Assembly (NCBI RefSeq): GCF_008638345.1
Contig: NZ_VTVA01000007.1
Location: 120,232 to 184,231, forward strand
Direction: 5' to 3'
Length of the DNA: 64,000 nt
Source of the DNA: Pseudomonas saliphila
GTDB lineage: Bacteria; Pseudomonadota; Gammaproteobacteria; Pseudomonadales; Pseudomonadaceae
Shown: positions 1-64,000 of the stretch, one piece after another
Position numbering within the stretch: the first letter of the stretch is position 1
Layout: each line of letters begins with the position of its first letter
Notes under the pieces: generated by a model
Told to the model about the DNA's origin: nothing
Databases searched by the model: none
What the model saw: only the letters and a program-made list of their open reading frames with translations
Position numbers and translations under genes: made by a program

Positions 1-43
1 CGCCTTCGGAGGGCGGTACTCTATCCAGCTGAGCTACGGGTGC
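1..43 (-). tRNA. tRNA-Arg (anticodon CCG), 5' part only
   Basis: On the minus strand this reads as the acceptor 5' strand, D arm and anticodon arm of a tRNA, starting GCACCCGTAGCTCAGCTGG at base 43. The anticodon loop CTCCGAA gives anticodon CCG, so it decodes CGG arginine codons. The anticodon stem CCGCC/GGCG is paired as far as it can be seen. The T arm and 3' acceptor strand lie beyond base 1, so completeness cannot be judged here. A second copy of this same half lies just upstream. Confidence 0.8.
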
Positions 44-104
44 ATATTGGTAAAGCGTGGCCATTTTGACCTTTAGCCGCATCGTGGCACAAGAGACTGA
101 GTAT

Positions 105-147
105 TGCCTTCGGAGGGCAGTACTCTATCCAGCTGAGCTACGGGTGC
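105..147 (-). pseudogene. Duplicated 5' half of tRNA-Arg(CCG)
   Basis: This 43-nt block matches bases 1-43 at 41 of 43 positions and carries the acceptor 5' strand, D arm and CCG anticodon loop. After the anticodon arm the sequence shows no GGTTCGAATCC-type T arm and no strand pairing with GCACCCG, so it cannot fold as a full tRNA. The two differences both fall in the anticodon stem and together turn one C-G pair into U-A (positions 28:42), which keeps the pairing. This suggests descent from a once functional tRNA, not decay of a fresh copy. Confidence 0.7.
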
Positions 148-161
148 GTTGCAGGGGGGCA

Positions 162-190
162 ATAATACGCATTGATGCGGTCGGCGTCCA
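162..190 (-). promoter_or_regulatory. Probable sigma-70 promoter of the tRNA-Arg region
   Basis: On the minus strand there is a TGGACG -35-like hexamer (185-190), a 17-bp spacer and a TATTAT -10 hexamer (162-167). The predicted start, near base 155, is just upstream of the half-tRNA at 147. The intact tRNA further downstream would be read from the same promoter. Confidence 0.45.
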
Positions 191-343
191 TGCCCGGCAG
201 CAAGCTCTTTTGCTTTACCGCGACGCATTGTCTCTATTGTGCGGCGACTATTTTAACGGTCGGGGGTTTACCGGTATACTCGCGCACATTGTCCGGGCAT
301 GGTACTTGGGCTGATACCTTTGGTCATGATGAGGATGTATAAA

Positions 344-823
344 GTGACGACTCTGAAAAAACTCCTGGCGGCTTCCGCGGCGATGCTTGCTCTGACCGCC
401 GGTAATGCTTTTGCTGCAATGGATGATGAATCCATTGCTGACCGTATCAAGCCCTACGGTGAGGTCTGCGTAGAGGGTGATGAGTGTGCACAGGCCGCCG
501 CGGCGCCTGCAGCTGCACCTGCTGCGACCGATGATACCGCAACTGCTTCTGCCGATACTGCTGCCGCCGGTGGTGGCGAGGGCGAGGCGTTGTTCAAGTC
601 CAAGCCGTGCGGCGCGTGTCATAGCGTGGACAATCAGCTGGTAGGGCCTGCTCTGAAAGAAGTGGCCGCCAAGTACGCCGGTCAGGATGATGCCGTTGCC
701 GTCTTGGTTGCCAGCATCACTAACGGTTCCAGTGGTAAGTGGGGCGCGATTCCCATGCCGCCAAACGCCGTGACTGAAGAAGAGGCTACGACTCTGGCCG
801 AGTGGGTTCTGTCACTCAACTGA
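344..823 (+). CDS. Cytochrome c5 family protein, periplasmic
   Basis: A monohaem c-type cytochrome for electron transfer in the periplasm. With the GTG start at 344 (GAGG at 331-334 nine bases upstream) the protein has 159 residues. A longer frame from 299 would put extra residues before the signal peptide. Residues 1-24 form a Sec signal peptide ending AFA. The haem motif is C89-G-A-C92-H93, and M138 in IPMPP is the likely sixth ligand. Between them and the signal peptide lies an alanine-rich linker (about residues 45-80) after a short conserved segment with two extra cysteines. A terminator follows directly, so it is probably monocistronic. The partner enzyme cannot be told from the sequence. 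Confidence 0.88.
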
Positions 824-834
824 GTTGCACCGCT

Positions 835-866
835 TAAAAAAGCCACCCCTGGGGGTGGCTTTTTTG
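835..866. terminator. Bidirectional terminator between cytochrome c5 and rep
   Basis: A GCCACCCC/GGGGTGGC hairpin is flanked by an A-run on the left and a T-run on the right, so it can end transcription from both sides. It sits between the convergent cytochrome gene (ends 823) and rep (ends 915). Confidence 0.88.
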
Positions 867-914
867 TGTCTGCTTCCTGCCTGCGCTCACTGTTTGCGCC
901 GACGTTCGCGCGCG

Positions 915-2921
915 TCAGCGCCCGAGCAGGCTGCGAATATCCGAGAGTGCGGTATTGCCGCGAGCCTGTTTCTGCTCCACCGGTACATCTTCGGTGCCTT
1001 CCCACTCCAGATCCTCACTGGGTAGTTCATCCAGGAAGCGGCTTGGTAGACAGTCGATAACTTCGCCGAACTGGCGGCGACGGGCAGCAAAGCTGAAGGT
1101 CAGGTTCTGTCGGGCGCGGGTGATGCCGACGTAGGCCAGCCGGCGTTCTTCCTCGACGCTGTCGGCTTCGATGCTCGAGCGATGCGGGAGGATTTCTTCT
1201 TCCATGCCCAGGATATAGACGTGGGGATACTCCAGGCCCTTGGAGGCATGCAGTGTCATCAACTGCACGCGATCGGTGTCTTCCTCTTCTTCGTGGCGTT
1301 CCAGCATGTCGCGCAGCACCAGCTTGGCGATGGCGTCCTCGAAGCTGGTCTCCCCGCTTTCGTCGCGCTCGATGGTGCTTTTCAGGGCATCGAGCAGAAA
1401 CCACACGTTGCCCATGCGCTTGGCGGCGATCTCGTCGCTGGAGCAGTTCTGCCGGATCCACTGCTCGTAGTCCAGATCGATAATCATGCGATGTAGCGCT
1501 TCGATCGGATTGCCCTGGGTGCACTGCTCGCGCACTCCATCCAACCAGCGGCTGAAGCGCTGCAGGCGCTCCTGATAGCGTGGGTCGAGGTGTTCGGCGA
1601 GGCCGATCTCGTCACAGGCCTTGAACAGACTGATTTCGCGCTGGTTGGCGTAGTTACCCAGCTTTTCCAGGGTCGCGGGGCCAATTTCGCGGCGCGGTAC
1701 GTTAACGACCCGAAGCAGAGCATTGTCGTCGTCCAGATTCACCAGCAGACGGAAGTAAGCCATCAGGTCCTTGACCTCCTGCCGCGCGAAGAAGCTGGTG
1801 CCGCCGGAGAGGTGATAAGGGATCTGATGGTGCTGCAGCTTGAGCTCGATCAACCGCGACTGATGGTTACCCCGATACAGAATGGCAAATTCCTTCCAGG
1901 CGCGTCTGTGCTTCAGGTTCTGCGACTGGATGTCGGTGGCGACGCGCTCGGCCTCGGCTTCCTCGTTACGGCAACGGATCACGCGGATCGGATCGCCATA
2001 ACCCAGTTCGCTCCATAGTTGCTTCTGAAACACGTGGGGATTATTGGCGATCAGCGTATTGGCGGCGCGCAGAATGCGGCTGGTCGAGCGGTAATTCTGC
2101 TCGAGCATGACCACCTTGAGCCCCGGGAAATCTTCCTTGAGCTGAGCCAGGTTTTCCGGGCGTGCGCCGCGCCAGGCGTAGATTGACTGGTCGTCATCAC
2201 CGACCACGGTGAAACGGGCCTCCCGGCCGACCAGCATCTTGACCAACAGATACTGCGTGGCGTTGGTGTCCTGATACTCGTCGACCAGCATGTAGCGAAT
2301 GCGAAACTGCCATTTTTCCAGCACGTCGGGATGGTCCCGGAACAGCATCACGGGAATCAGAATCAGGTCATCGAAGTCGACCGCGTTATAGGCTTTGAGG
2401 GTGCGGTTGTAATGCGTGTAGACGCTGGCGGCGGTCTGTTCCTGCGGGCTTTTGGCCTTGGCCAGGGCTTCTTCGGGCGTGATCAGATCGTTCTTCCAGG
2501 AAGATATCAACGACTGGATGCCTTCAATGCCCTCGTCAGCGCCATAGTCGCGGTGCATCAGATCGGTGATCAATGCCTCGGCGTCTTTTTGGTCGAAGAT
2601 GGAAAAACCCGGCTTGTAGCCCAGCCGCTTGTGTTCCTTGCGGATGATATTCAGACCCAGATTGTGGAAGGTCGATACCGTCAGCCCGCGGGCTTCCTTG
2701 CCTTGTATCAGTTGGCCGACCCGTTCCTTCATCTCGCGTGCGGCCTTGTTGGTGAAGGTCACCGCAATGATGTTCTTCGCCTGTATGCCGCACTCCTTGA
2801 CCAGGTAGGCGATCTTGCGCGTGATCACACTGGTCTTGCCGCTCCCGGCACCAGCGAGCACCAGCATCGGCCCGCTGATATAACGGACTGCTTCGTCTTG
2901 ACGCGGGTTAAGGGTTGCCAC
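915..2921 (-). CDS. rep: ATP-dependent DNA helicase Rep
   Basis: Superfamily 1A 3'-5' DNA helicase that helps replication forks past bound proteins and blocks. The chosen start is GTG at 2921, with AGGAGA (2931-2936) nine bases upstream, giving 668 residues, the usual Rep length. The longer frame from 2951 would start upstream of that ribosome binding site. Visible motifs are Walker A GAGSGKT (24-30), the VDEYQDTN Walker B box, the GDDDQSIYAWRGA motif, QNYRS, and TLHASKGLEYPHV near residue 560. The opening LNPRQDEAV is typical of Rep. UvrD is the nearest alternative, but length and N-terminus favour Rep. It converges with the cytochrome gene. Confidence 0.93.
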   Translation of the reverse strand: MATLNPRQDEAVRYISGPMLVLAGAGSGKTSVITRKIAYLVKECGIQAKNIIAVTFTNKAAREMKERVGQLIQGKEARGLTVSTFHNLGLNIIRKEHKRLGYKPGFSIFDQKDAEALITDLMHRDYGADEGIEGIQSLISSWKNDLITPEEALAKAKSPQEQTAASVYTHYNRTLKAYNAVDFDDLILIPVMLFRDHPDVLEKWQFRIRYMLVDEYQDTNATQYLLVKMLVGREARFTVVGDDDQSIYAWRGARPENLAQLKEDFPGLKVVMLEQNYRSTSRILRAANTLIANNPHVFQKQLWSELGYGDPIRVIRCRNEEAEAERVATDIQSQNLKHRRAWKEFAILYRGNHQSRLIELKLQHHQIPYHLSGGTSFFARQEVKDLMAYFRLLVNLDDDNALLRVVNVPRREIGPATLEKLGNYANQREISLFKACDEIGLAEHLDPRYQERLQRFSRWLDGVREQCTQGNPIEALHRMIIDLDYEQWIRQNCSSDEIAAKRMGNVWFLLDALKSTIERDESGETSFEDAIAKLVLRDMLERHEEEEDTDRVQLMTLHASKGLEYPHVYILGMEEEILPHRSSIEADSVEEERRLAYVGITRARQNLTFSFAARRRQFGEVIDCLPSRFLDELPSEDLEWEGTEDVPVEQKQARGNTALSDIRSLLGR

Positions 2922-3113
2922 CAGTAATCTTCTCCTGCATTGGTCCTGCATCGGGTGAGCATTCTATCAGCCCATGCGGGGCTCGACAGCGCTGTGGGGG
3001 GCAGATAGTCTTGCAGACATCGGTTTCTAATGATGCCGAGTTGACATGATTGGCTTAGCACTGCTTGAAGCCTTTGAATTACCTGTAGAAATCCGGGATC
3101 CAGGGAGGATCGC

Positions 3114-4802
3114 TTGCTCGCCAATTGCAGTAACCAGCTAATAGTGGTGCTGGACAAGGACGACAAAGCGTTCGAGCAGCTTTGCCACAGGCTTTCGGAT
3201 GTGAATACCGGCGCCTTCGAGTTGCTACGCTGTCATGACTGGGATCGAGCCTACGCGCTGATAGCTGCGGGGTCTGTATCGGCAGTGCTAGCGCGCAGTG
3301 ATCTGCTCAGCCCACCCGAGGGCTGCAGCGTTCCGCTGATCGAGCTGTGCGACTCACCCCAGTCGATCCCATTGCCCCAAGGCGTTGATGACAGTATCTG
3401 GGATCAGGCCGGTGCCAGCGAACTGATGCGTTGTCTGGGTTATGCCATCGAGCGGCATGGTCTGCGCAACGCGCTTGATCGAGCAGCCAGTTACGATCCG
3501 CTGACCGGCAGCTGCAATCGCCAGATGCTCAACGATCGCCTTCGACAGGCGCTGCACCGGGCTGCGCGCAACGAGCAACCGCTTGCTGTCCTGGTCATCG
3601 ATATCGATAACTTCCGCCACGTCAACGATACCCTGGGCCACGCAGCGGGCGATCGCATCATCTGCGAAGTGGCTGAGCGTCTGCGTCGCATATTGCGCAG
3701 TACCGACACCGTCGGCCGCCTGGGCAGCGATGAATTCGGCATAGTGGTCGAGGATTACAGCCATCCGAGCAATATTCTGCTGATCGCCCAGAAAGTCACC
3801 AACGAGCTTGCTGAGCCTTTCAATATCGATGGGGAAAGCCTGTTGCTGGGCTGCAGCATCGGCATTGCCAGCTACCCGGAATGTGGTCTCACGGTGGACA
3901 ACCTGCTGTTGCACGCGCACATGGCGATGCAGCAAGCGAAGGGGCAGCGCGGGTGTAACTTTCACTTTTATGATGACCGGGTCAACCTGCACGCGAGCAG
4001 CCTCATCGAGTTCGAAGCCGCGTTGCGACTGGCGTTGCGCCGCAACCAGTTCGAGCTGCATTACCAGCCACGGGTAGACCTGCGGAGTGGTCAGATTGTC
4101 GGCCTGGAGGGGCTAATACGTTGGCGTCATCCAGATCGTGGTCTGCTCGGGCCGAATGAATTCATTCCCCTGGCAGAAGAAACCGGCCTGATCGTTCCCA
4201 TGGGTTACTGGGTCATGGCCCGCGCCTGTCACGACCTGAACCAGCTGAGCCGTCGCGGCTTCGACAGCATCCATATTGCGGTGAATGTATCCTTTCGGCA
4301 GTTCCAGGACAGTCAGCTGCTGGGCAATGTCCGGCGGGTGTTGAAGAAAACCGGAATCGACCCGCACCGTCTCGAATTCGAATTGACTGAAACCGCCATC
4401 ATGCAGCGCTCCGAGCAGGTGCTGGAGGCCATGCTAGGCATTACCGAGCTGGGTGTACGTTTTTCACTGGATGATTTCGGTACCGGCTATTCCTCCTTCG
4501 TGCATCTGCACAGCCTGCCCATCAGCCTGCTCAAAATCGATCGCAGTTTCGTCAACAAGATCAGCGAGATCGAGGGCGACCGTAAACTGGTCAACGCAGT
4601 GGTCGATATGGGCCACAGCCTGGGTCTGGCAGTTGTGGCCGAAGGCGTTGAAGAGCGCAGCCAGCTGGATGCGCTGACGGCGATGGGCTGTGATCAGGTG
4701 CAGGGTTATTTCATCAGCCCGGCGCTGCCCTTTGATGAGCTGTGTTATTTCCTCGATGCCTATCGAATGGGTCGCGAGGACGAAATCCTCTGCAGCCGTT
4801 GA
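3114..4802 (+). CDS. GGDEF/EAL cyclic-di-GMP protein with degenerate receiver-like N-terminus
   Basis: Predicted cyclic-di-GMP turnover protein of 562 residues. The start is TTG at 3114, preceded by AGGGAGG (3102-3108) at five bases. Residues 1-110 resemble a receiver domain without the acidic phosphorylation pocket. The GGDEF domain has GSDEF (204-208) instead of GG(D/E)EF, and an RSTD inhibitory-site motif lies five residues before it. The EAL domain reads E332-G-L, but keeps the other active-site motifs: VNVS, ELTE, DDFGTG, LKID, AEGVE and QGY. Phosphodiesterase activity therefore seems more likely than cyclase activity. In Pseudomonas a GGDEF/EAL protein (ProE-like) occupies a similar place near rep. 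No membrane segments are seen. Confidence 0.85.
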   Translation: MLANCSNQLIVVLDKDDKAFEQLCHRLSDVNTGAFELLRCHDWDRAYALIAAGSVSAVLARSDLLSPPEGCSVPLIELCDSPQSIPLPQGVDDSIWDQAGASELMRCLGYAIERHGLRNALDRAASYDPLTGSCNRQMLNDRLRQALHRAARNEQPLAVLVIDIDNFRHVNDTLGHAAGDRIICEVAERLRRILRSTDTVGRLGSDEFGIVVEDYSHPSNILLIAQKVTNELAEPFNIDGESLLLGCSIGIASYPECGLTVDNLLLHAHMAMQQAKGQRGCNFHFYDDRVNLHASSLIEFEAALRLALRRNQFELHYQPRVDLRSGQIVGLEGLIRWRHPDRGLLGPNEFIPLAEETGLIVPMGYWVMARACHDLNQLSRRGFDSIHIAVNVSFRQFQDSQLLGNVRRVLKKTGIDPHRLEFELTETAIMQRSEQVLEAMLGITELGVRFSLDDFGTGYSSFVHLHSLPISLLKIDRSFVNKISEIEGDRKLVNAVVDMGHSLGLAVVAEGVEERSQLDALTAMGCDQVQGYFISPALPFDELCYFLDAYRMGREDEILCSR

Positions 4803-4815
4803 ATCGGCAACGGAC

Positions 4816-6321
4816 CTAGCTGGGCCTTCTATCCAGCTGCCGATATTGCAGCGCCTCGGCCAGATGTGGGCGGCCGATGTCCTGTTTGTTTTCCAGGTCG
4901 GCGAGGGTACGCGCCACTTTCAGTGCCCGGTGGCTGGCACGGTGCGACAGGCCAAGCTGCTCGATCGCGCGTTCCATCCAGCGCGCATCCGCCTCCTGCA
5001 GCGGGCAATGATCGCGTAATCCCGCCAGATCCAGGTGTGCATTCAATCGGCCCTGACGCTGTTGCTGGCGTTGTCGCGCGGCGGTGACCTGGGCTGCCGC
5101 CTCGGCGCTGTTGGGTTTGCCCGGCTCCTTGCTGGCGAGGCTGAAGGCTTCGTTGTGCATCGCCACGTGCAGGTCGATCCGGTCCAGCAGCGGGCCGGAC
5201 AGTTTGCTGCGATAGCGTTCCACTTGCTCGGCCGAGCAGCGACAGCGCCCGGATGGATCGCCCTGATAACCGCAGGGGCAGGGATTCATGGCGGCAATCA
5301 ACTGAAAACGTGCGGGAAAGCTGAGTTGTTCCCGCGCCCGCGCAATGTGGATCTCGCCCGACTCCATGGGCTCACGCAGCATCTCCAGCACCTTGCGATC
5401 AAACTCCGGCAATTCATCGAGAAACAGCACGCCACGGTGCGCCTGACTGATCTCGCCTGGTCGCGGCTGACTGCCGCCGCCGACCAGCGCCGCGGCGGAT
5501 GCACCATGATGGGGCGCGCGAAAGGGCCGGATTGGCCAGCTTTGTAACGGGCCCTGGCCACACACCGACTGAATGGCCGCGACTTCCAGCGCTTCGCTCT
5601 CGACCAGCGGCGGCAGAATGCCGGGTAACCGGCTCGCCAGCAGTGTCTTGCCGGTGCCGGGAGGACCGAATAAAAGCAGATTGTGACCACCACTGGCCGC
5701 GACGATCAGCGCGCGTTTGGCCTGTGCCTGACCCTGCACTTCGTCAAGATCAGCGTTGTAGCGCGGCATCGCAGGCGCAGGGTTGGCCATTACCGGTTCG
5801 AGTGCCCTTTCGCCGCGCAGGTGCTCGCAGAGTTCCAGGAGATGGTCGGCTGCGACTATGTTCAATCCTCGCACGAGCGCCGCTTCCATGGCATTGGCGC
5901 GTGGCAGCAGCAGGGTGCGGCCCTGGTCGCGACAGGCGAGCGCTGCCGGTAACACGCCCTGGACCGGGCGTAATTCGCCGGACAGCGCCAGCTCGCCCAG
6001 GCATTCACATTGGTCCAGTGCGTCGGCGGGGATCTGTCCGCTGGCGGATAACAGGCCCAGGGCAATCGCCAGATCGAAACGCCCGCCTTCCTTGGGCAGG
6101 TCGGCGGGCGCCAGATTGATGGTGATGCGTTTCAGACTGGGGAATTCCAGGCGGGCATTCTGCAGGGCGCTGCGCACACGGTCCTTGCTCTCGCGCACGG
6201 CGGTTTCGGGCAGTCCGACCAGTGTCAGGCTGGGCATGCCATTGGCCAGGTGCACTTCGACGGTGACGGCAGGGGCCTGCACGCCCAGCTTGGCGCGGCT
6301 GTGGACAATCGCCAGGGACAT
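4816..6321 (-). CDS. comM: ComM/YifB-type AAA+ ATPase (Mg chelatase family)
   Basis: AAA+ helicase family that promotes branch migration during integration of transforming DNA. The start is ATG 6321 with AAGGAG (6327-6332) five bases upstream, giving MSLAIVHSRA, the family's usual opening, and 501 residues. It has the N-terminal domain typical of ComM, Walker A LFGPPGTGKT near residue 215, a Walker B LFLDELPEF, a cysteine cluster (MNPCPCGYQGD then CRCS) near 345, and the C-terminal magnesium-chelatase helical domain. It converges with the GGDEF/EAL gene and follows ubiK on the same strand. Its presence together with pilTU is compatible with natural competence, but does not prove it. Confidence 0.92.
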   Translation of the reverse strand: MSLAIVHSRAKLGVQAPAVTVEVHLANGMPSLTLVGLPETAVRESKDRVRSALQNARLEFPSLKRITINLAPADLPKEGGRFDLAIALGLLSASGQIPADALDQCECLGELALSGELRPVQGVLPAALACRDQGRTLLLPRANAMEAALVRGLNIVAADHLLELCEHLRGERALEPVMANPAPAMPRYNADLDEVQGQAQAKRALIVAASGGHNLLLFGPPGTGKTLLASRLPGILPPLVESEALEVAAIQSVCGQGPLQSWPIRPFRAPHHGASAAALVGGGSQPRPGEISQAHRGVLFLDELPEFDRKVLEMLREPMESGEIHIARAREQLSFPARFQLIAAMNPCPCGYQGDPSGRCRCSAEQVERYRSKLSGPLLDRIDLHVAMHNEAFSLASKEPGKPNSAEAAAQVTAARQRQQQRQGRLNAHLDLAGLRDHCPLQEADARWMERAIEQLGLSHRASHRALKVARTLADLENKQDIGRPHLAEALQYRQLDRRPS

Positions 6322-6351
6322 GATCACTCCTTGATCAGGCCCACCTGCGGA

Positions 6352-6609
6352 TCAGGTGGACGGTGTGTGCGTGCCTTGCTCGATGGCTTCCACGCGTTTC
6401 TCCAGGGCTTCGAGCCGTGCGCGGGTACGTTCCAGTACTACCCGCTGCGTTTCGAACTCTTCCCGGCTGACCACGTCGAGCCTGGACAGTGCGCTTTGCA
6501 CCAGAGCCTTGAGATGCAGCTCTATATCCGGGCCCGGCAGCCCTTTCTCGTTGATCAGCAAGCGTGCGGCCTGGCTGCTGACCGCTCCAATCAAGACTTT
6601 ATGCAACAT
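6352..6609 (-). CDS. ubiK: Ubiquinone biosynthesis accessory factor UbiK
   Basis: Small 85-residue protein of the BMFP/YqiC family. UbiK supports aerobic ubiquinone synthesis together with UbiJ and binds membranes through its helices. The C-terminal half (REEFETQRVVLERTRARLEALEKRV) is a strong coiled coil, as in the family, and the N-terminal half is an amphipathic helix. It lies 30 bases upstream of comM on the same strand, so the two may be co-transcribed. The glnK regulatory region starts on its other side. Confidence 0.8.
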   Translation of the reverse strand: MLHKVLIGAVSSQAARLLINEKGLPGPDIELHLKALVQSALSRLDVVSREEFETQRVVLERTRARLEALEKRVEAIEQGTHTPST

Positions 6610-6792
6610 GGCAGATCACTCTCGCGGGGCCCCGGCAGATTACGGGTTTCTGAAAAGCGTTGCGCGCGATCACGCTACGTTTTGAGAAATCGTACTACCT
6701 GTGAGCGAAAAAAACGCAGTTTAGCACAGGCCCCAGCGGTGCTTCGTGGGGCTGCGTCTGTGTTCATCCATGGCGCATTGTGGATTGCTGCG

Positions 6793-6808
6793 TGCACCAG
6801 AGTGGGGC
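6793..6808 (+). promoter_or_regulatory. NtrC-type binding site upstream of glnK
   Basis: TGCACC-AGAGT-GGGGC matches the consensus TGCACC-N5-GGTGCA at most positions with exact spacing. It lies about 110 bases upstream of the start predicted from the sigma-54 element at 6886, the normal distance for an enhancer. Confidence 0.5.
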
Positions 6809-6885
6809 GTTCGGAGCGCAGCCGGTTCGCTTACAGGCATGTCAAATAGCGCATAACACCATGATTATAAAAGAGATATTGAATG

Positions 6886-6901
6886 TGGCAGGGTTTCTGC
6901 A
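6886..6901 (+). promoter_or_regulatory. Sigma-54 (-24/-12) promoter of glnK-amtB
   Basis: TGGCAGGGTTTCTGCA has the invariant GG and GC separated by ten bases and resembles TGGCAC-N5-TTGCA. With the NtrC site upstream it makes a typical nitrogen-regulated promoter. The predicted start is near 6911. Confidence 0.6.
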
Positions 6902-7094
6902 ATGCATTCTGCAGCTGCAGCTGGTAGGCGAACCAATTTGGGTTCCTTCCTGGAAGCGAGCTTGGCTTTACCGAAGGGAGCACGGAGACGAAGCAGTTGC
7001 ATTGAGCATAGGGACCGTTGCCAGACCAGTTTCGCCGCAAGGATCGATAACTGCGACAGCCTCCATGCGTCGTCCCGTTTCTCAAAGCCTCTAA

Positions 7095-7490
<396 letters not shown>

Positions 7491-7537
7491 GGATCGTTTA
7501 ATTGACGCAGTAACCAAGCCTATTTGGGGGGCTTATT

Positions 7538-8782
7538 ATGGATATCTCGCAAGTGACGTATGCGTTGGATACGTTCTATTTTCTGCTGTGCGGCATTCTG
7601 GTGATGTGGATGGCCGCCGGTTTCGCCATGCTCGAGGCCGGCCTGGTCCGCGCCAAGAGCACCACCGAAATTCTGGCCAAGAACATTGCACTGTTCGCTA
7701 TCGCGTCGGTGATGTATCTGCTGGTTGGCTACTACATCATGTACTCCTCCGACAGCCCGATCTTTCCAAGCCTGGGCTTTCTGATCGGTAGCGAAAATAC
7801 CGTCGAGGCGGTGCTGGCGGGTGGGGACGATGCGCCCTATTACTCTTCCCGCGCCGACTTCTTCTTCCAGATCGTCTTCGCTGGCGCCTGTATGTCGATT
7901 GTGTCGGGTGCGGTGGCCGAGCGTATGAAGCTCTGGTCCTTCCTGTTGTTCGCGGTGATCATGACCGGCTTTATCTATCCTATCCAGGGCGCCTGGAGCT
8001 GGGGCGGCGGCTGGTTGTCGGATATCGGCTACTCGGATTACGCCGGCTCCGGCATTGTGCACATGGCCGGTGCTGCAGCGGCTCTGGCGGGTGTCCTGGT
8101 GCTCGGCCCACGCCGGGGCAAGTACGGACCCAACGGTCAGATCAACGCCATTCCGGGTTGTAACCTGGCGCTGGCAACACTGGGTATCTTCATCCTGTGG
8201 ATGGGCTGGTTCGGCTTTAACGGCGGCTCGGAACTGAAAATCTCCGACATCGATTCGGCCAACAACGTGGCCCAGGTACTGGTCAACACCAACCTGTCTG
8301 CGGCGGGCGGCCTGATCGCGGCGATGATTGTGTCCCGCATCCTGTTCGGCAAGACTGACCTGACCATGATCCTCAACGGGGCACTGGCAGGCCTGGTCTC
8401 CATCACCGCTGATCCGCTGTCACCCAGCGCGCTCTCGGCGATGATGATCGGTGCGGTCGGCGGTGTGCTGGTGGTGTTCAGCGTACTGGGACTGGACAAG
8501 CTGAAGCAGGACGATCCGGCCGGCGCCATCTCTGCCCACGGTACTGCAGGTATCTGGGGCGTGATGGCGGTGCCGCTGACCAACGCCGAGGCGACCTTCG
8601 GCGGCCAGTTGGCGGGCGTGGTCGGGATCTTCTTCTGGGTGTTCCTCGCCAGTCTGCTGGTCTGGTATATCATCAAGGCAATCATTGGTGTGCGCATCAG
8701 TGAGGAAGAGGAGTATGAAGGCGTCGATATGTCCGAGTGCGGCATGGAAGCCTACCCGGAATTTACCAACAGCAAGGCCTGA
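7538..8782 (+). CDS. amt: Ammonium transporter, Amt family (AMT1-like type)
   Basis: Inner-membrane ammonium channel of 414 residues with about eleven predicted membrane helices. The twin pore histidines are H175 (GSGIVHMAG) and H334 (SAHGTAG). Unlike E. coli AmtB, it has no signal peptide: the first helix starts near residue 10. The segment AVAERMKLWSFLLFAVIMTG and the ending AYPEF recall the AMT1 type of cyanobacteria, plants and archaea. In the cytoplasmic tail, where many relatives have a histidine-glycine motif before AY, this protein has SECGMEAY. GlnK, encoded just upstream, is the expected gating partner. A strong terminator follows. Confidence 0.92.
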   Translation: MDISQVTYALDTFYFLLCGILVMWMAAGFAMLEAGLVRAKSTTEILAKNIALFAIASVMYLLVGYYIMYSSDSPIFPSLGFLIGSENTVEAVLAGGDDAPYYSSRADFFFQIVFAGACMSIVSGAVAERMKLWSFLLFAVIMTGFIYPIQGAWSWGGGWLSDIGYSDYAGSGIVHMAGAAAALAGVLVLGPRRGKYGPNGQINAIPGCNLALATLGIFILWMGWFGFNGGSELKISDIDSANNVAQVLVNTNLSAAGGLIAAMIVSRILFGKTDLTMILNGALAGLVSITADPLSPSALSAMMIGAVGGVLVVFSVLGLDKLKQDDPAGAISAHGTAGIWGVMAVPLTNAEATFGGQLAGVVGIFFWVFLASLLVWYIIKAIIGVRISEEEEYEGVDMSECGMEAYPEFTNSKA

Positions 8783-8826
8783 GCATCTTGAGATTGCCCA
8801 TGCTTTGACACGGTAACGTCACCCAG

Positions 8827-8853
8827 ACAGGGCGCCATTTGGCGCCCTGTTTG
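8827..8853 (+). terminator. Terminator of glnK-amtB
   Basis: ACAGGGCGCC/GGCGCCCTGT forms a ten-bp stem with an ATTT loop, followed by a short T-run. It separates amtB from yjbQ. Confidence 0.85.
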
Positions 8854-8881
8854 CGTCTGGATACCAGAGGAGAACATTGCG

Positions 8882-9304
8882 ATGTGGTTGCAACGAAATA
8901 TCACCCTCAAACCCCGTCCCCGCGGCTTTCACCTGGTGGATGAGGAGATCCTGTCCGCATTGCCCGAACTGGCGGAGGTGAACATGGGCCTGCTTCACCT
9001 GTGGTTGCTGCACACCTCCGCCTCGCTCAGCATCAACGAAAATGCCGATCCGCTGGTACGCGGCGATCTCGAAGCCTTTCTCCGTCGGCTGGTACCGGAC
9101 GACACAGCCTATTTCAAACACACCTACGAAGGGCCGGATGACATGACCGCACATGTCAAAGCCAGCCTGCTCGGCGTGCAGCTGAGCGTCCCGGTCAGCA
9201 AGGGGCGGCTCGCCACCGGTACCTGGCAGGGGATCTACCTGGGTGAGCACCGCGAACAGGCCGGCAGCCGGCGCGTGCTGGCGACGCTGCAGGGCTCAGC
9301 CTGA
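8882..9304 (+). CDS. yjbQ: YjbQ family protein (secondary thiamine-phosphate synthase type)
   Basis: Member of the UPF0047/YjbQ family, 140 residues, with a GAGGAGAA ribosome binding site before ATG 8882. Family hallmarks are [14 protein letters not shown] near residue 44, [19 protein letters not shown], and the C-terminal [12 protein letters not shown]. Some members have weak thiamine-phosphate synthase activity in vitro, but the physiological role is unsettled, so the name should be read as a family label. It sits between the amtB terminator and a palindromic element, so it is probably a single-gene unit. Confidence 0.88.
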
Positions 9305-9347
9305 TGTTTGCGCGGGTAAACTTGCCAGTGGGAGTGCGGTCACATCC

Positions 9348-9399
9348 TAGGGTCTGTTAACGTTTCGTCGCGGCAGTGATAAAACGTCAACAGGCCTAA
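9348..9399. repeat. Small palindromic element upstream of an unknown gene
   Basis: TCTGTTAACGTTT at 9353-9365 is matched in inverted orientation by AAACGTCAACAGG at 9382-9394. The similarity continues outward into TAGG on each side, with one gap. The 16-base centre holds no gene. The arms match at about 15 of 18 positions. It may be a MITE-like or REP-like repeat, or an operator for the gene at 9421. Confidence 0.5.
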
Positions 9400-9420
9400 A
9401 CCATCGGACAGGAGAACACT

Positions 9421-9876
9421 ATGCAGGCGGAGACTTTCCAGTATCTACTGGAATGGACTACCAAGTTCCACAATCACATGGCCACGTGCCTGGAGGACGC
9501 GCTCGACGAGCAACAGGACGAATGCGCCAGATGGCTGATGAAGTATGTGGCTGAGCATGAACGCACGCTTGCCACGGAAGTAGAAGGCTTCAAGCGTCAG
9601 GCTGATCCCAAGGCGCTGAATACCTGGTTGTATGAACACCTTACCGAAACGCTGCCGCCGAATGATCGGCGCAAACTGCCGTTCGGCACCATGACCTTCG
9701 AGGAGATCGCCAGCGAGGTCGTCGACGTGCATAACCAGATCATCAATACCTACGAGGCCATGGCCAACAAGGCGGCGATTCCAGAAGCACAGGAGTTGAT
9801 GGAGGAAGTCATGAAAGCTGAGCAAGGGGTGCTGCGTCAGATGGCGGACCGCATCAGCAGCTCACGGGAAATGTGA
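9421..9876 (+). CDS. Uncharacterised helical protein, possibly ferritin-like
   Basis: I do not recognise this 151-residue protein. It starts with ATG at 9421 behind AGGAGAA. It is almost entirely helical, soluble and acidic, with no signal peptide or membrane segment. Several His/Glu pairs lie on predicted helices: FHNHMATCLEDALDE near residue 16, YVAEHERTLATE near 42, VVDVHNQIINTYEA near 101, and a last helix EEVMKAEQGVLRQMADRI. That layout recalls four-helix ferritin-like or hemerythrin-like folds, which bind two irons, but the spacing is not a textbook match. It stands alone between a palindromic element and sutA. Function is unknown. Confidence 0.75.
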   Translation: MQAETFQYLLEWTTKFHNHMATCLEDALDEQQDECARWLMKYVAEHERTLATEVEGFKRQADPKALNTWLYEHLTETLPPNDRRKLPFGTMTFEEIASEVVDVHNQIINTYEAMANKAAIPEAQELMEEVMKAEQGVLRQMADRISSSREM

Positions 9877-10050
9877 GCCGAGGGGTCGCTTCACGCCGCC
9901 CGCCCGGTGCACAAATCACGGTGAAAGCACAGAGGCTCTACGCCAGGCTTCAACACCGGGAGGCAAGCTGGTAAAAATCTGTATTTGGTGCTGGCCAAAT
10001 TCTCTGGTTGCGCTATAAATAGCCTGTTTTTTTCTGCGCGAGACCAAGGT

Positions 10051-10356
10051 ATGAGTGACGACGACATCGAAGATCAAGATCAGGACCAGGAATTGGACGG
10101 ACTGAACGACCCCAATGTGGATGACACATCCGAAGATGAGGTCGACGAGCCGGTGGTAAAGCCTCGCAAGAAGGCTGCTGCGGAGGATCCGCTGGATGGG
10201 TTGTCTGTCGAGGCCAAAGCGCGTGAGCGGGAGCGGCTTGAGCAGCAGATTGCCGAATTCATGGCGCGCGGCGGGCGCGTCCAGGAGATTGATTCCAATG
10301 TGGTTAGCGACCCGCCGAAAAAGCCGGACAGCAAATACGGGAGTAGACCGATCTAG
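10051..10356 (+). CDS. sutA: RNA polymerase-associated regulator SutA
   Basis: Small (101-residue), mostly disordered transcription factor that binds RNA polymerase. In P. aeruginosa it supports rRNA and housekeeping transcription during slow growth. The chosen ATG is 10051, as a longer frame from 9985 adds a hydrophobic stretch foreign to the family. The N-terminal 50 residues are very acidic (DDDIEDQDQDQELDG). A charged helix follows (AKARERERLEQQIAEFMARGG). The end VSDPPKKPDSKYGSRPI is the conserved tail. A TATAAA box at 10014 may be its -10 element. It converges with the HAD gene across one base. Confidence 0.88.
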   Translation: MSDDDIEDQDQDQELDGLNDPNVDDTSEDEVDEPVVKPRKKAAAEDPLDGLSVEAKARERERLEQQIAEFMARGGRVQEIDSNVVSDPPKKPDSKYGSRPI

Positions 10357-10357
10357 C

Positions 10358-11083
10358 CTATCGCTCTGTTCGAATGGATGCCACGTCCAGGTCGTAGCGC
10401 TGTAGCCACTCTGGTATCTCGCTCAGACAGCGCACTTCGCCGTGCGGCCTCGGCTGATCCGGCCAGGGCAGGCCGAGGCGATTGAACCAGAGCGTGTGCA
10501 GCCCCACGGCCTGGGCGCCCTGCATGTCGTCAACCGGATGGTCGCCGATATGCAGGGTTTCCTCCGGTTCTGCGCTTGCGCGTTCCAATGCGGCGAGGAA
10601 CGGTGCCGGATCCGGCTTGCTGCGGCCGATGTCATCGGCCGACACGATAATGCTGAAATACTTCTCCAGCCCCAGGCGGCGCACATCGGCATTGCCGTTG
10701 GAAATGGTTGCCAGCTGATAATGCGGGGCCAGTTGTCGCAGCAGATTTTCCACATGCGGGAAGAAGGTCACCGCATGGCGCGCCTCGAGAAACACATCAA
10801 AACCCCGCTGCGCCAGATCCTTCACCTGTTCCTCGGTATAGCCGGCCTTGCGCAGACCCAGCTCCAGAATGGCGATACGCAGCGCAGTGACCCGGTGGCT
10901 CAGCTCCGGGTCGGCTGCCAGCACTTCCTTGCGCAAATGACGGCGCGCCTCGGCGTCCAGCCGGTCGGCAAACAGCGGGGCGTTACCCTTCAGCCAGTCG
11001 AGCAGGGTCAGTTCGGCGGCGGCGACCACTGACTCAGTTTCCCAAAGCGTGTTATCCAGATCGAATGTCAGCAAGCGGATCAT
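10358..11083 (-). CDS. HAD superfamily hydrolase, subclass IA
   Basis: Haloacid dehalogenase-type phosphatase of 241 residues. Motif I is D8-L-D10-N-T, with D8 the nucleophile. Motif II is SNGNAD, motif III is the lysine in GRSKPDP, and motif IV is [11 protein letters not shown]. The insertion after motif I is helical, as in the IA group. The substrate cannot be inferred. It is the last gene of the lptM-lysA-dapF-DUF484-xerC operon and overlaps the xerC stop by four bases, a conserved arrangement in pseudomonads. Confidence 0.88.
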
Positions 11084-12003
11084 GATTCGTCTCGGTTCTT
11101 GGGTGCGCCAGGCTTGTCTGCGGACTTTCTGGCGCGGGGATGACTCTGATCATACACCTGTGCCAGATGCTGGAAATCCAGATGCGTATAGATCTGGGTG
11201 GTGCTGATGTCGGCATGGCCAAGCAGCTCCTGCACGGCGCGCAGGTCGCCGGAGGACTCCAGAATATGACTGGCGAAGGAGTGCCGCAGCATATGCGGAT
11301 GCAGATGTTGACCAATCTGCTGCACACCACGCTGCCGCACCCTCAGCTGGATCGCTCTGGTCGTCAGGCGGCGCCCCTGCTTGCCGACGAACAGCGGTTG
11401 GTCAGGACTGTCGACCAACAGCCGCACCTTCAGCCAGCGCTGCAAGGCTTCGCGGGCGTGACGGCCGACCGGCACAATACGGGTCTTGTTGCCCTTGCCG
11501 AGCACCCTGACTTCGCCGGCGGTCAGATCCAGTTCGTGCACGTCGAGCCCGGCCAGTTCGGCGAGGCGCAGTCCGGAGGAATAGAACAGCTCGAGCATGG
11601 CGTGATCACGGATGGCCAGCCAATCGTCGTCATCGCTCTCATTGAGCAGCCGCGCGGTCAGGTCGGCGTCCAGCGCCCGGGGCAGTTTGCGCGGTGACTT
11701 GGGTGCGCGCAGGTCCAGCGCCGGGTTGTGCCGACAGCGGCGTTCGCGGATGAGATAGCGGTACAGGCTGCGCACCGAGCTGAGTGCCCGTTGCAGGCTG
11801 CGACCAGACAACCCCTGTTCGTGTCGCCGGGCCACAAAACGGCGCAGATACTCGGTATCAACCATGGACCAGTCGCTCACGCCCTGCTCGTGCAGGTAGT
11901 CGCGAAGACCCGTCAGGTCATGCCGGTAAGCCTCCAAGGTGCGCGGGGACAGCTGGCGCTCGCTGCGCAGATGCTCGAGAAACTGCTCCAGGTCGGTTTG
12001 CAA
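11080..12003 (-). CDS. xerC: Tyrosine recombinase XerC
   Basis: Site-specific recombinase that acts with XerD at dif to resolve chromosome dimers. It has 307 residues, a little longer at the C-terminus than usual. The SAM-like core-binding domain spans about 1-90. Catalytic residues are R146, K170, H237, R240, H263 and the nucleophile Y272. Its position behind dapF and the DUF484 gene is the same as in E. coli and Pseudomonas (where it is also called sss), which separates it from phage or integron integrases. Confidence 0.93.
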
Positions 12004-12009
12004 CAGACG

Positions 12010-12714
12010 TTAACCCTTGGGTTCATCGATCATCGGGCGCTGGCGCAGCAATACGCGCGCCAGGGCGTCGGCCACATACCCCAGAAACAGCGTACCCGTT
12101 GCGCTCTTGTATTGCTGCGCGTCGCGGCTGCCGAGCGCTAGCACGCCATGCAGCCCGTGATGCTGGATCGGCGCGAGGGCCGTGGAGGCGACCTCCTGGC
12201 CGGATTCACCAAACAGGAATCCCAACTCATCGGGGCGCAGCACGCCGCTCAGGGTCTTGTTGCTGTCCAGCAGGTGACCGATGGCTTCCCGCGCTTCGCT
12301 GTGCGTAACGCAGCGAGCATTGGTAAAGCGGTTGGCTTCGCTGAACAGGATCAGGCTGACGAAGGGCACCTGAAAATCGTTGCGCAGACTGTCTTCAATA
12401 CTGGCAATCACCTGATCCAGGCTCTGGGCTTCGAGCAACCCCAGCACCAGACGGCGGCTTTTCTCGAACAGCCGGTCGTTCTCCCGGGCCACTTCCATCA
12501 GATGATTGAGGCGATGCCGCACTTCGATATTGCGCTCACGCAACAGCTTGACCTGACGCTCTACCAGCGAGACTGACTGGCCACGCTGGTGCGGGATGAT
12601 GAGGTCGGGCAGTAGCTCGTCATACTCGGCAAAAAAAGCCGGATGCTGGCGCAGATACTCGACTACCTGTGCGGCATCCACCGGGGTCTCTTGTGGTTCG
12701 GTCTTATCGGTCAT
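12010..12714 (-). CDS. DUF484 family protein
   Basis: Protein of 234 residues from the DUF484 (YigA-like) family, always found between dapF and xerC. The N-terminal part has [22 protein letters not shown], typical of the family. A coiled coil follows ([23 protein letters not shown]), then a GAF-like fold to the end. No catalytic site is known. Its start overlaps the dapF stop by four bases and it ends six bases before xerC, which suggests translational coupling. The role is unknown. Confidence 0.87.
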
Positions 12715-13541
12715 ACGCGTACCTGTCCCTCATAAACCCGGCTCGCTGGTCCGGTCATCATGACGGGGCGGCCGTCCCCGTCCCAGCTGATGTGCAGTGT
12801 GCCGCCGGGCAGAACAATATCCACCGGCGAGTCGAGCAGCCCCATGCGGATCCCCGCCACGGCGGCAGCGCAAGCGCCGGTACCGCAGGCGCGGGTTTCG
12901 CCGGCGCCGCGCTCATAGACCCGCAGACGCGCATTGTGCCGATCAAGGATCTGCATGAAGCCGGCATTGACCCGACGTGGGAACCGCGGGTGGCGCTCAA
13001 TCGCAGGGCCAAGCCGTTCGACGGCGAATGTGTCCACATCGTTAACCAGCGTGACACAGTGCGGGTTGCCCATGGATACCGCGGCCACCTCCAGCTGTTC
13101 GCCCTCAACTTCCAACGGATAGAGCACCGCCTCGGCGTCGGCTTCGAAGGGAATGGCCGCCGGGGTAAAGCGCGGCGCACCCATATTCACAGTCACCCGG
13201 CCGTCGTCACCGACATTGAGCACGATAGGCCCGCCGCTGGTCTCCACATGGATCTCGGATTTGGCTGTGAGACGCTTGTCCTGCACGAAGCGTGCGAAGC
13301 AACGCGCCCCGTTGCCACATTGCTCGACCTCGCTGCCATCGGCATTGAAGATCCGGTAGCGGAAGTCCGCCTCCGGGCTGCGTGGCGGCTCGACCACCAG
13401 CAGCTGATCGAAGCCCACGCCGGTATTACGGTCGCTCCACAGGCGAATCAGGCGGGGTGAGAGTTGAACGTGCTGGGTAATCAGGTCGATGACCATGAAG
13501 TCGTTACCCAACCCGTGCATCTTGGTGAATCGCAGCAGCAT
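12711..13541 (-). CDS. dapF: Diaminopimelate epimerase
   Basis: Converts LL- to meso-diaminopimelate for lysine and peptidoglycan synthesis; cytoplasmic. The ATG at 13541 gives [20 protein letters not shown], the family start, and 276 residues. The longer frame to 13646 overlaps lysA and is not conserved. The catalytic cysteines are C75 (EQCGNGAR) and C219 (RACGTGAC). It lies one base after the lysA stop and is followed by DUF484 with a four-base overlap. The next enzyme of the pathway, LysA, is encoded upstream. Confidence 0.95.
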
Positions 13542-13542
13542 G

Positions 13543-14796
13543 TCAGGCCTCAGGCAGCAGTGACTCGCCAGCGAACAGCTCGCTGACTGTCTCGCGCCGG
13601 CGAATGAGATGTGTGCTGGTGCCGTCGACCATGACTTCGGCCGCACGCGGGCGCGTGTTGTAGTTCGAGCTCATGACGAAGCCGTAGGCCCCGGCGGAGC
13701 GCACTACCAGCAGATCGCCGGCGGCGAGGGCCAGCTCTCTGTCCTTGCCGAGGAAATCCCCGGTTTCACAGACTGGTCCGACAATATCCCAGGTGGATGC
13801 TGGCACATCGCTGCGCGGCTGGACGGCGTCGATGCCCATCCAGGCGCTGTACAGGGCAGGGCGGATCAGGTCGTTCATCGCCGCGTCGATAATCGCGAAG
13901 TTCTTGTGTTGGGTTGGCTTGAGCATGTTCACCGCAGTGAGCAGCACGCCGGCGTTGGCAACGATCGAACGCCCCGGCTCGAACATCAGTTCCAGGTCGC
14001 GACCGGCCAGCTGCTCGAGCACCTTGGCGAGGTAGCTACCCGGTGCGGGCGGCTGCTCATCGCGATAGGTGACGCCGAGCCCGCCACCGAGGTCCAGATG
14101 GCGGATCTGGATGCCGTCTGCGGCCAGCGCGTCGATCAGCCCGAGCAGGCGCTGCAGTGCATCAAGGAATGGCGTGTCATCGGTCAGCTGGGAGCCGATG
14201 TGGCAATCCACGCCGCGCACATCGATATTCGGCAGCTCGGCGGCGCGCCGGTAGACGGCCGGGGCGTTAGCAATATCGATACCGAACTTGTTCTCTTTCA
14301 AACCCGTGGAAATATAGGGGTGGGTGCCGGCATCCACATCCGGGTTCACGCGCAGCGATACCGGCGCTTGCACGCCCAGTTCTGCGGCGACCTGTTGCAG
14401 GCGTTCAAGCTCGGGTTCGGATTCCACATTGAAACAATGGATGCCTAGCTCCAGCGCGCGGCGCATTTCGTCGGCCGTCTTGCCCAGACCGGAAAACACC
14501 ACCCGGGACGGATCGCCGCCTGCGGCCAGCACCCGCTCCAGCTCACCGCCGGAAACGATGTCAAAACCGGCGCCGAGGCGTGCCAGGACATTCAGCACTG
14601 CCAGATTGGAGTTGGCCTTTACTGCAAAGCAGACCAGGTGGGGCACGCCCGCAAGGGCGTCGTCCCAGGCGCGGTAGGCCTGTTCGATTGCCTGGCGCGA
14701 GTAGACGAAACAGGGGGTGCCATACTGTGCGGCAACCGCGGACAGGGCGACGGACTCGGCGTGTAGCGCGCCGTTCTGGTATTCAAAGGCTGTCAT
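13543..14796 (-). CDS. lysA: Diaminopimelate decarboxylase
   Basis: PLP enzyme that makes L-lysine from meso-diaminopimelate. ATG 14796 gives 417 residues starting MTAFEYQNG; an in-frame GTG at 14808, overlapping the lptM stop, is a possible alternative. The frame continues upstream to 15285 through lptM and beyond, but that part is antisense to cyaY and not conserved. K60 in FAVKANSN binds PLP. HIGSQL, the glycine-rich GGGLGV and CETGDFLG near the end are fold type III landmarks. Order lptM-lysA-dapF matches pseudomonads. Confidence 0.95.
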
Positions 14797-14804
14797 TGGG
14801 CGAT

Positions 14805-14954
14805 TCACTGCTCTTCGGTGGGTTGCTGGTTCAGCTCGTCGCGGGCCGGCTCGACTGTCTCGCTGGGCGTTTGCTGGGGCAGAAACAATGGGCCTTTCTG
14901 GCCGCAGCCGGCCAGGACCAATATTCCGAAGATCAGGGCGATGGATCGCTTCAT
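14805..14954 (-). CDS. lptM: Small lipoprotein LptM (LppL/YifL type)
   Basis: Only 49 residues. ATG 14954 opens MKRSIALIFGILVLAGCGQK, a lipoprotein signal peptide with C17 as the lipidated residue (lipobox VLAGC). The mature part has the family motif GQKGPLFLP, then a short proline/glutamine-rich tail ending PTEEQ. In E. coli LptM binds the LptD/LptE lipopolysaccharide translocon and helps its disulfide maturation. Its stop abuts lysA, so it is the first gene of that operon, divergent from cyaY, as in other Pseudomonas. Confidence 0.88.
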   Translation of the reverse strand: MKRSIALIFGILVLAGCGQKGPLFLPQQTPSETVEPARDELNQQPTEEQ

Positions 14955-15072
14955 GGAAAAAACCTTGTTGATAAACAGAGAATATCCGGCAGTATACCCA
15001 GCCGTCAGGTTCGACGCACCCGGCCGGGTCTGGTTGGGGTCTGCTGACGTTGCGTTGTATTAGAGGACAAAC

Positions 15073-15405
15073 ATGAACGAACTCACTGAAGCCGACTTCA
15101 ATTCGCAGGTCGATCACGTCCAGGACAAGATCGAGCACGCCGTCGATGCCTGCGGCCTGGATCTGGAGATGGAGCAGGTCGAAGGATCGCTCATCCTGCA
15201 TATGGGCGATGGTACGCGCGTGGTAATAGGCCGTCAGCCAGCCTCGCGGGAACTGTGGCTCGCTGCTCCAGGTGCGACTTTGCATTTCGGTTTTGATGCA
15301 GAGCAGGGCTGGGTCTACGACAATGATGACGAGACACTGGGCGAGGTGCTCGGCCGGGTTCTGGGTGATCTGCTAGGCGATGAGGTTGAGCTGGATATTG
15401 ATTGA
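15073..15405 (+). CDS. cyaY: Frataxin-like iron-sulfur assembly protein CyaY
   Basis: Bacterial frataxin of 110 residues that binds iron and modulates IscS during iron-sulfur cluster assembly. The first helix is acidic (MNELTEADFNSQVDHVQDKIE), followed by beta strands with GRQPASRELWLAAP and the conserved GFDAEQG-WVYDNDDET segment. It is transcribed away from lptM-lysA, sharing their intergenic region, the usual pseudomonad layout. The next gene downstream converges. Confidence 0.93.
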   Translation: MNELTEADFNSQVDHVQDKIEHAVDACGLDLEMEQVEGSLILHMGDGTRVVIGRQPASRELWLAAPGATLHFGFDAEQGWVYDNDDETLGEVLGRVLGDLLGDEVELDID

Positions 15406-15502
15406 TGACGCACGTAGATGCGTGTCGATTGTCATCCCCGCAGCGTCACCTGAGGTGTTTCCTGCCCCTCAATGACCTGCGGGAAGACCAAACCGGTATC
15501 GT

Positions 15503-15739
15503 TCAGCGAAGAATGGTCAGCAGTGCCTGACAGTGCTCGGCAGCCTCGATACCCAGGCTAGTCAGATATCCCCCATCAATTTGTGTTACCAATCCTTTCT
15601 CGTGCAGCCGTTTGGCGGCGGCTACGGTCTGCTCTGGCGCGTCGTGGGCGTGAATCTTGAGCCCCTCCAGGGTGTTGGCCAGGTTGAATTGGCCGAGCAG
15701 GTTGATGTCTTCAATTTCTTCCGGTGTCAGCATGGGCAT
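15503..15739 (-). CDS. TIGR02647 family small protein
   Basis: Protein of 78 residues (76 if the second ATG at 15733 is used; AAAGG lies upstream of both). It resembles the TIGR02647 family of small pseudomonad and Vibrio proteins: LTPEEIEDINLLGQFNL, then EGLKIHAHDAPEQTVAAAKRLHEKGLVTQIDGGYLTSLG. The fold looks like a winged helix (KGLVTQ-DGGYLT wing), so DNA binding is possible but unproven. It converges with cyaY and is divergent from the glutathione S-transferase gene. Confidence 0.75.
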   Translation of the reverse strand: MPMLTPEEIEDINLLGQFNLANTLEGLKIHAHDAPEQTVAAAKRLHEKGLVTQIDGGYLTSLGIEAAEHCQALLTILR

Positions 15740-15972
15740 TACCTTTCTGGTGGGTTGGAGCCGCTTGGATATCGCCAGTCTAGCCCTAAACCGGTGCGAG
15801 TTGGTGGCTCTTTCGGCGATGCGAGGCTAGCGTTTGTTCTGCGCGGGTTTTCGCCTGTTCTACCGGGTGCCATGGTGTAGCAATCATTCACTGAATTTAT
15901 GTCGATGTACCTCGGACGTTCGCATCGTTACAACTGTATCAGCCGCATTCCAAACCCATAAGGAGACGCAAA

Positions 15973-16632
15973 ATGCTCACGCTTCACGGTTTCAATGTCA
16001 GCAACTATTTCAACATGGTCAAACTAGCCCTGATGGAAAAGGGCATAGAGTTCAAGATTAACAACGTGCACCCCAGCCAGGACGAATCCTTTCTGGCGAT
16101 CAGCCCGCGGGGCAAGGTGCCCTGCCTGCAGACTGAGCAAGGCTTCATCAACGAGACCAATGTCATCCTCGAATACCTAGAGGAAACCCAAGATGGCAAA
16201 CCGCTGCTGCCGCAGGATCCGTTCCGCCGCGCCGAGGTGCGTGCACTGACCAAGGAAATCGAGCTGTATATCGAGCTGCCGGCGCGCTCCTGCTACCCGG
16301 AAGTGTTCTTCGGCGGCAAGGTAGATCAGCTGGTCAAGGACAAGGCCAGGGCGGACCTGCTCGCCGGCGTGGCAGCGCTGAAGCGCCACGGCAAGTTCTC
16401 GCCCTATGTCGCGGGTGAGGAGATGACCATCGCCGACATCATGTTCCTGTTCAGCATCGATCTGGCCTCCGCTGTAGCGAAAAAGCTGTTCGGTCTGGAC
16501 CTGCTTGCAGACCTTCCTGAGGCAAAAGCGCTGCTGACCCAGCTGAGTCAGAATCCGCATGTCCAGCAGATCGAGGCGGACAAGAAAGAAGAAATGGCAG
16601 GGTTCCTGGCCGCGGCGCGCGCTCGGAAGTAA
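15973..16632 (+). CDS. Glutathione S-transferase family protein
   Basis: GST of 219 residues with AAGGAGA before ATG 15973. The N-terminal thioredoxin-like domain has FNVSNYFNMVKLAL, the cis-proline region GKVPCLQ and the glutathione-binding ETNVILEYLEE (about residues 58-68). The C-terminal helical domain has the N-capping motif MTIADIMFLFSID. The helix-1 serine in NVSNYFN may be the catalytic residue. The class and substrate are unclear. It is transcribed alone and ends at a repeat cluster. Confidence 0.87.
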   Translation: MLTLHGFNVSNYFNMVKLALMEKGIEFKINNVHPSQDESFLAISPRGKVPCLQTEQGFINETNVILEYLEETQDGKPLLPQDPFRRAEVRALTKEIELYIELPARSCYPEVFFGGKVDQLVKDKARADLLAGVAALKRHGKFSPYVAGEEMTIADIMFLFSIDLASAVAKKLFGLDLLADLPEAKALLTQLSQNPHVQQIEADKKEEMAGFLAAARARK

Positions 16633-16687
16633 GCGAATCAATCGCTGACATGCACGCTGCCGCAGACGAGACCCAGGCCAATGGAAG

Positions 16688-16953
16688 GTCGAGTTCCATC
16701 TCGACCATAGGTGTCCGCGGCTCGGAGATCGGCCAGGATGAAACCTGGCCCTCCATAGCGGGTGCTCTTGTAGAGCGTGGAATGCGAACTCACGTCAGTC
16801 GCGTAGGGTTTCCCGGGAGCGTCGAGTTCCATCTCGACCAAAGGTGTGTGCGGCTCGGAGATCGGCCAGGATGGAACCTGGCCCTCCATAGCGGGTGCTC
16901 TTGTATAGCGTGGAGTTCGAACTCACGTCAGCCGCGTAGGCTTTCCCGGGAGG
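16688..16953. repeat. Two tandem 133-bp repeats, each with two hairpins, plus a decayed third
   Basis: Unit 1 is 16688-16820 and unit 2 is 16821-16953. They differ at about ten positions (92% identity). Each has a perfect hairpin GTCGAG-TTCCAT-CTCGAC at its start and a second, GGCCAGG-ATGRAA-CCTGGCC, 43 bases on. Both loops read ATGGAA on one strand or the other (one base changed in unit 1). After unit 2 a diverged third start, TTCGAGCACCAGCTCGTACC, is visible to about 16975. The 133-bp period is not a multiple of three, so the frames crossing it are not genes. It fills the gap between convergent genes. Confidence 0.85.
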
Positions 16954-17015
16954 TTCGAGCACCAGCTCGTACCACGCTTGCCGGCGACGCAGGGTAGCGG
17001 CTCATCCCCATCGAG

Positions 17016-18200
17016 CTACGCCTCAAGAAACATCTCAAGCAAATCGTTAAGAAACAGCCGTCCGCGCTCGGTTGGGCGCAGGCGGTGGTCCCACACCTCA
17101 AGCAGGCCCTTGTCCTTGGCGAGCTGCAATTGCCCAGCAATGGCATCCAGCGGCTGGCCCGTTCGCGCCAGGTAGTACTCGGTCGGTACACCTTCGACCA
17201 GTCGCAGGGCATTCATCAGAAAATCGAAGGGCCGTTCCGCTGCACCCAATTCCTTGCGTCCGGAGCAGAAGGGGCGGGCCGGCTCCAGGTAGTCCTTCGG
17301 CGTGCGGGTTTTCCAGTAGCGTTCGATGCGCCCGTCCGGGTGGCTGAGCTTGCCGTGGGCGCCAGCGCCGATACCGATAAAGTCGCCATACTGCCAATAG
17401 TTGAGATTGTGCCTGGCCTGCTGACCCCGGGCGTAGGCGGAGACCTCGTACTGGATGAATCCGGCTTCGGCCAGGCGCGCCTGGCCTGCTTCCTGGATAT
17501 CCCAGAGCACATCTTCGACCGGCAAGGTCGGCGGCCGCGAGTAGAACACCGTGTTGGGTTCCAGCGTCAGTTGATACCAGGACAGGTGTTCAGGTTCCAG
17601 CGCGATCGCCTGCTCGATATCGGCCCGCGCGTCTGCCAGCGTTTGCCCCGGCAGGCCGTGCATCAGGTCCAGATTGAGATTGTCGAAGCCGGCGCGGCGA
17701 GCCATGGCCACCGCGCTCAGCGCTTCGCGGTCGTCGTGAATGCGCCCCAGTGCCTTGAGGTGCGCCGGGTTGAAGCTCTGGATGCCGATCGACAGGCGGT
17801 TGATGCCCGTGCTGCGATAGTCGGCGAACTTGTTCTGTTCGAAGGTGCCAGGGTTGGCTTCCAGGGTGATTTCGATATCCGCAGCGAAATTCAGCCGAGT
17901 GGCCATCGCCTCCAGCAGCCGACCGAGGCTAGCAGCCGAGAACAGGCTTGGCGTGCCGCCGCCAAAGAAGATCGAGGTGAGTTCGCGGCCGTAGGTGGCA
18001 GGCAAATCCTGTTCGAGATCGGCAATCAGTGCATCGATATAGTCGTCTTCAGGCAGCGCGCTGTCGCTGGTATGTGAATTGAAATCACAGTACGGGCATT
18101 TGCGCACGCACCAGGGAATGTGGACGTAAGCGGCCAGCGGCGGCAGTTGCAGGGAGTGGCCCACGCCAGCTGACGCCGGCGCGGAGGGGGCAATGCTCAC
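17016..18200 (-). CDS. hemW: Radical SAM haem chaperone HemW
   Basis: HemN-like protein of 394 residues, now regarded as a haem chaperone and not a coproporphyrinogen oxidase. The iron-sulfur motif is C31-x3-C35-x2-C38 ([11 protein letters not shown]). SAM-binding GGGTPS is near residue 88, and the C-terminal HemN domain (about 300-390) is present. The CRKC-type extra cysteine that marks true HemN is absent. It overlaps rdgB by four bases, a conserved pair in pseudomonads, and is the last gene of the minus-strand cluster. Confidence 0.92.
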
Positions 18201-18802
18201 GACAGACCGAGGCGCGAGCGCAGTTGCGCCATGGCCCGGCCCCGGTGACTCAGGCGGTTCTTGTCAGCCGCATTGAGTTCGGCGCTGGCGCATTCGGTTT
18301 CCGGGACCCAGAACAGGGGGTCATAGCCAAATCCGTTGCTGCCGCGCGCCTCGGTCAGTATGCGGCCATGCCAGACGCCCTCACAGATGACTGGGGTCGG
18401 ATCCTCGGCATGCGTCATTAACGCCACCACGGAAATGAAGCGCGCACCGCGTTGCGCGTCCGGCACCCCGGCAAGGGCCTCTAGCAGCTTGGCATTGTTC
18501 GCCGCATCGCCGCCGCCGTCTGCGTAACGGGCGGAATAGATACCCGGCGCGCCACCCAGGGCATCGACCGCCAATCCCGAATCATCCGCCAGGGCCGGCA
18601 GGCCGGACGCGCGTGCAGCGTGCCGCGCCTTGAGGATGGCGTTTTCGATGAAGGTGAGCCCGGTTTCTTCTACTTCCTCGCTGACAAACTGGCTCTGCGG
18701 CAGCACTTCCACCGCATCGCCAAGCATCGTTTGCAGCTCGGCCAGTTTGCCGCGGTTACCGCTGGCCAATACCAGTTGGCGAAATGGCAGCACCCTATTC
18801 AT
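18197..18802 (-). CDS. rdgB: dITP/XTP pyrophosphatase RdgB
   Basis: House-cleaning nucleoside triphosphatase that removes dITP, XTP and dHAPTP. It has 201 residues. Family motifs are [12 protein letters not shown] near residue 12, [37 protein letters not shown] near 70, and [11 protein letters not shown] near 155. It overlaps hemW at its end by four bases and the DUF4426 gene at its start by eight, so the three are probably translated in a coupled way. Confidence 0.94.
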
Positions 18803-19244
18803 CCGGGTGAAATTCCTGCATGAAGTTCATGGTGTGCTCAGGCGCGCCTTCTTCAGCTTGCACCGTCACTTCGAACCGCAGCACCCCGCGCTGGGCAGCG
18901 GTGTAGTTGGCAACAAAGTAGATGGATTCCTCTTCCTGGACGCGGATGAAATCAAGCTTCTGACGCTGCTCCAGCACGTTGCGTACGTTGCCTTCGACAA
19001 TCGCATCGACCGGCACCCGGCCTTCCGGGGTCTGGCGCTGAACGGCGATGTTAATCACCCCGTGGGTGGGGCCTCGCTCCAGCCCGACGTTGGAGGCGAC
19101 TTCGGGCGGCAGGTAACTGCTGTTGAATACAGTGCGGTACACCAGCAGATCACCGAAGCGTTCAGGCTCAGCCGGGCTTTGCACTTGGGCCATGGCGAGA
19201 GGGGTGGCTAGAAACAGGATGGTGCATAGCAGCTTGCGTAACAT
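18795..19244 (-). CDS. DUF4426 periplasmic protein
   Basis: Exported protein of 149 residues: signal peptide 1-19 ending AMA, then the DUF4426 domain ([22 protein letters not shown]). No cysteines for lipidation, no enzyme motif. The gene regularly sits between metW and rdgB in Pseudomonas. Its function is unknown. Confidence 0.83.
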
Positions 19245-19259
19245 GACGGTACTCCTTGA

Positions 19260-19856
19260 TCAGCGTGTAACACGGTAGATTGCGATCTCACCCAACAAGT
19301 TCGGCCATAGCGCGCTCAGTCTTCCGGCCTGATGCGACTGGTCGACGACCAGGCGGTCGAGGATCTGAATAGAGCGCTCGCGGCACAAATCTTCGAAATC
19401 CCGGAACGTGCAGAAGTGGATGTTCGGGGTGTTGTACCAAGTGTAGGGCATGAATTCGGACACCGGCATCTCGCCGCGCAATCCGAGGTACAAACGGCAG
19501 CGCCAGTGCGCGAAGTTGGGGAAGGTCAGAATGCCTTCCTTGCCGATGCGCAGCATGTCCTCGAGGACGCGATCAGGGTAGTGCATGGCCTGCAATGACT
19601 GGGTCATGACCACCGTGTCAAAGCTCTTGTCCTCGAAGTTGTCGAGTTTCTTATCCAGATCCTGCTCGATCACGTTGACGCCCTTGCGCACACAGGCGCT
19701 GATCTTCTCGGGGTCGATCTCCAGGCCGTAACCGTGCACGCCCCGGTGGTCGCGCAGATAGCTCAACAGCTCGCCATCGCCGCAGCCGAGGTCAAGCACG
19801 TGGCTGTCGGGCTTAATCCATTGTTCGATGATCTGCAGGTCAGCGCGCAGGGTCAT
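19260..19856 (-). CDS. metW: MetW methionine biosynthesis protein
   Basis: Methyltransferase-fold protein of 198 residues with the SAM motif [10 protein letters not shown] (20-29) and the family segment [22 protein letters not shown]. MetW works with MetX in proteobacteria that acylate homoserine, and is thought to support MetX activity; a methyl acceptor has not been established. Its start overlaps the metX stop by four bases, as is usual. Confidence 0.92.
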
Positions 19857-20995
19857 GCATCCACCTCAATACGGTTCATATAACCACTCAGGGCGTCGGC
19901 ATAGCGGGGGATCGGCAGCAAAAAGGCGTCGTGGCCCTGGGCTGCCTCAATCTCCAGATAACTCACGGGTTTGTTGGCGGCCATCAGCGCGTTGACCAGC
20001 TCGCGGGAGCGGGCCGGAGAGAAGCGCCAGTCAGTAGTGAAAGAAATCACCAGAAAGCGTGCCCTGACGTGCTCCAGGGCCTTGGTCAAGTCGCCGCCAT
20101 GCGCTTCGGCGGGATCGAAATAATCCAGCGCCTTGGTCATCAACAGGTAGGTGTTGGCGTCGAAGCGGGCGGAAAACTCCTGGCCCTGATAGCGCAGATA
20201 GCTTTCAACCTGAAATTCCACGCTGGTGAAATCGTAGTTGAGGCGATCGGTACGTAGTTCGCGACCGAATTTCTCACCCATCGAGTCATCCGACAGATAG
20301 GTGATGTGGCCGACCATGCGCGCCAGCATCAGCCCCCGCTTGGGGATGACGCCAAAGGCGGCGTAATCGCCATTGTGGAAATCCGGATCGGTGATGATCG
20401 CCTGGCGCGCCACTTCGTTGAAGGCGATGTTCTGCGCCGACAATTTCGGCGCCGCAGCGATTGCCACACAATGGCGCACGCGTTCGGGATAGCTGATCGC
20501 CCACTGGATAGCCTGCATGCCACCCAGGCTACCGCCGACCACGGCGGCCCAGCAATCAATGCCCAGGGTGTCGGCCAGGCGCGCCTGACTATGCACCCAG
20601 TCCTCGACGGACAGCACCGGAAAAGTGGCACCATAGCTTTTGCCGGTGCGCGGGTTAATGCTGCCGGGACCGGTGGAGCCGTGGCAGCCGCCAAGATTAT
20701 TCGGGCTGACCACAAAGAAACGGTTGGTATCGATGGGCTTGCCCGGGCCGATGCAGGCATCCCACCAGCCAGGTTTGCGGTCATCTGCGTTGTGATAACC
20801 GGCGGCATGGTGGTGACCGGACAGCGCATGGCATACCAGCACCGCATTGCTGCGACTGGCATTCAGAGTGCCGTAGGTTTCGTATACCAGGTCAAACTGG
20901 TTCAGAGTCTTGCCGCAGGCCAGCCGCAGCGGCTCTGAGAAGGACTGGTGCTGGGGAGCAACCAGACCGACTGAATCAGCAGGGAATCCGGACAT
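19853..20995 (-). CDS. metX: Homoserine O-succinyltransferase (MetX family)
   Basis: Alpha/beta-hydrolase-fold acyltransferase of 380 residues for the first committed step to methionine. The nucleophile is S156 in GGSLGG. The catalytic Asp and His lie in FTTDWRFSP and GHDAFLL near the C-terminus. The oxyanion region [14 protein letters not shown] is intact. MetX proteins from Pseudomonas use succinyl-CoA, so succinyl is inferred here from lineage; acetyl cannot be excluded by motif alone. It is followed by metW. Confidence 0.92.
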
Positions 20996-21101
20996 CGAGA
21001 GTGTGTTCCTTAAAAAACTGGGGCGTAGAAGAGGGTAGATACAGCACGCGCATCCAGCTAACGAGGCGCCAGTCTAAAGAGCGCAACGGGTGGGTGCAAT
21101 A

Positions 21102-21392
21102 TCAGCAGCGACTGATCTCCAGTTCGGCCGGCAGGACCGCAGGCGCTTTTATTGCTACGCGCTTCTGCCGGCTCTGCTGGCCACTGAGCAAGGTCACGCG
21201 TTGTTTGGGCACGGCGAAGGCGTTGGCCAGAAACTTGAGCAGCATTTCGTTGGCCTTGCCGTCCACGGGCGGTGCGTTGATTCGGATCTTCAGACGGTCA
21301 CCGTGCAGGCCGGCAAAGCCAACGCCCCTGGCGCCAGGCTGCAGATGACAGTCCAGAATCAGACTGTCGTCGCGCCAGGAGTAGAACGCCAT
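21102..21392 (-). CDS. yggU: DUF167 family protein YggU
   Basis: Protein of 96 residues in the DUF167/YggU family: LQPGARGVGFAGLHGDRLKIRINAPPVDGKANEMLLKFLA is typical. The biochemical function is unknown. It follows yggT by 29 bases on the same strand and forms the end of the yggS-proC-yggT-yggU operon, conserved from E. coli to Pseudomonas. Confidence 0.87.
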   Translation of the reverse strand: MAFYSWRDDSLILDCHLQPGARGVGFAGLHGDRLKIRINAPPVDGKANEMLLKFLANAFAVPKQRVTLLSGQQSRQKRVAIKAPAVLPAELEISRC

Positions 21393-21421
21393 AGGCTCGC
21401 TCCGTTGGCTGTTCCCGGCGC

Positions 21422-22012
21422 TCAGAGCGCCAGGGTCAGACCGCGGGGCATGCCGGTGGCGGCGGCCACATTGGCGATCACCAGCATGTCGATCAGGCGC
21501 AGGGCTATGAAGGCAAAAATCGGCGACAGATCCAGCCCGCCCATCGAGGGAAGTATGCCGCGGATCGGGGCCAGCACCGGTTCGCAGAGCTGTTGCACCA
21601 GCATGGCTGCCGGGTTGTTGCTCTGCGGCGCGACCCAGGACAGGATGACGCTGATAATCAGCGCAAAGAAGAAGATCTTCAGGAACAGGGCTGTCACCCC
21701 TATCACCGACCAGATCAGCAGTTGCGCGATATTGGGTAACGCATAGCCCATCAGTTTGATGATAATGGCCACCAGTACCAGCTGGATCAGCAGCGCCAGC
21801 ACCAGTGCGGCCAGATCCAGCCCGCCGAGGCCCGGAACCACCTTGCGCAGCGGCTTGAGCAACGGCTGGGTGACGCGCACGATAAACTGTGACAGCGGAT
21901 TGTAAAAGTCAGCCCGCACCAGCTGCAGGATAAAGCGGAGCAGCACTACCAGCAGATACAGGCTGCCCAGCGTCTGCACCAGGTAGATCGCTGCCATATT
22001 GACATTATTCAT
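21422..22012 (-). CDS. yggT: YggT family membrane protein
   Basis: Inner-membrane protein of 196 residues built from two YGGT repeats, each with a hydrophobic helix, the motif DFYNPLSQF-IVRVTQPLLKPLR or its counterpart NNPAAMLVQQLCEPVLAPIRGILP, and a second helix. About four membrane segments are predicted. Members have been linked to osmotic tolerance and to cell-division-site organisation, but no activity is established. The gene lies between proC (nine bases upstream) and yggU. Confidence 0.88.
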   Translation of the reverse strand: MNNVNMAAIYLVQTLGSLYLLVVLLRFILQLVRADFYNPLSQFIVRVTQPLLKPLRKVVPGLGGLDLAALVLALLIQLVLVAIIIKLMGYALPNIAQLLIWSVIGVTALFLKIFFFALIISVILSWVAPQSNNPAAMLVQQLCEPVLAPIRGILPSMGGLDLSPIFAFIALRLIDMLVIANVAAATGMPRGLTLAL

Positions 22013-22021
22013 TGTGGTTCC

Positions 22022-22840
22022 TCAGGCAAGTTCCTTGGACATTTCGGCGGCACGCGCAGCGGCGGCCTGCATTGCCCGCGCGACGATCCCCGGCAGGTCT
22101 TCTTGGGTAAAGCTGTTGATCGCACGTTCGGTGGTCCCGCCCGGGGAGCTGACGCGGCGGCGCAACTCCGCGGCATCGACATCGCTGTGCACCGCCATGT
22201 CCGCTGCGCCCAGCGCGGTATACAGGGTCAGGCGTTCAGCGGTGGCGCGCGGTAAGCCAAGCTGCTCACCGGCGGCAATCATGGCCTCCATCATGTAGAA
22301 AAAATAGGCCGGACCGCTGCCGGACACGGCAGTCACCGCGTCGATCTGCGCTTCGTCATCCAGCCACAGGCTGATGCCGACCGCGTTGAGAATGTCTTCG
22401 GCCTGGCGTTTCTGCTCGGGCGACACGGCGGCATTGGCAAACAGGCCGCTGACACCCTGTCGGCGCAGCGACGGCGTGTTGGGCATGCAGCGGACGATCG
22501 CCGTCTGCTCGCCGAGCCACTGGCTGAGGCTGTGACTGCTGATGCCGGCGGCAATGGAGATGATCAACTGACCGGCCTTGCGCTCAACGGGCAGGGCGCG
22601 ACAGACCGCCTGCATGACCTGGGGCTTTACCGCCAGCACCAGTACGTCACATTCGGCGGCCAGGCTTGCGTTGTCCGTGGTGGTGCGGATGTTCAGCTCA
22701 GCGGCCAATTTGTCAGCCTGCTCGGCGCTGTGATCGCTGGCCAGGATGCACTCGGGTTGCATGCCCTGCTGCAGCATGCCGCCGATGAGGCTGGTGGCCA
22801 TATTGCCGGCGCCGATGAAGCCGATAGTCGGAGCGGTCAT
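22022..22840 (-). CDS. proC: Pyrroline-5-carboxylate reductase
   Basis: Last enzyme of proline synthesis, NAD(P)H-dependent. It has 272 residues: Rossmann motif GFIGAGNMATSLIGG at the N-terminus, VLAVKPQ near 72, MPNTPS near 118, and the signature PGGTTERAI near 235 in the C-terminal helical domain. It starts three bases after the yggS stop, which suggests coupling in the conserved yggS-proC-yggT operon. Confidence 0.94.
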   Translation of the reverse strand: MTAPTIGFIGAGNMATSLIGGMLQQGMQPECILASDHSAEQADKLAAELNIRTTTDNASLAAECDVLVLAVKPQVMQAVCRALPVERKAGQLIISIAAGISSHSLSQWLGEQTAIVRCMPNTPSLRRQGVSGLFANAAVSPEQKRQAEDILNAVGISLWLDDEAQIDAVTAVSGSGPAYFFYMMEAMIAAGEQLGLPRATAERLTLYTALGAADMAVHSDVDAAELRRRVSSPGGTTERAINSFTQEDLPGIVARAMQAAAARAAEMSKELA

Positions 22841-22843
22841 GAT

Positions 22844-23545
22844 TTATCCTTGATCCGAAAGAGAGTGTGAATAGTCCCGGGGGCCGAACAGCGCGGTACC
22901 GACGCGGACGATGGTCGAGCCTTCCTGCACGGCTTCGGTCAGGTCATCGGTCATGCCCATGGACAAGGTATCAAGCGTTTGCGGCAGCGCCTGCATGGCC
23001 TGGCGCAACTGTTGTAAGGGGATGCGCCGCGCCGCGCTGTCATCCGCTGGCGCGGGGATCGCCATCAGGCCGCGCAGCTGCAGCCGGGGCAGGCTGGATA
23101 CCGCCGCCGCCAGCGCGGGCAGGTCCTCGGGCATGACGCCGGATTTGCTGTCTTCACCGCTGATATTGACCTGCAGGCAGATATTCAGCGGCGGCAGATG
23201 TTCGGGGCGCTGATCTGAGAGCCGCTGGGCGATTTTCAGCCGATCCACACTGTGCACCCAATCGAAATGTTCGGCGATGGCGCGGGTCTTGTTTGACTGA
23301 ATGGGACCAATGAAATGCCAGGTCAGCGGCAGATCCTGCAGTGTGGCGATCTTGTCCAGCGCTTCCTGCAAGTAGTTCTCGCCAAAATCGCGTATGCCGT
23401 GTGCCCAGGCATCACGTATTGCGGTCGCGGGTCGGGTCTTGGTCACCGCCATCAGCGTCACCCCTTGCGGGTCGCGCTCGGCGCTCTCTGCGGCGCGGAA
23501 AATGCGGTCACGAACGTTTGCAATATTGTCTGCTATCGTGGACAT
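22844..23545 (-). CDS. yggS: PLP homeostasis protein YggS (PLPBP)
   Basis: PLP-binding protein of 233 residues from ATG 23545 (MSTIADNIANV); the frame extends to 23590 without support. K36 in LMAVTKTRP binds PLP in the alanine-racemase-like barrel, but the family lacks the second catalytic domain and acts in vitamin B6 and amino acid balance. Other landmarks are FGENYLQEA, HFIGPIQSNK and the C-terminal GMTDDLTEAVQEGSTIVRVGTALFG. It is first in its operon and divergent from pilT, 78 bases away. Confidence 0.93.
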   Translation of the reverse strand: MSTIADNIANVRDRIFRAAESAERDPQGVTLMAVTKTRPATAIRDAWAHGIRDFGENYLQEALDKIATLQDLPLTWHFIGPIQSNKTRAIAEHFDWVHSVDRLKIAQRLSDQRPEHLPPLNICLQVNISGEDSKSGVMPEDLPALAAAVSSLPRLQLRGLMAIPAPADDSAARRIPLQQLRQAMQALPQTLDTLSMGMTDDLTEAVQEGSTIVRVGTALFGPRDYSHSLSDQG

Positions 23546-23623
23546 TACTGTCTCTGGATACCTTGCCAATCGGATTTGATCTGCCGGCATTCTACATGCA
23601 AGCAGGACGCTATGGGGAACCCT

Positions 23624-24658
23624 ATGGATATAACTGAGCTGTTAGCCTTCAGCGCCAAACAGGGCGCGTCGGACTTGCATCTTTCGGCCGGACTGCCGCC
23701 CATGATTCGAGTGGATGGTGACGTGCGACGGATCAACGTGCCGGCGATGGAGCACAAGCAGGTGCACGCGCTGATCTACGACATAATGAACGACAAGCAG
23801 CGCAAGGATTTCGAAGAATTCCTCGAGACTGACTTCTCCTTCGAAGTACCCGGCGTCGCCCGCTTCCGGGTTAACGCTTTCAATCAGAACCGTGGCGCCG
23901 GGGCGGTCTTCCGGACCATTCCCTCCAAGGTACTGACAATGGAAGACCTTGGCATGGGCGACGTGTTCAAGAAAATTTCCGATGTGCCGCGTGGACTGGT
24001 GCTGGTGACCGGCCCAACGGGCTCGGGCAAGTCGACCACCCTGGCGGCGATGCTCGATTATCTGAACGGCACCAAGTATCAGCACATTCTGACCATCGAA
24101 GACCCGATCGAATTCGTTCACGAGTCGAAGAAGTGCCTGATCAACCAACGCGAAGTGCACCGCGATACGCTGGGCTTCTCCGAAGCACTGCGCTCGGCGC
24201 TACGGGAAGATCCGGACATTATCCTGGTGGGCGAGATGCGCGACCTGGAAACCATTCGCCTGGCGTTGACGGCGGCGGAAACCGGGCACCTGGTGTTCGG
24301 TACGCTGCACACCACCTCGGCGGCCAAGACCATCGACCGGGTAGTAGACGTGTTCCCGGCGGAGGAAAAATCCATGGTGCGCTCGATGCTGTCGGAATCG
24401 CTGCAGGCTGTCGTCTCCCAGACGCTGCTGAAGAAGATCGGCGGCGGCCGGATTGCGGCCCACGAGATCATGATGGGCACCCCGGCGATTCGTAACCTGA
24501 TTCGTGAAGACAAGGTGGCGCAGATGTATTCCGCCATCCAGACCGGTGGGAACATCGGCATGCAGACCCTGGATATGTGTCTGAAAGGCCTGGTAGCCAA
24601 GGGACTTGTCACCCGTGACGCGGCGCGCGAGAAAGCCAAAGTGGCTGATGGCATCTAA
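23624..24658 (+). CDS. pilT: Type IV pilus retraction ATPase PilT
   Basis: Hexameric ATPase that depolymerises type IV pili and powers twitching. ATG 23624 gives MDITELLAFSAKQG and 344 residues, exactly the family length; an upstream ATG at 23612 adds MGNP. Walker A is GPTGSGKS (130-137), the Asp box is IEDPIEF, Walker B is RSALREDPDIILVGEMRD, the His box is TGHLVFGTLHTTSA. The AIRNLIRE motif needed for retraction is present. pilU follows. Both lie 7 kb from the Chp cluster that controls pilus motors. Confidence 0.96.
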   Translation: MDITELLAFSAKQGASDLHLSAGLPPMIRVDGDVRRINVPAMEHKQVHALIYDIMNDKQRKDFEEFLETDFSFEVPGVARFRVNAFNQNRGAGAVFRTIPSKVLTMEDLGMGDVFKKISDVPRGLVLVTGPTGSGKSTTLAAMLDYLNGTKYQHILTIEDPIEFVHESKKCLINQREVHRDTLGFSEALRSALREDPDIILVGEMRDLETIRLALTAAETGHLVFGTLHTTSAAKTIDRVVDVFPAEEKSMVRSMLSESLQAVVSQTLLKKIGGGRIAAHEIMMGTPAIRNLIREDKVAQMYSAIQTGGNIGMQTLDMCLKGLVAKGLVTRDAAREKAKVADGI

Positions 24659-24718
24659 CTAATTGCCAATGCAGGCCGATATGCTCATACCGGCCCGGAC
24701 GGCGATCGAGGGATAGTA

Positions 24719-25861
24719 ATGGAATTCGAAAAATTGTTGCGGCTGATGGTCGAGAAGGGCGCTTCCGACCTGTTTATCACCGCGGGCGTAGCGCCCAGCA
24801 TGAAGGTAAACGGGAAAATCATGCCCGTGACCAAGACGCCGCTCTCGCCCGAGCAGACCCGGGAAACCGTGCTCGGGGTGATGACTGAAGCCCAGCGGCG
24901 TGATTTCGCCGAGTCCCGCGAGTGCAACTTCGCCATCAGCGCCCGGGGCATCGGACGCTTCCGGGTCAGCGCTTTTTATCAGCGCAATCTGGTCGGCATG
25001 GTGCTGCGACGCATCGAAGTGAACATCCCGACCATGGAAGATCTGCGGCTACCCGAGATCCTCAAGAAGTTGGCGATGACCAAGCGTGGCCTGGTGATCT
25101 TTGTCGGTGCCACGGGTACCGGTAAGTCCACTTCGCTGGCCTCGATGATCGGTTATCGCAACAAGAACTCCAGCGGCCATATCATCTCGATCGAGGACCC
25201 GATCGAATTCATCCATCAGCACCAGAATTGCATCGTTACCCAGCGTGAAGTCGGGATCGATACTGATTCCTTCGAGACCGCGCTGAAGAACACGCTGCGT
25301 CAGGCGCCGGACGTGATTCTGATTGGTGAGGTGCGGACCAAGGAAACCATGGACCACGCCGTGGCCTTTGCTGAAACCGGTCACCTGTGTCTCGCCACGC
25401 TGCACGCCAACAATGCGAACCAGGCGCTGGACCGTATCATCCACTTCTTCCCGACCGACATGCACCAGCAGGTGTGGATGGATCTGTCGCTGAACCTCAA
25501 GGCGATTGTGGCGCAGCAATTGATTCCGACGCCGGACGGCAAGGGACGGCGCGCTGCCATTGAGGTATTGCTCAATACACCGCTGGCCGCGGACATGATC
25601 CGCAAGGGCGAAGTGCATGAGCTCAAACCGTTGATGGCGCGGTCCAACGAGCTGGGTATGCAGACCTTCGATCAGGCGCTATACAGACTCTATAGCCAGG
25701 GCGAGATCACCTACGAAGATGCGCTCGCGCATGCCGACTCGGCCAACGACCTGCGTCTGTTAATCAAGCTGGGCTCGGAGACCGACGGCAAGCATCTGAT
25801 GGGCGATATCAACACGGGCCTGTCGCTTGAGCCCGATGCGGACGAGTTTCGCCGGCGCTAA
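24719..25861 (+). CDS. pilU: PilT-dependent retraction ATPase PilU
   Basis: Paralogue of PilT of 380 residues that adds force to pilus retraction and needs PilT to act. Walker A is GATGTGKST near residue 135; the Asp box IEDPIEF, Walker B NTLRQAPDVILIGEVRT and His box TGHLCLATLHANN follow. A C-terminal extension of about 30 residues (SETDGKHLMGDINTGLSLEPDADEF) distinguishes it from PilT. It begins 60 bases after pilT and ends at a palindromic terminator. Confidence 0.95.
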   Translation: MEFEKLLRLMVEKGASDLFITAGVAPSMKVNGKIMPVTKTPLSPEQTRETVLGVMTEAQRRDFAESRECNFAISARGIGRFRVSAFYQRNLVGMVLRRIEVNIPTMEDLRLPEILKKLAMTKRGLVIFVGATGTGKSTSLASMIGYRNKNSSGHIISIEDPIEFIHQHQNCIVTQREVGIDTDSFETALKNTLRQAPDVILIGEVRTKETMDHAVAFAETGHLCLATLHANNANQALDRIIHFFPTDMHQQVWMDLSLNLKAIVAQQLIPTPDGKGRRAAIEVLLNTPLAADMIRKGEVHELKPLMARSNELGMQTFDQALYRLYSQGEITYEDALAHADSANDLRLLIKLGSETDGKHLMGDINTGLSLEPDADEFRRR

Positions 25862-25878
25862 GCTGAACCTTGATTGAA

Positions 25879-25905
25879 CCCGCTCCGGATCCGGAGCGGG
25901 CTTCC
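25879..25905. terminator. Terminator between pilU and pyrC'
   Basis: Bases 25879-25900 are a perfect 22-bp palindrome made of CCCGCTCCGGA and its complement, followed by CTTCCCCC. It lies between two convergent genes. The T-tract is weak, so termination may be incomplete. Confidence 0.7.
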
Positions 25906-25918
25906 CCCATTTACCTTA

Positions 25919-27187
25919 TTACGCCTGATAGACCAAGCGGCCCGCGCTGATGGTGTGCGTCACTGCGCCCGGCACACCCAGGCCGAGGAACGGGCAGTTG
26001 GCTCCCCGCGACAGCCAGTTCTGACCGATCTGGCTGGAGGCAGCCGGATCGAACAGGGTGATGTCCGCCCGTTCGCCAAGGCTCAACTGCCCCGCTGGCA
26101 GATGTAATGCCCGGGCCGGGCCACAGGTCAGGCGCGCGAGCAGTGCCGGCAGCTCCAGCAAACCATCCGCCACCAGGCTGAGCGCCAGCGGTAGCAATAC
26201 CTCGACGCTGCTGATGCCGGGTGCGGATGCAGCGAAGGGCACACGCTTGGCTTCAGGCTCATGGGGCCGGTGGTGCGAGGAGATGGCCTGGACCACACCG
26301 CTTTGTACCGCCTGACGCAACGCATGCTGATCTTTGCGGCTGCGCAGCGGTGGCTGGACGTGCATTAGGCTGGAGAACCCTTCCAGATCCTCGTCGCACA
26401 ACATCAGTTGGTACATCGCCAGATCGGCGGTCACCGGCAGGCCACGCGCCTGGGCATCGGCCAGCATATCCATGGCGCGGGCGCTGCTCAGGCCGCTGAA
26501 ATGGGCGCGTACGCCGGTCTGTTCGATCAGCAGCAGATCGCGCGCTAACGCGACGGTTTCCGCGGACTCGGGGATGCCGGTCAGCCCGAGACGCGATGCT
26601 GTCGGGCCTTCATGGGCGAGCCCGCCTTCGGCCAGCGCCGGATCCTGCGGGGTGAAAATCACCGGCAGGTCGAACCCGGCTGCGTATTCCAGCGCGCGGC
26701 GCAGGATACGGTTGCTTTTCATCGGCGCCAGGCCCTGGGTGAAGGCGACGCAGCCGGCGTCGCGCAGCGACACCAGTTCGCTGAGATGCTCACCATCTAG
26801 GCCCTTGGTCAGGGCGGCGATGGGGAATACGCGCACCTGACCGGCGCGCTCGCTGCGATCGAGTATCAGCTCGGCAACGGCCGGCTCGTCCAGCACCGGG
26901 TTACTGTCCGGCAGGCAGCACAGGCTGGTGACACCGCCGGCGGCGGCCGCGCGGGTTTCGCTGGCAATGGTGCCCTTCTGCGAAAAGCCCGGCTCACGCA
27001 GGCTGACGTTCAGGTCCACCAGGCCCGGGCTGGCAATCAGTCCGCGGGCGTCTATCACCTCCGCCTTGAAGCCTTCCGGCGCCGGCCCGATGGCTTCGAT
27101 CCGGCCGCCGGCTATGTGCAGGTCGGTTATCTGGTCAAATTGGCTGGCGGGGTCGATGACGCGCGCACCTTCGATAGTCAGTCGCAT
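25919..27187 (-). CDS. pyrC': Inactive dihydroorotase-like subunit PyrC'
   Basis: Dihydroorotase homologue of 422 residues whose metal-binding HxH is replaced by N60-V-S62 in GLVDLNVSLREPG, so it should not be an active dihydroorotase. In Pseudomonas the matching gene (pyrC', pyrX) encodes a non-catalytic partner required to assemble the aspartate transcarbamoylase dodecamer with PyrB. Other amidohydrolase landmarks are partly kept (GGVTSLCCLPDSNP, SSHHRPHEPEAK). The gene starts three bases after pyrB. A separate active PyrC is expected elsewhere. Confidence 0.92.
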   Translation of the reverse strand: MRLTIEGARVIDPASQFDQITDLHIAGGRIEAIGPAPEGFKAEVIDARGLIASPGLVDLNVSLREPGFSQKGTIASETRAAAAGGVTSLCCLPDSNPVLDEPAVAELILDRSERAGQVRVFPIAALTKGLDGEHLSELVSLRDAGCVAFTQGLAPMKSNRILRRALEYAAGFDLPVIFTPQDPALAEGGLAHEGPTASRLGLTGIPESAETVALARDLLLIEQTGVRAHFSGLSSARAMDMLADAQARGLPVTADLAMYQLMLCDEDLEGFSSLMHVQPPLRSRKDQHALRQAVQSGVVQAISSHHRPHEPEAKRVPFAASAPGISSVEVLLPLALSLVADGLLELPALLARLTCGPARALHLPAGQLSLGERADITLFDPAASSQIGQNWLSRGANCPFLGLGVPGAVTHTISAGRLVYQA

Positions 27188-27190
27188 GGT

Positions 27191-28186
27191 TTACTGGCCT
27201 TCCTGGTTGAGCTGACGCTGGGTGTTCTGACCGGCCATGGCCATGGACATCACCGCCATCCGCACGGCGATACCATAGGTGACCTGATTGAGGATGACCG
27301 ATTGCGGGCCGTCGGCGACGGCCGATTCGATCTCCACGCCACGGTTGATAGGGCCGGGATGCATGACCAGAGCGTCGGGCTTGGCCAGCGCCAGGGTTTC
27401 GCTGGTCAGACCATAGAGGCGGTAAAACTCCCCCTCGCTGGGCAGTAGGCCGCTCTGCATGCGTTCCTTCTGCAGGCGCAGCATGATGACCACGTCCACG
27501 TCACGCAGGCCGATGCGCAGGTCATTGAACACGCGCACCCCGTATTGCTCGATGCCGGCGGGCAGCAGCGTGCGTGGCGCTATCACCCGAATGTCGGGAC
27601 AGCCCAGCGTATGCAGCGCCTGCATGTTCGAGCGCGCGACGCGTGAATGCAGGATGTCGCCGACGATGGCGACAGAGAGATTCTCGAATCCGCCCTTGTG
27701 CCGGCGGATGGTCAGCATGTCGAGCATGGCCTGGGTCGGGTGCGCGTGATTGCCGTCCCCGGCGTTGATGATGGCCACGTCAGGACACACTTTCTGGGCG
27801 ATGAAATGCGCGGCGCCCGAGTCCCCGTGGCGCACCACGAACATGTCGGCCGCCATCGCCTCGAGGTTGCGCAGGGTGTCGTACAGCGTTTCACCCTTGC
27901 TGGTCGAAGAGGTGGAAATGTTCAGGTTGAGCACGTCGGCCGAGAGGCGCTTGGCCGCCAGTTCGAAGGTGGTGCGGGTGCGGGTGGAGTTTTCGAAGAA
28001 CACGTTACACACCGTCTTGCCACGCAGCAGCGGCACCTTCTTCACTGCACGCTCGCCGACTTCGAGAAAGGAGTCGGCGGTGTCGAGTAGCTCGGTGAGC
28101 AGTTCTCTGGAGAGGCCTTCCACGCTCAGGAAATGTCGAAGCTGGCCCTGCTGGTTCAATTGGAGTTGGCTGGAATTCACGCTCAT
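27191..28186 (-). CDS. pyrB: Aspartate carbamoyltransferase catalytic subunit
   Basis: First committed enzyme of pyrimidine synthesis. It has 331 residues, with the N-terminal extension of about 20 residues seen in Pseudomonas class A enzymes. The carbamoyl-phosphate loop is [11 protein letters not shown] with S67 and R69/R71. Other sites are [12 protein letters not shown] (about 92-103), [10 protein letters not shown], and [10 protein letters not shown] near 283. Gene order pyrR-pyrB-pyrC' is the pseudomonad arrangement; PyrB and PyrC' form one complex. Confidence 0.95.
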
Positions 28187-28193
28187 AGGGCTC

Positions 28194-28700
28194 TCAGTCT
28201 GCGGGGTTCAGGGTCAACTTCAATGGGGCAGGGCCGGTCAACTTCACCCGGCGTCCCGGAGGCAGCACCAGGCTGGCTCCCAGGATGTCCGCGCGGATGG
28301 GCAGCTGGCGGGCTTCGATATCCAGTAGTGTGACGAGGGTAACCGAGGCGGGGCGACCGTAATCAAACAGTTCGTTCAGCGCGCCGCGAATGGTGCGGCC
28401 GGTCATCAGGACGTCGTCGACCAGCACCAGATGACGGTCATCGATATTGAACGGAAGCTCCGAGGGGCGCACTCGTTGTGGCAAGCCGTGGCGCTCGAAG
28501 TCGTCGCGGTAAAAAGCGATGTCCAGCGTCCCCATGGGGGCATCGGGGAAGCAGCGGCTATGCAGCTGCTCGGCGATCCACACGCCGCCGGTATGGATGC
28601 CGACGAAGGCCGGATCACTGCGCTGGTGATGCTGCAGATAATCAGTCAGTTCCTCGGCCATGCGGTCCAGCAGCGGGCCAACCTCGGGTAGGGCGGTCAT
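28194..28700 (-). CDS. pyrR: PyrR bifunctional regulator / uracil phosphoribosyltransferase
   Basis: PyrR family protein of 168 residues with the PRPP-binding motif [13 protein letters not shown] (91-103). In Gram-positives PyrR is an mRNA-binding attenuator; in Pseudomonas it is thought to affect pyrimidine genes, and the mechanism is less clear. I see no Bacillus-type attenuator between it and pyrB, which are separated by seven bases. It overlaps ruvX by four bases. Confidence 0.92.
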
Positions 28701-29134
28701 TGTCTCTCCTTGGACAGGGTTCCCAGCCAGGTCTCGAGCAGCAGTGCTGCGGCGAGACTGTCGACCGGGTTGTCTTTATAGCTGCTCGGGCTGCGGCGTT
28801 CATCACGCAGCTGTTGCTTGGCTTCGAAAGTGGATAAGCGCTCGTCGACACAATGGGTGGTGACGCGGAAGCGGCCTTCGAGGCGCCGGGCAAATTTCTC
28901 GGCGCGGACGCTCATGTCGCTGGGGGTGCCGTCCATGTTGATCGGCAGGCCCACGACCAGTGCGTCGGGTTTCCATTCGTCGATCAGCCGGGCGATCTGG
29001 TTCCAGTCAGGAATGCCGTCGCGGGCGCGCAGCACAATCAGTGGCTCGGCACTGCCGGTCAAGCTCTGGCCAACCGCAACGCCGATCTGTTTGGTGCCGA
29101 AATCAAAACCTAGAACGCGTAACGCTGGCGTCAT
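28697..29134 (-). CDS. ruvX: RuvX/YqgF Holliday-junction resolvase-like protein
   Basis: RNase H-fold protein of 145 residues (YqgF family): [16 protein letters not shown] at 8-23 carries the first catalytic Asp; [16 protein letters not shown] and [14 protein letters not shown] hold the others. In E. coli it takes part in 16S rRNA 5' processing and is essential; resolvase activity is suggested by fold. It overlaps pyrR by four bases and yqgE by one. Confidence 0.92.
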
Positions 29135-29703
29135 CAGGCGTGTCCTGCCTGACTGGTCAGCAGGCTGAGGTCGATACCCAGGGTCCGCGCTGCGGCGCCA
29201 AGCCGTTGCTCGGCCGGCAGGTCGAACAGGATGTGAAGATCCGCCGGGCAGCTCAACCAGGCATTCTCAGCAAGCTCCTGATCGAGCTGGCCTGGCTCCC
29301 AGCCGGCATAACCCAGCGCCACCAGCGATTCGTCCGGACCCTGGCCGTTGACCATGTCAAACAGGATGTCGCGGGAGGTGGTCAGCTGAATCGAGCCTAG
29401 ATCGAGGGTGGCTTCCCAGCGCCGTGGCCCGCGATGCAGCACGAAGCCGCGCTCGGTCTGGATAGGTCCGCCGCTGTACACGGGGATATCGGCGATATCG
29501 GAGGGCACATCCAGCTCAGGGGAAGTCTGCTCGAGAATGTCGTTCATGCTCAGGCCGCTGGGCTGGTTGACCACCAGGCCCATGGCACCTTCCTCGCTGT
29601 GATCACAGAGGTAGATAAGACTGTGCATGAAACGCGGATCGGCCATGTGCGGCATGGCGATCAGGAAATGATGAGTCAGGTAGTTCGGGGTGATATCAGT
29701 CAT
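29134..29703 (-). CDS. yqgE: YqgE/AlgH family protein
   Basis: Protein of 189 residues from the UPF0301/AlgH family. ATG 29703 gives MTDITPNYLTHHFLIAMPHM, matching the family; the frame from 29784 has an unconserved leader. Landmarks are SLIYLCDHSEEGAMGLVVNQPSG, VYSGGPIQTERGFVLH and LGYAGWEPGQLDQEL. AlgH was named for an effect on alginate, but no activity is defined. It is linked to ruvX by a one-base overlap, as is common. Confidence 0.92.
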   Translation of the reverse strand: MTDITPNYLTHHFLIAMPHMADPRFMHSLIYLCDHSEEGAMGLVVNQPSGLSMNDILEQTSPELDVPSDIADIPVYSGGPIQTERGFVLHRGPRRWEATLDLGSIQLTTSRDILFDMVNGQGPDESLVALGYAGWEPGQLDQELAENAWLSCPADLHILFDLPAEQRLGAAARTLGIDLSLLTSQAGHA

Positions 29704-29813
29704 GCCCATAGTATTGGGGGTAGCACTGACAGCTGCAAGCGCGAAGCGGCAACGGACGTTGATTATGCGCCTAGCTGCGGGCATCGGCCGGCAGAGAGGT
29801 TAGCCGATAGGCT

Positions 29814-30713
29814 TCAGAAGCTGGAAACCCGATCACCGGGTTCGAATCGCCAGGTCCGAACCAGCTCCAGTACGTCGACATCCATCAGGTCGCCGGTAAA
29901 GGGCGCGAAGGGCGCGGCGAGGCGGACGATGCGCAATGCGGCGTTGTCCAGCAGCCGCTGTCCGGAGCTTTCCAGGATCTTGACGTCGCGCAGGGTGCCG
30001 TCACGGTTGATCTGCACCTGCATGCGCAAGCTGCCATAGATTCGCTGATCCCGGGCTTCGGCGGGGTAGTTCTGGTTGCCGATGCGCTCGACCTTACGGC
30101 GCCAGGCTTCCTTATAATAGGCGCCCTTGTCCTGCATGGTCGACGCGGCGTTCAGGCGGTGTATGCGTGGGCGCTTGGCATACTGCTGGCGTTCTTCGGC
30201 AAGTTGGGCCTCCAGGCTGGCGATTTCCTGGGACAAGCGCGACATGTCAAAGCGTTGGGTTGGTTGGGGTGACTCCACGGGCTCGGGCTTTTGCGGTGCT
30301 TTGCTGACCCGGTCGGGGCTGGGAGCGGTGGTGGTTACCGTCTGTTGCGGTTTCTCCGGCTCCGGCGGGGGCGCGCTGACTTCCTGCGCAGGGCTGACCT
30401 CATTAATCTCGGTGTCCTGGAAAGGGGCTTCCTCGACGGTGCTGGGTGCGGCCTTTTCGTCCAGAGTACCGCTGCCTTCCTGATTCATCTGCGCCAGATA
30501 GTCGGCCTCTTCTGGTGCCTGATCGGACTGCTGGGTGGCGAGGGTAATCTCCAGGGATTTGGACAGCTCGCTGGGAGTCGGCAGATCGAAAGTGATGCCG
30601 AGGATTACCAGCGCATGCAGGACGGCCGCCAGGAACAGCGTGAAGCCCAGGCGATCACGCGGGGTGATGGCCTGCTCTGTGACAGGGGGGCTGGCGGTAG
30701 CTGCGTTCTTCAT
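29814..30713 (-). CDS. tonB: TonB family energy transducer
   Basis: TonB-like protein of 299 residues from ATG 30713 (a GGAAAG lies before it; the frame to 30764 is less likely). It has one N-terminal membrane helix (about 22-42) with His in the first half, a proline-rich periplasmic spacer (about 100-150), a charged coiled stretch, and a C-terminal TonB domain (about 215-299: NYPAEARDQRIYGSLRMQVQINRDGTL). In P. aeruginosa the tonB gene next to gshB and pilG (tonB3) is needed for normal twitching and pilus assembly; the same may hold here by position. Confidence 0.87.
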   Translation of the reverse strand: MKNAATASPPVTEQAITPRDRLGFTLFLAAVLHALVILGITFDLPTPSELSKSLEITLATQQSDQAPEEADYLAQMNQEGSGTLDEKAAPSTVEEAPFQDTEINEVSPAQEVSAPPPEPEKPQQTVTTTAPSPDRVSKAPQKPEPVESPQPTQRFDMSRLSQEIASLEAQLAEERQQYAKRPRIHRLNAASTMQDKGAYYKEAWRRKVERIGNQNYPAEARDQRIYGSLRMQVQINRDGTLRDVKILESSGQRLLDNAALRIVRLAAPFAPFTGDLMDVDVLELVRTWRFEPGDRVSSF

Positions 30714-30814
30714 GCTTTCCGTAGACTGATGAGTGCGAGGGTTTGCTGGGCCTGAAGGCGGCAAACCGTGCTATCCATAATGTTGCGCAGTCTGCCGCCG
30801 ATCGGTGAAAAAGT

Positions 30815-31777
30815 CTATGCGCCCGGTCGCGCTTCGAGCAGGCGGGCAATTGTGTCCATCAGGTCGCCGCCGATATCGGTGTCGTACGCCGCGTCGATTT
30901 CACGAATGCAGGTCGGACTGGTGACGTTGACCTCGGTAAGGTAGTCGCCGATGACGTCCAGTCCGGCAAACAGCAAGCCGCGTTCACGCAATACCGGTCC
31001 GACCTGAGCCGCGATCCAGCGGTCCCGCTCGGTGAGTGGGCGTGCTTCGCCTGTGCCGCCGGCAGCCAGATTGCCCCGGGTCTCACCCTTTTTCGGGATG
31101 CGTGCCAGGCAATAGGGTACTGGTTCGCCGTCGATCATCAGGATGCGCTTGTCACCATCCTTGATTTCCGGAAGGTATTGCTGGGCCATGATTTGCTGCT
31201 GACCATGATTGGTCAGGACTTCGATGATGACGCTGAGATTCGGATCATCTTCGCGTATGCGGAAGATCATGGTGCCGCCCATGCCGTCCAGTGGTTTGAG
31301 AATCACATCACGGTGCGTGTGGGCGAAAGCGCGCAGTATGTCTGCTCGACGTGTGACGACGTTTGGCGGCGCGCACTGGGGAAACTGAGTGGCAAACAGT
31401 TTCTCGTTGAAGTCGCGCAGGCTGGCAGGCCGGTTTACAACCAGTACGCCCTCATTTTCGGCTGCTTCGAGGATGTGCGTGGCATAGAGAAATTCATTGT
31501 CGAACGGCGGATCCTTGCGCATCAGTATGACATCCAGCTCTGTCAGGCTGGCGTGACGTTCCTCACCCAATGCGTACCACGTCTGGGAATCGGCGTGAAC
31601 GGTGAGGGCGCGCATGCAGCCCATTGCCTTGCCGTCCTGCATGAAGAGATCCTGAGGCTCGAGATAAAACAACTCCCAGCCCCGCGCCTGGGCAGCCAGT
31701 AGCATGGCCAGGGAGCTGTCCTTCTTGTAGTGGATCGCGCTGATCGGATCCATGACAATGCCAAGACGTGTACGCAT
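30815..31777 (-). CDS. gshB: Glutathione synthetase
   Basis: ATP-grasp ligase of 320 residues that joins gamma-glutamylcysteine and glycine. Motifs include VMDPISAIHYKKDSSLAML, MRKDPPFDNEFLY near 87, the ATP-grasp loop LKPLDGMGGTMIF, and GNLAAGGTGEARPLT near 232. TEVNVTSPTCIREI holds the metal ligand Asn. The preceding enzyme GshA is encoded at 49.5 kb. It is divergent from pilG. Confidence 0.95.
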   Translation of the reverse strand: MRTRLGIVMDPISAIHYKKDSSLAMLLAAQARGWELFYLEPQDLFMQDGKAMGCMRALTVHADSQTWYALGEERHASLTELDVILMRKDPPFDNEFLYATHILEAAENEGVLVVNRPASLRDFNEKLFATQFPQCAPPNVVTRRADILRAFAHTHRDVILKPLDGMGGTMIFRIREDDPNLSVIIEVLTNHGQQQIMAQQYLPEIKDGDKRILMIDGEPVPYCLARIPKKGETRGNLAAGGTGEARPLTERDRWIAAQVGPVLRERGLLFAGLDVIGDYLTEVNVTSPTCIREIDAAYDTDIGGDLMDTIARLLEARPGA

Positions 31778-31996
31778 TCGGTGCCACCGCTGTTGATGTG
31801 CTGGAAGGGTCTGAGTCTACCTCTTGGGGCCGTCTGGCAAAAGGTTGATTAAACTCGCAGAATGTTCCAGATATGATCAAGCTTTATGGATTGGTCAAAT
31901 AAACTGTGCTAAAAGTACGCTCTAAGGGAATGGCTGGTCGAGGGGGGTTGGCACCATGCCGCTCAAAACGACCCATATATAAAAAGGGCTGGTCTA

Positions 31997-32413
31997 ATGG
32001 AAGAAAATTTCGAGAGCCTGAAGGTCATGGTCATCGATGACAGCAAGACCATTCGACGGACGGCAGAAACCCTGCTGAAAAAAGTCGGATGCACTGTCAT
32101 CACCGCAGTGGACGGCTTTGACGCCCTGGCCAAGATTGCTGACAATCACCCCGATATCATTTTTGTCGACATCATGATGCCGCGTCTCGACGGCTATCAA
32201 ACTTGCGCACTGATCAAGAACAATAGCGCCTTCCGTGCAACCCCCGTGATCATGCTGTCCAGCAAGGATGGCCTGTTCGATAAGGCGAAGGGTCGTATCG
32301 TGGGTTCTGATCAATATCTTACCAAGCCCTTCAGCAAGGAAGAGCTTCTCGGCGCGATCCGCGCCCATGTTCCGCAAACTCAAAACAAAGTCGCTGGTGC
32401 TGCCGGGGCGTAA
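31997..32413 (+). CDS. pilG: Response regulator PilG
   Basis: CheY-like single receiver domain of 138 residues for the Chp pathway. The phosphorylation site is D58 (IIFVDIMMP), with D14/D15 and K109 completing the pocket (YLTKPF). It lacks a DNA-binding domain. In P. aeruginosa PilG promotes pilus extension and cAMP signalling through FimV/FimL and CyaB. First gene of the pil-chp cluster, 219 bases from the divergent gshB, where its promoter must lie. Confidence 0.95.
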   Translation: MEENFESLKVMVIDDSKTIRRTAETLLKKVGCTVITAVDGFDALAKIADNHPDIIFVDIMMPRLDGYQTCALIKNNSAFRATPVIMLSSKDGLFDKAKGRIVGSDQYLTKPFSKEELLGAIRAHVPQTQNKVAGAAGA

Positions 32414-32449
32414 TCCCTGCGCGCCTGTTAGATTCTCCGGGGGAGTCCA

Positions 32450-32815
32450 ATGGCTCGAATTCTAGTAGTAGATGATTCGCCAACTGAGCTATACAAGCTT
32501 ACTGGCATGCTTGAGAAAAATGGCTTCGAAGTACTCAAGGCCGAAAACGGCGCCGATGGTGTGGCACTTGCCCGCCAGGAGAAGCCTGACGCGGTGTTGA
32601 TGGATATCGTGATGCCTGGCCTGAATGGCTTTCAAGCTACCAGGCAACTGACCAAGGATGCCGAGACCGCACACATTCCGGTCATTATCGTCACGACCAA
32701 GGATCAGGAAACCGACAGAGTGTGGGGCAAGCGTCAGGGTGCAAAGGATTACCTGACCAAGCCCGTCGACGAAGCTACTCTGATCGATACTCTCAAGTCA
32801 GTATTGGGCAACTAA
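32450..32815 (+). CDS. pilH: Response regulator PilH
   Basis: Second CheY-like protein, 121 residues, with D52 as phosphoacceptor (AVLMDIVMPG) and K102 in YLTKPVD. GGGGGAG precedes the ATG. In P. aeruginosa PilH opposes PilG, either as a phosphate sink or by favouring retraction. It begins 36 bases after pilG. Confidence 0.95.
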   Translation: MARILVVDDSPTELYKLTGMLEKNGFEVLKAENGADGVALARQEKPDAVLMDIVMPGLNGFQATRQLTKDAETAHIPVIIVTTKDQETDRVWGKRQGAKDYLTKPVDEATLIDTLKSVLGN

Positions 32816-32868
32816 AAGCCGAGCGCACGCTCGTCTGATGCCGCGTTTGCAACCAGAACAGGGATGGC

Positions 32869-33405
32869 ATGGCAGATTCTACTCACCCTTTCGATGTCCT
32901 CCAGCAGCTCGTTGCGCAGTGCCGGCAACACGCTGCGGGTTTGCCTGCCCAGGAAGTGGTCAGCGAAACCTGGAGCGGAGTCGGTTTCCGACTAGCGGGC
33001 CAGTCGATGGTCGCGGCTATGGGCGAAGTCGCAGAAATACTCCACGAACCGCGGTATACCGCATTACCCAGAGTGAAATCCTGGGTGCGTGGCGTGGCTA
33101 ACGTCCGGGGCCGGCTATTACCGATCATCGATCTCAGTCGCTTCTTTGGCTCATCGATCAGCGTTCCGCGTAAACAGCGTCGGGTGCTGGTGCTGGATCG
33201 GGACGACGTGTTCGTAGGGTTACTGGTGGACGAGGTTCTCGGGATGCAGCACTTCCCGGTCAGCACCTTTACTTCAGAGGCACTGGATACCGCCGAGGCA
33301 TTCAAGCCTTATGTGGCCGGCGCCTATGTTCGTGAACAGGTTTCGCTGGTATTCAATTTCCGTGCATTGGCGCGCGATCAGACGTTCCTCGACGTAGCGA
33401 TCTGA
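32869..33405 (+). CDS. pilI: CheW-like adaptor PilI
   Basis: CheW-domain protein of 178 residues that couples the receptor PilJ to the kinase ChpA. The CheW core runs from about 40 to 175: VGFRLAGQSMVAAMGEVAEIL, then WVRGVANVRGRLLPIIDLSRFF with the conserved NVRG turn. It follows pilH by 53 bases and precedes pilJ. Confidence 0.94.
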   Translation: MADSTHPFDVLQQLVAQCRQHAAGLPAQEVVSETWSGVGFRLAGQSMVAAMGEVAEILHEPRYTALPRVKSWVRGVANVRGRLLPIIDLSRFFGSSISVPRKQRRVLVLDRDDVFVGLLVDEVLGMQHFPVSTFTSEALDTAEAFKPYVAGAYVREQVSLVFNFRALARDQTFLDVAI

Positions 33406-33482
33406 CTTGGGGCGGCCGGTGTTCGCCGGTACGCAAGAGTTCAAGCTTCACATGAAAATGCCGTGGGCCAGGTAGGGGCCAA

Positions 33483-35522
33483 ATGATGAAAAAGCTCGAT
33501 ACAAACAAATTGTCCGCCATGCGTGGCAACCGAACTATCACCGGCTTGTTTGCCGTTCTGGTCGTTTCGTTGCTGCTGCTATTCGTCAACTTCCTTTACC
33601 TGAATATTCAGAGTGCATACGACACTGAATATATCGGTCACTCCGGTGAACTGAGGGTGTTGTCCCAGCAGATTTCCAAGTCTGCAACCGAAGCGGCTAC
33701 CGGTACGCCTGAAGCGTTCGGTCTGCTGGCCGCCGCTCGCGATGACTTCCAGGAGCGCTGGGATTACCTGTCCAAAGGCCGCGAAGAAACCGGTCTGCCT
33801 GCTGCTCCCGCCGCGTTGCAGGAAGAGGTAACTCGGGTGCAGGACAACTGGGATCGTGTCCGCCAGAACGCCGATGCGATTCTGGCCAGTGAAGCTACAG
33901 TGCTCTCGCTGCATGAAGTGGCCGTCACCCTGGCCGATACCGTGCCGCAGCTGCAGGTCGAATACGAAGACATCGTAGACGTGCTGATCACTGCAGGCGC
34001 GAGCCCCAGCCAGGTGTCGCTTGCCCAGCGTCAGTCGCTGCTCGCTGAACGTATTCTTGGTTCGGTAAACCGGGTGTTGTCCGGCGATGCCGATTCGGTA
34101 CTGGCCGCTGACAGCTTTGGTCGGGATGCGAGCCTGTTCGGACGTGTGCTGAATGGCATGTTGCAGGGCGATGAGGACCTGGGCATTACGCAGGTTACTG
34201 ATGAAGACGCCATCATGCGCCTGAACGATGTTGCGGACATGTTCAGCTATGTATCGGATTCGGTCGACGAGATCCTGTTGACCTCGCCGGAACTGTACCA
34301 GGTACGCATGGCCGCCAACGACATCTTTACCGACTCCCAGCTGCTGCTGGAGGACGCCTCGGCTTTGTCTGGCGGCTTTGAAGAGCGTAGCGACGCGCGT
34401 TGGACGAACACCCTGGTGGGCTACGCGCTTGCCCTTATCGCACTCGGTTGTATTTTCCTGATCGGTATCCAGATGACCCGCGAAACACGTGCGCGTCTGG
34501 CGGAAACCGCAGAGAAGAACGAGCGCAACCAGGCGGCCATTCTGCGTCTGCTCGATGAAATTGCCGACCTTGCCGACGGTGATCTGACTGCAGAAGCCAC
34601 GGTAACCGAAGATTTCACCGGCGCCATCGCCGACTCGATCAACTTCTCGATCGATCAGCTGCGAGCATTGGTTGAGACCATCAACCATACCGCCTTGCAG
34701 GTTGCGACAGCCGCGCAGAGCACCCAGGGCACGGCGATGCATCTGGCCGAAGCGTCCGAGCATCAGGCCCAGGAAATTGCTGGCGCCTCGGCGGCCGTGA
34801 ACGAAATGGCCGTATCCATCGACCAAGTATCAGCCAACGCAGCGGAATCCTCTGCTGTAGCCGAGCGCTCGGTAGCCATTGCCAACAAAGGCAACGAAGT
34901 GGTGCAGAGCACCATTGTTGGCATGGATACCATCCGTGAGCAGATCCAGGACACCTCCAAGCGCATCAAGCGTCTGGGTGAGTCGTCCCAGGAGATTGGC
35001 GATATCGTAAGCCTGATCAACGACATCGCCGATCAGACCAACATTCTGGCCTTGAACGCCGCGATTCAGGCCTCCATGGCGGGTGATGCAGGTCGAGGCT
35101 TCGCGGTGGTCGCCGATGAGGTCCAGCGCCTGGCTGAACGGTCATCCGGTGCCACCAAGCAGATTGAAGCCCTGGTGAAGACGATTCAGACCGATACCAA
35201 CGAAGCGGTCATCTCCATGGAGCAGACAACTGCGGAGGTTGTCCACGGAGCACGACTGGCGCAGGACGCGGGAGTTGCCCTCGAGGAAATCGAGAAGGTA
35301 TCTACCAGTCTTGCTGCGCTGATTCAGAACATCTCCAACGCTGCCCGCCAGCAGGCTTCGTCCGCCGGCCACATCTCCAATACCATGAACGTGATTCAGG
35401 AGATCACCTCGCAGACATCCGCCGGTACGACCACTACCGCACGGAGCATTGGCGAGCTGGCCAAGCTGGCCGAAAGCATGCGTCAGTCCGTCGACGGTTT
35501 CACTCTGCCACAGAAAGGCTGA
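33483..35522 (+). CDS. pilJ: Methyl-accepting receptor PilJ
   Basis: Chemoreceptor-like protein of 679 residues for the Chp pathway; it senses pilin or surface contact. Membrane helices lie at about 20-41 and 309-330, and the periplasmic domain between them contains two PilJ modules. The cytoplasmic part has a HAMP-like segment and a signalling hairpin, [20 protein letters not shown] followed by [18 protein letters not shown] near residue 540. As in known PilJ proteins, [14 protein letters not shown] differs from the AAIEAARAGE of most receptors. ATG 33486 is a possible start one codon later. Confidence 0.95.
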
Positions 35523-35575
35523 CCGGTACGCGGGGGCTCCGGCCCCCGGTATCCGGCTAACGCGAGGGGCTCACG

Positions 35576-36457
35576 GTGAAAGCGTCGAACTGGTCATTGC
35601 AGCATTTGCCGGACATGGACGATACACAGTTCCGTCAGTGGCAGGCCTTGCTTGAATCGCGTACTGGTGTCTGTGTGGGCGATCAGCGCAGATTGTTTTT
35701 GCAGACCAGTTTGTGTGCACGGATGCGCGAGAAACACATGACCGACTATCAGACCTACTACGAGCATGTCACTCAAGGACCAATAGGCGCTATTGAATGG
35801 TCGGCGTTGCTGGACAACGTGACGGTTCGCGAAACCAGCTTCATGCGCCACAGACCGTCATTCGACTGCGTAGCACGGCATCTGCATCAACGCTTGGCCA
35901 GTGTCCCCGTGCAGCGACCATTGCATCTCTGGAGTGTTGGTTGCGCTAGCGGTGAAGAAGCCTATTCACTTGCCATCACCACCGCCCAGTGCCTGCGTTC
36001 CGCTGGCCTGAGCGAGGATGGCTTTGGTATCTGGGCGAGTGACATCAGCCCCAAGGCGCTCGCACAGGGGCGTGGCGCCCAGTATTCCACTTCCCGGTTG
36101 GGAGGTCTGACGCAGACAGAACGATCTACCTGGTTTAGCGCTCTCAGGGACGGACGGCATGAAGTCATGCCGGCGCTGCGCGACAGGGTTTGCTTTACCC
36201 GCCTGAATATTCTCGAACTGGCCCAGGCCCCGATACGGGATCTGGATATCATTTTCTGCCAGAACCTTCTCATCTATTTCCGTCGTTGGCGTCGTCGCGA
36301 CTTGCTCAACCTGCTGGCCAGCCGATTGGCGCCGGGCGGCATGTTGGTCATCGGTTTAGGTGAGATTGTGGACTGGAAAAATCCCTTGCTCGAGCGCGTA
36401 CCCGATGATCGGGTGCAGGCCTATGTGCGACGGGAAAGCAACGGAAGTCTGGAGTGA
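35576..36457 (+). CDS. pilK: CheR-type methyltransferase PilK
   Basis: Protein-glutamate methyltransferase homologue of 293 residues, starting at GTG 35576. The N-terminal helical CheR domain holds VRETSFMRHRPSFD (NVTVRETSF corresponds to the TNLTxFFR site). The SAM motif is WSVGCASGEEAYSLA near 122. FCQNLLIYF is close to the usual FCRNVLIYF, with Gln replacing Arg. It is expected to modify PilJ. It overlaps chpA by four bases. Confidence 0.92.
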   Translation: MKASNWSLQHLPDMDDTQFRQWQALLESRTGVCVGDQRRLFLQTSLCARMREKHMTDYQTYYEHVTQGPIGAIEWSALLDNVTVRETSFMRHRPSFDCVARHLHQRLASVPVQRPLHLWSVGCASGEEAYSLAITTAQCLRSAGLSEDGFGIWASDISPKALAQGRGAQYSTSRLGGLTQTERSTWFSALRDGRHEVMPALRDRVCFTRLNILELAQAPIRDLDIIFCQNLLIYFRRWRRRDLLNLLASRLAPGGMLVIGLGEIVDWKNPLLERVPDDRVQAYVRRESNGSLE

Positions 36458-39400
36458 ATATGGGTGATCGGCATGATTATGTCGCCCTCGACTGGGTCAA
36501 AGGCGAAATTTCCGAGACATTGGGCCAGGCGCGACAGGCTCTGGAAGCTTTTGTAGAAAACCCCGAGGACTCAACACGTCTGCGTTTTTGCCTGACCTAT
36601 ATTCATCAGGTTCACGGCACGTTGCAGATGGTGGAGTTTTATGGCGCTGCGTTGCTGGCTGAAGAAATGGAGCAGCTGGCGCAATCCTTGATGCACGGCA
36701 CTGCAAACCGTGAAGGGGAGGCGCTGGAAGTCCTGATGCAATCGATTCTGCAGATGCCCGCATACCTTGACCGGGTGCAGAGTGGGCGTCGGGACTTGCC
36801 ATTGGTGCTGTTGCCGCTGCTTAACGATATGCGCTCGGCCCGCGGCGAAAAGCTGTTATCCGAAAACGCGCTCTTCAGTCCGGATCTGGGGGAGCAGGGC
36901 GGTATCGACATGTCGCCGTCCCCCGAGTTTGCCGATGAGCTGATCGTGATGCGCCTGCGCAGACTGCGTCAGGCTATGCAGACCGCTCAGGCCGGGATTA
37001 TTCGGGAACAGAACGTAGCCGCCAATAGCCATCAGCTGGGCAGAGTCTTTGCGCGCCTGGAATCGCTTTTCAAGGGCGCTCCCTTTGGCGACCTGTGGAC
37101 CATTTTCGCAGGTGTGGCCGAAGGCCTTGAGCTGGGCACCATCGAGACCGGTACCGCGATTCGCAATCTGTTGCGTGAGGGTGATCGTGAGCTTCGCAAG
37201 CTGGTGGAGAAAGGCATTGCCGCGCGCGGCGAGACCCCTCCTCCGGAACTGCAGCGCAATCTGTTGTTCTATGTCGCCAAGAGCCTGGGCAGCAGCCCAA
37301 GGCTGGATGCGCTCAAGGACCGTTACCAGCTGCGGACCCTGTGGACCCAGGCCGAACGTGATGCGCAGTCATCGGGCAGCCGATTGGTGGGCCCTGATCG
37401 CAGTGCGATGCAGTCAGTGGTGGTGGCGCTGGGCGAAGAGCTGCTGCAGGTCAAGGAGCGTCTGGACCTGTTCGTACGCAGCGATCGTTCCGAACTGGCC
37501 AATCTCAAGGCCTTGCTGCCGACCCTGAAGCAGATTGCCGATACGCTGGCGATGCTGGGTCTGGGTCAGCCCCGTCGTGTGTTGCAGGAACAGATTGTGC
37601 GGCTGGAACAGCTCGCAACCGGCGAAGCCGAGGCCAATGATGCTGCCTTGATGGACATCGCTGGCGGACTGTTATTCGTTGAAGCCAGCCTGCAGGGTGT
37701 ATCAGGGCAGGAGCGCGAAGAACCCGCTGAAACAGAAGGCGAATCGGATTCCAGCCGCGCGCCGGTGAACCAGGATATGACCCAGGTGCATCAGCAGGTG
37801 GTTCAGGAAGCACGTAACGCACTGGAGCACACCCGCGATGCGATCAACGCTTTTATCGCCCATCAATGGAATCATGATCAGCTCCAGCCGGTTGACGAAT
37901 GTCTGAATAGCGTGCGTGGCGGCATGGAGATGCTGGGATTGCAGCGCGCCGCCAATACGCTGGGTGCCTGCCGCTTGTATGTCACCGAGCAGCTCATCGC
38001 CACGCAGGCCATTCCCGAGTGGGAGGCGCTCGATGCCTTGGCCGACGTGATCACCAGTATTGATTATTACCTTGAGCGATTGGCAGAAGACGATAGCGAC
38101 CGCGGCGACAGTATCCTCGCGGTAGCCGAAGAACGACTGGCAGTTCTGCACTACGATCCAGCAAGCATTGGCCGGCGCAAGGCCGAAGCCGAGATGCAGC
38201 CGACCCAAGAGACGCCTGCGCAGACCCCCGCGGTTGAAGCACTGGTTGAAGCGCCTGAGGACGTTGAAGAGCTGGATACCGAGCTGGTCGAGATTTTCAT
38301 CGAAGAAGCCGGTGAAGTGTTGGAGGCCCTGGCCGAGTTCACTCCGATCTGGGAGGCCGAGCCGGAGAATCACAAGGCGCGTGCCGAAGTGCGGCGCTCC
38401 TTCCACACCCTCAAGGGCAGCGGTCGGATGGTGCGGGCCGGGGTGCTGGCGGAGTTGTCCTGGTCGGTAGAAAACATGCTCAACAAGGTGATAGAGCATA
38501 GCGTCGAACTGACGCCGTCGGTGTTCGCTGTCATCAATGCCGTCCGCGAATTCATGCCGCGTCTGGTGGATGACTTTGCTGCCAATACCCAGCAGCAGCT
38601 GCCTGAAGTCATCAGGTTGACGGCGCAGGCCGACGCGCTAGCCAAAGGCCTTGCACTGCCCGAGGATGAGCTTGAGCCAGCGCCGCTGGTAAACGCAACA
38701 ACAGAGCTGAACGACATCGAGCGCGCCGAAGACACGGCTGATGTTGATGACGCGTTGTCAGAAAGCGAGCAGTCAGAGCTTGAGCCGGACCAGCATGAAC
38801 ACACCCTTGAGGGGATTTCCGATTCCGGCGAGGTTGAACACCTGGAAGAGGAGTGGGTCAGTGAACAGCTAGGCTCCGAGCCGCTGATCGCTGCTGACGA
38901 CGTCGATGTTCCGTCGCCGGCAGACGAAGGCATGGCGGATGACGAACAGGCTCATCCTCTGGAAGCGGTTGACCAGGCTGAGACGCTGCAGACGGCGTTT
39001 GACCCGACTGCCCAGAACTCTCCCATTGATGCCGATGCGCTGCCAGCAGCCGAAGCAACTGAAGCCGAAGCGTTAGCCGACACCACGTCCGGTATGGATC
39101 CGTTGTTGCTGGAGATTTTCAATAACGAAACCCGAGTTCACATAGAGGAACTGCGCCGGTTCATCGCACTCTGTGACGAGTCCGTGCCGCAGCCGATTAG
39201 CGATGCCTTGCAGCGTGCGTTGCATACCCTGAAGGGTAGTGCGCACATGGCCGGCATCCAGCCGATCGCCAGGCTCGTTACCCCGCTGGAAAAACTGGCG
39301 AAGGACTTCAAAGGCAATCTGATCCACGCGGATGCTGCCGTGGCAGCGCTGTTGGGTGAAGCCGTCGATATGATCGAGACCGGTTTGAAGCAGCTGCCGT

Positions 39401-42400
39401 CGGATCCGGAGCGCGCTATCGAAGGGTCCGAGAGCTTCCTGGAACGGGTTCGAGCGTTGCACGCCGAAGGGCTCAGTCAGCTCGAAAGCCGTCGCTCGGA
39501 TGCCGAAGACAGCCGTGACAACGAAGCGGGGCTGCTATCGATTTTCCTCACCGAGGGCATTGAGCTGTTGCTGGACGCAGCGGAAGCACTGCAGGCCTGG
39601 CGTCGTGGCGAAGGGGAGATCGACGGATACGGTCTGGTTCGCAGCCTGAGAGAGCTGGGCGAGGTCGCCGGCGATGTCGAACTGAATGCACTGGAAACCT
39701 TGTGCCAGCGGCTGGAAGAAGTGCATGAAGCTATTCTCGATGGCCGCTTGCAGCTCGATGATGGGGTCGCACTGGCGCTCGAGGCCGCGCATGACCGCTT
39801 GATTGTAATGATGGATCAGGTGGCGTCCCATCAATTCGTGGTACCTGCCGAGAGCGAGTTGAACGCGCTGCAAGCACTGTTTGTGGATGAGCGCTCGCCG
39901 GCAGCCATCGCCTCGCCGATTGAAGCAGACACCACCCCGGCGGCCGACCCACTGTCGGAAATGGTTTCCCAGGAACTGCCTGACGAAACGCCGCCGGGTA
40001 TGTGGCATCCACGCGAAGCGGTCACGGATCACGAACTGGTCGATATCTTTCTGGAAGAGGCGCAGGAGATCGTCGAAAGTTCAGGCGAGAGCCTGCGTAC
40101 CTGGCTTGACGATACGGGCAATAACATCGCGGTTGAAGCCCTGCAACGTGACCTGCATACCCTGAAAGGCGGCGCACGTATGGCCGAGATACGTCCGGTC
40201 GGCGATCTCGCGCATGAACTGGAGTTCCTCTACGAAGGGATTTGTGAATTCCGCTACCAACCCAGTGAGCATCTTGCCGCATTGCTGCATGCCTGCCACG
40301 ACAGTCTCGCGGATATGGTCGAAGGCGTTGTGGCTGGGCGCCCGATCAGTGATGGATCGGGTTTGATTGGTGCCATACGCACCTACCGCGCGCATCCGGA
40401 TCAACCGGTCGAATTGCCGTCTCGCGATACCGCGGCACAGTCCGAATTCAATGTGCAGGCGTCGGGCTTGCCCGCCGCTGTGTCGCCATCGGCATTCTCC
40501 CAGCCCATGCAGGGCATGCTCGCGATGTTCCTCGAGGAAGCGCGTGAGTTGCTCGAGCCCTGTGCGGCCTTGTTACAGCGCAAGGATGAGGACCCCAGCG
40601 CGGCTCACGATCTGTTGCATCGCGTGCAGACGCTGAAAGGCAGTGCCCGACTCGCCAACCAGCATGATCTGGCCGAACAGGCGAAATTGCTGGAAACCGC
40701 GCTACACGAAAGCGAACCCGACCAACTGGAACTGTTGGGACGTTCGCTGAACGAGCTGCAGGGCGCTATCGAAATGCTTGCCTCGGGTCAGGAATTGTCG
40801 GCGATCGACTGGTCTTTGACTGCGCACAGCCAACCCGGCAGCGTGACCTCCTCCAGCAAGACCACGGAAACGCCGCGCGTCATCGATTCCGGAAAAACTT
40901 TGGCGGACGTCAAGGCGATCCTACAGCAGGCGATGGAAGCCGGAGACGAGCGCCGCACGAGCAGCCGCAACGGCGCGCAGGAAACCGTCAAGGTGCCTGC
41001 CGGACTGCTCGAGGATCTGGTGAACCTGGCAGGTGAGACCTCTATCTTCCGTGGCCGAATCGAGCAGCAGGTTACTGATCTGAGCCATACGCTGCTGGAT
41101 GTGGAAAGTACTATCGATCGGGTGCGCGACCAGTTGCGCCGGTTGGATATGGAAACCCAGGCACAGATTCTTTCGCGACATCAGGAAGAGATCGAACAAG
41201 CCTATGAGGAATTCGATCCGCTGGAAATGGACCGTTATTCCCAGCTGCAGCAGTTGTCACGTTCGCTGTTCGAATCGGCATCGGACTTGCTCGACCTGAA
41301 GGAAACCCTCGCGTCCAAGAGCCGCGATGCGGAAACCCTGTTGATTCAGCAGGCGCGGGTGAATACCGAATTGCAGGAAGGGTTGATGCGTACCCGCATG
41401 GTGCCGTTCGATCGGCTGCTGCCGCGGATGCGCAGGGTCGTCAGACAGGTCGCTGGCGAATTGGGTAAACAGGTGGAACTGGTGGTCGGTAACGCTGAAG
41501 GGGAAATGGACCGCAGCGTGCTGGAGCGCATGATCGGCCCCCTGGAACATATGCTGCGCAATGCGGTAGATCACGGGATCGAGATGCCAGCGGGTCGGGA
41601 CGCTGCCGGCAAGCCGGAAGAAGGTCGCATTACCCTGGATTTGCGCCGTGAAGGCAGTGAAATTGTGTTGCAACTGGCCGATGACGGTCGCGGCATCAAC
41701 CTCGATGCGGTACGCCGCAAGGCGATCGAGCGAGGCCTGCTGGACTCCGATGTCGAGCTCTCGGATGACGAAATCCTGCAGCTGATTCTCGAGGCAGGCT
41801 TCTCCACCGCGGACAAGATTACCCAGATATCGGGTCGCGGCGTCGGGATGGATGTCGTCAATGCTGAGGTCAAGCAGCTCGGTGGCAGCATGTCGCTGGT
41901 CAACGAGCCGGGCCAGGGCACGGCATTTACCATCCGCCTGCCATTCACGGTTTCTGTGAACCGCGCACTGATGGTGTATTCAGGTGATGACCTGTTTGCC
42001 ATTCCGCTGAATACCATTGAAGGTATTGTCCGTGTTTCGGGTTACGAGCTGGAGGCCTATTACGCTCCGGATGCGCCGCCCTTCGAATACGCTGGCAAGC
42101 CCTATGACCTGCGTTACCTCGGTGAATTATTGGTCACCGGCCAGCAGCCCCGGCTGACCGGTCATTCACTGCCGCTGCCGGTGATTCTGGTACGCGGTGC
42201 CGAGCACAGCATGGCCGTTCAGGTGGACGCGCTGGCTGGCTCGCGGGAAATCGTGGTGAAGAGTCTTGGCAAGCAGTTTGCCGTGGTGCCGGGTATCTCG
42301 GGTGCCACCATCCTCGGTGATGGACGGGTCGTGGTGATCCTCGATCTGTTAGCAGTCATTCGCGCCCAGCAGGCCTTGCATTCCCAGCAACGCTTGGCCG

Positions 42401-42813
42401 CAGAGCGTGCTCAGGCCCTCGCTGCGCCGGTGGATGAGCGTTCGACGCTGGTCATGGTGGTGGATGATTCGATTACCGTTCGCAAGGTCACGACGCGCTT
42501 GCTTGAACGTCACGGTATGGAGGTGGTTACGGCCAAGGACGGGGTAGAAGCGATTGCCATGCTGCAGGATATCCAGCCGGACATCATGCTGCTGGACATC
42601 GAGATGCCGCGTATGGATGGCTTCGAAGTGGCCACACTGGTGCGTCACGATGAGCGGCTGCAGGATCTGCCAATTATCATGATCACTTCCCGGACCGGTG
42701 AAAAACACCGTGAGCGGGCGCGGTCTATCGGCGTCAATAATTACCTCGGCAAGCCCTACCAGGAAACCGAGCTGCTTGAGGCAATAGGCAAGCTGGTTAC
42801 CATTCGTGAATGA
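36454..42813 (+). CDS. chpA: Hybrid chemotaxis kinase ChpA (PilL)
   Basis: CheA-type hybrid kinase of 2119 residues, the longest gene here; P. aeruginosa ChpA is about 350 residues longer. Seven phosphotransfer-like modules are visible. Canonical HTLKG boxes hold H651, H924 and H1235. The first module has HGTLQ with H54. Others are altered: SVRGGME near 486, SLRELGEVAG near 1064, and QTLKGSARL with Q1392 in place of His. A kinase dimerisation segment (near 1513), an ATPase domain (LEHMLRNAVDHG near 1698; GRGVGMDV), a CheW domain (about 1830-1960) and a receiver with D2048 follow. GTG start, overlapping pilK. Confidence 0.95.
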   Translation: MNMGDRHDYVALDWVKGEISETLGQARQALEAFVENPEDSTRLRFCLTYIHQVHGTLQMVEFYGAALLAEEMEQLAQSLMHGTANREGEALEVLMQSILQMPAYLDRVQSGRRDLPLVLLPLLNDMRSARGEKLLSENALFSPDLGEQGGIDMSPSPEFADELIVMRLRRLRQAMQTAQAGIIREQNVAANSHQLGRVFARLESLFKGAPFGDLWTIFAGVAEGLELGTIETGTAIRNLLREGDRELRKLVEKGIAARGETPPPELQRNLLFYVAKSLGSSPRLDALKDRYQLRTLWTQAERDAQSSGSRLVGPDRSAMQSVVVALGEELLQVKERLDLFVRSDRSELANLKALLPTLKQIADTLAMLGLGQPRRVLQEQIVRLEQLATGEAEANDAALMDIAGGLLFVEASLQGVSGQEREEPAETEGESDSSRAPVNQDMTQVHQQVVQEARNALEHTRDAINAFIAHQWNHDQLQPVDECLNSVRGGMEMLGLQRAANTLGACRLYVTEQLIATQAIPEWEALDALADVITSIDYYLERLAEDDSDRGDSILAVAEERLAVLHYDPASIGRRKAEAEMQPTQETPAQTPAVEALVEAPEDVEELDTELVEIFIEEAGEVLEALAEFTPIWEAEPENHKARAEVRRSFHTLKGSGRMVRAGVLAELSWSVENMLNKVIEHSVELTPSVFAVINAVREFMPRLVDDFAANTQQQLPEVIRLTAQADALAKGLALPEDELEPAPLVNATTELNDIERAEDTADVDDALSESEQSELEPDQHEHTLEGISDSGEVEHLEEEWVSEQLGSEPLIAADDVDVPSPADEGMADDEQAHPLEAVDQAETLQTAFDPTAQNSPIDADALPAAEATEAEALADTTSGMDPLLLEIFNNETRVHIEELRRFIALCDESVPQPISDALQRALHTLKGSAHMAGIQPIARLVTPLEKLAKDFKGNLIHADAAVAALLGEAVDMIETGLKQLPSDPERAIEGSESFLERVRALHAEGLSQLESRRSDAEDSRDNEAGLLSIFLTEGIELLLDAAEALQAWRRGEGEIDGYGLVRSLRELGEVAGDVELNALETLCQRLEEVHEAILDGRLQLDDGVALALEAAHDRLIVMMDQVASHQFVVPAESELNALQALFVDERSPAAIASPIEADTTPAADPLSEMVSQELPDETPPGMWHPREAVTDHELVDIFLEEAQEIVESSGESLRTWLDDTGNNIAVEALQRDLHTLKGGARMAEIRPVGDLAHELEFLYEGICEFRYQPSEHLAALLHACHDSLADMVEGVVAGRPISDGSGLIGAIRTYRAHPDQPVELPSRDTAAQSEFNVQASGLPAAVSPSAFSQPMQGMLAMFLEEARELLEPCAALLQRKDEDPSAAHDLLHRVQTLKGSARLANQHDLAEQAKLLETALHESEPDQLELLGRSLNELQGAIEMLASGQELSAIDWSLTAHSQPGSVTSSSKTTETPRVIDSGKTLADVKAILQQAMEAGDERRTSSRNGAQETVKVPAGLLEDLVNLAGETSIFRGRIEQQVTDLSHTLLDVESTIDRVRDQLRRLDMETQAQILSRHQEEIEQAYEEFDPLEMDRYSQLQQLSRSLFESASDLLDLKETLASKSRDAETLLIQQARVNTELQEGLMRTRMVPFDRLLPRMRRVVRQVAGELGKQVELVVGNAEGEMDRSVLERMIGPLEHMLRNAVDHGIEMPAGRDAAGKPEEGRITLDLRREGSEIVLQLADDGRGINLDAVRRKAIERGLLDSDVELSDDEILQLILEAGFSTADKITQISGRGVGMDVVNAEVKQLGGSMSLVNEPGQGTAFTIRLPFTVSVNRALMVYSGDDLFAIPLNTIEGIVRVSGYELEAYYAPDAPPFEYAGKPYDLRYLGELLVTGQQPRLTGHSLPLPVILVRGAEHSMAVQVDALAGSREIVVKSLGKQFAVVPGISGATILGDGRVVVILDLLAVIRAQQALHSQQRLAAERAQALAAPVDERSTLVMVVDDSITVRKVTTRLLERHGMEVVTAKDGVEAIAMLQDIQPDIMLLDIEMPRMDGFEVATLVRHDERLQDLPIIMITSRTGEKHRERARSIGVNNYLGKPYQETELLEAIGKLVTIRE

Positions 42814-43783
42814 GACACCGGTACCTGCGCCGGCCATTGCCTTGCTCGCCAGTCAGCCAGCCAAGCGAAAGCTGCTGGCTGAGGTGCTGGGCGAGTTCGG
42901 CTACCGGGTAGTCTTCGCCAACGAGCCTGAGCGGCTGGATTGTGCCCAATTGGCGGCGGTGAGTACTGATGCCTGGTTGCTTGAACTGTCCGAAGAATCG
43001 GTACTGGCTGAGTGGCTGCTCGAGCATAGTCCGGTCCCGGTTTTGTTGGGAACGGGGGAAGTGCCCGACCGGCACAGCGAAGACTACCCACGCTGGAAAC
43101 GCAGGCTGTATAACAAGTTGCAGCCCTTATTGGGTAATCCTCCGGCGGGTCAGGCGCCGAGTATGTCGGTCGCTACCCCAAGCCCATCTGGTTTGCCTGC
43201 TGCCCGTTGTGTCTGGTTGTTGGCGGCGTCGCTGGGTGGCCCCGCAGCGGTAAAAAGTTTCCTGGATGCCTTGCCGGCCGATCTGCCGGTGGCGTTCATT
43301 TACGCACAACACATTGATCAGGGCTTCGAGTACAAACTGCCGCAAATATTGGGTCGTCATAACGACTGGCGTTTCTTTAATTGTGAGGAAGGTTCGCGCC
43401 TGCACGAAGGCGAGGTGATGGTCGCGCCTATCAGACGTGCGATCGAGTTTGGTCCCGGCGGTGAGGTGCGGTTGTCTGATCAGCCCTGGCCGGGCGCCTA
43501 CCAGCCAGCGATAGAGGTGTTACTGGATGAGCTCGTCAAAACATTCAGTCCGGATTGTGGCGCGATCATCTTTAGCGGCATGGGTGAAGACGGCGTAGCC
43601 GCGTGCGGTCGGATGCACGAAAAAGGCATGCCGGTCTGGACTCAGAGTGCGGAGAGCGCGGCCTGCGCCACCATGCCCCTGGCCGTTCAACTGGCGGGGT
43701 TCAGTAGCCGACAGGGCTCACCCGAAGAGTTGGCCATGGCAATGCGGAATTGGATCGATCAGGAGTTACTCGTGGCACTCTAG
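42806..43783 (+). CDS. chpB: CheB-type methylesterase ChpB
   Basis: Protein-glutamate methylesterase of 325 residues, starting at GTG 42806 and overlapping chpA by eight bases. The catalytic triad is S142 (AASLGGP), H169 (YAQHIDQG) and D262 (GMGEDGV). The N-terminal 120 residues resemble a receiver, but the acidic pocket and phosphoacceptor Asp are missing, as in other ChpB proteins. It should reverse PilK-dependent methylation of PilJ. Confidence 0.93.
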   Translation: MNETPVPAPAIALLASQPAKRKLLAEVLGEFGYRVVFANEPERLDCAQLAAVSTDAWLLELSEESVLAEWLLEHSPVPVLLGTGEVPDRHSEDYPRWKRRLYNKLQPLLGNPPAGQAPSMSVATPSPSGLPAARCVWLLAASLGGPAAVKSFLDALPADLPVAFIYAQHIDQGFEYKLPQILGRHNDWRFFNCEEGSRLHEGEVMVAPIRRAIEFGPGGEVRLSDQPWPGAYQPAIEVLLDELVKTFSPDCGAIIFSGMGEDGVAACGRMHEKGMPVWTQSAESAACATMPLAVQLAGFSSRQGSPEELAMAMRNWIDQELLVAL

Positions 43784-43954
43784 CGCGGTCAGGCTGCCAT
43801 CGCGCCATGATACGGCGAGCATCCGCAAGAAGGTGTCGCAGCAGGAGCTGAACCCTAATCACCTGCCATACCCCGTCTGCTGTGACTGGGCGGGCAACAG
43901 GATCGCGGTCAAAGGTCGACAGGCCCGGGATCACGGAACAATCGAGAGGACAAC

Positions 43955-44431
43955 ATGGCAACGTCAGACGCATTGGAAAGCTTGAATGGGCTGGTCGTAC
44001 CGCTGGCTACGAAGCCGCTGTTATTGCCCAACGTCGCAGTGGCGGAGCTAGTCGGTTATCGCCTGAGCCAACCGGCTACGCAGGGGCCTGAATGGTTTCT
44101 CGGCTGGACGACATGGCGCGACCAGCTGGTGCCCTTGATCGATCCGGAACGTCTGCTCGGGCAGGCGTCGTCAACTGATAGCGCCGCACAGCCACGCACG
44201 CTGGTGCTTAACGCGCTGGGTGGCCGGTCCGGTCTGCAGTTCATCGGCATGCGCATCTGGGCCATTCCCCGTTCACGCAAAGTTATTCGCGGCGAGATAG
44301 AAACCAGAGGCGAGGGCAGTGATTTCGTGCTGCAAGAGGTGAGCGTTGGTGAAGATACTAATACCATGCTGATCCCGGATCTTCTGGCCGTTGAACAGGC
44401 GCTGGCCGATACCGGATTGCTGCGCGCCTGA
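43955..44431 (+). CDS. chpC: CheW-like protein ChpC
   Basis: Second CheW-like adaptor of the cluster, 158 residues, with GAGAGGACAAC before ATG 43955. The domain has VPLATKPLLLPNVAVAELVGY, FLGWTTWRDQLVPLIDPERLL in place of the NLRG turn, and ends with IPDLLAVEQAL. A 171-base gap separates it from chpB; I see no terminator there. In P. aeruginosa ChpC is thought to link other receptors to ChpA. It converges with envZ across 20 bases without an obvious terminator. Confidence 0.9.
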   Translation: MATSDALESLNGLVVPLATKPLLLPNVAVAELVGYRLSQPATQGPEWFLGWTTWRDQLVPLIDPERLLGQASSTDSAAQPRTLVLNALGGRSGLQFIGMRIWAIPRSRKVIRGEIETRGEGSDFVLQEVSVGEDTNTMLIPDLLAVEQALADTGLLRA

Positions 44432-44451
44432 ATCTCGAAAGATTTCACTTA

Positions 44452-45759
44452 TCAATCCGCAACGGGAAGACTGAACCGGGCTTCGGTGCCACCGCCGCCG
44501 CGATTGAGTAGCTGTACCGTTGCGCCATGCGTGTCCGCGATGCGCTTGACGATGGCCAGGCCTAGCCCGGTTCCCTTGGTGGACCGCGCTCGGTCTCCGC
44601 GGGTGAAGGGCGTAAATAGCGATTCCGATTCAGCTGGCTCGATGCCGGGCCCTCTGTCCAGCACGGCGATGACCAGATAACGCTGGGTCCCGGTGCGGGT
44701 TTCATAGGTGCAGACTTCGACGCCGGCGCCACCATGCTTGAGTGCATTTTCGATCAGATTGGTTATGGCGCGCTTCATGGATAGCCGTCGCAGCGGCGTG
44801 GCGGGCACGGGCTCAAGGCATAGGCGAACTCTTTCCTCGCCGGTATTGAGCGGCGCGACCACTTCGCGAATCAATTCATTGATATCCGCCGGCTCTACTT
44901 TTTCCGCATTACCATCGCGGATGAAGGCCATGAACTGATCCAGTATCGCGTCCATGTCTTCGATGTCTCTGATCATGCCCTCCGTGAGTTCAGGATCGCT
45001 CGACGACAGCATCTCGGTAGACAAACGCATGCGCGTCAGCGGGGTGCGTAGATCATGCGATACGCCAGCCAGCAGCAGTGTGCGGTCACGGTTGGCCTGT
45101 TCCACGTCGTGGGCCATCTGGTTGAAAGCGCGATACACCTCGGCGATTTCCGCCGGTCCTCCGGTATCCAGCAGACGGATCCGCTGACCGCGTCCGACTC
45201 GGCGTGCGGCCAGCTCCAGTACTTTCAGGGGTCTGTTCAGCTGGCGAACAAAGATCCAGGCAGTGGCAGTGGACAATACGCCGATCGACAGCAGCCAGGT
45301 CACTACCCACCAGATGCGTTGGCCCCGTAGCGGATGGGCGTAGAGCGGGACTTTGAGCCAGTAGTCGCCGTAGTTGGCCTGATGAATCCAGATGGCCGGC
45401 TCTTCGTGGGTGCGAACTCTCACCAAAGTGCGGTCGCCAAGTTCGTCCCGCACCTGGTTGGTGAAGATGCCGGAGTAGGGCCAGTGGATTTCACCCGGCG
45501 GGACTTTGTCCTCCGTCACCAATCCCATGCCCGTCATGCGCTCGAGATCAGCGCGCGCTTCCGGGTTGGCGGCCCAATAGGCATGCACCAGCATCGCGGT
45601 GCCATGGCTGTATTGGCGGTCGACCAGCAGGTCTTCGTTGCTCATCAGATAGACGATGGTCAGCAGTTTGGAGAACAGCGTGACCACCAGCACCAACAAC
45701 AGCGTTCGGGCAAAAAAACTACGCGGCAGTAATGGATGCCAGCCGGGTCCTCCCTTCAC
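44452..45759 (-). CDS. envZ: EnvZ/AmgS-type sensor histidine kinase
   Basis: Membrane sensor kinase of 435 residues from GTG 45759, which overlaps the ompR stop; the frame to 45795 would overlap ompR by 40 bases. Membrane helices lie at about 16-39 and 149-171, around a periplasmic domain of some 110 residues. A HAMP segment leads to H235 in [16 protein letters not shown]-box [18 protein letters not shown] and [11 protein letters not shown] complete the ATPase domain. The pair's place beside tex and gshA matches AmgRS of P. aeruginosa, which answers envelope stress caused by aminoglycosides. Confidence 0.92.
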
Positions 45760-46472
45760 TTGCCGTCCGGTACGAATACGTAGCCCACGCCCCACACCGT
45801 CTGAATATAGCGTGGCTTGGACGGGTCGGGTTCAAGCATGCGGCGCAAGCGGGAAATCTGCACGTCGATCGAGCGTTCCAGGGCGTCCCATTCGCGGCCA
45901 CGTGCCAGCTGCATCAGCTTGTCGCGGGTCAAGGGTTCGCGCGGGTGTTGAACCAATGCCTTGAGTACGGCGAACTCCCCGGTGGTAAGCATATGGACTT
46001 CGTCACCGCGCTTGAGCTCGCGGGTCGCCAGGCTGAGAACGAACTCGCCGAAGGTGACTTCGTTGTCGTCCGCGCTGGGGGCGCCTGGCACCTGAGGTGA
46101 TTGACGGCGCAACACGGCTTTGATGCGCGCGACCAGTTCCCTGGGATTGAACGGCTTGGGCAGGTAGTCATCCGCGCCCATTTCCAGACCTTCGATGCGG
46201 CTGGTCTCGTCACCCTTGGCGGTCAGCATGATGATTGGCGTGCGGTTGCCCTGATCGCGCAACCGTTTGCACGCGGTCATGCCATCCTCGCCGGGCAGCA
46301 TCAGATCCAGAACGATTAGCGAATACAGCTCGCGGGCCAGCAAGCGGTCCATCTGTTCGGTATTCTCGACGGCGCGGACGCGGTAATCCTGCTCCGTCAG
46401 AAAACGCTCCAGTAGTCGCCGCAGCCGTACGTCATCATCGACAATCAGGATTTTTTCGCCTTCGCTATTCAT
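45756..46472 (-). CDS. ompR: OmpR/AmgR-type response regulator
   Basis: DNA-binding regulator of 238 residues from ATG 46472 ([14 protein letters not shown]); the frame to 46502 has no ribosome binding site. The receiver domain has D56 as phosphoacceptor ([13 protein letters not shown]) and K105 in LPKPFNP. The C-terminal winged helix (about 135-235) includes [16 protein letters not shown] and the recognition region [34 protein letters not shown]. It is co-transcribed with envZ and divergent from tex. Confidence 0.94.
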
Positions 46473-46725
46473 GCCGTCTCTACCCGTTGAATGTGCCGTC
46501 ATTGTGGCGTAAGCCGCCCTGTTTACTCATTGACCCTTGTTACAAATAATTTCCCAGCTGCACGTATTATAGGGATGTATCGCGTGGCGTTCGCAAAACC
46601 GTGCGCCAGCAATTATTCCTACACCTTAGCCCTTGATGGCCGTGGTTGCAGCGGCGGGTTTCCTCGTTTGGCGTGAGACTCGGTTATACTTCGCGGCTCG
46701 TTGAAAAAACTGGGTGCCCGTGCCG

Positions 46726-49080
46726 ATGGAAAGTATTGCTTCACGAATTGCCAGCGAGCTGGCAGTTCGCCCCGAACAGGTGGTCGCTACCGTAACCCTT
46801 CTGGATGAAGGCGCAAGCGTTCCGTTTATCGCACGCTATCGGAAAGAAGTCACCGGCAGTCTTGACGATACCCAGCTACGGTTCCTGGAGGAGCGGCTGC
46901 GCTATCTTCGTGAGCTGGACGATCGGCGCCTGAGCATCCTCGCCAGCATTACCGAACAGGGCAAGCTGACGGCGGAACTGGAACAGAACATCCGCGAAGC
47001 CGATACTAAGACCCGCCTCGAAGACCTTTACCTACCGTATAAGGTCAAGCGCCGCACTAAGGGCCAGATCGCCATCGAAGCCGGGCTTTTGCCCTTGGCG
47101 GACCAGTTGTTTGACGATCCCACGCACGATCCCGCCCAGCTGGCGACGGCGTACGTCGACGCAGACAAGGGTGTTGCCGACATCAAGGCCGCCCTCGATG
47201 GCGCTAAATACATCCTTATGGAACGCTTCAGCGAAGACGCCGCCTTGTTGGAGCGTCTGCGTCAGGCCGTGCGCCAGGACGGTCGCCTGACGTCGCGGTT
47301 GGTTGCCGGGAAAGAGCAGGAGGGTGCCAAGTTCCGCGATTATTTCGAGTATGACGAAGCGTATCGCAACGTGCCTTCTCATCGCGCACTGGCCATTCTG
47401 CGTGGGCGCAACGAAGGCATATTGAGCATCTCCCTGCAGCTGGGCGACCCGGATGCACCGGCCAGTGCCACGCATCCCTGCGAAGGCATGATTGCCGACG
47501 CGTTCGGGATCACTGATCGGGGCCGCCCGGCTGATACATGGCTGGCTGAGGTGGTCCGCTGGACCTGGCGTGTGAAGCTGTCCGGTCATGTGGAGACCGA
47601 GCTGCTGGGTAACCTGCGCGAAGCAGCAGAAGATGAAGCGATCCGCGTGTTTGCCAACAATCTGAAAGACCTGCTGCTGGCCGCCCCGGCCGGCCCCAAG
47701 GTCACCCTGGCGATGGATCCGGGCCTGCGCACCGGCGTCAAACTCGCCGTTGTCGAGGCCACCGGTAAGTTGGTCGATACGGCGACCATCTTTCCCCATG
47801 CGCCCCGCAACCAGTGGGATCAGTCCTTGGCTGTATTGGTTGCGCTGTGTAAGACACATGGCGTGAATCTGATCGCCATCGGCAATGGCACTGCCTCGCG
47901 AGAGAGCGACAAGCTGGCCGGTGACCTGCTCAAGCTGTGCCCTGAATTGAAAATGCAGAAAATCACCGTGTCTGAAGCGGGCGCGTCGGTATATTCCGCC
48001 TCGGAACTGGCCGCCAAGGAATTCCCTGACCTGGACGTTACCTACCGTGGCGCCGTGTCCATCGCCCGACGTCTGCAGGACCCGCTGGCGGAACTGGTAA
48101 AGATTGAGCCCAAATCGATCGGGGTTGGCCAGTACCAGCATGATGTGTCCCAGCTGAAGCTGGCGCGCAGCCTGAACGCGGTGGTCGAAGACTGCGTAAA
48201 CGCCGTTGGCGTGGATCTGAACACGGCGTCCATGCCCTTGCTTACCCGCGTATCGGGCCTGAACCCGACCATCGCGCAAAACATTGTGGACTATCGCGAC
48301 GCCAACGGTGCCTTCGGCAGTCGCCGCGAGCTGCTCAAGGTTGCTCGCCTCGGCGCCAAGACCTTTGAGCAGGCGGCCGGCTTTCTGCGCGTCATGGGTG
48401 GCAGCAATCCGCTGGATGCTTCTGCAGTGCATCCCGAGGCGTATCCACTGGTCGAGCGCATCGCCGGAGAAACCGGCCGGGATATTCGCGGCTTGATCGG
48501 CGACTCTGGCTTTCTACGCAAGCTCGAACCGGCCAAATTTACCGACGAGCACTTCGGTATTCCGACCATCAACGACATCCTCATGGAGCTGGATAAGCCG
48601 GGCCGCGATCCACGTCCGGAATTCAAGGCCGCTGCCTTCCAGGAAGGCGTTGAGAAGATCGGCGACCTCACGCCTGGCATGGTGCTCGAAGGGGTTGTCA
48701 GCAACGTAGCCAATTTCGGCGCGTTCGTGGATATCGGCGTGCATCAGGACGGACTGGTGCATATTTCCATGCTCTCGAACCAGTTCGTCAAGGACCCGCG
48801 TGACGTGGTCAAGGCCGGCGATATCGTCAAAGTGAAAGTACTTGAGGTCGACGTGCCACGCCAGCGTATCAGCCTTAGTATGCGTATGGACGCCGAGCCC
48901 AGCGCTGCGGGACCGGGCGATGTCGCGTCGGCTGGGCCACGCAATGGCGACCGTCGCGCTGGACGCTCTGCTTCGCGGGGTACAGCCAAGCAGGGCGCAT
49001 CAAATACTGGCGCTCAGCCCGCTGCGACTGGTACGTTTGCCAACCTGTTCGCCAATGCCAAAAACTTGAAGAAGCACTGA
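46726..49080 (+). CDS. tex: Tex-type RNA-binding protein
   Basis: Transcription accessory protein of 784 residues from ATG 46726; in-frame GTG codons at 46714 and 46720 are alternatives. Domains in order: N-terminal helical region with [20 protein letters not shown], a YqgF-like domain ([14 protein letters not shown] near 330), helix-hairpin-helix segments ([20 protein letters not shown]), and an S1 domain near residue 650 ([19 protein letters not shown]). A basic, low-complexity tail follows. Tex binds nucleic acid and affects transcription of toxins in some pathogens; its exact role is open. Confidence 0.94.
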
Positions 49081-49081
49081 T

Positions 49082-49483
49082 ATGACTGAACATCCAAAGA
49101 TGGTCGAGATCATGGAGAGCCGCATGAGCGCGTTCACCCAATCGCTCGGAGTCCAGTTTCATTCGATCGAGCGAGGCATTTGTGTGTTGCGTTTGCCCGT
49201 GCTGGAACACCATTTCAACTCGACCAACCGGGTACATGGCGGCGTGATTTTCAGCCTACTGGATTCCGCTATGGGCGCAGCGGCATTCAGCGTGCTGGAG
49301 TCACATGAGAGCACCGCAACCATCGAAGCCAAGATCAATTACACCCGCGCGGTGGTCGCTGGCGAGCTGGAATGCACCGGTAAAGTGGTGCATGCCGGCA
49401 CGCGCACCATCATTGTCGATGGTGAAATCTGGCAGGACGGCGCATTGGTCGCCAAGTGTCTTGGTACCTTTGCGCGCATCTGA
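49082..49483 (+). CDS. PaaI-type hotdog thioesterase
   Basis: Hotdog-fold protein of 133 residues, probably an acyl-CoA thioesterase of the PaaI family. NSTNRVHGGVIFSLLDSAMG (about 41-60) has the His-Gly-Gly motif and the catalytic Asp. TATIEAKINYTRAV and GEIWQDGALVAKCLGTF are family landmarks. Its start is one base after the tex stop, so translation may be coupled. The substrate is unknown. Confidence 0.85.
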   Translation: MTEHPKMVEIMESRMSAFTQSLGVQFHSIERGICVLRLPVLEHHFNSTNRVHGGVIFSLLDSAMGAAAFSVLESHESTATIEAKINYTRAVVAGELECTGKVVHAGTRTIIVDGEIWQDGALVAKCLGTFARI

Positions 49484-49552
49484 ACGCTTCTATACTGATA
49501 AACGTCCGGTGCGCACTGTGTCACCGAATTCTACGCTCAAGGAGTGACAACC

Positions 49553-51124
49553 TTGTCACCAACGCTCAGCCAGTATCTCGAATTTCTTGGTCAGTCGGCC
49601 CGCCGTGAGCAATTGCTCGGCTTCAAGCATGGTATCGAGAAAGAAAGCCTGCGCATCACTGAAGGGGGTGTGCTGGCGCAGACGCAGCATCCCACGGCGC
49701 TCGGCTCGGCGCTGACGCACCCGACGATCACTACGGACTACTCCGAAGCGCTGGTAGAACTGATCACGCCCGTGTGTACCAGCATTGAAGGCTTGTTTGA
49801 CAATCTGGACCGGATTCACCGTTTCACCTACAGCCAGCTAGGGGACGAGCGGTTATGGATCCAGTCCATGCCCTGTCTGCTGCCGGAGCGCGATCAGGAC
49901 ATTCCGATTGGCTGGTATGGCACCTCCAATATCGGCATGCTCAAACACGTTTACCGCCGCGGCCTGGCGATCCGTTATGGCAAGGCCATGCAGTGCATTG
50001 CCGGCATCCATTACAACTTCTCCCTGCCAGACAAGGTGTGGCAGTTGTTGCAGCAGCACGATGGTGACCAGCGCTCGGCGCAGGACTATCAGTCTGCGCG
50101 GTATATGGCGACGATTCGCAATTTCCGCCGCTATGCCTGGTTGCTGATGTATCTCTTTGGTGCGTCGCCGGCGGTATGCGCGAGCTTCCTGCAGGGGCGC
50201 GATCACAAGCTGCAGCGGCTGGGGGAGAAGAGTCTGTACCTGCCGTACGCGACCAGCCTGCGGATGAGCGATCTGGGCTATAACAACAATGCCCAGTCCG
50301 GCCTGAACATCTGCTATAACGGGCTCGATCAGTACATTCAGAGCATGCAGCAAGCCATCAGCATGCCCTACGCGCCGTACGCCGAAATGGGCACCCACGA
50401 TGCGCAGGGCAACTGGCAGCAGCTCAATACCAATCTGTTGCAAATCGAGAACGAGTTCTACAGCCCGATCCGGCCCAAGCGGGTCACGCGCAGCGGGGAA
50501 AAGCCCGTGCACGCGCTGGCGTCACGCGGAGTGGAATATATCGAAGTGCGCTGTATGGATATCGACCCCTTTGCCCCGCTCGGTGTCGAGCCTGCCACCG
50601 CGCGGTTTCTTGACAGCTTCCTGTTGTATTGCGCGCTGGAGGACAGCCCGGAATTCGAGCCTGACGAATGTGAGGAAACGGGCGTGAACTTTGACCTGGC
50701 GGTCAAGCGCGGTCGGGAGCCAGGCTTGAGCCTCCATCAGAACGGAACGGATATTGCCCTCAAGGATTGGGGGTTGAGCCTGCTCGATGACATCGCTGCC
50801 TGCGCACAGCTGCTCGATCAGACGAATGCGACCGCCGATTTCAGTGACAGCCTGAAGCAGCAGCGTGACAAGCTGCACAACCCGGACCTGACGCCGTCTG
50901 CACGGGTGCTCACAGAAATAGAGCGCCACGGCAACAGCTTCTTCCGTTTCGCTCTGGCGCAATCGGAAGCGCACCGCGAGTATTTCATGGCGCGGCCGCT
51001 GGATGCCGAGAGCATGGATGCGTTTCGCCGTCAGGCGGAGGCATCCCTGACCGAGCAGGCCGCAATGGAAGCGGCGGATGATGTGGATTTTGACACTTTC
51101 GTTAGGACCTACCTGAGCCAGTAA
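49553..51124 (+). CDS. gshA: Glutamate-cysteine ligase
   Basis: First enzyme of glutathione synthesis, class I (proteobacterial) type, 523 residues. I place the start at TTG 49553 because AAGGAG (49539-49544) lies eight bases upstream; a GTG at 49544 overlaps that site. Motifs are GFKHGIEKESLRIT near residue 25, DYSEALVELITP, GYNNNAQSGLNICYN, QIENEFYSPIRPKR and VEYIEVRCMDIDPF. The GshB partner is at 30.8 kb. Confidence 0.94.
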   Translation: MSPTLSQYLEFLGQSARREQLLGFKHGIEKESLRITEGGVLAQTQHPTALGSALTHPTITTDYSEALVELITPVCTSIEGLFDNLDRIHRFTYSQLGDERLWIQSMPCLLPERDQDIPIGWYGTSNIGMLKHVYRRGLAIRYGKAMQCIAGIHYNFSLPDKVWQLLQQHDGDQRSAQDYQSARYMATIRNFRRYAWLLMYLFGASPAVCASFLQGRDHKLQRLGEKSLYLPYATSLRMSDLGYNNNAQSGLNICYNGLDQYIQSMQQAISMPYAPYAEMGTHDAQGNWQQLNTNLLQIENEFYSPIRPKRVTRSGEKPVHALASRGVEYIEVRCMDIDPFAPLGVEPATARFLDSFLLYCALEDSPEFEPDECEETGVNFDLAVKRGREPGLSLHQNGTDIALKDWGLSLLDDIAACAQLLDQTNATADFSDSLKQQRDKLHNPDLTPSARVLTEIERHGNSFFRFALAQSEAHREYFMARPLDAESMDAFRRQAEASLTEQAAMEAADDVDFDTFVRTYLSQ

Positions 51125-51265
51125 CGTCGGCTAGCCAGCCTTCTCAATGGCGGAGCCTGTCCTGAAATGGCGGGCTCGCGCTGCCCCTAAGTAGACGAGT
51201 CCGGTTCTGGTGACAGTCCGAGGTCAGCTGCCGCGAGGGACAGGGCCGCGCCGACACGCTGCAAG

Positions 51266-51303
51266 TACATCCCTGTAAGCTCGTCGATGACATCCCTGTG
51301 ATC
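51266..51303 (+). repeat. Double-hairpin repeat, copy 1
   Basis: Two adjacent hairpins share a TCCC centre: TACATCCCTGTA (51266-51277) and GATGACATCCCTGTGATC (51286-51303). They are joined by AGCTCGTC. The same architecture occurs in reverse orientation at 51441-51479. Confidence 0.65.
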
Positions 51304-51410
51304 GCAGGGTCGGCTCAGCCCTGTCGCCTGGCTTCGTATGAACATTTTAGTTTCCGGAAGGCACAACCCAAACGGGTTTATTTCTCTGCATCACGCCGAT
51401 GCTCGATCAA

Positions 51411-51516
51411 GCTCGCCGGCTGTCAGGGTGGCGCAAGTGTCGAAAACAGGGATGTTTTCGTCAAGCCCCCATGGATGGGTTCACCGCGTCTTGCGCCACC
51501 CTGACAGCCGGTGGGC
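51411..51516. repeat. MITE-like element with 27-bp inverted arms around a double hairpin
   Basis: The left arm (51411-51437) and right arm (51490-51516) are inverted repeats matching at 25 of 27 bases; the core of the arm is GGCTGTCAGGGTGGCGCAAG. The 52-base centre contains CGAAAACA-GGGA-TGTTTTCG (51441-51460, eight-bp stem) and CCCATGGATGGG (51468-51479), which is a second, reversed copy of the double hairpin found 140 bases away. No coding frame is credible. The element has the size and form of a non-autonomous transposable repeat, but no target duplication is evident. Confidence 0.75.
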
Positions 51517-51551
51517 GACTGACGCGCGATATTAGATGCGGCACTTCCAGC

Positions 51552-51956
51552 TCACTGCGTAATGAGATTATTGAACAGCAGATCCGTGACCAGCGGCTGG
51601 CCTTCCTCTTCTTCCAGCACCTGCTGGACCGCTTGCAGTGCTTCGCTGCGCAGCTGCTCCTTGCCTTCCAGTCCGGCCAGCGCGTCCGGGGTCTGGCGGG
51701 CAAAGAGCGTGACCAGGGTGTTGCGTATCAGTGGGTCGTGATATTCGATACGTGACACCGCCGCGTTGTCGCTGGCACGTAGCGCCACGTCGACCTTCAG
51801 GTATTGCAGGCGGGGGCCGGGGCCGATGGTGCCTATGAACGAGGGCTTCAAATCCACATAGGGGGAGGCGGCAGGCGTTTCAGTCGCCGCCTGGGCCGGT
51901 AGCGCCACGCTACATGTCAGTGCCAATGCCAGCAATGCCTTCTGCAATCCTTTCAC
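51552..51956 (-). CDS. FliL-like secreted protein
   Basis: Protein of 134 residues starting at GTG 51956, with GGAG eight bases upstream. Residues 1-23 look like a cleavable signal peptide (ending AQA). The rest has a FliL-type domain: PSFIGTIGPGPRLQYLKVDVAL, SRIEYHDPLIRNTLVTLFARQT, and a C-terminal helix with QPLVTDLLFNNLITQ. True FliL keeps an N-terminal membrane anchor and sits in a flagellar operon; here neither is the case. It may be a periplasmic relative of unknown role. Confidence 0.75.
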   Translation of the reverse strand: MKGLQKALLALALTCSVALPAQAATETPAASPYVDLKPSFIGTIGPGPRLQYLKVDVALRASDNAAVSRIEYHDPLIRNTLVTLFARQTPDALAGLEGKEQLRSEALQAVQQVLEEEEGQPLVTDLLFNNLITQ

Positions 51957-52120
51957 TTCAACTACTCCGCTGGGTTTGATACAGCATATCCGAGCGTGGC
52001 AGCAGCGCCAAACCATTATGCCCGCCGGTCTTATGCATGCTGATCAACCACAGACATGGTAATTGACCAGGGTGCCGTCGAAGCCGCTAGACTGTTGAAA
52101 AACCGCACAGGGGAGATGTC

Positions 52121-53098
52121 ATGAAAGCCGTATTATGCAAAGAGTTCGGACCGGCCAGCAGCCTGGTTCTTGAAGAGACCACCGATCCGGTCGCCGGCGA
52201 TAATCAGGTCGTCATCGATATTCACGCTGCAGGAGTCAATTTCCCCGATACGCTGATCATCCAGGGCAAGTATCAGATCAAGCCGCCGTTTCCGTTCTCA
52301 CCCGGCGGCGAAGCCGCAGGGGTGGTGGCCAGCGTGGGCGCCAATGTGAAGCATCTCAAGCCCGGCGATCGCGTGATGGGCCTGACGGGGTACGGCAGCT
52401 TTGCCGAAAAGGTCGCGGCCGATGCGACCAAGGTGCTGCCGATGCCCGACGATATGGACTTTACCACGGCAGCCGGCTTCAGCATGACCTATGGCACCTC
52501 CATGCATGCCCTGAGGCAGCGTGGCGAGCTGAAACCAGGCGAGACGCTGCTGGTGCTGGGCGCATCCGGTGGTGTCGGGCTGGCCGCCGTCGAGATAGGC
52601 AAGGCGATGGGCGCGCGGGTCATTGCGGCGGCCTCCTCTGCGGAGAAGCTGGAAGTTGCGCGCAATGCCGGCGCAGACGACTTGGTCAACTACAGCGAAG
52701 TCAGCCTCAAGGACGCGGTCAAGGAGCTTACCGGTGGCAAGGGTGCGGACGTGATCTACGATCCGGTCGGCGGCGATCTGTTTGATGAAGCGGTGCGCTC
52801 GATCAACTGGAAGGGCCGTCTGCTGGTCGTCGGTTTCGCCAGTGGACGTATCCCCGATTTCCCGGTCAACCTGGCGCTGCTCAAGGGCTCGTCAATCGTC
52901 GGGGTATTCTGGGGTTCATTCGCCGCGCGTGAGCCACAGGCTAACCTGGATAACTTCCGGCAACTGTTCGCCTGGCATTCTGAAGGCAAGTTGAAGCCGC
53001 TGGTGTCGGAGCGTTTCCCGTTGGGCGACTTCGAACAGGCGCTGGAATTGCTCAGCTCGCGCAGAGCGGTGGGCAAGGTGGTCATGCAGGTTCGCTAG
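52121..53098 (+). CDS. NADPH:quinone oxidoreductase (MDR superfamily)
   Basis: Medium-chain reductase of 325 residues without the zinc ligands of alcohol dehydrogenases. The N-terminal GroES-like domain has HAAGVNFPDTLIIQGKYQIKPPFPFSPGGEAAG. The cofactor motif is LVLGASGGVGLAAVEIG near residue 143. IYDPVGGDLFDEAVRSI follows. It is likely a QOR-type or related NADPH-dependent enoyl reductase; the true acceptor is unknown. GGGGAG precedes the ATG. It is transcribed alone. Confidence 0.88.
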   Translation: MKAVLCKEFGPASSLVLEETTDPVAGDNQVVIDIHAAGVNFPDTLIIQGKYQIKPPFPFSPGGEAAGVVASVGANVKHLKPGDRVMGLTGYGSFAEKVAADATKVLPMPDDMDFTTAAGFSMTYGTSMHALRQRGELKPGETLLVLGASGGVGLAAVEIGKAMGARVIAAASSAEKLEVARNAGADDLVNYSEVSLKDAVKELTGGKGADVIYDPVGGDLFDEAVRSINWKGRLLVVGFASGRIPDFPVNLALLKGSSIVGVFWGSFAAREPQANLDNFRQLFAWHSEGKLKPLVSERFPLGDFEQALELLSSRRAVGKVVMQVR

Positions 53099-53126
53099 TC
53101 GTTTTAAGCGGCCGGCGTGAACCTGT

Positions 53127-53594
53127 TCACGTCAGGGCGCCAGCAAAACCTTGCTGGCGCCAGGCCTCGAATACCAGCACCGCCGCACTGTTGGACAGGT
53201 TCAGGCTACGACTATCCGGCAGCATCGGTATGCGTAGCACCTGATCTGCCGGCAGACTCTCGCGGAACGCGGCGGGCAGCCCGCGGCTCTCCGGACCGAA
53301 TAGAAACATATCCCCTTGTTTGAACTGCACATCGGCATAGTTGCGCGTGCCCTTTGTGCTCAGGGCAAACACGCGCTGCGGCTGAACCTGGGCGAGACAG
53401 CTGGCAAGGTCGGAGTAGGTCTTCAGCTCGGAAAACTCGTGATAGTCGAGCCCTGCACGTCGCAGCCGCTTGTCGTCCAGCTCGAATCCTAGAGGCTCGA
53501 TCAGATGCAGGGTGCAGCCCGTATTGGCGCACAGGCGGATGATGTTGCCGGTATTGGGCGGGATTTCAGGTTCAAGCAAGGCGATATGAAACAT
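53127..53594 (-). CDS. trmL: tRNA (cytidine(34)-2'-O)-methyltransferase TrmL
   Basis: SPOUT methyltransferase of 155 residues that modifies the wobble base of tRNA-Leu isoacceptors. ATG 53594 gives MFHIALLEPEIPPNTGNIIR; the frame to 53639 is longer than the family. Knot motifs are NTGNIIRLCANTG, FLFGPESRGLP and IPMLPDSRSLNLSNSAAVLVFEA. It converges with the oxidoreductase gene. Confidence 0.93.
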   Translation of the reverse strand: MFHIALLEPEIPPNTGNIIRLCANTGCTLHLIEPLGFELDDKRLRRAGLDYHEFSELKTYSDLASCLAQVQPQRVFALSTKGTRNYADVQFKQGDMFLFGPESRGLPAAFRESLPADQVLRIPMLPDSRSLNLSNSAAVLVFEAWRQQGFAGALT

Positions 53595-53709
53595 GCTGGC
53601 GTATCGAGTCAGAGGAGTGGAGCGCAGTGTAGGCGTCACCCCCCTGCAGCGGCAAGCTGGCAGCTAGCGAGATTGACCATCTGGCTGGCTTCCAACCTCC
53701 AGCCTGTGG

Positions 53710-55140
53710 CTATTCCATCTCCTCGTCCTCCGCCCCTTCGCTGTTCATGCCCAGCTCCTTGATCTTGCGGGTCAGCGTATTGCGGCCCCAACCGAGCAGT
53801 TGCGCGGCGTCACGCCGTCGACCCGCGGTGTGTTTCAGGGCGGTTTCGATCATCACCCGCTCGAACGCCGGCACCGCGGCGTCCAGCAGGTTGGTCACGC
53901 CCCGGGCCAGTTCCTGATCGGCCCAGTTGCGCAGGTTGTGCTCCCAATGATCGTCGGCCGCCGTGTTGTGGGTCTGAGCAAGCATCTCCGGCGGCAGATC
54001 TTCGATCAGGACTTCCCGGCTGGATGCCATGACCGTGATCCAGCGGCAGGTGTTTTCCAGCTGCCTGACGTTGCCCGGCCAGGGCAGGGTGCTGAGGTAT
54101 TCCTGGGTCTGGGCCGTGAGTACCTTGGGTTCCACGGACAGTTCCTGCGCGGCGCGGGCCAGAAAGTGCTGCGCTAGCGTGGGAATGTCCTGACTGCGCT
54201 CGGCGAGCTTGGGAATATGGATGCGGATAACGTTCAGGCGGTGGAATAGATCCTCGCGGAAGTTCCCGGTCTGCACCAGACCTTCCAGATTCTGGTGTGT
54301 GGCGGCGATGATGCGCACGTCGACCTTGATCGGCGTGTGACCGCCGACCCTGTAGAACTCGCCATCCGCCAGTACCCGCAACAACCGGGTCTGGGTTTCC
54401 GCTGGCATGTCGCCGATTTCGTCGAGAAACAGCGTGCCGCCATCCGCTTGCTCGAAGCGCCCACGACGTTGCACAGCGGCGCCGGTAAAGGCACCTTTCT
54501 CGTGACCGAACAGCTCCGACTCCATCAGATCCTTGGGAATTGCCGCCATGTTCAGCGCGATGAACGGGTTGCGCGCCCGTGGGCTGTGCCGATGCAGTGC
54601 ATGGGCCACCAGCTCCTTGCCGGTACCGGATTCGCCATTGATCAACACGGTGATGTTGGAGTGCGACAAACGGCCTATGGCGCGAAATACCTCCTGCATC
54701 GCTGGCGCTTCGCCAATGATTTCGGGGGTGCGCATCTGCGTGGTGTCCTGCGCAGCGCTTTGCTGTTCGCGGCTATGCGCCAGGGCGCGGCGTACCAAAG
54801 CCACGGCCTCGTCGACATCGAAGGGCTTGGGCAGATATTCGAATGCGCCGCCCTGGTAAGAGGCCACGGCACTGTCGAGATCGGAATGCGCGGTCATGAT
54901 AATCACCGGCACCTTGGGATGCTGGTCGCGTATTTGCGCCAGCAAATCCAGGCCGCTGGTCCCGGGCATGCGAATATCGCTGATCAATACGTCCGGGTGC
55001 TGGCGCGACAGCCGAGCCAGGGCGCTGTCAGCGCTGTCGAAGCACACCGGCTCCATACCTTCCTGCTGCAAGGCCTTGTCCAGAACCCAGCGTATAGAGC
55101 GGTCATCATCAACAATCCAGACGTTTTCGGCTCGGCTCAT
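53710..55140 (-). CDS. ntrC: Nitrogen regulator NtrC (sigma-54 activator)
   Basis: Response regulator of 476 residues. The receiver has D55 (VLISDIRMP) and K105 in LPKPFDV. The AAA+ domain has Walker A GESGTGKE near 169 and the sigma-54 contact loop GAFTGA near 215. The C-terminal Fis-type helix-turn-helix is [24 protein letters not shown] near 440. Its likely targets within the window are the sigma-54 promoters of glnK-amtB, glnA and its own operon. It begins three bases after ntrB. Confidence 0.96.
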
Positions 55141-55143
55141 GCA

Positions 55144-56217
55144 TTAGTCTCCGGGGTGTTGTTCTAGCGGAAGAAACAGGTTGAACTGGGTACGGCCGGG
55201 TGAGCTCTCGCATTCGATCAGACCCTGATGCTGGCTGATGATATTTTGCGTGATGGAGAGGCCCAGTCCTGTGCCATCAGCGCGGCCGCTGACCATGGGA
55301 TAGAAAATACTGTCGAGCAGTGCCGGGGGGATGCCCGGCCCGTTATCGATTACGCGCAGGTGACAGACCAGCCGGTGGCGTTTGTGGCCGATGGTGAACT
55401 GTCGCAGCGCACGGGTCTGCAGGATGATGCGGCCCGGTTCGGCCTGACCATTCTCGGTGATTGCCTGCATGGCGTTGCGTACGATGTTCAACACTGCCTG
55501 GATAAGCTGCTCGCGGTCGCCCATGAGGTCTGGAATGCTCGGATCGTAGTCTCGCTGCAGGTCAATTCGTCCATGGGTTTCGGCTTGTATCAGATGGGCA
55601 ACCCGCTCGGTGATCTCGTGGATGTTCAGCGGCTGCAGATTCGGTGGTCGGTAGGGGCCAAGCATGCGGTCGACCAGATTGCGTAGGCGATCGGCTTCTT
55701 CGATGATGACGTCGGTGTAGTCACGCAGTGACTGGTCGGGCAACTCGCGGGCGAGTAGCTGCGCTGCGCCACGAATGCCCCCCAGCGGATTCTTGATCTC
55801 ATGCGCAAGTCCGCGCACCAGCACCTTGGTGACTTCCTGCTTGGCGAGCTGCGCTTCTTCCTTGGTGATCCGCAGTAAGCGGTCCCGGGGATGCACTTCC
55901 ATCAGAATCCAGTTGTGACCCGCCGCGGCAAGGGGCGTCACGGAGTAGTCCACTACCAGACTGTTGCCATTGTTGAGGCTTAGGTGGGCTTCCCGTTTGG
56001 TGAAGGCGTGCATCTGATCCAGGGCATCATGCAGCGACGCCAGTGCCGTGGCCCGGTCATGGAAGAAGTCCCCGATGGGTTGTTGCTGAAGCCGCTGACC
56101 GCTCACTTCTAGCAGCATTTCTGCTGCGGGGTTCAGATAACCAAGACACAGTTGATCATCGAGCAATATGACCGCAGTGGTGAGGTTATCAAGAATCTGA
56201 ATTCGGTCTGGCAGCAT
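55144..56217 (-). CDS. ntrB: Nitrogen sensor kinase NtrB (GlnL)
   Basis: Cytoplasmic histidine kinase of 357 residues that phosphorylates or dephosphorylates NtrC under GlnB/GlnK control. The ATG at 56217 follows GGGGA; ATG 56229 and 56262 are further upstream. With this start the catalytic His is H139 (RGLAHEIKNPLGG), the same number as in E. coli. An N-terminal PAS domain, the N box NIVRNAMQAI, DNGPGIPP and GTGLGLSITQNI are present. A sigma-54 element lies 29 bases upstream. Confidence 0.95.
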   Translation of the reverse strand: MLPDRIQILDNLTTAVILLDDQLCLGYLNPAAEMLLEVSGQRLQQQPIGDFFHDRATALASLHDALDQMHAFTKREAHLSLNNGNSLVVDYSVTPLAAAGHNWILMEVHPRDRLLRITKEEAQLAKQEVTKVLVRGLAHEIKNPLGGIRGAAQLLARELPDQSLRDYTDVIIEEADRLRNLVDRMLGPYRPPNLQPLNIHEITERVAHLIQAETHGRIDLQRDYDPSIPDLMGDREQLIQAVLNIVRNAMQAITENGQAEPGRIILQTRALRQFTIGHKRHRLVCHLRVIDNGPGIPPALLDSIFYPMVSGRADGTGLGLSITQNIISQHQGLIECESSPGRTQFNLFLPLEQHPGD

Positions 56218-56245
56218 AACAGTCCCCATGGTTTGACCAGATAAA

Positions 56246-56261
56246 TGCAAGAAGCGAACCA
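56246..56261 (-). promoter_or_regulatory. Sigma-54 promoter of ntrBC
   Basis: On the minus strand TGGTTCGCTTCTTGCA has GG and GC ten bases apart and an exact TTGCA half. The predicted start, near 56236, is about 20 bases before the ntrB ATG. NtrC-type palindromes lie further upstream, at 56403 and 56471. Confidence 0.55.
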
Positions 56262-56402
56262 CCTAGGGGCGTTCCCGACAAAAGAGGGCAGCAAAGATGG
56301 GCTGCGGGCCACATTTCAGACCACACCGCTGAAGCGGGCACACTTATGGAGCTGCGGGGTGGGTGTGATCTCGTCTGAACGGGCGAGCGCGCACCAGAAC
56401 CC

Positions 56403-56417
56403 TGCACCCCGGGGTGC
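56403..56417. promoter_or_regulatory. Near-consensus NtrC-like palindrome upstream of ntrB
   Basis: TGCACC-CCGG-GGTGC is a palindrome with both NtrC half sites, but the spacer is four bases, not five. It lies about 150 bases upstream of the sigma-54 element at 56246-56261. Confidence 0.35.
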
Positions 56418-56470
56418 TTTATCGACGCAAGCGAGTCGATCATGTCGTGGCGCTGGGCACCCTTGGGAAA

Positions 56471-56493
56471 GTGTGCACCAAACAGGTGCACAC
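56471..56493. promoter_or_regulatory. Perfect NtrC-type site between ntrB and the DUF4124 gene
   Basis: The core TGCACC-AAACA-GGTGCA (56474-56490) matches the NtrC consensus exactly. It is extended by GTG and CAC into a nine-bp perfect inverted repeat. It is about 215 bases upstream of the ntrBC sigma-54 element. It also lies just beyond the end of the DUF4124 gene, where the hairpin could reduce read-through, though there is no T-run. Confidence 0.6.
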
Positions 56494-56509
56494 TGGTAGT
56501 GCGGAGGGT

Positions 56510-57145
56510 TCAGTTGCCGCCGGGGGCGGGTACGTTGGGTGCGCGAGGTGCTGCGGGAGCGCGGGGCGCCTGGTTGGCGGAGTTACGTCCCGGCTGATTC
56601 AGTGAGGTGCGCTGGATATGTATCTGCAATGGCTTGCTGCGCTGTATCACGTCACCTCGGGCGTTGACCACGACAGCGGTGATAGCGTGACTGCCCCGAT
56701 CCAGCTCTTGAATCTGCAACTGATGGCTGACATTGCCGTTGCCTGGAACGGGCTCTCCGGCAGGTTTGCCATCCACTTCGGCGCGTAGCAGATGATTACC
56801 GCTCAACGGCGGGTCCGTTTCCACGGTGAGACTGAGCGAGCCGTCGTTGGCGCGTACCGCCTCATCATTGCCTGGGGAGGTGATGGCCAGGCGTTTGTAG
56901 CCTGTTTGTTTTTGCTGTCCGGACGCGGAAGATCGGTCACGGTCGTTCTGCCATTCCATTGCGGATGGCGGTGGTGGCTCGATGGTATTGATCGGGCCCA
57001 GATCGATGCTGTCGGCATCCGGGTGGGGCTGATCGGAAAAAACGCGATTGCCGTTTTCGTCAGTCCAGGAATAGACCTGGGCCGAGAGGCTGCCCGCGTA
57101 CAGCGCTAGCAGCGTTAAGCTGGCCAGAATGGATATGCGAAACAT
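56510..57145 (-). CDS. DUF4124 domain protein, exported
   Basis: Protein of 211 residues: signal peptide 1-22, then a DUF4124 motif (QVYSWTDENGNRVFSDQPHPDA), a linker, an Ig-like segment (AITSPGNDEAVRANDGSLSLTVETDPPLSGNHLLRAEVDGKP in pieces) and a C-terminal tail rich in Ala, Pro and Arg. The gene regularly lies between glnA and ntrB in Pseudomonas. No enzyme motif is seen. The function is unknown, although the location suggests some link to nitrogen or to the envelope. Confidence 0.82.
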   Translation of the reverse strand: MFRISILASLTLLALYAGSLSAQVYSWTDENGNRVFSDQPHPDADSIDLGPINTIEPPPPSAMEWQNDRDRSSASGQQKQTGYKRLAITSPGNDEAVRANDGSLSLTVETDPPLSGNHLLRAEVDGKPAGEPVPGNGNVSHQLQIQELDRGSHAITAVVVNARGDVIQRSKPLQIHIQRTSLNQPGRNSANQAPRAPAAPRAPNVPAPGGN

Positions 57146-57258
57146 GCTGCTTCACTCCTGTGGATTGCCCTTGGGCGTACCTAGGGTTTGTTCAGACACT
57201 AAGAGTTGCACTCCGCGCCCGGGCTGGCAAGGTGCTATGTCTCAGTTGCGGACAGACG

Positions 57259-57288
57259 AAAAAAAAGGGCGTCCCAACGGACGCCCTT
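57259..57288 (-). terminator. Terminator of glnA
   Basis: On the minus strand GGGCGTCC-GTTG-GGACGCCC is followed by eight T residues. It starts about 20 bases after the glnA stop and isolates glnA from the DUF4124 and ntrBC genes. Confidence 0.93.
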
Positions 57289-57306
57289 CTTCATACCGCC
57301 AATCGA

Positions 57307-58710
57307 TCAGACGCTGTAGTACAGGTCGTACTCAAGCGGGTGAACGAAGGTGCGAACTTTCAGTTCTTCTGCGGCTTTCAGCTCGATGAAAGCGTCGATC
57401 AGCTCATCGGTGAATACGCCACCCTTGGTCAAGAACTCGCGATCGCCGCTAAGCGCTTCGAGTGCTTCCTTGAGGCTGCCGCAGACCTGCGGGATCTGCT
57501 GCGCTTCTTCCGGCGGCAGGTCATACAGGTTCTTGTCGGCGGCGTCGCCAGGGTGAGTCTTGTTCTGAACACCGTCCAGGCCAGCCATCAGCAGGGCGGC
57601 AAAGGCCAGGTAAGGGTTGGCCGCCGGATCGGGGAAGCGCGCTTCGATACGGCGCGCCTTCGGGCTGGACACGTAAGGAATGCGAATCGATGCCGAGCGG
57701 TTGCGCGCCGAATAGGCCAGCATGACCGGAGCCTCGAAGCCCGGAACCAGACGCTTGTAGGAGTTGGTGGAGGGGTTGGTGAAGGCGTTCAGAGCCTTAC
57801 CGTGCTTGATGATGCCGCCGATGAAGAACAGGGCAGTATCAGACAGGCCGGAGTAGCCTTCGCCAGCGAAGGTGTTCTTGCCATCCTTGGAGATCGAGAT
57901 GTGTACGTGCATGCCGGAGCCATTGTCGCCATACAGCGGCTTGGGCATAAAGGTAGCGGTCTTGCCAAAGGCGTCTGCCACGTTATGCACGCAGTATTTC
58001 AGGGTCTGTACTTCGTCTGCCTTCTTTACCAGCGTATTGAACTGCACGCCGATTTCGTTCTGGCCGGCGGTGGCGACTTCGTGGTGGTGGACTTCGATGA
58101 CCAGGCCCATTTCTTCCATGGCATTACACATGGCAGTACGGATCTCGTGATCGTGATCAACCGGCGGAACCGGGAAGTAACCGCCCTTGGCGGCGGGGCG
58201 GTGGCCCTTGTTACCGGTTTCGATGTCAGCATCGGTGTTCCAGCTTGCCTGCTCGGAATAAATCTTGAACATGGAGCCAGAAATGTCGGACTTGAACTTC
58301 ACTTCGTCAAACACGAAGAACTCGGGTTCGGGGCCGATGAAAACAGTGTCGCCGATGCCGGTGGACTTCAGGTATTCCTCGGCACGCCGGGCAATGCTGC
58401 GCGGATCGCGCTCATAGCCCTGCATGGTAGAAGGCTCAATGATGTCGCAGACGATGATCAGGGTCGGCTCTTCAGTAAAGGGGTCGAGCACCGAGGTGTC
58501 GTCATCAGGCATCAGGATCATGTCGGAAGCTTCGATTCCCTTCCAGCCTGCAATGGAGGAGCCGTCGAACATTTTGCCTTCTTCAAAGAAGTCATCTTTT
58601 ACATCGCGGGCTGGCATGGTTACGTGGTGCTGCTTGCCCTTTGTATCGGTGAAGCGCAGATCGACCCACTTCACGTCAAATTCCTGGATCAGTTGAATCG
58701 CTTTCGACAT
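57307..58710 (-). CDS. glnA: Glutamine synthetase type I
   Basis: Dodecameric enzyme that makes glutamine from glutamate and ammonium. ATG 58710, preceded by GGAGG, gives [11 protein letters not shown] and 467 residues. Motifs are FDGSSIAGW near 50, [11 protein letters not shown] near 130, [16 protein letters not shown] (about 268), the ATP-binding [27 protein letters not shown], and NLYDLPPEE with the adenylylation Tyr near 397. So activity is probably controlled by GlnE. Transcription is likely from the sigma-54 promoter at 58802-58817. Confidence 0.97.
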
Positions 58711-58801
58711 GGTTTCCTCCAAAGAAACATTTGTCCGGGCGTCTGGCCCGGATCTTCAATTCGAGCGGAATGAGTGTCCCGCACCCGCTGAGGTACAAGA
58801 C

Positions 58802-58817
58802 AGCAAAAGTTATGCCA
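58802..58817 (-). promoter_or_regulatory. Sigma-54 promoter of glnA
   Basis: On the minus strand TGGCATAACTTTTGCT is close to TGGCAC-N5-TTGCA with GG and GC ten bases apart. The predicted start is near 58791, about 80 bases before the glnA ATG. Confidence 0.75.
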
Positions 58818-58921
58818 TTTCAAAGTGCATGCCGAAATGGGCTAGATAGAGCAATAACCCGGGCTGTGGTGCAAAAGGGTGCCGTTCGGTTGCCCGGTTA
58901 GAGTGCAGCAACACATGTTAG

Positions 58922-58938
58922 TGCACAAATGTGGTGCG
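58922..58938. promoter_or_regulatory. NtrC-type site upstream of glnA
   Basis: TGCACA-AATGT-GGTGCG matches 10 of 12 consensus positions with the right spacer. It lies about 140 bases upstream of the predicted glnA start, and also within 100 bases of the divergent thiI start. Confidence 0.6.
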
Positions 58939-59020
58939 CAGTATAGCGCAGCTGGTGGTCGGGACCCCATCGGATCCGGTATGCGCGTATAATGCTGCGC
59001 TTTGCCTGGTTGTCCTGCCC

Positions 59021-60478
59021 ATGAAACTGATCATCAAGTTCTTTCCGGAAATCACCATCAAGACCCGTCAGGTGCGCAAGCGCTTCGTGCACCAGCTCAA
59101 GAGCAACGTCCGCGTGTTGCTCGCGGCGTTGGATGGGGACGCACGGGTGACCGGCTCCTGGGACAGCCTTGAGGTGATCCTCGGCGAGGATCCGGCAATA
59201 CAACGGCAATGCATCGAACGTCTGTGCAATACGCCGGGTATCGCTCACCTGCTTGAGGTGCATGACTATCCGTTGGGGACGCTCGATGAGTTGGCTGAGC
59301 TGTGTGTTGCCAGTTTTGGTGAGCAGGTTCGCGGACGCTCCTTCGCGGTGCGTTGCAAACGCGTCGGGCGGCATCCGTTCAGCTCCCAGGATGCCGCGCG
59401 GCTGATCGGCGAACAGCTGATGCGACGCTGTGGTGCAACGGGCGTATCGCTCAAGACGCCCGAGGTCGCGGTAAAGCTTGAGATCCGTGACAACCGGGTC
59501 TGGCTGATTCAGGCGCGCCATGAGGGAATGGGCGGCTTTCCGCTGGGAACCCTGGAACCGGTGCTCAGCCTGCTCTCCGGCGGTTTTGATTCTACTGTCG
59601 CCAGCTACCAGATGCTGCAGCGTGGCCTGCTGCCGCATTTCGTGTTTTTCAACCTTGGCGGTCGCGCCCACGAGTTGGGCGTGCGGCAGGTGGCCCACTA
59701 TCTGTGGGAACGTTATGCCGCCAGCCATCGCCTGCGGTTTATCAGTGTGCCGTTCGAGGGCGTCGTAGGCGAGCTGCTGCAGAATGTGGAGAACAGCCAG
59801 ATGGGCGTGGTGCTCAAGCGCATGATGCTCCGCGCGGCAAACCGCATCGCCTGGCGGCTGGATCTGAATGCACTGGTCACCGGCGAGGCGATTTCCCAGG
59901 TGGCCAGCCAGACCCTGCCCAACCTGGCGGTGATCGATCAGGTCAGTGATCTGCTGGTGCTGCGTCCGCTGATCACCAGCAGCAAGATGGACATCATCGA
60001 TACGGCGCGACGTATCGGTACCGAAGCCTTCTCCAGCAGTATGCCGGAGTATTGCGGAGTGATTTCGGTCAATCCCGCCATCCGCACCACGCCGGCAATA
60101 GTCGCCGAGGCTGAAGCCTCGTTCGATTTCACCATCCTCGACGAGGCAGTGCAGAACGCTCGCTATACCGATTGCAGCGAGCTTGAGCTGGACCTGGAGG
60201 GCGGCGATGCCGTGGAGCTGGTAAGCCAGGCGCTGCCGGGCCAGGTGGTACTGGATATCCGCGCGCCGGACGAACAGGAACTCAGTCCCTTGCAGGTGGC
60301 AGACGTCGAGGTAGTGCCCATCCCCTTTTATGCGCTGAATAGCCGCTTCGCCGAACTGGATCCCTCTCGCGCCTATTTGCTCTACTGCGATAAAGGCATT
60401 ATGAGTCAGTTACACGCCCAGTATTTGCTCGATGCGGGGCATGGCAACGTACGTGTGTTACGATTGCCCAAGGTCTGA
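59021..60478 (+). CDS. thiI: tRNA 4-thiouridine synthase ThiI
   Basis: Sulfur transferase of 485 residues that makes s4U8 in tRNA and feeds thiazole synthesis. ATG 59021 starts MKLIIKFFPEITIKTR; the frame to 58931 is antisense to the glnA regulatory region. Domains: ferredoxin-like and THUMP (1-165), PP-loop SGGFDST (186-192), and a C-terminal rhodanese domain. C345 (MPEYCGV) and C456 (LLYCDKG) correspond to the two catalytic cysteines of E. coli ThiI. It is divergent from glnA. Confidence 0.94.
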   Translation: MKLIIKFFPEITIKTRQVRKRFVHQLKSNVRVLLAALDGDARVTGSWDSLEVILGEDPAIQRQCIERLCNTPGIAHLLEVHDYPLGTLDELAELCVASFGEQVRGRSFAVRCKRVGRHPFSSQDAARLIGEQLMRRCGATGVSLKTPEVAVKLEIRDNRVWLIQARHEGMGGFPLGTLEPVLSLLSGGFDSTVASYQMLQRGLLPHFVFFNLGGRAHELGVRQVAHYLWERYAASHRLRFISVPFEGVVGELLQNVENSQMGVVLKRMMLRAANRIAWRLDLNALVTGEAISQVASQTLPNLAVIDQVSDLLVLRPLITSSKMDIIDTARRIGTEAFSSSMPEYCGVISVNPAIRTTPAIVAEAEASFDFTILDEAVQNARYTDCSELELDLEGGDAVELVSQALPGQVVLDIRAPDEQELSPLQVADVEVVPIPFYALNSRFAELDPSRAYLLYCDKGIMSQLHAQYLLDAGHGNVRVLRLPKV

Positions 60479-60556
60479 GTGAAGCTCCACAGAAATTTCA
60501 AAATAGCCTGTGACGGTATTTCGTACAAAAAACATACACTGTCACGGCTGTCTCTG

Positions 60557-60562
60557 TATAAT
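60557..60562 (+). promoter_or_regulatory. Probable -10 box of typA
   Basis: A perfect TATAAT lies 57 bases before the typA GTG. At 17 bases upstream the sequence ATACAC is a poor -35 match. An inverted pair GTGAC/GTCAC flanks the region just before, and could bind a regulator. Confidence 0.4.
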
Positions 60563-60618
60563 GCCCCCCTCATTTTTATAAGCCGGCCCACTGCCGCGCA
60601 TTTCCCAGGACGTCCATT

Positions 60619-62430
60619 GTGATCGAGAATCTCCGTAACATTGCCATCATTGCCCACGTCGACCACGGCAAGACCACATTGGTCGATAAGCTGCTGCGTC
60701 TGTCCGGCACCCTGGACCGTAAGGAGCTCGAGAGCGAGCGCGTGATGGACAGCAACGACCAGGAAAAAGAGCGCGGCATTACCATCCTTGCGAAAAACAC
60801 CGCACTGAAATGGAACGGCTACGACATCAACATCGTCGACACCCCCGGTCACGCTGACTTCGGTGGTGAAGTAGAGCGCGTGATGAGCATGGTTGACTCC
60901 GTTCTGCTGGTCGTTGACGCGCAGGACGGTCCCATGCCGCAAACGCGTTTCGTTACCCAGAAGGCGTTCAAGGCAGGTCTGCGTCCGATCGTCGTCATCA
61001 ACAAGGTTGACCGTCCTGGTGCACGTCCGGATTGGGTCGTCGACCAGATCTTCGATCTGTTTGACAACCTCGGTGCGACCGATGACCAGCTGGACTTTCC
61101 GATCGTGTACGCCAGCGCCCTGAACGGGATTGCCGGTCTGGATCACGAGAAGATGGACGACAACATGGATTGTCTGTTCCAGTCCATCATCGAACACGTG
61201 CCGGCGCCGAACGTTGACCCAGAAGGTCCGTTCCAGATGCAGATTTCCCAGCTGGACTACAACAGCTTCCTGGGGATTATCGGCGTTGGCCGTATCGCTC
61301 GCGGCAAGGTCAAGACCAATACGCCTGTAACGGCTATCGGTGCTGATGGCAAGAAGCGTCAGGGTCGGATTCTGAAGATCATGGGCCACTCCGGTCTGCA
61401 GCGCGTTGAAGTCGAAGAAGCCCAGGCTGGCGACATCGTCTGCGTCAGCGGCATGGACGAGCTCTACATCTCCGATACGCTGTGCGACCAGAACAATGTC
61501 GAAGCGTTGCCGACCCTGTCAGTCGACGAGCCGACCGTTTCCATGACGTTCCAGGTTAACGACTCGCCGTTCTGCGGTAAGGAAGGCAAGTACGTCACCA
61601 GCCGTAACATCAAGGAGCGTCTGGAAAAGGAACTGCTGCACAACGTCGCGTTGCGCGTTGACCAGGGCGCAGATGCTGACAAGTTCAAGGTTTCCGGTCG
61701 TGGCGAGCTGCATTTGTCGGTCTTGATCGAAACCATGCGTCGTGAAGGCTTCGAGCTGGCAGTAGGCCGTCCGGAAGTTGTTATCAAGGAAGTCGACGGC
61801 CAGAAGCAGGAGCCCTTCGAGAACGTTACCATCGATATCGAGGAGATCCACCAGGGTCCGGTGATGGAACAGATGGGCGTGCGCAAAGGCGACCTGAGCA
61901 ACATGGTTCCGGATGGCAAGGGCCGTATTCGTCTCGAATACACCATCCCTGCACGGGGCCTGATCGGTTTCCGTAACGCGTTTCTGACCATGACCTCGGG
62001 CAGCGGCATTCTGACCTCGACCTTCAGCCATTACGGTCCGATCAAGAGTGGCGAAGTAGGCCAGCGTCAGAGCGGTGTGTTGGTCTCCATGGCGACAGGT
62101 AAGGCACTAACTTACTCGCTGGAAACCCTGCAGAGCCGCGGCAAGCTGTTCCTGGCTCCGGGCGACGAGATCTATGAAGGTCAGTTGGCCGGCATCCACA
62201 GCCGTGATAACGATATGGCGATCAACCCTACCAAGGGCAAGAAGCTCGACAACATGCGTGCTTCGGGCAAGGACGAGACCATTGCTCTGGTTCCGCCGAT
62301 CAGGTTCACCCTGGAACAGGCTCTTGAGTTCATCGATGATGACGAGCTGGTCGAGGTAACACCGAAGTCGATCCGTCTGCGTAAGAAGATTCTTGACGAG
62401 AACCTGCGTAAGCGCGCCAGCAAGGGTTAA
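60619..62430 (+). CDS. typA: Ribosome-associated GTPase TypA/BipA
   Basis: Translational GTPase of 603 residues, related to EF-G and LepA, which aids ribosome assembly and stress growth. It starts at GTG 60619 with AGGA upstream. G1 is HVDHGKTT (13-20), G3 is [13 protein letters not shown]4 is NKVDRPGA, and the switch [11 protein letters not shown] is intact. EF-Tu-like domain 2 and a C-terminal domain specific to the family ([38 protein letters not shown]) follow. A strong terminator ends the unit. Confidence 0.96.
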
Positions 62431-62445
62431 TCCCTTAAGCTGATC

Positions 62446-62474
62446 AAAAAACCCGCCACTCCGGCGGGTTTTTT
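62446..62474. terminator. Terminator of typA
   Basis: AAAAAACCCGCC-ACTCC-GGCGGGTTTTTT is a classic intrinsic terminator, symmetrical enough to act in both directions. Confidence 0.95.
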
Positions 62475-62778
62475 GTGTCTGGTCGTCCGGTATTGCAAGG
62501 CATTCGGATAGCAGCCTGAGATGGCTTTGAATGTGTATATAGATCAATCACTTAACCCGCATGAGTGAGCCTGATCGCGCGAGGGCGAGCGCCACCCGCT
62601 TGGGTATGCGAACTGCACCGCGTTCTGACGTTTCGGCGTTATGACTTTCTGCAGGGGCCGACTAGGGTTACTGCACCCTGCCGATGAACACCGCCGTCCT
62701 CAAATAACACGCTGCAGAACCTGCGCATACCGTTGACCGGGCAGTAGTGCAACGAACCCATCTGATTGGAGAACTGTC
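62475..62778. other. Gap before the pectate lyase gene
   Basis: About 300 bases with no gene, strong promoter or repeat that I can recognise. The only clear signal is GGAG shortly before ATG 62779. The sequence seems slightly lower in G+C than its neighbours. Confidence 0.5.
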
Positions 62779-64000
62779 ATGCACCCCTTTAACACTCATC
62801 GATTGCAGCGACCGGGCCTGTTTTTGCTCAGTCTGCTGATCTCGGCCGCTGCGCAGGCGGAGGTCGAAGATGGTCGCTATACCATCGTCTCGCGCCACAG
62901 TGGTCTGGCGCTTGCAGTCGAGGGCAACAGCAAAACCGACGGAGCCAACGTCATACAGAGCAACCTGAACGGCGCCTCCAGCCAGCAATTCGACGTTGAT
63001 AATCTGGGCAACGGGTACTACTCGATTCGTCCGGTGCACAGCGGCAAATCGCTGGATGTGTACGAGTTCAGCACCGAACCTGGCGGTGATATACGCCAAT
63101 GGGCTTTCTGGGAAGGCTACAACCAGCAGTGGCAGATCAAGGAGGCGGGTGATCGTCACCACAAGATCCTTTCGCGGCACAGCGGCCTGGCGCTGGATGT
63201 ATGGCAGTGGAGTACGCGCAGTGGGGGCGATGTCCGCCAGTGGACGGATACCGGCGGCGTGAACCAGCAGTGGGAGTTCCGTGCGGTTGGCGACACCGGT
63301 GGCGGCGATACGCCCGGCGCCACGGCCTGCCTGGAAAGCCCACCGGGCTTCGCCGCGCAGGGTAACGGCACCACCGGTGGCGCCGGTGGGCAGCAAGTCA
63401 CGGTCAGCACCGGGCGTGAGCTGTCCGCGGCAATCGACAATCACACCAATGCATGGAAGAGCAACAGGTCGCACCGTACGGTAATCCGCGTTAACGGCAC
63501 CATCAATCCGGGCAACTCGGGGGTTAACCGGTTCGATATCAAGGACACCGGCAACCTGTCGATCATAGGCGTCGGCAATCGCGGAGTACTGGATGGACGA
63601 GGGCTGCTAATTCGCGGCTCAAGCAACGTCATTGTGCGCAACCTGAGCATTCATCACGTACGCGATGGCAGCGGTGACGGTATCGAGCTGGACGGCACCC
63701 GGCCGGTGCGCAACGTGTGGATTGACCACAATACCTTCTACAACAGCCTCGATGTGGAGAAGGATTACTATGACAGTCTGATTGACGGCAAGCTGGACGT
63801 CAGCCGCGTCACCCTGTCGTACAACATCTTTCGTGACAGCTGGAAGACCTCGCTCTGGGGGCACAGCGACAGCAGCGAAGACGACCGCCGTGTTACCTTC
63901 GCCTTCAATCACTTCGACAATGTCTATTCCCGCGCGCCCTTGTTGCGTTTCGGCCAGACGCATATCTACAACAACTATTACAGCCGGATTCTGGATACTG
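62779..64000 (+). CDS. Secreted pectate lyase (PL1) with ricin-type lectin domain, 3' end missing
   Basis: Open frame from ATG 62779 (GGAG upstream) to the window edge, 407 residues seen. Residues 1-27 are a signal peptide ending AQA. Residues 29-175 form a ricin-B-like trefoil with three repeats: SRHSGLALAVEG, HSGKSLDVYEF and SRHSGLALDVWQW, and the QxW-type motifs NQQWQI and NQQWEF. A Gly-rich linker leads to a parallel beta-helix of the PL1 type: WIDHNTFYNS, DYYDSLIDGKLDV (calcium site), SWKTSLWGHSDS and SRAPLLRFGQ with the catalytic Arg. It probably cleaves pectin or related acidic polysaccharide outside the cell; the lectin may bind the substrate. Confidence 0.9.
   Translation, partial: MHPFNTHRLQRPGLFLLSLLISAAAQAEVEDGRYTIVSRHSGLALAVEGNSKTDGANVIQSNLNGASSQQFDVDNLGNGYYSIRPVHSGKSLDVYEFSTEPGGDIRQWAFWEGYNQQWQIKEAGDRHHKILSRHSGLALDVWQWSTRSGGDVRQWTDTGGVNQQWEFRAVGDTGGGDTPGATACLESPPGFAAQGNGTTGGAGGQQVTVSTGRELSAAIDNHTNAWKSNRSHRTVIRVNGTINPGNSGVNRFDIKDTGNLSIIGVGNRGVLDGRGLLIRGSSNVIVRNLSIHHVRDGSGDGIELDGTRPVRNVWIDHNTFYNSLDVEKDYYDSLIDGKLDVSRVTLSYNIFRDSWKTSLWGHSDSSEDDRRVTFAFNHFDNVYSRAPLLRFGQTHIYNNYYSRILDT

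Follow-up and report, generated by a model that had tools for sequence, protein, structure and literature searches.

The repeat analysed here, in a 64-kb stretch of Pseudomonas saliphila DNA (the window), is a YPAL-like dispersed repeat of two inverted, structured modules, and lies between two genes that converge on it. Many gammaproteobacterial genomes contain the module, its ANGGAN loops and the bases at its junctions are conserved while its stems covary, and the loops match the published CsrA/RsmA site. The best joint explanation of these observations, to which we would give an even chance on sequence grounds, is that the YPAL-like repeat may act as a mobile RNA clamp for RsmA dimers.

Architecture and history of the repeat at the window site

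The composite repeat consists of two inverted modules of ~103 nt each and is ~300 bp long in total (Table 1). Its ends (~51221 and ~51520) are approximate, having been placed by eye in an alignment of 13 copies, and the relatives with an empty site are too diverged to place them or to read off a target duplication.

Table 1. Features of the composite repeat and its neighbours (window positions).
Feature	Positions	Strand	Basis
Entire composite repeat of YPAL-like type (both modules and the spacer)	51221..51520	.	alignment of 13 own-genome copies with flanks; 12 further full-length copies at 78-87% identity
Left module (outer stem, hairpin 1, hairpin 2; GGA sense on minus)	51230..51332	-	match to covariance model R1 (87.3 bits)
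Right module (GGA sense on plus)	51411..51516	+	25/27 arm pairs; R1 match 51414-51515, 100.4 bits; fold z -9.4
Left module, hairpin 1 loop CAGGGATG (ANGGAN hexaloop and closing pair)	51291..51298	-	sequence; R1 alignment
Left module, hairpin 2 loop CAGGGATG	51268..51275	-	sequence; R1 alignment
Right module, hairpin 1 loop CAGGGATG	51447..51454	+	R1 alignment; fold
Right module, hairpin 2 loop CATGGATG	51470..51477	+	R1 alignment; fold
Less conserved spacer separating the two divergent modules	51333..51410	.	13-copy alignment
Gene to the left, for glutamate-cysteine ligase, pointing towards the repeat	49544..51124	+	TIGR01434, 665 bits, over cut-off
Gene to the right, FliL-like, pointing towards the repeat	51552..52016	-	FliL models below cut-offs; best 76.8 of 179 bits

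A sequence-only reading of the same DNA had described a 106-bp MITE-like element with 27-bp inverted arms, enclosing one of two double hairpins in opposite orientation. Both of its structural observations were borne out: 51411-51437 pairs with 51490-51516 at 25 of 27 positions (93%) with 52 nt in between, and the two double hairpins do face in opposite directions, with their facing loops ~148 bp apart (near the 140 given in that reading). What did not survive is the interpretation of the arms as terminal inverted repeats, as they belong to the outer stem of the right module, and conservation in the 13 full-length copies runs well past them. Since the left copy has an outer stem of its own (51230-51332), which that reading had missed, the repeat contains two complete modules, and since homology among the 13 copies extends over ~51221-51520, the 106-bp element makes up the right half of it, the whole being ~300 bp long.

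That the 106-bp unit is itself a MITE, with the 27-bp arms as its transposon ends, is therefore very improbable. The pairing of the arms (25/27) would suit such an element, as would the fact that the module rides in MITEs elsewhere, but the homology among the 13 own copies reaches far beyond the arms, and the arms differ by locus while the core stays the same, which is the reverse of a MITE. On these two observations classical MITE ends were ruled out. The description "MITE-like" thus fails for the window copy, whose arms are not transposon ends. Elsewhere the module does sit inside miniature elements with inverted ends of their own (in genomes G526 and G313), recently mobile ones in G526.

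A search of the window with R1, a covariance model of the module, gave two matches, which are the two modules (100.4 and 87.3 bits). As RNA, the right module (51411-51516) folds at -74.5 kcal/mol (z -9.4, with 0 of 200 shuffles as good). The left module, whose loops read CATCCCTG on the plus strand, has a fold z of -3.1; its two hairpins are absent from the minimum-energy fold, and hairpin 1 of this copy is damaged by one mismatch.

The repeat is present at three of the 30 congeneric loci, the own locus included (G000, G020 and G023). At 19 of the 30 the same convergent genes lie 7-56 bp apart and the repeat is absent, so that the empty sites for which the sequence-only reading had proposed to look do exist in relatives; the gap at these sites often contains a short palindrome (by eye). 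At a further 8 of the 30 loci the downstream gene was not found, and there was no module within 1.5 kb. The simplest reading is that the repeat reached this site before the three species split. Many other copies occupy positions common to the three genomes, and the number of tandem units differs. The orthologous repeat of P. profundi M5 (L088) contains an N, and part of its right module is doubled, which probably reflects an assembly join inside the repeat.

Distribution and mobility of the module

A search of the P. saliphila genome with 51240-51540 returned 40 matches at E ≤ 0.001 (including the query itself as well as partial and self-inverted pieces), of which 13 are near full length, again including the query, the other 12 being 78-87% identical to it. 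Three full-length copies stand in tandem on contig C12, ~365 bp apart. R1 found 49 modules in this genome at E ≤ 0.001, among them one partial match and a weak one. The suspicion that this is a dispersed repeat family, and that the hairpin pair by itself is a repeated unit, was therefore correct, as the module of two hairpins recurs genome-wide.

Counting the own genome each time, R1 had matches at three levels: in the order in 99 of 244 genomes (55 of 113 genera), in the class in 55 of 274 (49 of 222 genera) and in the phylum in 17 of 299; all 17 belong to the Gammaproteobacteria, a figure to be weighed against the share of this class among the 299. Because only 13-16 candidates were scored per genome, under strict filters, the copy numbers at these three levels are lower bounds. 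Within the genus (37 genomes), and among the matches listed, full-length copies at >75% identity occur in at least G000, G020 and G023, G014 has one full-length copy at 70%, and most other genomes with a match have single modules. The exact 23-base pattern of loop 1 is found in 26 stretches of the named collection, 22 of them in the congener P. profundi M5 (G023) and 4 in Marinobacter. In plasmid and phage records the right module had no blastn match at E ≤ 1e-3. One 2.0-Mb genome (G347, 88% complete; loci L309-L335) holds 45 modules, and csrA was not found in it.

Modules less than 450 bp apart are mostly divergent (15 of 21 pairs in other genomes, and 35 of 56 in P. saliphila, G020 and G023), which fits a repeat that is read from both strands, and also fits a DNA element.

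The modules would seem to travel either as miniature mobile elements themselves or within such elements. Six copies found at different loci of G526 share 97-100% identity over ~120-165 bp, and most of these, together with four further copies, lie inside an element with inverted ends finishing in TATA. In G313, three copies are 98.6-99.0% identical over 209 bp and lie in an element with ends quite unlike those of G526. In both cases the module is internal, and the elements carry their own, different inverted ends.

The arms of the module behave differently from genome to genome. In G361 they are always 31 bp long, and their two sides change together (25-30 of 31 paired). In G516 (L249-L257, L276-L297) they are mostly 31-49 bp long, with 814 of 833 cells Watson-Crick across 24 modules, and are mostly unrelated between loci (some are related) around one shared core; in fact, most listed copies have only a core of ~62 bp in common with the queried copy. 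The flanks of the G516 copy with 49-bp arms are only 73-77% identical to those of its one congener. That the G516 arms differ at many loci and are yet almost perfectly paired is a puzzle.

Three further loci deserve mention. At L204:411-1603 (G137), a gene for a 294-aa DUF4357 protein (with also a GIY-YIG match, below cut-off) has on either side a module, the two being divergent and alike in their arms; this is possibly a gene-carrying form of the element, in this one case. A second, unrelated-looking dispersed repeat of ~155 bp (L256:465-619, G516) lies beside the module there and has several other matches in the genome, and a tandem array with a period of ~197 bp (L233:1218-2083, G526) lies a few kb from a module.

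Kinship with known repeats and RNAs

The core of the module matches closely the printed sequence of the Yersinia repeat YPAL/RU-2 (PMC2759123, Table 1b), which has a hairpin with a CANGGATG loop, GAGCCTA, a second CANGGATG hairpin and TATTTACGGCGT, with an outer stem around them; on this ground the element is called YPAL-like, and the suggestion that it might be a wholly new kind of element has to be given up. In the description of YPAL in PMC2229807 the inverted repeats are internal, insertion duplicates 3-26 bp of the target, the target lies at or beside a dyad symmetry, and both empty and filled sites occur. The window repeat resembles it in its internal inverted repeats, in its filled and empty sites, and in the location of such sites at or near dyad symmetry. 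Like YPAL, which has no TA termini, it has internal arms, and no TA-ended terminal repeat is visible (by eye) in the 13-copy alignment. However, YPAL is ~168 (or 130) bp long with one core, whereas the window copy has ~300 bp and two inverted cores, and because of this difference in length and core number it is filed as YPAL-like and not as YPAL. Repeats of the window type also differ from YPAL in forming tandem arrays at some loci, in having arms unrelated to those of YPAL and in occurring in other genera.

Among structured RNAs, the model of Ysr224 (Rfam RF02770), an sRNA of Y. pseudotuberculosis listed as temperature-responsive, aligns over its full length with a module (in L256 of G516, 47 bits), but it does so with the opposite (TCC) strand. 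The window copy scored 17.9 bits against its gathering cut-off of 70 bits, and none of the seven genomes tested exceeded that cut-off. CsrB and RsmX/Y/Z have in common with the module paired hairpins with GGA in an ANGGAN loop, but these are single sRNA genes, whereas here a dispersed multi-copy repeat in gene gaps is concerned, with putative RsmA binding. TwoAYGGAY RNA (RF01731), which was proposed to bind CsrA on motif grounds (PMC4333381), likewise has an outer stem and two hairpins with GGA loops; no match to its model was listed in three Rfam scans (E up to 5, 10 or 1). Rfam scans listed no Rsm/Csr family, and nothing scored above a cut-off in the stretches tested.

REP/REPIN sequences and BIMEs are also inverted hairpin pairs in gene gaps. 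REPs are defined as palindromes of 20-40 bp that end on one side in a GTAG or CGTC tag (PMC3733652). The module differs from these repeats in its size of ~100 nt and its two inner hairpins. A REP/REPIN with a linked RAYT was rejected, as the five Y1-transposase loci of the P. saliphila genome (~3 kb each) contain no module. The same search, restricted to the Y1 family, bears on the transposase with matching ends that the sequence-only reading had envisaged: none was found.

Conserved loops, the selected strand and the RsmA/CsrA reading

The module follows one plan: an outer stem, a short linker (often CGT/TGT), hairpin 1, a second linker with AGC at its end, hairpin 2, a stretch close to TTYACRGCGT and the closing arm. 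In 38 modules less than 80% identical to each other (alignment A1), 87.8% of 1201 stem cells are paired, compared to 56.6% when shuffled and at most 48.0% when slid; both sides have changed in 386 of the 1201 cells, and the covariation score is 0.757 versus 0.208. These modules, from which R1 was built, were chosen by loop pattern (as were the 154 modules used for the spacing count), which makes the invariance of loop letters and loop-closing pairs in that set circular. Loop conservation was therefore taken from R1 matches, where ANGGAN fits the two loops in 107 and 103 of 109 modules of P. saliphila, G020 and G023 (A3) and in 103 and 107 of 109 modules of other genomes (A4), although the R1 scores also reward the loop and these numbers are thus not wholly free of bias. 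The two sets were obtained from 115 and 122 matches by dropping duplicates and rows outside 86-114 nt. The loop positions that vary freely are the two N of ANGGAN, and the bases at the junctions (AGC, GCG) vary as little as the loops. The C-G pair closing the loop is not strictly invariant, as four copies in G347 have T-A at loop 2. The spacer between the loops is 14 or 15 nt in 148 of the 154 pattern-found modules (loops 22-23 nt apart, start to start).

The location of the modules was counted with crude longest-ORF gene calls on 143 modules (51 of which were left out: 47 inside ORFs and 4 with an unclear neighbour), which gave 38 modules in convergent and 6 in divergent gaps and no orientation bias relative to co-directional genes (21 along versus 27 against); here and in the strand counts the group labelled G516 also takes in loci of its congener G550. 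The avoidance of divergent gaps would be in line with a YPAL-like 3' hairpin that merely stabilises convergent 3'UTRs (through mRNA protection or termination), its loops being kept for folding or by descent, with no role for RsmA. The strong fold of the right module (z -9.4) points the same way, and YPAL is described as expressed together with upstream genes, with a possible effect on transcript stability (PMC2229807). Nevertheless, we consider this unlikely, since the stems vary freely while the loop A and GGA are fixed and the N positions vary, and plain stability needs none of that.

Which strand is under selection can be read from the mismatches in the stems. In 99 modules there are 86 G-T versus 18 A-C mismatches in the GGA sense, with a scoring that treats both alike and with modules whose arms are less than 75% alike; per module, 47 have more G-T, 6 have more A-C and 46 are ties (p 6e-9). 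Leaving out G516/G550 gives 78 versus 10, the own genus 44 versus 9 (20 modules versus 2), and the other genera alone 37 versus 1 (25 modules versus 0). G516 alone (24 modules) has 8 of each and thus no strand bias. A double-stranded role predicts equality, so the excess of G-T means that a single strand, either RNA or ssDNA, is under selection.

This result fits ssDNA as well as RNA, and the double hairpin might accordingly be an ssDNA recognition signal for a transposase (of the HUH/Y1 type, as for REP or IS200/IS605), in which case structure and loops would serve mobility and not RNA binding. Recently mobile copies exist, there is no orientation bias to genes, and the junction bases are as invariant as the loops, all of which such a signal would accommodate. 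On the other hand, modules are absent from all five Y1 loci of the P. saliphila genome, the loop, invariant but for two free positions, coincides exactly with the CsrA site, and the modules in G526 and G313 are internal to elements with other inverted ends. We therefore regard a transposase signal, too, as improbable, at a level similar to that of the plain 3' hairpin.

The RsmA/CsrA reading starts from the published site. In SELEX the consensus for CsrA was RUACARGGAUGU; the loop used in RsmE complexes is an ANGGAN hexaloop, and a single CsrA dimer bridges sites 10-63 nt apart, best at >18 (all PMC7652899); the Rsm motif has also been given as CANGGANG (PMC6849547). The module has hairpin pairs with ANGGAN loops at a spacing inside the range of 10-63 nt, and the P. 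saliphila genome has one CsrA gene. The module would act as RNA in the GGA sense, and because the two modules are inverted, a transcript entering from either neighbour would carry one GGA-sense module. One RsmA/CsrA dimer would then clamp both loops, 23 nt apart, which would either titrate RsmA (as a scattered sponge) or alter the stability of the host 3'UTR.

Co-occurrence does not discriminate here, as csrA was hit in 51 of 55 module-bearing genomes and in 184 of 219 others. The four without a hit are G286, G347, G378 and G473 (completeness 75, 88, 67 and 98%), in which the loops still fit ANGGAN (30/31 and 29/31). Several observations speak against the RsmA/CsrA reading: the modules lack an orientation bias to co-directional genes, the opposite (TCC) strand is the sense of Rfam's Ysr224, four module-bearing genomes gave no csrA hit and yet keep their loops, G516 alone shows no excess of G-T, CsrA does not account for the invariant AGC and GCG junction bases, the strand selection suits ssDNA equally, and hairpin 1 in the left module of the window copy is damaged. 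In the literature, no paper tying ACAGGGATGT-type repeats, Marinobacter palindromes or MITEs, or YPAL to CsrA was found among the matches listed (the best 12 of 1,225 for CsrA with MITE or GGA motif).

A wider proposal, which we put forward as tentative and as less probable than the clamp itself, is that across the Gammaproteobacteria a clamp for RsmA/CsrA, complete with both of its sites, may be distributed by miniature mobile repeats. Genomes rich in modules (49 in P. saliphila, 45 in G347) would then contain a scattered sponge readable from both strands that rewires Csr/Rsm with each insertion, and YPAL would be the only named branch of this superfamily, its proposed effects on transcripts running via CsrA.

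The close likeness of the two small hairpins to the docking sites of RsmA/CsrA hints that scattered decoys for this regulator may be present in many bacteria. The analysis brings orphan repeats from many genera of the Gammaproteobacteria together under a single named family, YPAL, for which RsmA/CsrA becomes a candidate partner that can be tested. If the RsmA/CsrA reading is true, a global regulator obtains binding sites from mobile repeats, and there is a mechanism for the proposed effect of YPAL on transcripts.
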